A stretch of 33,380 nt of DNA from the NCBI GenBank assembly GCA_014804615.1, contig JAAUZL010000008.1, positions 295,502 through 328,881 on the forward strand. The letters are read 5' to 3'. Shown one piece after another: positions 1-33,380 of this stretch (position 1 is its first letter; each line of letters starts with the position of its first letter). Under the pieces are notes generated by a model. The model searched no databases. It was not told where the DNA came from and was given only the letters and a program-made list of their open reading frames with translations. The stretch is from Lachnospiraceae bacterium (GTDB lineage: Bacteria > Bacillota > Clostridia > Lachnospirales > Lachnospiraceae). Made by a program: the position numbers and the translations under genes.

Positions 1-401
1 CCCTCCTTCACATTGGGACAGGACACATTGATCTCCAGCATAGCAACCGGTGCATCGGAAAGGCGTTCTACCACCTCCAGATAGTCCGCCACCGTTTTGC
101 CGCAGACATTAACTATGACGTTCGTGTCATATTTTTGCAAAAAAGGGATATCTCTTTCCAGAAAAACATCAATACCCGGATTCTGCAGGCCGATGGCATT
201 CAGCATACCACCGTACACCTCCGCCACCCGAGGCGTAGGATTGCCCTCCCAGGGTACATTGGCAACGCCCTTCGTCACCACCGCTCCCAGCTTATTCAGA
301 TCTACAAAGTCACTGTACTCCATGCCGGAACCAAAGGTGCCGGACGCCGTCATGACAGGATTCTTAAAGGTTACCCCCGCAATTTTTACTTCTGTATTCA
401 T
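1..401 (-). CDS. pyrD: Dihydroorotate dehydrogenase B catalytic subunit (5' part, cut by the window edge)
   Basis: Oxidises dihydroorotate to orotate in de novo pyrimidine synthesis, on FMN, passing electrons to PyrK. Only the first 133 codons are present; the rest lies left of the window. The translation begins MNTEVKIAGVTFKNPVMTAS and contains the typical TASGTFG phosphate/FMN-binding opening, GVANVPWEGNPTPR and the conserved NVCGKT and EINVSCPN stretches of the class 1B enzyme. The ATG at 401 overlaps the pyrK stop codon in an ATGA arrangement, which indicates translational coupling of the two subunits and fixes the start. Family assignment is very secure; the C-terminal half cannot be checked. 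Confidence 0.96.
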   Translation of the reverse strand, partial: MNTEVKIAGVTFKNPVMTASGTFGSGMEYSDFVDLNKLGAVVTKGVANVPWEGNPTPRVAEVYGGMLNAIGLQNPGIDVFLERDIPFLQKYDTNVIVNVCGKTVADYLEVVERLSDAPVAMLEINVSCPNVKE

Positions 402-1174
402 ATGTCTACCTCCCCCGCCTCAAAGACTGGTCCTTCCGTACAGATACGGGCATTGTGCACATGAGAATGGGCGTCCACGCCCGCCGTCTTACACACACAG
501 CCCAGGCAGGCTCCCACGCCGCAGGCCATCCGTTCCTCCAGAGAGATGTAAGCCGGGATTCCCTGTTCTTTTGCATATTTCTTGATGGCGCGAAGCATGG
601 GCATGGGACCGCAGGCCATGATCATATCCGCCTGCAGAGAATACGCGTTTATGATGTCCATCACATTGCCCTTCGTCCCTACACTGCCGTCCTCTGTCGC
701 CACATAAACATCGCCGTATTCAGCCAGATCCTCTTCCAGAAAGAGATCCTTGTTCCGGTAGCCCAAAAGAATCTGCTTTTTGCCATCCAGCGTTTTAGCC
801 AGCTCCAGCATAGGCGGTATGCCAATTCCGCCGCCCATCAAAAAGAGCTTCTTTCCCTTTGCCTTATCAAGGGGAAATCCGTTTCCCAGCACACCGAGAA
901 GATCCAGTTTATCTCCCGCCTTGCAGTCGGCAAATTCCGCCGTGCCCTTTCCCGCCACACGATACACAAGTCGAAGTCTTCCCTTCGCCCGATCCACCTC
1001 ACAGATACTGATGGGACGGGGAAGCAGGGTACTTTCGTTATGCGGATACACTCCTACAAACTGACCCGGATGCGCATGCTTAGAAAGCTTTGTCTCCAGC
1101 CAAAGATCAAATATCTGTTCTCCTATCTGTTTTTGTGATATCACCGTTGCAGTTACTTTTTTCTTTCGCGTCAT
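398..1174 (-). CDS. pyrK: Dihydroorotate dehydrogenase B electron-transfer subunit
   Basis: FAD and [2Fe-2S] protein that carries electrons from PyrD to NAD. It has 258 residues, the normal family length. Residues 53-56 are the RPIS flavin-binding motif, 114-121 the GGGIGIPP nucleotide-binding loop, and 188-190 the CGP motif of ferredoxin-reductase folds. The iron-sulfur ligands appear as Cys218, Cys223, Cys226 and Cys245 (CGVGACLGC, then RIC). A GAAAGGAAA ribosome site precedes the ATG. The gene has its own promoter just downstream of the HAD gene and is coupled to pyrD by a 4-base overlap. pyrF and pyrE are not adjacent in the window. Confidence 0.97.
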   Translation of the reverse strand: MTRKKKVTATVISQKQIGEQIFDLWLETKLSKHAHPGQFVGVYPHNESTLLPRPISICEVDRAKGRLRLVYRVAGKGTAEFADCKAGDKLDLLGVLGNGFPLDKAKGKKLFLMGGGIGIPPMLELAKTLDGKKQILLGYRNKDLFLEEDLAEYGDVYVATEDGSVGTKGNVMDIINAYSLQADMIMACGPMPMLRAIKKYAKEQGIPAYISLEERMACGVGACLGCVCKTAGVDAHSHVHNARICTEGPVFEAGEVDI

Positions 1175-1182
1175 CTGCGTTT

Positions 1183-1224
1183 CCTTTCTGAAAGCAAAGG
1201 CGTAAAGCTCTCACGCTTTTTACG
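1183..1224 (-). promoter_or_regulatory. Two hairpins in the pyrK leader
   Basis: In the minus-strand transcript, 1224-1201 can fold as CGTAAAAAGC / GCTTTACG with a GTGAGA loop and a two-base bulge. Immediately after it, 1200-1183 pairs CCTTT with AAAGG, and that AAAGG is the core of the pyrK ribosome site. The pairing is visible. That it controls translation is inference. No recognisable PyrR-binding consensus was found. Confidence 0.35.
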
Positions 1225-1247
1225 TCTGATCATTTAACGTTAACGAT

Positions 1248-1276
1248 ATTATACTGTCTTACATCAAAGAGCGCAA
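1248..1276 (-). promoter_or_regulatory. Promoter of pyrKD
   Basis: On the minus strand TTGCGC (1276-1271), a 17-base spacer and a perfect TATAAT (1253-1248) form a vegetative promoter. It starts one base after the HAD stop codon, so pyrKD can be expressed independently. A TTAACGTTAA palindrome at 1234-1243 sits at about the transcription start and could be an operator. Confidence 0.75.
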
Positions 1277-2023
1277 TCAATTTGAGCCCCCAGTAGATAG
1301 CACTGCAGTCATCTCATTCCAATGGTGAATGTGCAGATAATCAAAATCAATCACTTCTCCCTGATTCCGATAGGTAACAGGATTCACATCATCAGGTTCC
1401 TTCCCTTCATACAACACCGGAAATATCCCGGCTCCATGTGCACCCTTGATATCAGCCCTGATATCATCGCCGCAATACCAAACGGCATCGGCGGGCAGAT
1501 TCGCTTTTCTGAGCGCCGTTTCAAATAACATCCTGTTGGGCTTCCTGATGGCATACTCACTGGACGCCATGATAAACTCAAATTTGTTATTGGGAAGAAG
1601 CCTGTTGATACGATTGGTGAGCGCATCTCCTGACCATCCGATATTGCTGATCACTGCCGTGCGGATTCCAACGTCATTGAGATAATCCAACATCTCCTCC
1701 ACCCCTGGCATAACAGCGCCCGGCGAAGCCGCATTCCACTCAATCTCTTCCAATTCCCTGTAAGAAATGCTGAACTTTAATCCAAGATATTCATAAACCA
1801 GCCTCATAATCTGCCATTCATGAATCTCTATTCCAAGGTTTCTCTGTTCCTGAAACTCTGCAAATACTCTCTGTACTTCAGCATAAATTTGCTCCACCGT
1901 GAGATTCTGCGGATTCTCAACAATATAGGGGTATGCCGCTTCCTCGCAGCGCATGGCATTAAAACCCGGCTCATAGAGTAAAGTGTGTCCATAATCAAAA
2001 ATAATCATTTCTGGTTTCTTCAT
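1277..2023 (-). CDS. HAD-superfamily hydrolase with an atypical motif I
   Basis: A 248-residue HAD fold protein. Motif I reads IFDYGHT (residues 8-14). The nucleophile Asp10 is kept, but the second, acid/base aspartate of DxDxT is glycine, as seen in some non-standard HAD members. Motif II is AVISNIG, motif III is in IRKPN, and motif IV is CGDDIRADIKGA with the metal-binding aspartates. The cap region (about residues 15-100) is helical, subclass I style. I chose ATG 2023 over a start six codons upstream because AGGGGTG is well spaced before it. The substrate is unknown. The gene diverges from the XRE regulator and uses the promoter at 2069-2097. Confidence 0.85.
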   Translation of the reverse strand: MKKPEMIIFDYGHTLLYEPGFNAMRCEEAAYPYIVENPQNLTVEQIYAEVQRVFAEFQEQRNLGIEIHEWQIMRLVYEYLGLKFSISYRELEEIEWNAASPGAVMPGVEEMLDYLNDVGIRTAVISNIGWSGDALTNRINRLLPNNKFEFIMASSEYAIRKPNRMLFETALRKANLPADAVWYCGDDIRADIKGAHGAGIFPVLYEGKEPDDVNPVTYRNQGEVIDFDYLHIHHWNEMTAVLSTGGSN

Positions 2024-2059
2024 ATTCCACACCCCTAACATAATCTGTCCTGTTTCCTA

Positions 2060-2100
2060 CTTGAAATGATTTTAACACAATCTTTTTTTCATCACAAGAT
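2060..2100 (-). promoter_or_regulatory. Promoter of the HAD gene, copy A of a 41-bp repeat
   Basis: The minus strand has TTGTGA (2097-2092), 17 bases, then TAAAAT (2074-2069). The whole 41-base segment recurs at 4954-4994 with 36 identities, including the A7 spacer tract. Each copy faces a minus-strand gene, so the repeat is probably a duplicated promoter module. Confidence 0.6.
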
Positions 2101-2214
2101 AAGCCCTCATGTGTGGACGCCCATGTCTAATAGCAAAAATATGGTTTTTCTCATTTTCTGTCGTGGTCTTTATTCGTGTTATATGATAGCCTGTATGCGA
2201 AAGGAGGAGATGCA

Positions 2215-2901
2215 GTGGATGCGAAAAAAATAGGAAGCTTCCTGAAAACGCTTCGGAAAGAAAAGGGATTGACGCAGGAACAGCTTGCAGAAATTCTCTA
2301 TGTGTCGGGAAGAACAGTTTCCCGATGGGAAACAGGAACAAGTATGCCGGAATTAGGTATCCTTATTCAAATGGCAGAGTTCTATGATGTAGAACTGAAC
2401 GAAATTTTAGATGGTGAAAGGAAAGGTGATATTATGAATCAGGAATTACAGGAAACCTTATATAAAGTTGCAGATTATAATAAACTGGAGAAAGAAAAAG
2501 CAGTAAAAGCCGGAAACCTTGCTTTTGGTTTGACCTTTTTTGTCTGCGCCGCAGCGATTATGATTCAGTTGATTGTTATGGGCACATTGCCGATTGTCCT
2601 AGGCGAAACTGTGACGCTGCTGACCGGCGGGATAGCCTATATCGGCATGATGGTACACAATGGCGTATGGGAAACCGGCACAAGATTTAAAAGCACACCG
2701 TTCAAGGATATTTTGATCAGTGTGGCGTGTGCGTGCGTGTTCACTGCGGCATTAGTCCTCAGCTATATCCGACTTGGAGCAAACACAGTCCAAACAGTGC
2801 GTATCGCAATAATATTTTTTGCAGGAACAGCAGCATTTGGTTTTGTTTTATTAAGAATATTGGCATTTTGCAATCAAAAAAGAAGAGAAAAACTGAAGTA
2901 A
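2215..2901 (+). CDS. XRE-family HTH regulator with a membrane domain
   Basis: A 228-residue protein. Residues 1-60 form a Cro/CI-type helix-turn-helix (LTQEQLAEILYVSGRTVSRW) that ends in the usual LNEILDGE. From about residue 95 onward there are four hydrophobic segments (FGLTFFVCAAAIMIQLIVMG, a glycine-rich pair, ILISVACACVFTAALVLSYI and IAIIFFAGTAAFGFVLLRIL), so it is a membrane-anchored DNA-binding protein. GTG 2215 is chosen because AAGGAGGA lies at 2201-2208; the longer GTG at 2176 has no ribosome site. A TATGAT at about 2182 could be the -10, but no good -35 is visible. Such proteins in Clostridia often sense envelope state. Its target is unknown; the divergent HAD gene is the closest candidate. 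Confidence 0.85.
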   Translation: MDAKKIGSFLKTLRKEKGLTQEQLAEILYVSGRTVSRWETGTSMPELGILIQMAEFYDVELNEILDGERKGDIMNQELQETLYKVADYNKLEKEKAVKAGNLAFGLTFFVCAAAIMIQLIVMGTLPIVLGETVTLLTGGIAYIGMMVHNGVWETGTRFKSTPFKDILISVACACVFTAALVLSYIRLGANTVQTVRIAIIFFAGTAAFGFVLLRILAFCNQKRREKLK

Positions 2902-2908
2902 ACTTCCG

Positions 2909-2967
2909 GAGACGTTGGGCAAGTCCTACGAATGCACCAGCTTCCGTACGGATTCGTCCAACGTCTC
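2909..2967. repeat. Long bulged hairpin across the 3' end of the LRR gene
   Basis: GAGACGTTGG (2909-2918) is the perfect complement of CCAACGTCTC (2958-2967). Inside it, ACGAAT (2928-2933) pairs with ATTCGT (2952-2957), which directly adjoins the outer right arm. The result is 16 pairs with one 9-base bulge. It spans the convergent junction of the XRE and LRR genes and includes the last LRR codons. No T-run follows, so a classical terminator is uncertain; it may act as an RNA end or stability element. Confidence 0.45.
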
Positions 2968-3861
2968 TAAATCGATCGGCACATTGTTGATCTGAATGTC
3001 TGTAAGCTGTGTGAGCTTGCTTAAATCAGGAAGTGTTCTTATATGTTTCAGATCCTGCAGCTTTAATGATTCAAGGTTGACGAGAGACTTGATAAAATCC
3101 AAATTGTCCAGCTTCATAATCCTCCAAAGCTCCAGATTACGCAGACTTATCAAGTCTCCCAGTGCCGTAAGATCGTTATTGCCACACCATAACAGCGCAA
3201 AAGACTCTAAACAAAGTTCCTTCAAAAAATCAAAATTTTCCACCTTTATCCCGCTCAAAGATAAAGACTTTAAACTCGCAATCCGGCTGATACTCTCGAT
3301 GTGCTTCTTTGCCTTTTTACCAAGAAAAAGAGTATGCAGCTTCTTATATTTCGAGAGCCATTCGCAGTCAAACTGTACGGCTTTTCCCATTGTGTCCGCG
3401 TAAAGTATCAGCTCCTCCAAATCTGCGGAAAGGTCTTTGACAAAACCGTAATCCAGACGGTCAAACAGCGTCAGATGTACGCCCTTTAAATTCGGAAGTT
3501 CACACAAATATTCGGGATTGACTGCTTCCTTATTTTTCTCCAAATGCCCGTCAATCCGTATTTTTGATAAATGTGGCATCAGACTGAGCATAGATAAATC
3601 GAACTTCTCATTCCCATATGTGCCAATCCCGAAAATACGAAAATAGAGATCTGGCCGTCTCTCCAAAATCCGGTCCATTTCCCGAAAGGCCCTTTCTGGA
3701 AGATTTTCATCAATCTGTATCCACTTGATCCGATTGTTCTGGGCAATCTCCTCAATCATTTCGGATGTGATATCCTTATATCCGACTTCCTTAAATATGC
3801 CGTTTTCCCATGTTTCTTTTGCTATGTGAATATGATTGGTAAAGTCGATCCACGCTCCCAT
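2926..3861 (-). CDS. Cytoplasmic leucine-rich-repeat protein
   Basis: A 311-residue protein with no signal peptide or membrane segment. From about residue 85 to 300 it shows irregular LRR units (LPNLKGVHLT, LEELILYA, LKSLSLSGI, LRNLELWRI, LESLKLQDL, LTQLTDIQI). The first 80 residues are non-repetitive and begin MGAWIDFTNHIHIAKETWEN. The start ATG has an AAGGGA site. LRR folds bind proteins, and intracellular ones beside unknown genes are sometimes immunity or adaptor proteins, but no partner can be named. It is the last gene of a minus-strand cluster with the unknown 215-residue protein and the Rpn-like fragment. The end of the coding sequence is embedded in a hairpin. Confidence 0.8.
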   Translation of the reverse strand: MGAWIDFTNHIHIAKETWENGIFKEVGYKDITSEMIEEIAQNNRIKWIQIDENLPERAFREMDRILERRPDLYFRIFGIGTYGNEKFDLSMLSLMPHLSKIRIDGHLEKNKEAVNPEYLCELPNLKGVHLTLFDRLDYGFVKDLSADLEELILYADTMGKAVQFDCEWLSKYKKLHTLFLGKKAKKHIESISRIASLKSLSLSGIKVENFDFLKELCLESFALLWCGNNDLTALGDLISLRNLELWRIMKLDNLDFIKSLVNLESLKLQDLKHIRTLPDLSKLTQLTDIQINNVPIDLETLDESVRKLVHS

Positions 3862-3913
3862 ATATTTTCCCTTATCTTAGATGGTTTCTCATATTCCTGC
3901 TGTTCAGAACGTA

Positions 3914-4561
3914 TTATACGCATTTTCCTATCCTACACGGAACCCACAAAACAGGCTCTCCATATCCCTGTATCTGGGCGGAAAATGCCACTGTTTCCTC
4001 AAATGTATTCTCCAACAGCCCGTAGCTGTTAAACTTTGCGCTAGGCAGCATCTCCTGCAAACGGTTGCACAAAAAAGTGTGAAAGTAATCAATATCCCAT
4101 CCTAAAATATCAAACCCCAATATCTCATTTTCATCCGCAACTCCTGATACCAGACAATTTGTGCCTAATCTTTCAGACATCAACTCGTCTTTCAATATAT
4201 CGAAATATTTCTCCCTTGTAGACACGCTTACAAGTATGCAGTTCCCTTTTGAAAAATAGGAATCGTAGAAATGTCGGGCATCCGAAAGGCGTTGGAAACG
4301 TCCGTCTTCGGCAAGTCCTTTTTCTAATAACCCCCCTATTTCTTTTTCCATTTCCAAATTTTTTTCATCACTGAATCCCCATCGTTTTCTATAAGCATCC
4401 CGCTCCTCTTGCCCTATGTAATCATTCTGAAAAAAACAGGTATCCAGTCTGGGATGAATGCCGCCAAAGCATTCGCTGACTGACAACATCGTTCCACTCC
4501 GATTCAGATATTCAGGAACTGCAATCCGTTCGCAAATGTAATAACCAACTATCCTGTACAT
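3914..4561 (-). CDS. Unrecognised cytoplasmic protein, 215 residues
   Basis: I do not recognise the family. The protein begins MYRIVGYYICERIAVPEYLN and has no signal peptide, membrane helix or obvious catalytic motif. It is rich in aromatic residues and acidic helices, and ends with a hydrophobic EPVLWVPCRIGKCV tail. ATG 4561 follows the stop of the upstream Rpn-like fragment by only 3 bases, with GGGAG about 13 bases upstream, so the two are probably translated from one message. The 52-base gap to the LRR gene supports a three-gene transcript from the promoter at 4963-4991. A role as immunity or accessory protein is only a guess from context. Confidence 0.7.
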   Translation of the reverse strand: MYRIVGYYICERIAVPEYLNRSGTMLSVSECFGGIHPRLDTCFFQNDYIGQEERDAYRKRWGFSDEKNLEMEKEIGGLLEKGLAEDGRFQRLSDARHFYDSYFSKGNCILVSVSTREKYFDILKDELMSERLGTNCLVSGVADENEILGFDILGWDIDYFHTFLCNRLQEMLPSAKFNSYGLLENTFEETVAFSAQIQGYGEPVLWVPCRIGKCV

Positions 4562-4564
4562 TGA

Positions 4565-4774
4565 TTAGTTTGCACTCCCTTCTTCCCACAAGGCAATCCG
4601 CTGTTTCGCATCTTCATACTCTTCCACAGATATTTCAAGCCCCTCACAGGCTTCCTGTATATTCATATGGAAATTTTTCATACTTAACTCTACGTTTCTA
4701 ACCAATGTTTTGATTCTTCCCTGTTCTATACCTAATTCTTTTCCACGCTCCACACCAATCTCAAAAATGTTCAT
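4565..4774 (-). CDS. Stand-alone C-terminal tail of an Rpn/PD-(D/E)XK transposase-like nuclease
   Basis: A 69-residue product whose first 30 residues (FEIGVERGKELGIEQGRIKT) match the charged, repetitive linker seen at the end of Rpn-family recombination-promoting nucleases. The rest (ACEGLEISVEEYEDAKQRI) is the small helical tail domain of that family. The PD-(D/E)XK nuclease domain is missing. It may be a decayed Rpn gene. Alternatively it may be a functional short form: Rpn genes in E. coli are reported to encode an internal C-terminal product that restrains the toxic full-length nuclease. ATG 4774 has GGAGG 8 bases upstream, which argues that it is still translated. A GTG two codons upstream is the alternative start. 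Confidence 0.6.
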   Translation of the reverse strand: MNIFEIGVERGKELGIEQGRIKTLVRNVELSMKNFHMNIQEACEGLEISVEEYEDAKQRIALWEEGSAN

Positions 4775-4851
4775 CTCCACAGCCTCCCATCGCCAAAAAA
4801 CTCCTCCCCAAACTTGATGTCACAATTTGTGATATCAAGTTCATTCGGCAT
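4771..4851 (-). CDS. Possible 26-residue small ORF
   Basis: An ORF starting MPNELDITNCDIKFGEEFFG ends with a TGA that overlaps the ATG of the Rpn-like fragment as ATGA, an arrangement typical of coupled genes. Its codons cover the palindrome at 4811-4841. No good ribosome site precedes its ATG, so it could equally be a relic of a deleted 5' gene. Low confidence. Confidence 0.25.
   Translation of the reverse strand: MPNELDITNCDIKFGEEFFGDGRLWR
4811..4841. repeat. 31-base near-perfect palindrome
   Basis: AACTTGATGTCACAA and TTGTGATATCAAGTT are complementary around a single central T, with one mismatch (a G-U pair in RNA). It lies about 120 bases downstream of the -10 of the minus-strand cluster promoter and 37 bases before the Rpn-like start. 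With no loop and no T-run it looks more like an operator or recombinase site than a terminator. Confidence 0.55.
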
Positions 4852-4953
4852 CTGTTTATGTCTCAACTTGAATTTCTAATTTGGTACCCTGCATGGATAC
4901 GGATTTTAGACATAATCCGTTAAGATATCATAGAATCTTAGACTTGTTCTTTG

Positions 4954-4994
4954 CTTGAAGCCATTTTAGCACAATCTTTTTTTCATTACAAGAT
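4954..4994 (-). promoter_or_regulatory. Promoter of the Rpn-like/LRR cluster, copy B of the 41-bp repeat
   Basis: The minus strand has TTGTAA (4991-4986), 17 bases, then TAAAAT (4968-4963). It is 36/41 identical to 2060-2100. Between this promoter and 4851 (about 110 bases) I see no gene, only AT-rich leader. The whole 4852-5096 interval holds this promoter and the divergent marR promoter. Confidence 0.6.
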
Positions 4995-5047
4995 GAACTT
5001 TCAATCGTTGAAAAATGATATTATCAATTAGAGTTTTTAAACTTCTC

Positions 5048-5084
5048 TTGACAATAGTCCTATATGGTACTATTCTATATGGTA
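5048..5084 (+). promoter_or_regulatory. marR promoter with operator-like repeats
   Basis: A perfect TTGACA (5048-5053), a 17-base spacer and TATTCT (5071-5076). The spacer and -10 carry an imperfect palindrome (ATAGT at 5054-5058, ACTAT at 5069-5073, 16 of 20 positions symmetric) and a direct repeat of CTATATGGTA (5060-5069 and 5075-5084). This is a likely autoregulatory MarR site. Confidence 0.7.
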
Positions 5085-5096
5085 AGAGGTGGATAT

Positions 5097-5552
5097 ATGA
5101 TTGACAAAACAGACGGCGGTATCTTAATCACCAGAATCAAACAGCTTCAGGGACGGATATTTGAAAAACTGCTGGACGAGCACGGTATCAGTGAATTCAA
5201 CGGCGCACAGGGACGTATCTTATTTGTTTTGTGGGAAAAAGATGACATCCCGATCAGTGAACTCGCCAGGAAAACCGGACTTGCCAAGACAACACTGACA
5301 AGTATGCTGGACCGCATGGAGCAGCGGAAATTGATTGAACGGATCTATTCTCCCGCTGACCGCAGAACCGTGAAAATACGGCTGACGCAAACGTCGCTCG
5401 GATTTCAGGAAAAGTACAAACAGGTTTCTGACGAAATGAATCAGATTTTCTACAGGGGGTTCAATGATGAGGAGATACTCTCTCTGGAAACAGGTCTTAG
5501 GAAAGTGCTTGCAAATCTTACAGAAAAGGAGAATCACACAAATGGAAATTAG
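5097..5552 (+). CDS. MarR-family transcriptional regulator
   Basis: A 151-residue winged-helix repressor of normal MarR length. The N-terminal dimerisation helix (LITRIKQLQGRIFEKLLDEH) is followed by a recognition region with ISELARKTGLAKTTLTSMLD, then the wing (ERIYSPADRRTVKIRLT) with the diagnostic DRR. The C-terminal helices complete the dimer interface. ATG 5097 is preferred because GAGGTGG is just upstream; the in-frame ATG at 5064 lies inside the promoter. Its 3' end overlaps the next gene by 11 bases, so it almost certainly regulates the small oxidoreductase-like protein encoded there. Confidence 0.92.
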   Translation: MIDKTDGGILITRIKQLQGRIFEKLLDEHGISEFNGAQGRILFVLWEKDDIPISELARKTGLAKTTLTSMLDRMEQRKLIERIYSPADRRTVKIRLTQTSLGFQEKYKQVSDEMNQIFYRGFNDEEILSLETGLRKVLANLTEKENHTNGN

Positions 5553-5976
5553 TCTGATAAAGAAAGGAATACGCGCACTCCGCGAAAACGCACAGGTTGC
5601 CTATGTCGGCTCGGTAAACGGGGAGGGCTTCCCCCAGATCAAGGGAATGCTCGTGTTGGAACACGACAGCATGAAAACACACTACTTCTCCACCAACACC
5701 AGCTCCAAGAGGGTCGCGCAGTTTCTGCAAAATCCCAAAGCGTCCGTATATTATGTGGACGATACCGAGGACCAGTATAAGGGCGCACTGTTTACCGGAA
5801 CTATGGAGGTGTGCACCGACCACGAAACGAAAGCGTTTCTCTGGCGGGAGGGCTTTGAAATGTATTATCCGAAAGGCGTGGACGATGAGGATTACTGCGT
5901 ATACAAGTTTACCGCTGAGACTGTCAATTATTACTATGGTCTGAGCAATGTGACTCTTTCAGCCGATGAACTGTAA
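5542..5976 (+). CDS. Pyridoxamine 5'-phosphate oxidase-family flavin-binding protein
   Basis: A 144-residue split-barrel protein. The opening KGIRALRENAQVAYVGSVNG and GFPQIKGMLVLEHD, then THYFSTNTSSKRVAQFLQNP and ASVYYVD, are the typical strands and FMN-phosphate contacts of the PPOX/general-stress-26-like family. ATG 5542 has AAAGGAGAA and overlaps the marR end by 11 bases, which indicates coupling. These proteins bind FMN, F420 or heme. In marR pairs they often relate to redox or drug stress, but the substrate here is unknown. A strong hairpin terminator follows. Confidence 0.85.
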   Translation: MEISLIKKGIRALRENAQVAYVGSVNGEGFPQIKGMLVLEHDSMKTHYFSTNTSSKRVAQFLQNPKASVYYVDDTEDQYKGALFTGTMEVCTDHETKAFLWREGFEMYYPKGVDDEDYCVYKFTAETVNYYYGLSNVTLSADEL

Positions 5977-5994
5977 TGCAAAAAACGGGGTAAA

Positions 5995-6040
5995 CGTCGA
6001 ATTGCCAGGAATCTCTTCCCGGCAATTCGACGTCATTCCT
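5995..6040. terminator. Bidirectional terminator between PPOX and zinc-ribbon genes
   Basis: CGTCGAATTGCC (5995-6006) pairs perfectly with GGCAATTCGACG (6021-6032) around a 14-base loop. A T-rich stretch follows on the plus side, and on the minus side TTTACCCCGTTTTTT follows, so it can end both convergent transcripts. Confidence 0.8.
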
Positions 6041-6058
6041 CTTTTTGATTTTAAGGAC

Positions 6059-6634
6059 TTAATCCTCGATTTTCCTCCCGCATTCCATGCACATAAACTG
6101 ACCCACCGGCACTTTTGCGCCGCAAATGCATTCTTTCACGGCGGGCGCATGTGCAGTTTGCTGACTGTTTATAATGTCTTCCACGGATTTCCCGCAAACG
6201 CCGCAAAATTTTGCGGTTTTTTCCAACTCTGCGCCACAAGTACAGATCACAGTATCTCTCTCTATGACCTCACCGCAATTAGGACAAAAGCGATCCTGCG
6301 GTTTTAATTTATAGCCGCATACGCATATATTCTTTTTTACGTTTTTTCTCTCCAACTCCTCTTTTTGCTTTTCCAGTTCCTCAATCTCGCCGTTTAAAAC
6401 ATCCATTTTATCTAAATAGGTCTTAATTTCCGCGATCTCAATCCTGTTCTCTTTGGAAAGGTCATATACCTCCATCCCAATAAATCCGTATATTTTGACC
6501 TTTTCATTCATCTTTTCTTCCAAACTTTTTCTGACTGTCTTTAGGTTGCCCCCATTTTCTGACTGCTGCTTGGGAAGTCTGGGAATACTCTCCGGTATTT
6601 TCACCTTTTCCATAAGGCCCATTATGTTCGCCAT
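6059..6634 (-). CDS. Coiled-coil protein with three zinc ribbons
   Basis: A 191-residue soluble protein. Residues about 55-100 form a coiled coil (IEIAEIKTYLDKMDVLNGEI, then EELEKQKEELERK). The C-terminal half carries three treble-clef-like ribbons: CVCGYKL..FCPNCG, CTCGAEL..FCGVCG and CICGAKV..CMECG. Each pairs a CxCG knuckle with a CxxCG knuckle. No signal peptide or membrane segment is present. It is the last gene of the dynamin operon, 16 bases after the membrane-protein gene, and ends at a strong terminator. Zinc ribbons of this type commonly mediate protein contacts; a role as adaptor for the GTPase/membrane pair is inference from position. The short internal motifs do not suggest a nuclease or RNA-polymerase subunit. 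Confidence 0.75.
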   Translation of the reverse strand: MANIMGLMEKVKIPESIPRLPKQQSENGGNLKTVRKSLEEKMNEKVKIYGFIGMEVYDLSKENRIEIAEIKTYLDKMDVLNGEIEELEKQKEELERKNVKKNICVCGYKLKPQDRFCPNCGEVIERDTVICTCGAELEKTAKFCGVCGKSVEDIINSQQTAHAPAVKECICGAKVPVGQFMCMECGRKIED

Positions 6635-6650
6635 CTTTTGTTCTCCTCTC

Positions 6651-7955
6651 TCATCTGTATTTTAATGTGTTCCATTGTTCGCGAAGCGCATTCCACTCAG
6701 CCATTTCATTCCGCTGCTGATTTTGTCGTTCGTAATCTGTTCCCGTAAACAGTTGATTCAACACTTCCATATACTGCCGCTCATATTCGTCCACCGCATT
6801 CAACATAACGGTATCCAGTTTTAAAGAGAGTCCGTTTTCCTGCTCAAAGCGGGACAGTTCTGTCTTTAGGTACTCCCCGCATCTTTTGCAGATCTGATGA
6901 TTGCACCATTGTTTGAGTATTTTAAGATAAGCAATATACAACAGGACAATCACCAACAAAACCAAACCGAGAAACGCGCCCAGACTGACAAGTAACGTGC
7001 GGATAAAGCTGACAACTGACTTTACAATACCTGGGGACGCTTCCTTGATAACCTTTTCCCCAAATTCCTGAGCAATATCCTTCATAACAGCATTATCAGT
7101 AGTCTCTTCGATTCGTTCCGTTTCCTGTCTACTCTGGCTTTGCTTAACGACAGCTCCCGCCATTAGCAAGCATAACAGAACGATCACCGGCATCCATGAC
7201 AAAAGCTTTCTTTTTCGCTCCAGCTTCCTTACCATTCCTTTTATTGCTTCTTTTGTCTTCTGCCCGAAGGAGGTAATATCATTTCCACCAACATCCGCTG
7301 TCTGCGTTTCTTCCAGTACTCTTTGATCAATTCCTAACCTGCGCGCTTCATATTCCATGTAAAACTTTTCGTTTCCAATTCCCTTTCTGTATCCGCCTAT
7401 ACTTTGAAACATACTTTTCATATGATTCAACATATTCGCATAATTGTTACTGATACTTTGCAGGAGTTCTCGAATCATCTCAATAACATCCCGCTCATAT
7501 GTTGTTCCGGACTGTGAGAAAAATTGCAGATACAAATCCTCATTTTTTAGTTCCTCCAAATGGGCTTTCGTATGGCTAATCTCAAATATCTGCGCATACA
7601 TTTTTTTAATCACAGTATTTTTTCTTTCTCCCATGCCGTCCGCAGATACTGTGTTTTCCGCATGGCATCTGCGCGCCATTTTTTCAAGCTGCGCCTTGAT
7701 ATCTTCTGCGGAGACTTCGTTTTCCGCCCTTTCCTGCATGACAGTCGGTGTGATTTTTCCCTCAATACTTTCCAACAACTCCTCCACACTACGACTGACT
7801 GCAGCCCACTCAGCCTCGCCAGATAGCGCCAGCTTCCTGCATTCCTCCATTTCATCCATGATTCGCATAGGGAATTTTTTCTCGCTTGCATACCGCCCTA
7901 ATTTATCAAGCCACTCTGTTGCTTTTCTTTGTCTTTCGTCCATATCTGCGCCCAT
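6651..7955 (-). CDS. Two-pass membrane protein with coiled coils and a CxxC motif (dynamin operon)
   Basis: A 434-residue protein of no family I recognise. Residues 1-245 are helical and highly charged, with candidate coiled coils. A first membrane helix (LLSWMPVIVLLCLLMAGAVV) is near residue 255, followed by a roughly 55-residue outside loop. A second long hydrophobic stretch (LLVSLGAFLGLVLLVIVLLY) is near 325-350. Just after it comes WCNHQICKRCGEYLK, a cysteine cluster that could bind zinc, then a charged helical tail. ATG 7955 has AGGAG six bases upstream. The gene sits 16 bases after the dynamin stop and 16 bases before the zinc-ribbon start, so the three are one transcription unit. A membrane platform for the GTPase is the simplest inference. 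Confidence 0.75.
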   Translation of the reverse strand: MGADMDERQRKATEWLDKLGRYASEKKFPMRIMDEMEECRKLALSGEAEWAAVSRSVEELLESIEGKITPTVMQERAENEVSAEDIKAQLEKMARRCHAENTVSADGMGERKNTVIKKMYAQIFEISHTKAHLEELKNEDLYLQFFSQSGTTYERDVIEMIRELLQSISNNYANMLNHMKSMFQSIGGYRKGIGNEKFYMEYEARRLGIDQRVLEETQTADVGGNDITSFGQKTKEAIKGMVRKLERKRKLLSWMPVIVLLCLLMAGAVVKQSQSRQETERIEETTDNAVMKDIAQEFGEKVIKEASPGIVKSVVSFIRTLLVSLGAFLGLVLLVIVLLYIAYLKILKQWCNHQICKRCGEYLKTELSRFEQENGLSLKLDTVMLNAVDEYERQYMEVLNQLFTGTDYERQNQQRNEMAEWNALREQWNTLKYR

Positions 7956-7971
7956 AGTCTTCTCCTGTGTT

Positions 7972-9720
7972 TTATATATTTTCTATTTTTAACAGCAATT
8001 CTTCCGCTTCCTGCATTTTCTGTTCCAACAACGGAATTTTTCTCTCATCAATATTTACCGACATACGAAATTCCGCAAAACAATTGTCCACAGAAGTAAG
8101 CTCATTCTCAAAAATTGTGGTAATCTGACTCGTGACTTGTTCAATCATCTCCACTCTGGTATGATTTACCTCCTCCTTGAATTGCTCTATACATTTTTGG
8201 GTCGTCTCCTCCATCTGGTTTGCCGCAAGTGGTGTATATAAATCTTTCGCCAATTTCCTAAGCGCAATGGCCCCAACAATCGTCCCAATTGCAAGCAGGC
8301 ATACCCCAGCAACCGATCCAGCCGTTGCACCCAAAACTGTCGCAAAATATAATCCTACTGCTCCTCCCCCTACCGTTGAAATGGTCTTGCTGTTCCGGAT
8401 TTTATTATCATATTTTTTCCGCTCATTCCAGATCTGCATGAAAAGCGTCTCCGAGGCATCCCGCAGCGTTCGGTATAATTCCCCTGTGGAAACGACCATC
8501 TCTCTCGTCTCATCAGACATCTGTCTGCGGCTGCTGGAAAGCGATCCATAGAACTTATCGTTTAACGCAAGGATGTTTTCTCTGGTGTTAAAATATCCCG
8601 TTGCCTCATTAAAAACAATTTCCAAGTCATGCAAACAGCTTTTAATGGCTTCAATGGTCTTTCGATTGATCGAATCGCTCATCATGGTTCTGTAATTCTC
8701 GTTAACCATATTTAGATACGCTTCAAAGTCTTCCCTTTTTTGAAATCGTTCCTTTATTTTATAAGGATCTAATTTGGAAATAATCTCCCGCTCATAATTA
8801 TCAATATCCTTGTTGATTTCCGCCGCTACTTTACTGATAAAACCGTCCAGAAATTTTTTATGATTCAGCACATATTCATCCAGCGATTGATTTATTTTTT
8901 GCAAAATCTGATAGTCTGCCTCATACTGCTGTCTTCTCAAAGAAAACGAATCCTTCAGCTGAACAATGATTTCCTTCATCTGTGCTACGTTTTCCATCTG
9001 TTTGTTCAATATCGGATTTTTTCCAACTACATTGTCTCTGATATAGGCGCGCACATCATCAATGGCTGTCACTCCCTGTCCGTTGCCGTCCATTTTCATA
9101 CTGACGGAAAAAATAGGGGCAGATATTCCGCTGTCCTGCATATACCTTTTCACTTTTTCTATATTAGTCTGCAGAGCCTCCTGAGAAAGCAGATCGCATT
9201 TTGTGAGAAAAAATATCATTCTTTTCTGTGGGCATCCTTCAAGCACATCCCACAGTCTTGGGCTTCTGATATTTTCCGCACTGAAAACAACAAATACCGC
9301 ACTGCTTCTCTCTATCTGCTCCTTTACCTTTATCTTAGCTTCCGTCGAAAATTGATCGATTCCTTTGGTATCAACAATTGAAATTCCTCTCATGTTATCC
9401 GTTGTTACAAACTTCTTTTGCATTCCACCCGACAAAGGGGTAAGTAGTTCCTGTTCACCCCAGCGATATTCACACATCTCTCCTGCAAAATGATCCGAAA
9501 ATGAAGCCATATCCTGAAACACCGCATTTAAAAGAGTAGTTTTCCCTGCACCCTCATCTCCTAAAATCAGATAGGTTGTGGTATCTGCCATTCTTTTCAG
9601 ATTGTTTTTTACCATTTCCTTTTCTTCTGTCGCATCGCTATCCTGTAACAAAATTTTAAATTCTTCAAATGTTTGATTCAGAATCATATGCTCATTTTTT
9701 TCACATAGTATATTTTGCAT
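7972..9720 (-). CDS. Dynamin-like GTPase
   Basis: A 582-residue large GTPase. G1 is GDEGAGKTT (54-62), G3 is DTKG (117-120) and G4 is TKCD (173-176). A long helical stalk follows. Residues about 450-487 are a glycine/alanine-rich hydrophobic hairpin (VGGGAVGLYFATVLGATAGS and onward) where bacterial dynamin-like proteins carry their membrane paddle. The last 90 residues return as helices. This layout fits bacterial dynamin-like proteins, which bind and remodel membranes on GTP hydrolysis and have been linked to membrane repair, toxin secretion and phage tolerance. The start ATG has CGGAGGA. The gene leads a three-gene operon transcribed away from a small HTH gene. The organism-level role is unknown. 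Confidence 0.88.
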   Translation of the reverse strand: MQNILCEKNEHMILNQTFEEFKILLQDSDATEEKEMVKNNLKRMADTTTYLILGDEGAGKTTLLNAVFQDMASFSDHFAGEMCEYRWGEQELLTPLSGGMQKKFVTTDNMRGISIVDTKGIDQFSTEAKIKVKEQIERSSAVFVVFSAENIRSPRLWDVLEGCPQKRMIFFLTKCDLLSQEALQTNIEKVKRYMQDSGISAPIFSVSMKMDGNGQGVTAIDDVRAYIRDNVVGKNPILNKQMENVAQMKEIIVQLKDSFSLRRQQYEADYQILQKINQSLDEYVLNHKKFLDGFISKVAAEINKDIDNYEREIISKLDPYKIKERFQKREDFEAYLNMVNENYRTMMSDSINRKTIEAIKSCLHDLEIVFNEATGYFNTRENILALNDKFYGSLSSSRRQMSDETREMVVSTGELYRTLRDASETLFMQIWNERKKYDNKIRNSKTISTVGGGAVGLYFATVLGATAGSVAGVCLLAIGTIVGAIALRKLAKDLYTPLAANQMEETTQKCIEQFKEEVNHTRVEMIEQVTSQITTIFENELTSVDNCFAEFRMSVNIDERKIPLLEQKMQEAEELLLKIENI

Positions 9721-9749
9721 GGTTATCCTCCGGATAAAAAATCAAATAT

Positions 9750-9778
9750 ATTATAGCCCGATATCGGGCATTACGCAA
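9750..9778 (-). promoter_or_regulatory. Dynamin operon promoter with a perfect palindrome in its spacer
   Basis: On the minus strand TTGCGT (9778-9773), a 17-base spacer and TATAAT (9755-9750) form a strong promoter. GCCCGATATCGGGC (9756-9769) is a perfect 14-base palindrome and fills the spacer right up to the -10 box. A protein bound there would block RNA polymerase. The divergent HTH gene is the obvious candidate regulator; this is inference. Confidence 0.8.
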
Positions 9779-9862
9779 GACTTTTCTGCACTTTATCCTT
9801 ATATCATACCTTCAACAAACAGCGTGTCTGACAAGGCACAGACAGAAAAGCGGAGGATGGAC

Positions 9863-10075
9863 ATGATTATTTATACAAAGCTTTGGAAAACATTAAAAGA
9901 TCGAAACATTTCACAATACAAACTGATCAATACCTATGGGATCAGTACCGGTCAGCTCGACCGGTTAAGAAAGAACGAAAGCGTAAGCACAAATACGCTG
10001 GATAAGTTATGCGATGTTCTGGACTGTACACTGTATGATATTGCTGAATATATAAAAGGGCCGGAAACAAATTAA
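9863..10075 (+). CDS. Small Cro/CI-type HTH regulator, divergent from the dynamin operon
   Basis: A 70-residue protein consisting of one helix-turn-helix domain (DRNISQYKLINTYGISTGQL) and a short tail ending DVLDCTLYDIAEYI. It resembles the compact YozG-like regulators of Bacillota. ATG 9863 is preceded by CGGAGG with 6-base spacing; an in-frame ATG two codons earlier is too close to that site, and the longer upstream frame is not supported. Its own promoter is not clear. It ends inside a strong terminator hairpin. It probably controls the dynamin operon from the palindrome at 9756-9769. Confidence 0.85.
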   Translation: MIIYTKLWKTLKDRNISQYKLINTYGISTGQLDRLRKNESVSTNTLDKLCDVLDCTLYDIAEYIKGPETN

Positions 10076-10092
10076 TTCTGTTTCCGGCCCTT
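10056..10092. terminator. Terminator of the HTH gene, convergent with pyrC
   Basis: AAGGGCCGGAAACA (10056-10069) pairs perfectly over 14 bases with TGTTTCCGGCCCTT (10079-10092). The HTH stop codon lies in the loop. A T-rich tail follows on the plus strand. It may also serve pyrC from the other side. Confidence 0.85.
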
Positions 10093-10141
10093 CTCATTTC
10101 CTCTGCAAGTGTCACATTTCTGCTTTCGCTTAAAGAATATT

Positions 10142-11425
10142 TCAGTTGCGGTACACAATCTTTCCCCCGCAGATCGTATAGCTGACCACCCCCGGCATCG
10201 TTTCACCAACGAAAGGCGAGTTTGTGGCTTTCGACGCGAAATCCTTCACCACCCACTCTTTCTTCGGATCAAAAACCACCAGATCGGCCGGGCCGCCCTC
10301 TGCCAAATACCCGGCATCCAGATGATACAGTTTCGCCGGAGCAAGACTCATTTTCCCGATCAGCTCCATCAGCGAGAGATATCCCTTGTTCACCAGTTCT
10401 CTGAGTCCCAGCGAAAGGGCAGTCTCCAACCCGATAATGCCGCTTGGCGCCTCAGTGATCGGTTTTGCTTTCTCTTCCGCGCTGTGAGGCGCATGATCCG
10501 TAGCGATCATGTCAATCGTGCCATCCCGCAGCCCCTCTATAATTGCCAGCCGATCCGCCTCTTCTCTGAGCGGCGGATTCATCTTTGCCATCGTGCCATA
10601 TTGAATTGCCGCCTCTTCCGTCAGAGTAAAATGATGGGGGGTTGCCTCCGCGTAAATATGACGGCTCTTTTTCTTCGCCTGCCGCACCAACTCCACGGCC
10701 TCTTTCGTGCTGATATGCTGAATAGACAGGTCAGCTTCCTCCTCCAACGCAATACGCAGATCCCGCTCTACCATAGAGATCTCTGCCTCTCTGGGAGAAC
10801 CGCCGATTCCATAATGGGCTGCCGCTTTACCCGCATTGACACCGTTGTTAGTGATCAGCGATGGATTCTCCTCGTGAAGACTGACCGGTTTGCCGCACTT
10901 TGCCGCCGTTTGCAGAGCCTTCCGCAACAGCGCCTCATCCATAAGCGGTATGCCATCGTCAGTAAACCCTGCCGCCCCCAGCCGGCTCAGTCTCTTCATG
11001 TCCGTCAGCTCTTTTCCCTGGAGGCCCTTGGTCACGTTAGCACAGGTATCAATACGGATCCCTGTCTCTTTTCCCTTATCCAGCACATAGGCAAGCGTCT
11101 CCGGATTATCCACCGCCGGTTTTGTGTTAGCCATCAAAACTACCGAGGTGAAACCGCCCTTCGCCGCCGCGGCCGCCCCCGTATGTATGTCTTCCTTGTG
11201 GGTAAAACCAGGATCCCGGAAATGGACATGCACATCCACCAGTCCTGGCGTTACTGTTTGACCGTGCAAGTCAATCTCTTTGGCAATGCCAAGTGTCTCA
11301 TCCATCGGAGTCCCCTGTGGCACGATTCGACTGATTATCCCATGCTCCGTATCGATTAGAATGTCCCGGTATCCTTCCGCCCCCGATGCGGGGTCTATCA
11401 TATAACCATTTTTTAAATACAACAT
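10142..11425 (-). CDS. pyrC: Dihydroorotase
   Basis: Closes carbamoyl-aspartate to dihydroorotate, the step before PyrD/PyrK. It has 427 residues, normal for the class I enzyme. The metal site is visible as DVHVHFRDPG near residue 61, a histidine in VSLHEENPS, ISTKEAVELV and the HAEATPHHF-like stretch (YAEATPHHFTLTE), and the catalytic IATDHAPHS. An AAGGAAGGA site precedes the ATG. No clear promoter is seen in the 63 bases upstream, so it may be read from the lipoprotein gene. It is separated from pyrKD by about 9 kb of accessory genes in the same orientation. Confidence 0.96.
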   Translation of the reverse strand: MLYLKNGYMIDPASGAEGYRDILIDTEHGIISRIVPQGTPMDETLGIAKEIDLHGQTVTPGLVDVHVHFRDPGFTHKEDIHTGAAAAAKGGFTSVVLMANTKPAVDNPETLAYVLDKGKETGIRIDTCANVTKGLQGKELTDMKRLSRLGAAGFTDDGIPLMDEALLRKALQTAAKCGKPVSLHEENPSLITNNGVNAGKAAAHYGIGGSPREAEISMVERDLRIALEEEADLSIQHISTKEAVELVRQAKKKSRHIYAEATPHHFTLTEEAAIQYGTMAKMNPPLREEADRLAIIEGLRDGTIDMIATDHAPHSAEEKAKPITEAPSGIIGLETALSLGLRELVNKGYLSLMELIGKMSLAPAKLYHLDAGYLAEGGPADLVVFDPKKEWVVKDFASKATNSPFVGETMPGVVSYTICGGKIVYRN

Positions 11426-11488
11426 TCTTTTATCCTTCCTTGTACATTATCTCTGTATCATATCGGGGATATTCACAACACCATTTGT

Positions 11489-11917
11489 CTACTCGAACAC
11501 CACCGGTTTCTCCAAAAATTCCATCTTCACCACCACATAGGGATAGCTTGCCACCTGCTTACTCTTTTCCTCCGGGGAGGGACCGATCAGATTCGTGTCA
11601 ATGTAAATGGCATTCGCCGTCTCATACAGACCGTTGACCGCAATACTGTAGCCGCCCGTCTGCTGTGTCCCATATCCCACACAAATATAGAGAAAGCCCT
11701 GGTCCTCAAATGTCAGTTTAAAGGGATCCTCCTTGCGCTCCTCAATCTTTAAAAGAAGTTCCTGCGGTATATTGTCCTCCGCTATCACCGTGTATTCCAA
11801 ATCCCTGATCTTCTCCAGGGGATCCTGCTTCTGCCCGCAGGCATACACCGCCAAGCATAGCAGACAGACCAGACATGCGCTTAAAAATCTCCTCCGATAC
11901 TCATATATTCTGTTCAT
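11489..11917 (-). CDS. PrcB-like lipoprotein
   Basis: A 142-residue protein with a signal peptide (FLSACLVCLLCLAVYACGQ) ending in a lipobox-like VYAC, so probably lipid-anchored outside the membrane. The C-terminal part (GFLYICVGYGTQQTGGYSIA, later YPYVVVKME) matches the PrcB C-terminal domain, whose signature is a glycine-rich TGGYSI strand followed by a final beta hairpin. PrcB is a protease-complex subunit in some bacteria; in Clostridia these are mostly uncharacterised lipoproteins. GGAGGATAT precedes the ATG. No partner protease is nearby. Tyr in the lipobox is unusual, which slightly weakens the lipoprotein call. Confidence 0.7.
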   Translation of the reverse strand: MNRIYEYRRRFLSACLVCLLCLAVYACGQKQDPLEKIRDLEYTVIAEDNIPQELLLKIEERKEDPFKLTFEDQGFLYICVGYGTQQTGGYSIAVNGLYETANAIYIDTNLIGPSPEEKSKQVASYPYVVVKMEFLEKPVVFE

Positions 11918-11965
11918 ATATCCTCCACATAGTTCTCTTACTATCTAATTTATTATGTGAAGGCA

Positions 11966-11995
11966 TTGTCTATTCCTGTTGGATGGTGATATAAT
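11966..11995 (+). promoter_or_regulatory. Promoter of plsC
   Basis: TTGTCT (11966-11971), an 18-base spacer and a perfect TATAAT (11990-11995), followed by a short leader to the ATG at 12034. Confidence 0.7.
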
Positions 11996-12033
11996 AGTCG
12001 CAAAAGCAAAACAACTACAGAAGGGGTTCCCTC

Positions 12034-12768
12034 ATGATCCGTATCATATTGGTATCTTTATTTGTCATATTATTTTTAATCTGCAGCATTCCGCTCCTGA
12101 TCGTTGAACACTTTATCGGGAAATGGAATATGGATGTAAAAAGCAGAAGCTCTCTCGCTATCGTCAACTGGGCCTTCCGCTGTGTCCTCTTCCTCTCTGG
12201 CGTGACCGTCACCGTTCTGGGCGAGGAAAACGTTCCACAGGATACGCCTGTGCTCTACATCGGCAACCACAGAAGCTACTTTGACATCGTGATGACTTAT
12301 GTGCGTGTCCCCAGACCCACTGGCTATATTGCCAAGAGCGGCATGTTGAAGGTCCCTCTTCTCTCCCACTGGATGAAAAATCTGCACTGTCTTTTTCTTG
12401 ACAGGACGGATATCAAACAGGGAATGAAGACCATCCTGGAGGCTGTCGAAAAGGTGAAATCCGGCATCTCCGTCTGCATTTTCCCGGAGGGCAGCCGCAG
12501 CACGGAACCTGATGTTTTTCTTCCTTTCCACGGCGGGAGCTTTAAAATTGCCGAAAAATCAGGTTGTCCCATCATACCCATGAGTATCAACAACGCCAGC
12601 CAGATCTGGGAGGATCATCTCCCCCGGATTAAAAAGACTCATGTAGTCATTGAGTACGGCAAACCCATTTATATGGCAGAAATGGATAAGACAGAAAAGC
12701 GCCGTATCAGTATAACTGTACAGGAAACCATAAAAGAGATGTACTTTAAAAATAAAGAGCTGGTATAA
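12034..12768 (+). CDS. plsC: 1-acyl-sn-glycerol-3-phosphate acyltransferase
   Basis: Adds the second fatty acyl chain to lysophosphatidate in phospholipid synthesis at the inner membrane face. It has 244 residues, the usual length. A hydrophobic N-terminal segment (residues 1-25) is followed by the catalytic NHRSYFD (HX4D) and the phosphate-binding FPEGSRS, then PIIPMSINNAS. AAGGGG precedes the ATG. It is the only plus-strand gene in this neighbourhood and is closed by a strong terminator. Lysophospholipid acyltransferases share the motifs, so exact substrate is not proven. Confidence 0.92.
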   Translation: MIRIILVSLFVILFLICSIPLLIVEHFIGKWNMDVKSRSSLAIVNWAFRCVLFLSGVTVTVLGEENVPQDTPVLYIGNHRSYFDIVMTYVRVPRPTGYIAKSGMLKVPLLSHWMKNLHCLFLDRTDIKQGMKTILEAVEKVKSGISVCIFPEGSRSTEPDVFLPFHGGSFKIAEKSGCPIIPMSINNASQIWEDHLPRIKKTHVVIEYGKPIYMAEMDKTEKRRISITVQETIKEMYFKNKELV

Positions 12769-12790
12769 AACCTCAGCTCTTTATTTTTTA
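12751..12790. terminator. Bidirectional terminator between plsC and the GH9-like gene
   Basis: AATAAAGAGCTG (12751-12762) pairs perfectly with CAGCTCTTTATT (12774-12785), with TTTTATT after it on the plus side and TTTTTA on the minus side. It ends both convergent genes. Confidence 0.9.
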
Positions 12791-14383
12791 TTCTACGCTC
12801 ACCACCAGCTCATCATCCATAATAGCGGTTAGCAAAAGCAGAAGCTCCGCATTCAGATCCACCTGATTCATAATTCCCAGACTCCCATCAATATCCTGAT
12901 AATTGCGTCCGCCCACACCATCCAGATAAGATATGGAGCTTAAATTCCGTCCCAGCATATAGTGCAGATGATTCTCTAACACAGTTGCATACTCGTGGTT
13001 CGTGATGATATGATCTACCACCGCCAGTCTCGTCATATCCCGTAAGATCCCGGCATGGCCGCCCCGGTTTTCATTTATTTCCACCAAAAGTCTGGAATCC
13101 TTCGATGCATAGGATATCGTCTCCACCTTCCGCATCAGGTCGCTTATCACAGAATTACACAGGTTCATATCTACCTTCTGCTTCGTGGAAAGATACGTTA
13201 CGCACCCCCAGAACACAAAATCATTCTCCACATCCGGCTCCGGATTCTGTGTCAGATAGGACTTGACTACATTGTGATATTGATATCCGCCGGTTGCCCG
13301 ATAAAGTTCTGACGCTGCGAAGAAATACTGCTCCGTTGACACATCCGCCAGGTACTGCTCTGCATAGCGATAGGCTCTGTCCGAAGCTTTCAGACACAAT
13401 GTAGCAAACTCCAGATCATAGCTCTGATAGAGATAACTGAATTTCGCCATGGTAGCCGCATAGTTAATGGTTGCATTCATGGTAATACCGTCTATGTAAA
13501 GAATATATCCAACCGTCTTATTATCCACAGAGCTGACAGAATCATACACGGCGCCGCTTGTGCTATCCTGCATCTTTAAGAGCCAGTCGATCTCATATCT
13601 CACCTCGTCCAGCAGATCAGGAATCCCGTTACCGCTCTCCGGAATCCCCATCTCATCTCCAAAGGCATTCGGGTATAATTCATAGGCGAGAAGCATGGAA
13701 TTGACGCTCTGACATCCCTTGTTTACATCCCGGCTACCAATCTCATCCACATGCCAGCCGCCCGACACATCCCGCTTGATCATCGCCTCGTCCTTCATCT
13801 GCGCTTCTCTGGAATGACAGGCATTGTGCGCGGCTTCTCCCGCCAATTCCGCAGAAAGAGTCACCCCGCAACGATTAACATAGTATTTCTTAAACACCTT
13901 TTGGAAAAGTGCGCTATAAGGATCCTCTGCTATCTCAAACAGGTAGGACTGTCCAATGGATGCCGCCTGAATATAATAGTTCCCAACCGTGTTAAACTCC
14001 GTAAAATCCGCATAGCTGATATACATACCCGAGGCATCGTCATAACCCTTTTGCTCAATCGGCCCGGTATAGACCTCCCGCCCGGTCTTCGCATCCATGA
14101 CGGCAAAGGTCTCCGGCGGCGTTTCTCCGCATATCATCGCTATCTTATTACTTCCCTGCGCATATCCCACCTGATCCACCAGAATGCTCGGCAGACTCTC
14201 CGGCACTTCGTAATCAAACTCCGGAGAAAGCCCCAGACTGGTAAAATCATCCGTTTCCTCTCGTCCCGTCACCGCGTTTCCCTGGAAGTCCTCCATAATG
14301 CCGCAGCCGGTAAACAAGGTTACCATCAGAGTAAAGATCAGAAGAATGCTGGTTATTCTTATAAAACTTTGACTTTTTCGCAT
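12788..14383 (-). CDS. GH9-like lipoprotein with its catalytic residues lost
   Basis: A 531-residue secreted lipoprotein. The signal peptide ends in LFTGC (Cys27). Residues about 65-150 match the N-terminal immunoglobulin-like domain of GH9 cellulases (ILVDQVGY). Residues about 155-525 follow the GH9 (alpha/alpha)6 barrel: DVSGGWH, LLAYELYPNAF, NGIPDLLDEVRYEIDWLLKM, MAKFSYLY, HYMLGRN. The catalytic DAGD is replaced: gap-free alignment gives Val212 and Ile215 where the two aspartates should be. The proton-donor NE near the C-terminus reads NQ (506-507), and the PHHR substrate motif is absent. It therefore looks like a carbohydrate-binding or structural pseudo-enzyme. AAAGGA precedes the ATG, and a good promoter is at 14405-14433. 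Confidence 0.85.
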   Translation of the reverse strand: MRKSQSFIRITSILLIFTLMVTLFTGCGIMEDFQGNAVTGREETDDFTSLGLSPEFDYEVPESLPSILVDQVGYAQGSNKIAMICGETPPETFAVMDAKTGREVYTGPIEQKGYDDASGMYISYADFTEFNTVGNYYIQAASIGQSYLFEIAEDPYSALFQKVFKKYYVNRCGVTLSAELAGEAAHNACHSREAQMKDEAMIKRDVSGGWHVDEIGSRDVNKGCQSVNSMLLAYELYPNAFGDEMGIPESGNGIPDLLDEVRYEIDWLLKMQDSTSGAVYDSVSSVDNKTVGYILYIDGITMNATINYAATMAKFSYLYQSYDLEFATLCLKASDRAYRYAEQYLADVSTEQYFFAASELYRATGGYQYHNVVKSYLTQNPEPDVENDFVFWGCVTYLSTKQKVDMNLCNSVISDLMRKVETISYASKDSRLLVEINENRGGHAGILRDMTRLAVVDHIITNHEYATVLENHLHYMLGRNLSSISYLDGVGGRNYQDIDGSLGIMNQVDLNAELLLLLTAIMDDELVVSVE

Positions 14384-14404
14384 GGCTGATTCCTTTCACG
14401 AACA

Positions 14405-14433
14405 ATTATAAACCACCCGTGCAAAAACTGCAA
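14405..14433 (-). promoter_or_regulatory. Promoter of the GH9-like gene
   Basis: On the minus strand TTGCAG (14433-14428), a 17-base spacer, then a perfect TATAAT (14410-14405), 21 bases before the ATG. Confidence 0.75.
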
Positions 14434-14462
14434 TCGTCCTTGTTTTTTCTTCTAACTCAGCA

Positions 14463-14870
14463 TCACAATCTCAGAAAATATACAATCTTAACATAGTTGT
14501 CCGCATCCCAATTTTCGACAAAATATGGATCATATTCCGAATCATACAAATACATATCGCTCATGGCTCCATACCCACACACAGAAATATGCAAAAGCTT
14601 AGTATTCGAATTATGTGATTCTATATATTCCTTCGCCGCCTCATATCCCTGCTCACATGCCAGTACTTTCTCCCCTTGAATATGCGGCCAGTATACATCG
14701 GAAAATTCCACCCGCGTAGAATATACCGTCACACATCCCTCCGGCAGATTCAGACTGTCAATCTGCCATTTAAATGGTAATTTCCAAAAAAATAAAACCA
14801 ACAATATTATCACTGCAACAGCTATCAGTAAACCCCTTATCACTTGACGGCAGGTTATTCTTCGAATCAT
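14463..14870 (-). CDS. Small single-pass membrane protein of unknown function
   Basis: A 135-residue protein with one N-terminal membrane helix (LLIAVAVIILLVLFFW) and about 100 residues outside. No domain is recognised; the outside part is rich in tyrosine and acidic residues (CGYGAMSDMYLYDSEYDPYF). ATG 14870 is chosen because GGAGGAGAAAGAG precedes it and the promoter at 14921-14949 lies upstream; a longer frame starting at 14975 would overlap that promoter. It stands alone between two promoters. Confidence 0.65.
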   Translation of the reverse strand: MIRRITCRQVIRGLLIAVAVIILLVLFFWKLPFKWQIDSLNLPEGCVTVYSTRVEFSDVYWPHIQGEKVLACEQGYEAAKEYIESHNSNTKLLHISVCGYGAMSDMYLYDSEYDPYFVENWDADNYVKIVYFLRL

Positions 14871-14920
14871 ATCTCTTTCTCCTCCATCAAACGCTTTCGT
14901 TTTATGCGCCTTTCCTGCAC

Positions 14921-14949
14921 ATAATATCACACGAAAGCACGCCGTACAA
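14921..14949 (-). promoter_or_regulatory. Promoter of the small membrane protein
   Basis: On the minus strand TTGTAC (14949-14944), a 17-base spacer and TATTAT (14926-14921). Confidence 0.65.
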
Positions 14950-14956
14950 GACATCA

Positions 14957-14996
14957 AAGCAGCCCGCCTTTTCACAAATCAAAAAGCGGGCTGCTT
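14957..14996 (-). terminator. Terminator of the amidohydrolase operon
   Basis: AAGCAGCCCGC (14957-14967) pairs perfectly with GCGGGCTGCTT (14986-14996), with extra T/A pairing toward the loop. The T-run is short (CTTTG), so efficiency is uncertain. It lies 34 bases after the amidohydrolase stop. Confidence 0.65.
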
Positions 14997-15030
14997 CTCT
15001 ATATACATTCTATACCTATATCAAGTACCC

Positions 15031-16173
15031 CTAATCCGCCCGATACACAACCTCCCCCTCTATGATGGTATAACACGTTCTGGTAAACACTTCCATGGGA
15101 TTGCCAGTAAAGACAGCGATGTCCGCATCTTTCCCCGGTGCAAGGCTTCCCACCCGCTCCTCCACACCGCAGATCTTTGCCGCGTTGATTGTAATGGACC
15201 GCAAGCCCTCCTCGGGGGACATACCCGCCTTCACCGCCAGACCGGCACAGATGGGCAGAAACTGAATCTTCGACACAGGATGGTCTGTCGTAATAGCAGT
15301 TAATATCCCATGTCCCGACAGAAGCCCCGCTGTCTTAAAGGCCATATTCTGCACCTCTATCTTATTACGGCTTGCCATATCCGGTCCCACGATAGCCGGA
15401 AAGCCCGCCTCCTTCAATTCCTCCATGATCAGATGGCCTTCACTGCAATGATCCAAGGTCATCCGCAGATGAAATTCTTTCGCAATACGCACAGCCGTCA
15501 AAATATCATCTGCTCTGTGCGCATGCGCTTTCAGCGGGATCTCGCCCCGAAGAACGGGCAGCCAGCACTCATAGCGAAAATCCACTTCGCCCTCTTCTTT
15601 TTCCCTCTTCTTCTGATAAGCCACAGCCTTAGTCAGCTCTTCCCGAAGCATAGCCGCTATAGCCATCCGTGTGGCAGGAGACTTGTTCTGTCCGGAATAA
15701 TTCACCTTGGGGTTTTCTCCGAAAGCCACTTTCATAGCAGCCGGAGCTTTCACGATCATGTGATCGATACATCTCCCATGGGTTTTTACAAAGACAAACT
15801 GGCCTCCCACCACATTGGCGCTGCCGGGACCGATCATCGCGGATGTGATGCCGGCCTGCAGTGCGTCGTTAAAGGCCGCATCCATAGGATTGATCGCATC
15901 GATGGCGCGAAGCTGGGGCGTAATGGGATCTACCGTCTCATTACAATCGTCCCCCTCCATGCCCTTCTTTTCCTCCGTGATCCCCATGTGACAATGGGCC
16001 TCGATGATCCCCGGCATCACCAGATTTCCCTGCACATCCAACACTTCTCCATCCGGCGCAGGACAATCTTTCATATCCCCTACCGCGGCGATCTTGCCAT
16101 CCGCGATCTGCACATAACCGTCCGCGTAATCCTGCTCCGCCATAGTCTTGATATTTCCGTGTATGATAAACAT
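15031..16173 (-). CDS. Amidohydrolase of the imidazolonepropionase-like group
   Basis: A 380-residue TIM-barrel metal hydrolase. The metal ligands appear as EAHCHMG near residue 60, LKAHAHRADD near 214, LDHCSEGH near 240 and TTDHPVS near 294. The terminal beta-sandwich strand pair (GSLAPGKDADIAVFTGNP) is typical. There is no signal peptide. A GGGAGATA site precedes the ATG. It begins 15 bases after the spoIIQ stop, so it is likely co-transcribed with a sporulation gene. No partner enzyme indicates the substrate; cyclic imides, peptides or hydantoin-like compounds are all possible for this family. Confidence 0.85.
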   Translation of the reverse strand: MFIIHGNIKTMAEQDYADGYVQIADGKIAAVGDMKDCPAPDGEVLDVQGNLVMPGIIEAHCHMGITEEKKGMEGDDCNETVDPITPQLRAIDAINPMDAAFNDALQAGITSAMIGPGSANVVGGQFVFVKTHGRCIDHMIVKAPAAMKVAFGENPKVNYSGQNKSPATRMAIAAMLREELTKAVAYQKKREKEEGEVDFRYECWLPVLRGEIPLKAHAHRADDILTAVRIAKEFHLRMTLDHCSEGHLIMEELKEAGFPAIVGPDMASRNKIEVQNMAFKTAGLLSGHGILTAITTDHPVSKIQFLPICAGLAVKAGMSPEEGLRSITINAAKICGVEERVGSLAPGKDADIAVFTGNPMEVFTRTCYTIIEGEVVYRAD

Positions 16174-16188
16174 CCGCTATCTCCCGCA

Positions 16189-17115
16189 TCACTGTAGTTT
16201 GGACAAAGGATTCACCGGCTCTCCGTCCTTGGTCAGCTTAAAGTATACGTTCGTTCCCTCCAGGCTGTAATATTTCGTAGGGGTTGCCACGGTACCGATA
16301 CCATCTCCCACATTCACATAGCTTCCCTCAGACACCGTGATATTCTCAAGCTGCCCGTAAGTCAGTTCATAACCGTTTCCCAGCTCCATCACCACGGTAT
16401 TGCCGGTACCCGGATCGTAACTCACAGAGGTCACCCGGCCATCCGCCGCCGCACAGATCTGTTCTCCCTGCGTCGCCGCGATCACGATTGCCGGGTTGTA
16501 TTTATACTGATCCAGGGTCGGAAAATAGATGGTCTTGTCCATGCTGTAATTGATCAGCACATCGCCCACGATAGGCCACACCAGTCCATCCTCCTCATTA
16601 AAATCCAACTCCGGCTGTACCGTAGTGGAAACGGCCTGCACCTCATCGCTCATGACCGTGTCTACCGTCTCGTCAAACATACCCTCTTCCTCTACGGCTG
16701 CACTCTCCTTCTTTTTCGAGGAAGACTTCTCTACCGGATCGTCCTTTTTAGTCTCTTCCTTGCTCTGATTTTTTTCTGCCGTCGTACTGCCGGATGTCTT
16801 CTCTTTCTTCTGTCCGTTCTCCGTATTTTCAACGTGCTGGGAATTGGCCTCCTGAAAACTGGGATCATAGTCCAGGTCATCCGTCCCCACGTCCGCAAAA
16901 AGGGTGTCCAGCTCTTCTCCCGACACCATATTTTCCGCAAGCTCCGCACTGCTCTGCTCCAGCGCTCCGAAGTCTACCACATAGTTTTCCTGCTCCGCCC
17001 GGTTATTCTTTCTCACATAAAGGCCGGTCACTGTCAGGGCCGCCAGCACAAATACTGCGGATGCCAGCATGATGATCCTCTCTTTCCCGATATTGTTTCT
17101 ATTTCTTCTCGCCAT
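16189..17115 (-). CDS. spoIIQ: Stage II sporulation protein Q-like, degenerate LytM/M23 domain
   Basis: A 308-residue protein: membrane helix 14-33, a long acidic low-complexity stretch (about 60-170) and a C-terminal M23/LytM fold (about 200-308). In the forespore, SpoIIQ pairs with mother-cell SpoIIIAH during engulfment. The M23 zinc ligands are missing: the HxGxDx motif is YNPAIVI and the HLHFEI motif is NVYFKL, so it cannot be an active peptidase. This fits the structural role; Bacillus subtilis SpoIIQ is also degenerate while Clostridioides SpoIIQ keeps zinc. AGGAGGCGAG precedes the ATG. It lies 53 bases downstream of spoIID, the usual neighbour. I did not find a convincing sigma-F promoter. 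Confidence 0.8.
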   Translation of the reverse strand: MARRNRNNIGKERIIMLASAVFVLAALTVTGLYVRKNNRAEQENYVVDFGALEQSSAELAENMVSGEELDTLFADVGTDDLDYDPSFQEANSQHVENTENGQKKEKTSGSTTAEKNQSKEETKKDDPVEKSSSKKKESAAVEEEGMFDETVDTVMSDEVQAVSTTVQPELDFNEEDGLVWPIVGDVLINYSMDKTIYFPTLDQYKYNPAIVIAATQGEQICAAADGRVTSVSYDPGTGNTVVMELGNGYELTYGQLENITVSEGSYVNVGDGIGTVATPTKYYSLEGTNVYFKLTKDGEPVNPLSKLQ

Positions 17116-17168
17116 AAAACTCGCCTCCTGTTTTTCTTATGGAGTTAGTTTTACCCGTTTTTTCCGGC

Positions 17169-18140
17169 TTATTCAAATTTTGCTAATTCTGTCTGAAAAA
17201 AGAAATCTGCTAGGATCTCCTCATAGGTCTCCCCTGCCTTCGCCTTGCAATTGGCGCCGTATTGGCTCAGACCATAACCATGTCCTGCGCCTGTCACGGA
17301 AAAGAGTACACGATCTTCCTCCCAGGCAGCCACAAAGGAGGCGGAGGCCAATCCGAAAAGATGCCGGAACGTCTCGCCATCCACTCGTTTTTCCTCCTGT
17401 TTCTCCGTAAAATATGACACACTCGTCATATATCCCGCATCGTCATAGGAAAAATTTCTGTTCTCCCACAGCTCCTCCCGTCCGCACTCTTCTCCCACAA
17501 TCCCTGCAAGCGCCTCAATATAGGCTTCCTTTGCCACCTCCACCACGCTGTGGTAATCCGGAGAAGTCTTATCCTGCTCGCAGGAAACGATAGAAAAATA
17601 GGGACACTCCACCTCACTCGCCGCTCTGGTATGCCCATTGCTCACGGAAAAATAGGAGGCGCGGATCGGCTCTCCCTGATACGTTAAGATCATGCCCGCC
17701 GTCTCCTCCACCGCCTGTCTGCTCTTTGAAAATACTTCCGCTTCCACACCCTCCGGCTCCGCATAAAAAGCAGCAAGGCCATCGCCCGCCACCCGTATGC
17801 TTTCTCCCTCCTCCAGATACTGCGCTGCAAGCTCCGTCCGCAAAAGCACCGCCTGCGCCTTTAGCGTTTCCGACTCATACTCTCCGGGCATGACCAGAAA
17901 AAGTCGATACACCAGATATTCTTCCATGGGCAGCTCCCAGACACCCCATTCCAGAACCGCCTCCACAATATGATTCCCCTGCTGCCCTTGCGCCATATTC
18001 TCCGCTTCCAGACGTCCTTTGTCCTCCCCCACATGGCCCCAAAGGCAGGCGCAGATATAGGGCAGCAAAAAAACAAACAAAAGAAAGCTTCCCGCATTTC
18101 TCTTGTTTGTTTTTTTTAAGACGATTCCATTTTTGTTCAT
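17169..18140 (-). CDS. spoIID: SpoIID-like engulfment protein lacking the catalytic glutamate
   Basis: A 323-residue SpoIID/LytB protein with an N-terminal membrane segment (FLLFVFLLPYICACLWG). SpoIID is a lytic transglycosylase that thins peptidoglycan during engulfment. The family motif LKAQAV is at 93-98, CPYFSIVSC carries the paired cysteines, and the C-terminal GAGHGYGLSQYGA is conserved. The catalytic Glu of the xEMP motif is Val83 in FLVMP; the alignment has no gap, so the active residue appears lost. ATG 18140 has GGGGTG just upstream; a GTG four codons earlier is the alternative. CCACATA/TATGTGG (18149-18155, 18165-18171) is an inverted repeat just before it. Confidence 0.82.
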   Translation of the reverse strand: MNKNGIVLKKTNKRNAGSFLLFVFLLPYICACLWGHVGEDKGRLEAENMAQGQQGNHIVEAVLEWGVWELPMEEYLVYRLFLVMPGEYESETLKAQAVLLRTELAAQYLEEGESIRVAGDGLAAFYAEPEGVEAEVFSKSRQAVEETAGMILTYQGEPIRASYFSVSNGHTRAASEVECPYFSIVSCEQDKTSPDYHSVVEVAKEAYIEALAGIVGEECGREELWENRNFSYDDAGYMTSVSYFTEKQEEKRVDGETFRHLFGLASASFVAAWEEDRVLFSVTGAGHGYGLSQYGANCKAKAGETYEEILADFFFQTELAKFE

Positions 18141-18209
18141 GCGACACCCCACATATCCTATTCCTATGTGGATGTCCCGCCATTTATGATGCCTGATTCA
18201 AAGCTTTGT

Positions 18210-19277
18210 CTACCCCTTATTGTCATACACCGCCATATCCAGGTGCTGAATGGTAGACACCGTTCCATTTTCATACAGGAAAATACCTGTCTTGCGGATC
18301 ATAGCATTGGTCTCATTAGTCTTTGCAGAATTTAAGGAAAACTGTGTCCCTACCCGGCCCAGGCCGATGGCGCCCACGCCCCGATCAGAGAGATGATACA
18401 GCTGATCCTTTCCATTCTCATCCTTCGTCCAGATCAAAAGCTTATCCCAGATTGGGTCCGCCTCGTCGATCCAGCCATTGCCATCCGCATCATACTTTGC
18501 AAGATCACTAAAGCCGTCCCCGCTCTTTGTACCGAAAAGCTCACTGCCATCGTTGATCCTGCCGTCGCCGTTTAAGTCAAGCGCTAAAAAGCCGCTGCCC
18601 GCCTGTAAACTGGAGATTTCCTCCTCCTTGCCGTCGCAGTCCAAGTCGAAGTAAAATTTTTGATCGGAGACCTGCGCGATATTGGTGTCCAGATTGATCA
18701 CCAACGGATCACGGAAAGTCTGAATGGAAGAGATATAATTCTCCTCATAATACTCCTCGAATCTGCGGCTCATGCCAAATTCCAGGTTAAAGGACAGCTC
18801 CCTGCCGTCTGCAGTCTTCACCGTACCCTGGGTAGAAAAAGTGGTACTCTCCTCCTCCATATGATAACGCTGCATCTGATAACCGTTCACGGTGTACAAG
18901 GTAGTGTCTCCCGCCGCGGCGATCGGATTATTCTGTAATCCTCTTTGTCCACGGAAACGGAATAAAAGTTCCAGCAGAAAGTCCACACACTGCTGCCTGA
19001 TACTGCGCAAAGTCTCCCGCTCGTCATTTCTCGTAGAAGAGATCTGCCATGTGCCGGACATATTGCGCATATGGGTGGAGAGATCCTCCAGCTTCGCGCT
19101 GTCGTCCTTCTCCTCTCCTGCTGTCTTTTCTCCAGTGCCAAGCTGATTCTCAAACAAAGAATCCAGTGAGTCCTGTCCGCCCGTGATCGTACCTCTCACC
19201 CCTCTGGCGCTCGCCTTCTTGATGGAGTGATAATTCCTGGTAGACTGCATTTCTATGGTACCGGAATCAATAATCAA
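18210..19277 (-). CDS. Protein with EF-hand-like calcium loops, probably of the sigma-28 regulon
   Basis: A 355-residue protein with no signal peptide. The N-terminus (MIIDSGTIEMQSTRNYHSIK) and a helical middle are followed by a region of aspartate-rich loops: FDLDCDGKEEE, LDLNGDGRINDGSELFG and YDADGNGWIDEADPIWDKL. These are dockerin/EF-hand-style calcium sites embedded in a beta-rich segment that continues LLIWTKDENGKDQLYHLSDR. Such proteins are widespread and uncharacterised in Clostridia. The start is TTG with an excellent AAAGGAGG five bases away. A sigma-28-like promoter at 19475-19500 suggests flagellar-type control. No secretion signal is visible, so how it would meet calcium outside the cell is unclear. 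Confidence 0.75.
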   Translation of the reverse strand: MIIDSGTIEMQSTRNYHSIKKASARGVRGTITGGQDSLDSLFENQLGTGEKTAGEEKDDSAKLEDLSTHMRNMSGTWQISSTRNDERETLRSIRQQCVDFLLELLFRFRGQRGLQNNPIAAAGDTTLYTVNGYQMQRYHMEEESTTFSTQGTVKTADGRELSFNLEFGMSRRFEEYYEENYISSIQTFRDPLVINLDTNIAQVSDQKFYFDLDCDGKEEEISSLQAGSGFLALDLNGDGRINDGSELFGTKSGDGFSDLAKYDADGNGWIDEADPIWDKLLIWTKDENGKDQLYHLSDRGVGAIGLGRVGTQFSLNSAKTNETNAMIRKTGIFLYENGTVSTIQHLDMAVYDNKG

Positions 19278-19467
19278 TGTTACCTCCTTTTGTATAAGAC
19301 CGCTCCCATGCCTGCCCGTGTCACCTGACTGCGCCTTCCCTGGCGCGTGGCAATAGAAAAGACGGCATCCTTATGGAAATTCCTTTTCCGCAAAAATACC
19401 GTCCCTGGTCTCAACATCATTCAGATTACAGAGAAAACAGACCCTGGCCATGAGCCATCCTCTCTGT
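19278..19467 (-). ncRNA. Structured 5' leader of the calcium-loop gene
   Basis: The roughly 190-base leader can form several stems in the minus-strand RNA: TTACAGAG with CTCTGTAA, GACGGTAT with ATGCCGTC around an inner GGAAA/TTTCC hairpin, and GCGCC with GGCGC. No known riboswitch core (c-di-GMP, TPP, SAM, cobalamin) was recognised. It also contains a 26-codon ORF starting MARVCFLC with a GAGAGG upstream. The leader is real if the promoter is; function unknown. Confidence 0.4.
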
Positions 19468-19474
19468 AAACTAT

Positions 19475-19500
19475 ATATCGGCGTTTTTTTTCATTTCTTA
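19475..19500 (-). promoter_or_regulatory. Sigma-28 (SigD)-like promoter
   Basis: The minus strand has TAAG (19500-19497), exactly 15 bases, then CCGATAT (19481-19475). The SigD consensus is TAAA-15-CCGATAT, so only one position differs. No sigma-A promoter is evident nearby. Confidence 0.6.
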
Positions 19501-19518
19501 AGTGTTCTGACGTGCCAT

Positions 19519-20511
19519 TCATTTTTGCACATCAGAATAGGCGGCGTACATGGCACTGATCTGGCTCTCGTCGAGCACATATTGCCAGATATGGATCTCA
19601 TCATAACTGGCTCGAAACAATTTGTCAAAACAGTTGATCCCCAGATAGGCCTTCACATTCTCCGGATCTAAATGCAGCCGAGAAACCTCTGCCGAACCGA
19701 TCATCTCACTGTTCAGATACAGATACCCCGTGACCTTTCCCTCTTCGGTGGATTCGTCAGCATTCACGCAGATCGTGATATAATTCCACTCATTCAAGAA
19801 GATGCACTGCTTTGGGTCCATGGAGGGCCGGACTTCACAGGAATTATCCCAAACCGCATCGATCGTATTAAAGACCGGTACGACCACCTCTCCCTCCTCC
19901 GTCGTCTTTTTATTGAAAGAGAGAAAACTCTGGCTGCCGCCCACATCCATCAGATGGGAGCCTATTACCAGAAAGGGGGACCAGTCCTGCATCTCCTCCG
20001 CCCGAAACCAGAAGGAGATTGTATAGGAGTCATTCAGCGCCTCTATCCCCAAAAGCTCCACTCCATAGCTGCCGTCCAGATAGATCGCCTCTCCCTCGAC
20101 CCCCTCCGTAAACAGCGGCAGCACATCCTCCGCCTCCTCCGGATAGGTGCCCTCGTTAAATCCGCCCTCATCTCCCTCTCTCGTCACCACCAGCGCATCG
20201 GTGAGCTTTCCGTTAAAGGAAAAGCTGTAGTCCGCCTTCGGCACATTGCTCAGAAGAATATCGTTCACGATCTCCTTGGAAGAATCTACCTCAGGTTTTT
20301 CCAACTCAAGTCCGGGCAAAGGAACAGAGACCGCCATCTCGTGATCGCCAGCCTCTGTCTGCACATTATCCTGTACGTTGCTATTTTGTTGTGATCTGCC
20401 CTCTATGGCCGCATACACGAACACTGCTGCCACCAAAAGAACGACCGCCAAGGGTACAAGCCGGCGCACCATGCCGCCGGCTCCCCTTTTTACCCCGTTT
20501 TCATTCCCCAA
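19519..20511 (-). CDS. Membrane-anchored LamG/concanavalin-like domain protein
   Basis: A 330-residue protein with an N-terminal membrane anchor (LVPLAVVLLVAAVFVYAAI) and an outside beta-sandwich. EAIYLDGSYGVELLGIEAL, YTISFWFRAEEMQDWSPF, WNYITICVN, VTGYLYLNSEMIGSAEV and DEIHIWQYVLDESQISAMY follow the LamG-like jelly-roll pattern, including the final helix. These domains bind glycans or proteins. TTG 20511 has AAAGGAG upstream; ATG 20472 with GGGGAG is an equally good start and would give 317 residues. It begins 19 bases after the hydratase gene, so it is likely in that operon. Confidence 0.75.
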   Translation of the reverse strand: MGNENGVKRGAGGMVRRLVPLAVVLLVAAVFVYAAIEGRSQQNSNVQDNVQTEAGDHEMAVSVPLPGLELEKPEVDSSKEIVNDILLSNVPKADYSFSFNGKLTDALVVTREGDEGGFNEGTYPEEAEDVLPLFTEGVEGEAIYLDGSYGVELLGIEALNDSYTISFWFRAEEMQDWSPFLVIGSHLMDVGGSQSFLSFNKKTTEEGEVVVPVFNTIDAVWDNSCEVRPSMDPKQCIFLNEWNYITICVNADESTEEGKVTGYLYLNSEMIGSAEVSRLHLDPENVKAYLGINCFDKLFRASYDEIHIWQYVLDESQISAMYAAYSDVQK

Positions 20512-20530
20512 TACAATTTGACTCCTTTAG

Positions 20531-22828
20531 TCAATTTACCCTGTTGTAGTTGATCAGACATCCCTTGAGAATGATCTGCCTCTCCTCGTCCGTCAATTCT
20601 CCCAGCGTCAGCGTGAAGGGTACAAGCTCATCTGCCTCTACCGACACACGGTACGCCTGAATCGTCTCCGCCTTCTCCTCCACAGCCTTGCGGATCTCCG
20701 GGAAGAACAGATAATCCAGATTCTTAAAGGGCAATTCTCCCTCTTCGATCAAAAACGGCAGCATGCCCCAGTTGATCAGATTCGACCGATACCGCTTGGT
20801 GGCATACTCGTTGGCGATGTTCGCCCAGCCGCCCAGCACCTTCTGACAGCTTGCGGCCTGCTCTCTGGCCGAACCGTCTCCCGGCTTCACTGCAAAAATA
20901 GTGGAGCCAAATCCTGTATTTTCATGGGAAGCATCCGTAAATGTCTTCTTTACCACGTGCATCACCGGCTTCACATCGGGATGCGCCTGACAGGGGTGTT
21001 CGCCCTGCATTCTGGCTTTCTCCGCCTTCTGAATATCCTTCGCCCGCTCTACATAAGCCGGATCCTTTCTGGATAAGGTAAACTCCGCCAGCCCCAGCGG
21101 ATTAGAACGGTAAGAGGAGGTCTCTCCGGAAGGAATCAGCTCATCCGTTGTAGTGACGGGATCGTGAATCTCCGATACCACCCGCAGCACCAGATTCTCC
21201 GGCAGAGCGCCCATAGCGGGCCAGTCCTTGATATTGGGCCCGAACTGGATCTCCACGCTCTCATCCGCCACGCCCTTGGAATCAAAGACGCGGTTCGCGT
21301 AAATATTCGCATCGAAATGATATTGATACTTCCCGATTTCCCCGTCAAATGCCGTAGCCGGTGTCAGAACACCCTTGTTCGCCGCCGTCGCCGCGATGGA
21401 ACGTGCATCCATGAGAGCCACGGAAGAAATCTGACCGTTTTGCAGCTTAGATCCCTCTCTGTTCGGGAAGTTTCTCGTGGAATGCCGGATACTGAAGGCA
21501 TTGTTCGCCGGCGTGTCTCCCGCACCGAAACAAGGCCCGCAGAAAGCGGTCTTTAACACCGCGCCGGTCTCCAGGATTGCCGCCGCGCAGCCGTTTTTGA
21601 TCAGCTCCATATAAACAGGCATGGAAGCCGGATATACGCTTAAAGTGAAACCGTCCGCGCCGATATAAGAACCCTTGAGGATATCTGCCGCCGCACAGAT
21701 GTTTTCAAAGCCGCCGCCCGCACAGCCTGCGATAATACCCTGATCGACCATAAATTTCCCATTCACTACCTTATCCTGTAAGGAATAAGGCACCGCGCCG
21801 TCCAGACTTACCTTGGCGCGCTCTTCCACATCGTGAAGCACATCTTTCAGATTTGCATTTACCTCATCTATGGTATAAGTGTTGCTGGGATGGAAAGGCA
21901 TAGCGATCATAGGCCTGATCTTCGAGAGGTCCACCGTGATCATACCGTCGTAGTAGGTCACCTCACCCGGATTCAGCTCCTTGTACTCTTCCACCCTGCC
22001 ATGGATATCATAAAACTCTTTAATCTGCTCGTCTGTCTGCCAGATGGAGGATAAGCAGGTGGTCTCCGTGGTCATCACATCGATACCGATCCTGAAATCC
22101 GCACTCAGCGCCGCCACACCGGGACCCACAAACTCCATTACCTTATTTTTTACATAACCTCTGTCAAACACCGCACCGATGATGGCAAGCGCCACGTCCT
22201 GCGGACCCACGCCCTTTACCGGCTCGCCTGTCAGGTATACGCCCACCACGCCGGGCATATTGATATCGTAGGTCTGCGACAAAAGCTGCTTGACCAGCTC
22301 CGGGCCGCCCTCGCCCATCGCCATCGTACCCAGCGCGCCATATCTGGTATGAGAATCAGAACCCAGTATCATCTTACCGCCGCCTGCAAGCATCTCTCTC
22401 GCATACTGGTGAATGACTGCCTGGTGCGGCGGTACATAGACGCCGCCGTATTTTTTTGCGCAGGACAAGCCAAACATATGGTCATCCTCATTGATCGTCC
22501 CCCCTACCGCACACAGGGAATTGTGGCAGTTCGTGAGCACATAAGGAATCGGGAATCGGGTAAGCCCCGAAGCACGCGCCGTCTGAATGATACCCACAAA
22601 AGTGATGTCGTGAGAAGTCAGTTTATCAAATGTAATCTTCAGCTTATCCATCGTGCCGGAAGTATTGTGCGCCTCCAGAATCCCATAAGCTATGGTATTT
22701 TTCGCCGCCTCTTCCCGGGAAATCTCTCTCCCGGCCTTTTCCCGGATCTGTGATCCGGCATCCGCTCCTTCCGGAATAATCTCGGTTCCGTGAACCAGAT
22801 ACGCGCCGCCTTCTGATAATGTAATCAT
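20531..22828 (-). CDS. Aconitase-family hydratase (YbhJ-like)
   Basis: A 765-residue member of the aconitase superfamily with all four domains. The cluster ligands appear as GCAGGGFE and the CGPC pair in [36 protein letters not shown] and [15 protein letters not shown] are substrate-site motifs, and [10 protein letters not shown] lies in the swivel domain. Length and motif spelling resemble YbhJ-type hydratases more than classical AcnA/AcnB, so the substrate may not be citrate. ATG 22828 overlaps the stop of the acyltransferase gene as ATGA, which fixes the start; GGATGGAG lies upstream. No isocitrate dehydrogenase or citrate synthase gene is in the window. Confidence 0.88.
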
Positions 22829-23901
22829 AGTTTCTCCATCCTTTCGCACCAACTTTTTATTCTGCTAAAAACCTTAGTCTCTGCAACATTTGCTAAATAT
22901 CGGTCAAATCTGTCAAAAATGATCCGCCTGATTTCCCCGATCATAAGACATCCCACTAAAATAGCTGCCGCAACTCCCGTAAGCATCCCAAAACCCAGAA
23001 TTCCCTCCGCGCCTTGAAATCCACGGTCAAAAAGTATATTCATGACCGCAAGCACCAACGCATCATTCAGCGCAAAGACCGCAAAGACGCTGCCTGCCGC
23101 TCTGTTGATAAAACGGGATTGAAATTTAAATTCTTTAAACAGATAAAACAGGATAACGGCCATGATAAGGTTCGTAATGCTGTTATCTTTACACAAATGA
23201 TGATAAATCCCGCCAATCTGGATGGGTATCTCATGCGACACCCCGTTTAAGACCCAGAGAATGATAAAAAGTATCCCCGCTTTTCCGGGCATTCTCACAT
23301 CCTTATACATCCGTATATATCTGCCGATCAAATACACCATGATCATATGAACGAGTCCCTTGCCGTTATCGGGAATCAGTTCAAAATAAAATAGAGTCGG
23401 CAGAACACTGAACAGGACCAGAAGCAGCAAAAGCAGTCTCGCAAATTCTTCTTTTTTTAGATGCTCGATAAATTTTTGAATATATCCGCTAAAGAAAAGC
23501 AGGCATATATAGCAGGAATAGAACCAGTGCTTTCTCGTAATAAAAGGCAGAAAAGATTTCACGATCTGCTCTAAAAGGGCTGCCCCCTGCATCTGCTGCG
23601 GCATCATGAGACACAGGACAACCGTCTCGATCAGAGAATATGTGATCATCATACACTCCATCCTGACGAATTTCCCAATGTCAAACCTCATGCCGTAATA
23701 ACCGGAAATCAACATAAAACAGGTCACTCCGATATTACAGATCCCATTCACCATGCCGTTAAAGAAGACCGCGCTTTTCCCGTTAACAAATTGAAACAAA
23801 TACATATTGGCATGGACAAATACAATCATAAACATTGCAATAATTCGCAATAATTCGTAATTAGAGTTCCTCTCAGATCTTTTCGCCGTCAGCTGTTCCA
23901 A
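22825..23901 (-). CDS. Acyltransferase-3 family membrane protein
   Basis: A 358-residue integral membrane protein with about ten helices. The N-terminal [20 protein letters not shown] carries the family's conserved Arg and His. The family moves acetyl or succinyl groups onto sugars, peptidoglycan or lipids at the membrane. TTG 23901 is the start, with AAAGGGA upstream. The stop overlaps the hydratase start, an unusual coupling of a surface-modifying enzyme and a hydratase. The acceptor is unknown. Hydrophobic segments continue to about residue 330, followed by a short basic tail. Confidence 0.85.
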
Positions 23902-23947
23902 AATCTGTTCCCTTTCTATTCACGCCACTCCTTAACATCCGAATCCT

Positions 23948-23976
23948 ATTATATAGGATATCCCACACCCACGCAA
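23948..23976 (-). promoter_or_regulatory. Promoter of the acyltransferase-hydratase operon
   Basis: On the minus strand TTGCGT (23976-23971), a 17-base spacer and a perfect TATAAT (23953-23948). The -10 sits inside an inverted repeat, ATCCTA/TAGGAT (23943-23948 and 23954-23959), a possible operator. Confidence 0.75.
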
Positions 23977-23983
23977 GAACGTT

Positions 23984-25675
23984 TCAGAACTCCTCCAATC
24001 CCTTGAGGAACTCCCGGAATGCCTCCTTCGCCCGGTCGATCACGCCCGGCTCATAGGAATTAAGAGCCTGCTCATACTTGTGCAGCTCCTGCCCTACAAG
24101 ATACCGCCTATCCCCAAGGCTCTCCTCGTAGATCCGCTCTCCCATGAGCAGCAGATACTTGTTTTCCTCCCTGTCTCTGGGATGGATCTTCAAGTAAGAA
24201 AGCGTCTCAAACCGCTCCGCGATCTCTTCCGGTGTCATATCCGCATTTTTGCCGCCAAAGACCTGTTTCTCCCGCTTTCCGGTAGACACCACCTTCACCT
24301 CCACCTCCAGAATCGAATTGATATCGTAGGTGTAGGTCACATCCACAGCTTCCTCTCCCGCGGGCGCGGCGGGCACCTCTATGTTCAGTTCTCCCAGAGA
24401 AAGGTTATTTCCGGCAAACCGGCTCTCCCCCTGCAGTACATTGATCCGCAGCTTCGTCTGATTGTCCCGCACGGTGTAGAGCCGCTCCGTGCGGCTGGCA
24501 GGAATGATGGTATTCCTCTCGATGATGGGACAGAACACACCGTTCTCAAAAATACCCTTCTCCCACTCCCTGACTACCTCCGTGCCCAGAGTAAAAGGAC
24601 AGACATCCGTCAGGATCACTTCTTTGATCGCTTCCCGTCGCTCCTTCATAGCAGCCTGTATGGCCGCCCCCAGAGCCACCGCCTCGTCGGGATTGATATT
24701 GGTATCCGGGATTGCCCGGAAAAGCTTACTCACAAACCGACGGATCACAGGGCTTTTTGTTGCGCCGCCCACCAACACCACCTTGTCAATATCCGCAAGA
24801 CGGATATGGGCATCGGACAGACTGCGCCGCACCGGCTGTCTGATCTTGTCCAGAAGCTCCTCACAGGCCTGCTCATAGGCGGACAGCTCCACCGTAAGAG
24901 AAAACACTTCCTCCCCGATCTTGCAGTCCATAGTGGAGGTTTTCCCCTCCGAAAATCCTATCTTGCATTTGTCCGCCTGTTTATGGATATGACGCAGGGT
25001 CTTGCCATCCAGCGCCAGTCTGTCAAACTGGGGATATTTTTCAAAGAACATTTCCTCCAATACCGCGGTGAAATCTTCTCCGCCCAGGAAATTATCTCCC
25101 GCTACGGCACGGACCTCCAGGATTGTATCGATCCGTTCCAGCACAGACACATCGAAGGTGCCGCCGCCTAAGTCAAACACCAGAAACCGCATATGTCCCT
25201 GGCTCTGATAGAGGCCGTAGGCAATAGCCGCCGCCGTCGGTTCGCTGATGATCCGTTCCACCTTAAGTCCCGCCAGTTCCCCGGCTCTCTTGGTAGCACG
25301 CCGCCTCTCGTCATTGAAATAGGCAGGCACACTGATGACCGCCTCTGTCACCGGCTCGCCCAAAAATGTCTCCGCGTCCTCTTTCAGCGCCCGGAGCACA
25401 AAGGAGGACAATTCCTCCGCCGTGAAGGTCTTGTGCAGCAGAGAAAACTTTCTGCCGCTTCCCATATCTCTCTTAAATACTGCGGCAGCGCTGCCGGGAT
25501 GGAGAAGACCTCTCTCCACCGCCAGATCGCCCACATAGATCTGTTCCTCCTCATCCATGCTCACCACAGACGGTGTCAGTCTCTTTCCCAACCGGTTCGG
25601 TATGATCCGAGGCCCATCTTCCGTAAAATAAGCTGCCAGACTGTTTGTTGTTCCCAAGTCAATTCCAATGATCAT
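23984..25675 (-). CDS. Short Hsp70 chaperone (HscC-like)
   Basis: A 563-residue Hsp70, about 50 residues shorter than DnaK, with a reduced C-terminal lid. The nucleotide domain is intact: GIDLGTTNS near the start, ISVPAYFNDERR, ISEPTAAAIAYGL, VFDLGGGTFDVSVLE and VVLVGGATKSP. The substrate domain includes PFTLGTEV. Similar short Hsp70s (E. coli HscC, about 556 residues) work with J-domain/TPR partners. That matches the neighbour, whose stop codon overlaps this ATG as ATGA. The main dnaK is presumably elsewhere. Expression comes from the hflX operon. No CIRCE element was seen. Confidence 0.93.
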   Translation of the reverse strand: MIIGIDLGTTNSLAAYFTEDGPRIIPNRLGKRLTPSVVSMDEEEQIYVGDLAVERGLLHPGSAAAVFKRDMGSGRKFSLLHKTFTAEELSSFVLRALKEDAETFLGEPVTEAVISVPAYFNDERRRATKRAGELAGLKVERIISEPTAAAIAYGLYQSQGHMRFLVFDLGGGTFDVSVLERIDTILEVRAVAGDNFLGGEDFTAVLEEMFFEKYPQFDRLALDGKTLRHIHKQADKCKIGFSEGKTSTMDCKIGEEVFSLTVELSAYEQACEELLDKIRQPVRRSLSDAHIRLADIDKVVLVGGATKSPVIRRFVSKLFRAIPDTNINPDEAVALGAAIQAAMKERREAIKEVILTDVCPFTLGTEVVREWEKGIFENGVFCPIIERNTIIPASRTERLYTVRDNQTKLRINVLQGESRFAGNNLSLGELNIEVPAAPAGEEAVDVTYTYDINSILEVEVKVVSTGKREKQVFGGKNADMTPEEIAERFETLSYLKIHPRDREENKYLLLMGERIYEESLGDRRYLVGQELHKYEQALNSYEPGVIDRAKEAFREFLKGLEEF

Positions 25676-28600
25676 TTTTCTCTAAACAATCCTTTCCATC
25701 CCTTTTTCGTTGTTTCCTCTGCTTTTGTTCCTGTTTTCATCTTCTCCAGCATAGACTTCGCTTCCAACGCATCCGCGTTTCTTCTGAGCGTCTCCTCAAA
25801 CAACTCTGCCGCTTTCTCGTACTCTTTTTCACAGTAATAGTAATACCCAAGCCACAGAGAAGCCTCAAAGCACTTTTTATATTTACAGCTCGCACAAGGA
25901 TGCTCCGTTTCCATCTCTTCAAAGAAACGTTTTCCCTTTTCCTTCTCTCCCAATGCCAGATAGATCCATGCCACCCACCCCTTCCGGATCGGTACATAGC
26001 CGGCGTAAGAGGCATAGTCCTCCAGCGTAGTATGCCGCTTCGCGATACAGTCTAACACTTTTTTCGCGTGCTTCTCGGCCTGTTCGTATTCTCCCTGCAG
26101 ATAGCAGGTTTTCGCGAGTTCGCACTCACTGTCAAAGATATCCCAGTTATCCTCATAGAGAGCGGCGGCTTCCTGATATCTCTTGATCGCCTCCGCATAG
26201 TTTTGCACCTCTGTGAGACGACCGGCCCATTTATCATACAGCCCGGCCAGTTCTTCTTTATCGGCGGCATTTTTGATCAACTCTGCCTTCGCTTTCTTGT
26301 AGGTATCCAGACTCTCCTGCACCTTCCCCATTTTCAAAAGAATATAAGCGACTTGATTCCAGTAAGCCTTGGTACCGCCCGTATGGAAACGCCATTTGTC
26401 CGCTACCTCCATAGCCTCCTGCAGACGCTCCGTCTCCGCATAGCAATCGCTCAGGTTCTCCCACAGGGTTCCATTGGCAGGGAACACGGCAAGCCCATCC
26501 TTACAGCAGGCGATGGCCTTCTCGTAGTCTCCCATTTTCATGCAGCATTCCGCCATCCCCACATATCCTCTGGCGGAGGCATCCGCTTTCTGCATGCACT
26601 CCACAGCCCGTCTGAAAAACTCATAAGACTTCGCAAACTGTCTGCCCTTTTTATAGGCAAAACCGATATTCTCCAAAATGAGATAGCGGTCCTCTTCTTC
26701 AACCATCGTCAGAGCCTTTTCATAATCTGCAACAGCCGCCTCTATCTCCATACCGCTGCTGTATAAATATCCCCTGTCCCAGTAGCGGTAACCGGGAACC
26801 TGCGAGATCTCCAACTGCTTATTGATATATTGAAGTGCCTTCTCGTAGTCTTCTCTCCGATACTCCCTGCTGTATCTCTCCTCATAGCACTGGTACAGCC
26901 TGCGGTTTGTGTCACGGTAATTTTCGTCCTGCTCCACTGCCTTAGTATAATATTGAATAGCCTCTGTCCACGCCTTCGCCTCATGGTGGCAGACACCCAT
27001 GCCGAAATAAAATTCCGGATGATGGTAGACCGACTCCACCTTTTCGTATTCCTTCAGGGCATCCTTATAGTTCTCCGAATCCCTGAAAAGATTGCCCAGC
27101 GCCAGGTGATAATACGGCTCCTCAGGATCCAGCTTCAGAGCCTCCTGCACCAGGGCGATGGCCTCAAGAAGTTTCCTGTTGTCCTCAAACACAAGTCCCT
27201 TTTCAAAAAGGAGTTCAGCCCTGTCCAGTGTGTCATATGACCGCCCGGACGCCTGCTTCAGTTCCCCGGAATCCTCTTCCGTCTCATACAGAAGCGCATC
27301 CAGAATCTCCATGGGCTTTTTCCTTGCCTCCTCATCCTCCGCCAGCATCCGCAGGATCTTCGCCTCCTGGAAACGCAGTTTTTTAGAAAACTCTGCCTGA
27401 TTTTCTCTTGCCCTCTCTATCACACCCAGAGCATCCTTATACTGCCTGTAATCGTAAAAGATCATGGCTGCATAGAGATAGGGCTTGTCATAGCCGTTAT
27501 AGAGCTCTATGGCCCGGTAGTAATCATCCACCACCTGCTGTGCCCGTCTCAGATGGTAACCGGCCTCCTGACGCACCAGATAAGCCGGATAATAATTTTC
27601 ATCCTCCGAAAGGATCTCATCGCACACCTCTGTCGCTTTCTCATATTCTTTCGCAGAGAGATACCGATCCGCCAGGTACTGTTTGCAATCCAAACGAATT
27701 CTGGCCTCCGGCTCCATCTCGATAGCGATACGCGTCTCCTTCTCTCCTTCCACCGGCTGTTCCAGACAATAAAAGCATACGCCCAGAAGACGGTGGCTCT
27801 GAGCCGCTTTGGAAGCCTTTTTCTCCTCCTCGTCCTTGCTCTCCTCCACACGTTTCAGATGTGCCTGATAGACAGGAATAGCCTCCTCATACCGCTCCAA
27901 CCTATATAACGTCCACGCCTTGAGTTCATAATACTTCTCTTCTCCGTCAAGGCTCTCCCCGTGTTCTTCCACAAAGGCAAGCGTATCCTCATACCGCTCC
28001 AGATCAAAGAGACACCAGCCCAGATAGAGCGTCAGTTCTTTACCGGAAAGATCCTCGAAATCCTTTCCTTCCGCCACAGCCTCCTGCAGCATGGGGACAA
28101 GCTCCTTCCCGATGGTCTGGCGTACCTCCTGAAGCTCCTCGTCCCGCCTGTTGACTCTGATCAGATCATCCAAATATTTTTCCGCCTGATACCACTGCTT
28201 CTGATCCACCAGATAGTGCATAGCAAAGTATTTGGCTATGTAATAGTCCGGATCCTCGGCAAGAACCGCCTCCCAGAGCTCATACGCTCTTTTTTCCTCT
28301 CCGGTATGAGAAAAGATTCTGCCCGCCCAGATGCGCACGTTGTTATCATCGGCATACCGCTCGATCAGCTGCTCCGCCAGTTCCCGCACCTGTTCGCACT
28401 CCTCTGTCCGGATAAACAGCCGCAGCCGCTCCACATCCTCATAGGGATGATACAGACCATGCCGCTTCAGGTCCGAAAGCGCCTGCAGGACACCTTCTGT
28501 CTCATTCTCTTCCAGTTTATTTTTAATCTGAAAATACTCTCTTATGTAGTTATCTGTATCATCGTCGTTCTCCGGTGCATAACCGTCCTCCGACTCTTCA

Positions 28601-29118
28601 AACAACCCGTAATCCAGGAAATCTTCCGTCTGCACATGATACTCGATGTGCCCGAGAAAATTCACATGAAAATCCTCTTTCAAGGCCTCGAAATCGTCCA
28701 GCACATGAAACACCTGATCCAGCAGTTTCCACACGTTCTGCGGCAGGAAAGGATGGTCGGAAATATAGCTGAGAAGTCTCCCTCTCGCCTCCAAAAAGGT
28801 ATCAAATCCTACGCACACCGGATCATCGAACAGGTCCTTCCAGGCACTCACATCCCTGCGCAGAAAGATATCCCGGTAATTTTCCCGCACGCGTTTCATC
28901 CATAGATCCAGTTCCCCCTGCGGTTCCTCCTCCTCTCCCTCTTCCTGTACCTTAGACAGGCGAAGTGCCTCCTCATAAGCTTCCCGCAGGCGTCTGAAGC
29001 CGTCCGGATCATCCTCCGGATTCGTCTCTTTTAACAGCGCAAGATACCGCTGTCTGATCTGCTCTTCTTCCTTCGTCTCAGGAATTCCCAATATTTGAAA
29101 CGCCAGTTTTTTATCCAT
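25672..29118 (-). CDS. 1,148-residue TPR protein with a degenerate J-like N-terminus
   Basis: Residues 1-52 resemble a J domain (FQILGIPETKEEEQIRQRYL), but the HPD tripeptide that activates Hsp70 ATPase is missing; the loop reads ETNPEDDPDG. After about residue 210 come roughly twenty TPR/Sel1-like units, e.g. ALGNLFRDSENYKDALKEYE and VGMAECCMKMGDYEKAIACC. No membrane segment is present. It is coupled to the Hsp70 by a 4-base overlap and to HflX by an 8-base overlap, so it is probably the dedicated substrate-binding partner of that Hsp70, comparable in idea to DjlB/DjlC with HscC. Whether it still stimulates ATPase is doubtful. Confidence 0.8.
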   Translation of the reverse strand: MDKKLAFQILGIPETKEEEQIRQRYLALLKETNPEDDPDGFRRLREAYEEALRLSKVQEEGEEEEPQGELDLWMKRVRENYRDIFLRRDVSAWKDLFDDPVCVGFDTFLEARGRLLSYISDHPFLPQNVWKLLDQVFHVLDDFEALKEDFHVNFLGHIEYHVQTEDFLDYGLFEESEDGYAPENDDDTDNYIREYFQIKNKLEENETEGVLQALSDLKRHGLYHPYEDVERLRLFIRTEECEQVRELAEQLIERYADDNNVRIWAGRIFSHTGEEKRAYELWEAVLAEDPDYYIAKYFAMHYLVDQKQWYQAEKYLDDLIRVNRRDEELQEVRQTIGKELVPMLQEAVAEGKDFEDLSGKELTLYLGWCLFDLERYEDTLAFVEEHGESLDGEEKYYELKAWTLYRLERYEEAIPVYQAHLKRVEESKDEEEKKASKAAQSHRLLGVCFYCLEQPVEGEKETRIAIEMEPEARIRLDCKQYLADRYLSAKEYEKATEVCDEILSEDENYYPAYLVRQEAGYHLRRAQQVVDDYYRAIELYNGYDKPYLYAAMIFYDYRQYKDALGVIERARENQAEFSKKLRFQEAKILRMLAEDEEARKKPMEILDALLYETEEDSGELKQASGRSYDTLDRAELLFEKGLVFEDNRKLLEAIALVQEALKLDPEEPYYHLALGNLFRDSENYKDALKEYEKVESVYHHPEFYFGMGVCHHEAKAWTEAIQYYTKAVEQDENYRDTNRRLYQCYEERYSREYRREDYEKALQYINKQLEISQVPGYRYWDRGYLYSSGMEIEAAVADYEKALTMVEEEDRYLILENIGFAYKKGRQFAKSYEFFRRAVECMQKADASARGYVGMAECCMKMGDYEKAIACCKDGLAVFPANGTLWENLSDCYAETERLQEAMEVADKWRFHTGGTKAYWNQVAYILLKMGKVQESLDTYKKAKAELIKNAADKEELAGLYDKWAGRLTEVQNYAEAIKRYQEAAALYEDNWDIFDSECELAKTCYLQGEYEQAEKHAKKVLDCIAKRHTTLEDYASYAGYVPIRKGWVAWIYLALGEKEKGKRFFEEMETEHPCASCKYKKCFEASLWLGYYYYCEKEYEKAAELFEETLRRNADALEAKSMLEKMKTGTKAEETTKKGWKGLFREK

Positions 29119-30400
29119 TGCTGCCCTCCAGATATTTCTGATAAAAGTTATAATCCTCCACCTTGCAGTTGACCCGCAGACGCACCCCGTTTTCCAGATA
29201 CTCGGTCTCGTACACGACCCCGTTCTCGTTCAGGTAAGATACCGCCCTGCCGTCCGTATAGGGAATCAGCAGCGTACACTCTTTGTAGCCGCCGGCGAGT
29301 TTTTCTTCGATCAGACAGATCAGCTCCTCCATCCCGATCCGCTTCTTCGCTGACAGATAAATGTTATCCCCCGACACAGCCGGTAAAGGGCCCGGCAAAT
29401 GCTCCGGTGTCACCAGATCCGCCTTATTATAGACATACAGCATGGGAACGCCGTCGGCTCCCAGCTCCTTCAAGGTCCGGTTAGTCACCTCGATCTGCTC
29501 CCTGTAATGGGGATTGGAATAATCTACCACCTGCAGCAGGATGTCAGCTTCCTTCGCCTCCTCCAGTGTAGAACGAAAGGCCTGTACCAGATGGTGCGGC
29601 AGCTTGTGAATGAATCCCACCGTGTCGGATAATAAAAAGGCGTGATGCTCTTCCGGCTCTATCTTGCGCACTGTGGTATCCAGCGTGGCAAAGAGCATAT
29701 CCCGCTCCATCACCTTCTTTTCCTCCACATCGACCTCGTCACTCCCGTATAGATCCAGCATGGCATTTAAAAGAGTGGATTTCCCCGCATTGGTATAGCC
29801 CACCAGCGCCACCCGCGGCAGCCCCGACTCTACGCGGCGCTTGCGCTGTGTCATGCGCTCCGAGCTCACTTCCTTTAATTCCCGGCGCAACTCTGTCAGA
29901 CGATGCTCCAGAACTCTCCTGTCCAGCTCCAGCTTCTTCTCGCCTGCACCCCTGTTGCTCAGTGCACCGCTGCCGCCGCCCTGTCTGCTGAGCGCGGCGT
30001 GGAGTCCGACCAGTCTGGGCAGCATATACTGTAAGCTGGCTACCTCGACCTGCAGCTTCGCCTCCCGCGATCTGGCCCGGCTCGCAAAGATATCCAAAAT
30101 CAGTGTGCTCCTGTCCATGACAGGCTTTTCCAGACGCTCCTGCAGATTGCGAAGCTGCATCGGAGAGAGAGAATTGTCGAAAATTATGACATCTGCGTCA
30201 CATTCTATTGCAAGCTCTCTTACCTCATCCACTTTGCCCGTGCCGATGTAAAAGGCCTTATGCACTTCCGGAAGCGCCTGCACCGCTTGGCCCGCCACCT
30301 CCATATCGCAGGCTTTCGCCAGCTCTCCCAGCTCCTCCAGCGAAAGCAGGTAATCGTCTCCGTCGTTTAAGTTTACGCCTACTAAAAATGCCTTTTCCAT
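29111..30400 (-). CDS. hflX: Ribosome-associated GTPase HflX
   Basis: A 429-residue GTPase that binds the 50S subunit and can split stalled ribosomes. The N-terminal HflX domain (YIGTGKVDEV, IIFDNSLSPMQLRNL, DRSTLILDIFASRARSREAK) is followed by the glycine-rich SRQGGGSGALSNRG. The G domain has GYTNAGKST (G1), DTVGF (G3) and NKAD (G4). AAAGGA precedes the ATG. A TGATATAAT extended -10 at 30433-30425 could initiate it; otherwise it is read from erm, whose stop is 26 bases upstream. In several bacteria HflX homologues help resist macrolides, which fits the erm neighbour. Confidence 0.94.
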   Translation of the reverse strand: MEKAFLVGVNLNDGDDYLLSLEELGELAKACDMEVAGQAVQALPEVHKAFYIGTGKVDEVRELAIECDADVIIFDNSLSPMQLRNLQERLEKPVMDRSTLILDIFASRARSREAKLQVEVASLQYMLPRLVGLHAALSRQGGGSGALSNRGAGEKKLELDRRVLEHRLTELRRELKEVSSERMTQRKRRVESGLPRVALVGYTNAGKSTLLNAMLDLYGSDEVDVEEKKVMERDMLFATLDTTVRKIEPEEHHAFLLSDTVGFIHKLPHHLVQAFRSTLEEAKEADILLQVVDYSNPHYREQIEVTNRTLKELGADGVPMLYVYNKADLVTPEHLPGPLPAVSGDNIYLSAKKRIGMEELICLIEEKLAGGYKECTLLIPYTDGRAVSYLNENGVVYETEYLENGVRLRVNCKVEDYNFYQKYLEGSNG

Positions 30401-30424
30401 ATATAAAAATTCCTTTCATTTTCC

Positions 30425-30433
30425 ATTATATCA
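30425..30433 (-). promoter_or_regulatory. Extended -10 promoter element for hflX
   Basis: The minus strand reads TGATATAAT at the very end of erm, followed by a short leader to the hflX ATG. No good -35 is visible, as is common for extended -10 promoters. Confidence 0.45.
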
Positions 30434-31211
30434 TATACTTGCCCATTTTCCGATAACATCGGAATAAACAAAGCCATTGGATGTAAAGTGTGACACCGTC
30501 TTCATGGGCGTGGGGCAATCCCGCCTGCTTCAGCGCTGTCGACACCTGCCTTTGGGTTAGCGGTCCGCCCTTACCGCATACGCCGTATTTCATAGACCGA
30601 TCAAGGAATTTCTGAAATTCATAGTATTCGCTTCTGCTAAGATCCGGCGTTGCCTTCCCGGCGAAGTGCACCAGAACAGAATCTACTCCCGGCATCGGAT
30701 GAAAATCTTCCCTGCGAAAATGGTACCTGATCTTCATATCCCAATTTACCTTGAGCAGCAAAGATTTCTTTGTCTCTTTTGGGATCCCCATAAACCGCTT
30801 TGCCGCCCCTTTTTCCATCACCAGCCAGATATCCGACGGCGGGTTCGGCGCCTGTGTCAGCTTATCAATGATCTGCGTCGTGATGAAATAGGGTATATTG
30901 GCGAAAACTCTGTAAGTTCCCTTTGACGGCAGATCATATTTCAGGAAATCCCCGTATATCAATTTTACATTAGAATACTGCGCAAGCCGTTTCTTTGCGC
31001 TCGTATATAGTTTTCGGTCAATCTCCACCGAGCAGACCGTACCGGCTCTCCGACACAGTTCTTCCGTCAAATGTCCTTTCCCGGTCCCGATCTCAATAAC
31101 TGTATTATTTGTATGAAAATCCGCAAATCCTATGATCCTGTGGATCAGTTTTCTGTTCGTAATAAAATTCTGTGAATCTGATAGGTTATGATGCCTCCTG
31201 CTTTCTTGCAT
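30426..31211 (-). CDS. erm: Erm-type 23S rRNA (adenine-N6) methyltransferase
   Basis: A 261-residue class I methyltransferase that by family would methylate A2058 of 23S rRNA and give resistance to macrolides, lincosamides and streptogramin B. DSQNFI at 12-17 is the family's start, EIGTGKGHLT (40-49) is motif I, VEIDRK motif II and NIPYF (105-109) the catalytic motif IV. Adjacent LLLKVNWDMKIRYHFRREDF HPMPGVDSVLV is typical of Erm rather than KsgA. AAGGAGG lies 6 bases before the ATG. The exact erm class cannot be set without a search. A leader ORF and hairpins upstream suggest drug-induced expression. Confidence 0.9.
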   Translation of the reverse strand: MQESRRHHNLSDSQNFITNRKLIHRIIGFADFHTNNTVIEIGTGKGHLTEELCRRAGTVCSVEIDRKLYTSAKKRLAQYSNVKLIYGDFLKYDLPSKGTYRVFANIPYFITTQIIDKLTQAPNPPSDIWLVMEKGAAKRFMGIPKETKKSLLLKVNWDMKIRYHFRREDFHPMPGVDSVLVHFAGKATPDLSRSEYYEFQKFLDRSMKYGVCGKGGPLTQRQVSTALKQAGLPHAHEDGVTLYIQWLCLFRCYRKMGKYMI

Positions 31212-31242
31212 AGCGTGCCTCCTTCTTATTGTGTACTCCGCG

Positions 31243-31260
31243 ATCCGGACTTAACCGGAT
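31243..31260. repeat. Hairpin just upstream of the erm ribosome site
   Basis: ATCCGG (31243-31248) and CCGGAT (31255-31260) form a perfect 6-bp stem with a 6-base loop, about 20 bases before the erm Shine-Dalgarno site. It may be part of the attenuator. Confidence 0.45.
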
Positions 31261-31388
31261 ACTTTCCCCAAAGAAAAGGCAATAAAAAAGCAGGCACGAT
31301 TCCATAAATAGAATTTTCCCGCTAAAATAATACAGCAAAGCAAGCAGCACAGATCTGACTTCCGTCCTATCTGTCCGATAAACATGTA

Positions 31389-31491
31389 GCAATTTTTATT
31401 CGCACGCAAAAAAATCCCATCTATATGAGACTACATATCTGCTTTTTTACTGCCCCTGTATACGGGTGCGAGCACAACGAATAAAAATTGC
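31389..31491. repeat. 14-bp inverted repeat pairing the leader ORF with downstream RNA
   Basis: GCAATTTTTATTCG (31389-31402) is the perfect complement of CGAATAAAAATTGC (31478-31491). The right arm lies inside codons 2-6 of the leader peptide. In RNA the two arms can pair across about 75 bases that include a T7 tract on the minus strand (near 31408-31414). Placement fits an erm attenuator; alternative pairing was not proven. Confidence 0.65.
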
Positions 31492-31494
31492 CAC
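31447..31494 (-). CDS. Leader peptide of erm (15 residues)
   Basis: GTG start, peptide MAIFIRCARTRIQGQ, stop TAA. An AAAGGTGG site is 7 bases before the GTG. The peptide contains an IFI stretch and an RTR (+X+) motif; Arg/Lys-X-Arg/Lys motifs are known to arrest macrolide-bound ribosomes, as in other erm leaders. Codons 2-6 form one arm of a long inverted repeat, so arrest would change leader folding and expose erm. The peptide is read directly from the sequence; its regulatory role is inference. Confidence 0.7.
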   Translation of the reverse strand: MAIFIRCARTRIQGQ

Positions 31495-31538
31495 GCTAAA
31501 GCCACCTTTCTGTTTTGTATCTCTCTATGAATACGCTA

Positions 31539-31568
31539 ACTATATCATGAATGTTACCGGATTGTCAA
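31539..31568 (-). promoter_or_regulatory. Promoter of the erm leader
   Basis: The minus strand has a perfect TTGACA (31568-31563), 18 bases, then TATAGT (31544-31539). The -35 overlaps the last codons of the upstream permease gene, so erm has its own strong start. The 31212-31553 interval holds this promoter, the leader ORF, the inverted repeat and the hairpin; I see no other gene in it. Confidence 0.8.
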
Positions 31569-32210
31569 TTTGAATCTTCCTGCTGTATGCCCCCTTTGTC
31601 TGCAAATCCCTAAAGTAATGCCCATCAAAGCAACTGCTCCCAAAATCAGCCACCCGCTCTCATCAAATCTGCCCAGATAGCTCATCGGAAAAAGGAAAAA
31701 TTTGCCCACTTTATCCTTCATCCCATAATTAGCCAGATAATAGAGCATTGCTGTCATATATCCTACCGTGACATTATCCGTAATACCTGCTGCCGCGAAG
31801 CCGACCGCTCCCAGAAACCATGCGCTTGCGATGCCTCCGATCAGATGTTTCACCGTTACATCACTTTCACATATTTTCATTACCACAACAAAAAATGCGA
31901 TTAAAACGATCATTGCCACGACAGAATACAGAATCCGAATAACCAATATATTGAAATAATTGATTTTCTTTGCACAAATAACATCTCTGATATTAGTATC
32001 CTGCTCCGGCAGGAAAATCGGGACAAGCAGCGTGACACCAATGAAACAAAGCAGAAATTCGATAGGCTTCGCTGCTTCTCTGCTTTGCAGGGCAGTGACA
32101 TTAAACATAAGCAATGTCAGGATCAGCACTCCTAAAGCGGAGGCAAACGGCATGAGAAAATTATGCCTTAGATTTACGCCGATTATTTTTCCATAGATTC
32201 CTTTTCCCAT
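31554..32210 (-). CDS. ABC-2-type multi-pass membrane protein
   Basis: A 218-residue hydrophobic protein with about six helices (e.g. EFLLCFIGVTLLVPIFL, LYSVVAMIVLIAFFVVVM, LIGGIASAWFLGAVGFAAAG). The pattern fits the permease of an ABC exporter of the ABC-2/bacitracin-like type. ATG 32210 has AAAGGAAATT; it overlaps the 3' end of the upstream permease by 50 bases in another frame. The ATPase is not in the window and is probably to the right. It immediately precedes the erm promoter. The substrate is unknown. Confidence 0.75.
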   Translation of the reverse strand: MGKGIYGKIIGVNLRHNFLMPFASALGVLILTLLMFNVTALQSREAAKPIEFLLCFIGVTLLVPIFLPEQDTNIRDVICAKKINYFNILVIRILYSVVAMIVLIAFFVVVMKICESDVTVKHLIGGIASAWFLGAVGFAAAGITDNVTVGYMTAMLYYLANYGMKDKVGKFFLFPMSYLGRFDESGWLILGAVALMGITLGICRQRGHTAGRFKLTIR

Positions 32211-33380
32211 TATAATTTCCTTTCCTCGCCTTCTCATATACGAATATCACCAATACGACTAAAATCAGTGACAAAATAAAATATCCTGTTCTATTCCAGA
32301 GAAAATCCTGAATCTTCTCCTCGAAAAGCCTTGTTTTTCCCAAGTTATTATGGCGGATAATTAATGTATATTTTGTAATACTCCCGGTAAGCTCATTCTT
32401 TCCCAATGCAGCATACCACCAGACACCTTGCACAAAGATAGCTAAAAGCGGCGAGAGCAGTTCCGATATCAATGCGCCCACGCTGGCTACGATCATAATA
32501 CTTGGAAGCAGCCACATAACAACTAAGCCCACGGCTTCTCCAAAATAGATATTTTTTTCAGGATAAAGGTTATGCAGTCCAATCATGGCATGAATGAAAG
32601 TCAATGCCACAGGCAGCACCATACAGCCGACCAGGGCCAGATACCTTGTGATGATCAGCTTGGCAGAAGAAATTTTCCGGCTGTAGATCAACTGTTCCAT
32701 CCGGCTCCTTTTATCCATCTGCCAAAGCCCCACACAGACAAACACCGGCATGATTGCCAAGTCGATTCCCAGATAGTCACAATAAAGCCGCATATACTCT
32801 TTTGCGATATTATGTTCCTCCATCAGCTCTTCATATTCCGCAAGCGCATCCTCATATGTCATAGGAATCCGCGAAAAATTTACCAGATGTTTTTCACCAT
32901 ACATAGAGCCTTTTCCGATGATCTCATCCGCCTGCGTCATTAATTCTTTAAAATGTTCATAGGAAATGTCTTCTGACAAATGATATTCCGGAAGCACTGC
33001 CTCCTTATATCCCATTACCATATTTCCATTTTCATCTGTCTGCCCATAATATCCTCCCGCTTCATATTCTGTGAAATGATCCAATTCTGACCTGGTAATA
33101 TCCGTCAATTCTTCGATGATACCCGCAATTTTTTCAGTATCGCTCTCCTTTAACTTGACTTTTTTATAAAACATAAAAGGATAGGCGGTATAACTTCCTG
33201 CCAGATATTCCGAAATAAGATTTTCCACAGCGGCAGGCATCAATACTTCCGGCACTTCTTTTACAATACTTCCATAATAGCTGTCTTCCGGTGACGGCTT
33301 CCTGATTGGGGACTCCAGCTCGATTGTAAATTGGGAAACATACATCACGAAAATGACAGCTGCATATAATACGAAAGTCA
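32161..33380 (-). CDS. ABC-2-like membrane protein, 5' end beyond the right edge
   Basis: The frame stays open to the window edge: before the in-frame ATG at about 33345 it reads TFVLYAAVIFVMYVSQF, a membrane helix, so the real start is outside. The visible part has a first helix, about 200 residues of outside domain, then several helices (LALVGCMVLPVALTFIHAM, VGLVVMWLLPSIMIVASVGA, TGYFILSLILVVLVIFVYEK). This is the layout of ABC-2 permeases with a large extracellular insertion. It overlaps the next permease gene by 50 bases, and the pair is probably one transporter's membrane part. Substrate unknown. Confidence 0.78.
   Translation of the reverse strand, partial: TFVLYAAVIFVMYVSQFTIELESPIRKPSPEDSYYGSIVKEVPEVLMPAAVENLISEYLAGSYTAYPFMFYKKVKLKESDTEKIAGIIEELTDITRSELDHFTEYEAGGYYGQTDENGNMVMGYKEAVLPEYHLSEDISYEHFKELMTQADEIIGKGSMYGEKHLVNFSRIPMTYEDALAEYEELMEEHNIAKEYMRLYCDYLGIDLAIMPVFVCVGLWQMDKRSRMEQLIYSRKISSAKLIITRYLALVGCMVLPVALTFIHAMIGLHNLYPEKNIYFGEAVGLVVMWLLPSIMIVASVGALISELLSPLLAIFVQGVWWYAALGKNELTGSITKYTLIIRHNNLGKTRLFEEKIQDFLWNRTGYFILSLILVVLVIFVYEKARKGNYNGKRNLWKNNRRKSKA

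Follow-up and report, generated by a model that had tools for sequence, protein, structure and literature searches.

Our study identified a three-gene operon that may, at slightly less than even confidence, be an accessory and derepressible dynamin pair, formed by a GTPase and a membrane-anchored partner and accompanied by a zinc-ribbon adaptor, whose function we infer. The operon is located in the window, that is, the whole stretch of 33,380 nucleotides that was analyzed, which belongs to a 3.63 Mb Lachnospiraceae genome (G000) assembled in 29 contigs. With the same degree of tentativeness, we propose that it could encode a heterotypic machine: the partner would be headless and permanently anchored by a transmembrane hairpin that derives from its paddle; a single GTPase would drive a scaffold of two trunk types, together with the zinc adaptor and a repressor-operator switch of its own. 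The features of the locus, in coordinates of the window, are the following.

7972..9720, minus strand: dynamin-like GTPase, 582 aa (from the ORF, the alignment and the predicted fold)
6651..7955, minus strand: two-pass membrane protein, 434 aa, probably a dynamin trunk that lacks a G domain and carries a transmembrane hairpin instead of the paddle
6059..6634, minus strand: zinc protein, 191 aa, with a short N-terminal segment, a coiled coil and three zinc ribbons
9863..10075, plus strand: divergent HTH_26 (Cro/CI-type) protein, 70 aa, a probable repressor
9756..9769: perfect palindrome GCCCGATATCGGGC, a putative operator that occupies most of the promoter spacer and has a single genomic copy
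9750..9778, minus strand: proposed operon promoter, TTGCGT, 17-base spacer, TATAAT; the first hexamer is poor
5994..6035: hairpin terminator 3' of the zinc gene, stable on both strands
10055..10100: hairpin terminator 3' of the HTH gene, stable on both strands
5977..10141: entire insert between the PNPOx-like and pyrC-like genes, which are neighbors in 7 relatives

The three genes follow one another in series with gaps of 16 bases, and their identity, strand and spacing agree with the first-pass annotation of this DNA. That annotation had also described a small divergent HTH gene, confirmed here as Pfam HTH_26 (E 3.7e-18), and strong terminators on both sides, which correspond to hairpins of -25 to -33 kcal/mol (z -8 to -9) at the two ends of the operon; these flanking hairpins are absent from the output of a consensus terminator scan. 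As to the AT-richer block in which it placed the operon, the GC content here (39-43%) is lower than that of positions 10001-11000 (53%), but positions 2001-5000 are just as AT-rich. An Rfam search of positions 4500-12000 returned no regulatory RNA match, and no integrase or transposase gene was seen inside the insert, where all four genes are assigned. Elsewhere in the window, the gene at 2926-3861 presents weak leucine-rich-repeat matches, under the Pfam cut-offs.

We identified ten complete operons, including that of the window, and the three genes lie together and in the same order in all of them. Six relatives were obtained from a GTPase scan of genome contigs, and profile searches added three further operons, in G253 (L011), G318 (L022) and G305 (L023). 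The relatives are labelled Lachnospiraceae, with one labelled only 'Bacterium 0.1xD8-71'. When 60 genomes of the genus were searched, the GTPase profile gave 8 strong and 2 short matches, the membrane profile gave 10, and the zinc profile gave 8 full-length matches plus 2 partial ribbon matches in other genomes; the full set is intact in the identical 8 genomes. The first-pass annotation had suggested asking whether the three genes co-occur, and since they do so in 10/10 operons and in the same 8/60 genomes, they are not genes that are rarely found together. The 2 short GTPase matches (G332 and G304) are membrane proteins that carry an N-terminal piece of GTPase trunk helix (residues 266-316), with neither a G domain nor a zinc gene. 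Beyond the genus, the cassette is very rare. Among the scored candidates, the GTPase search found only the window's own genome in 200 family genomes and in 391 class genomes, and its own genome plus G253 in another search of 299 family genomes; in 299 phylum genomes it found its own genome plus one match (profile positions 83-200 in a 466-residue frame) that was taken as an ordinary GTPase. These counts are lower bounds, given that scoring was confined to the 3-6 top candidates of each genome.

The operons occupy different chromosomal sites. The junction between pyrC and the PNPOx gene is common to the window and L002, and L003, L004 and L005 have one further site in common; the neighbors, as read from ORFs, are different for each of L006, L007, L011 and L022, and the contig of L023 is too short for this comparison. 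A search for pyrC in the 60 genus genomes gave 57 matches in 56 of them, and 30 of these were taken as loci. Apart from the window, one of the 29 pyrC loci carries the operon (L084, in the genome of L002). In seven (L065, L066, L067, L069, L071, L080 and L085) pyrC adjoins the PNPOx gene at a distance of 3-114 bases without the operon, which constitutes an empty orthologous site; the junction sequences of five of these were viewed. The remaining 21 have no adjacent PNPOx gene within the flank examined. Carriage by phages or plasmids is unsupported: no relative was found in viral contigs with the GTPase and zinc profiles, no match in plasmids with the GTPase protein and the cassette DNA, and none in phages with the GTPase and membrane protein. 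With a size of about 4.1 kb, a palindrome that is single in each genome and clean empty sites, the cassette should be transferable to a laboratory host, where membrane and phage protection can be tested.

The product of 7972-9720 is, on the predicted model, a bacterial dynamin-like GTPase, since its best fold matches are bacterial dynamins. Its layout comprises a G domain (about 48-235), trunk helices (236-450 and 477-581) and a hydrophobic, Gly-rich paddle (about 446-490), and in the model the helices and the hydrophobic stretch are arranged in dynamin order. All 13 Foldseek matches of the predicted structure at E <= 0.001 are dynamins. The Pfam Dynamin_N family matches five of the ten GTPases at E <= 0.01, and its match to that of the window (20.2 bits) is under the 27-bit cut-off; for this reason, the name dynamin is based on the predicted fold, with weak additional support from the LeoBC profile. 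The latter matches the trunk part of the window GTPase (225-574, 40 bits) and 10/10 GTPases at E <= 0.01 (best 1.1e-14), but it also matches ordinary GTPases, in all 150 genomes tried. Most of the matches in that search were ordinary GTPases, and four loci with long matches were inspected. The PDB sequence search with the GTPase profile returned generic GTPases only, and that with P0001 nothing useful.

The motifs G1 (P-loop GDEGAGKT), G3 (DTKG) and G4 of the TKxD type (TKCD) are all present in the GTPase of the window. It could be a signalling protein instead of a remodeller, controlling the membrane protein by direct contact as E. coli RdcA/RdcB does, in which case the zinc protein would be the effector. 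There is a known case of a membrane enzyme activated by a dynamin-like GTPase together with a small partner, and the P-loop Lys is dispensable in RdcA (PMC6510439); one member of our set, L011, has GRT for GKT in its P-loop. We nevertheless judge this alternative decidedly unlikely: GK[ST] is maintained in the other nine P-loops, the hydrophobic paddle is kept in 10/10 GTPases whereas RdcA is described as soluble, and the operon contains no enzyme. The TKxD motif is likewise present in 9/10, with NKTD in L011. This divergent GTPase (L011:7650-9392), which also has a DVGG motif, is found in an operon of unchanged order. In L004:7989-9968 and L005:7989-9911 the paddle is longer by about 60-80 Gly/Ala-rich residues, with Gly/Ala/Thr repeats in L004.

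The membrane protein has hydrophobic segments at residues 252-270 and 321-339. It is likely, although not proven, that this protein corresponds to a dynamin trunk devoid of a G domain in which a transmembrane hairpin replaces the paddle, as suggested by profile alignment and a comparison of folds; this probable headless partner is the new point, missed by the first-pass annotation. The initial profile comparison between the membrane family and the GTPase matched only the GTPase helix fused in L024 and L025, so it was rerun without those two rows. In hhalign, the resulting profile aligns with the GTPase trunk at a score of 35.6 and a probability of 24%, above 300/300 shuffles and the reversed trunk, and the alignment fails in global mode. 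The protein might instead be an unrelated helical membrane effector, perhaps pore-like, that is gated by the GTPase and the zinc protein in an abortive, membrane-killing module. Three observations lead us to give this explanation a low probability. First, dynamin stalks rank higher in the fold-comparison lists. Second, the alignment with the GTPase trunk exceeds that of every shuffle. Third, the membrane protein persists alone as a fusion in two genomes, which is unexpected for a toxin without its control. The solitary proteins of L024:8589-10220 (minus strand) and L025:4258-5703 (plus strand), from two related genomes, carry an N-terminal fragment of GTPase trunk helix and lack a GTPase or zinc gene.

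Searches of the membrane family against Pfam and padloc gave stray single or double matches only; the membrane proteins of the operons matched none of the padloc Leo families, and the PDB sequence search gave one designed protein (E 0.78). The CKRCG cluster, which the first-pass annotation had placed just inside the second helix, is rejected as a conserved zinc site: C351 and C359 are kept in 8/10 operons of the alignment, and the middle Cys (C356) is Cys in 4/10 only.

In the zinc protein all 12 cysteines, distributed in three ribbons, are invariant in the ten operons; even L011 preserves them together with the last ribbon (CICGAK...GQFMC.ECGR). Its N-terminal segment, with a hydrophobic moment of 0.49-0.61, precedes the coiled coil and the ribbons, and a PDB sequence search with the family gave one small zinc-finger protein (E 0.0031). 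Zinc ribbons are also contained in published membrane-stress operons (PMC11237479). Given these and the zinc-ribbon genes of the unrelated dynamin clusters L060 and L061, a zinc-ribbon partner may be a recurring theme. Downstream of two operons there is an extra small zinc-ribbon gene, L022:13091-13465 (DUF2628 and Zn_Ribbon_1) and L002:11614-12000 (similar by eye).

The divergent HTH gene, best read as 70 residues starting at 9863, probably encodes the repressor of the operon, and the palindrome is its probable operator, as far as sequence arrangement can tell. In the five operons of the HTH_26 type (window and L002-L005), the perfect palindrome takes up most of the 17 bases that separate TTGCGT from TATAAT or TATACT, and each of these five genomes has a single copy. 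It is absent from six other genomes, two of which (G340 and G318) have the operon with a different HTH gene. A consensus promoter scan performed no better than shuffles, and the proposed promoter, with its poor -35 box, was not among its predictions. The remaining divergent genes are of the HTH_3 type in L006 and L023, with a weaker HTH_3 match in L022 and a resemblance by eye of L007 to L006; no divergent HTH gene was seen in L011. An HTH gene is thus kept in 9/10 operons, with a type that varies among them.

Taken as a mechanism, our preferred reading would proceed as follows. The HTH protein, acting at the palindrome, would keep the operon silent until some envelope or phage signal lifts the repression. 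The membrane protein, a trunk that would have lost its G domain, would be anchored in the cytoplasmic membrane by the hairpin at the place of the paddle; the GTPase would pair with it through the trunk helices and insert its Gly-rich paddle, and GTP-dependent contacts of the GTPase would cluster, bend, fuse or stabilize the membrane. The zinc-ribbon coiled-coil protein could serve in the cytosol as an adaptor or sensor, connecting the pair with a target. Membrane protection or delayed lysis would be the most likely result, as described for B. subtilis DynA (PMC8844932). We infer this model of a repressed, inducible GTPase with an anchored trunk from the published split of LeoABC and the behavior of DynA.

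The first-pass annotation had guessed at a response to damage, phage or toxins, and this remains a guess. It had also proposed asking whether the genes lie near defense genes, and they do so at two of eight loci. In a padloc scan of 91 flanking ORFs from 8 relative loci (the window and L023 are not among them), in which the best 25 of 39 families were considered and ten proteins were traced, the defense neighbors were type I methyltransferase and specificity pieces next to L005 (5633-7503) and, next to L004, a PDC-S01 candidate divided between two ORFs. Among the matches listed, 6/8 loci have no traced defense neighbor: the mad3 matches traced in L007, L011 and L022 are ABC ATPases, and the mad2 match of L007 is a small methyltransferase-like protein. 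PDC-S03 and PDC-S09 matches also appear among the flanking ORFs. A phage-defense system proper, similar to Eleos or Dynamins, would agree with these restriction pieces and the PDC-S01 candidate, with the patchy presence in 8/60 genus genomes and the empty sites, and with the LeoBC matches. We consider it unlikely, as the operon has no second full dynamin gene, most loci show no such neighbor, the LeoBC profile is shared by ordinary GTPases, and phages, plasmids and viral contigs yielded no relative. The notion of a self-contained, controlled dynamin module is sustained by gene order, shared genomes, the promoter palindrome and the empty sites; its link to defense is weak, and a conserved CKRCG metal site is unsupported.

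The pairing of bacterial dynamins has yet to be explained. Should the partner indeed be headless, a natural pair with such a member would separate trunk assembly from GTP hydrolysis, and would represent, in bacteria, the equivalent of the tip by which mitofusins and OPA1 are permanently anchored.

No description of such an operon turned up in the literature, searched mostly at the level of titles and abstract openings. Compared with Cj-DLP1/2, Nostoc BDLP1 and IniA, our operon has in common the operon context, the dynamin-like GTPase fold and the position of the paddle and, if the partner is headless, two trunk-type proteins side by side. In published pairs, however, both members have a G domain (PMC6104087), whereas here the second one lacks it and would be fixed by the predicted transmembrane hairpin, and the three-zinc-ribbon and HTH genes are added. 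LeoABC of ETEC, in which one dynamin member is split into two genes (PMC4159319), also departs from the plain pair, and the LeoBC profile matches our GTPase trunk; unlike LeoABC and Eleos (LeoA-LeoBC), each of the ten operons has one GTPase gene and no LeoA-type second dynamin. True LeoA-LeoBC-like pairs do exist in the family (L062 and L063), where one GTPase of about 700 aa adjoins another of about 570 aa and the ORFs listed include no zinc gene. DynA, which clusters at the membrane, delays phage lysis and requires the lysines of its P-loops (PMC8844932), resembles our operon in the proposed role of membrane protection or delayed phage lysis, but it consists of two fused dynamins (PMC6104087) and not of one GTPase of 582 aa with one G domain and separate partners. 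The Lachnospiraceae clusters L060:2432-10325 and L061:3892-11084 also include a zinc-ribbon gene among their dynamins; they differ in having three long GTPases (the one scanned, L060 8529-10325, matches Dynamin_N at E 4.8e-28), an M48 peptidase and a different, double zinc-ribbon protein. Finally, mitofusin and OPA1 are permanently attached to the membrane at the trunk tip (PMC6104087), and a similar attachment may be present in our membrane protein, with the difference that those anchored dynamins retain their own G domain.
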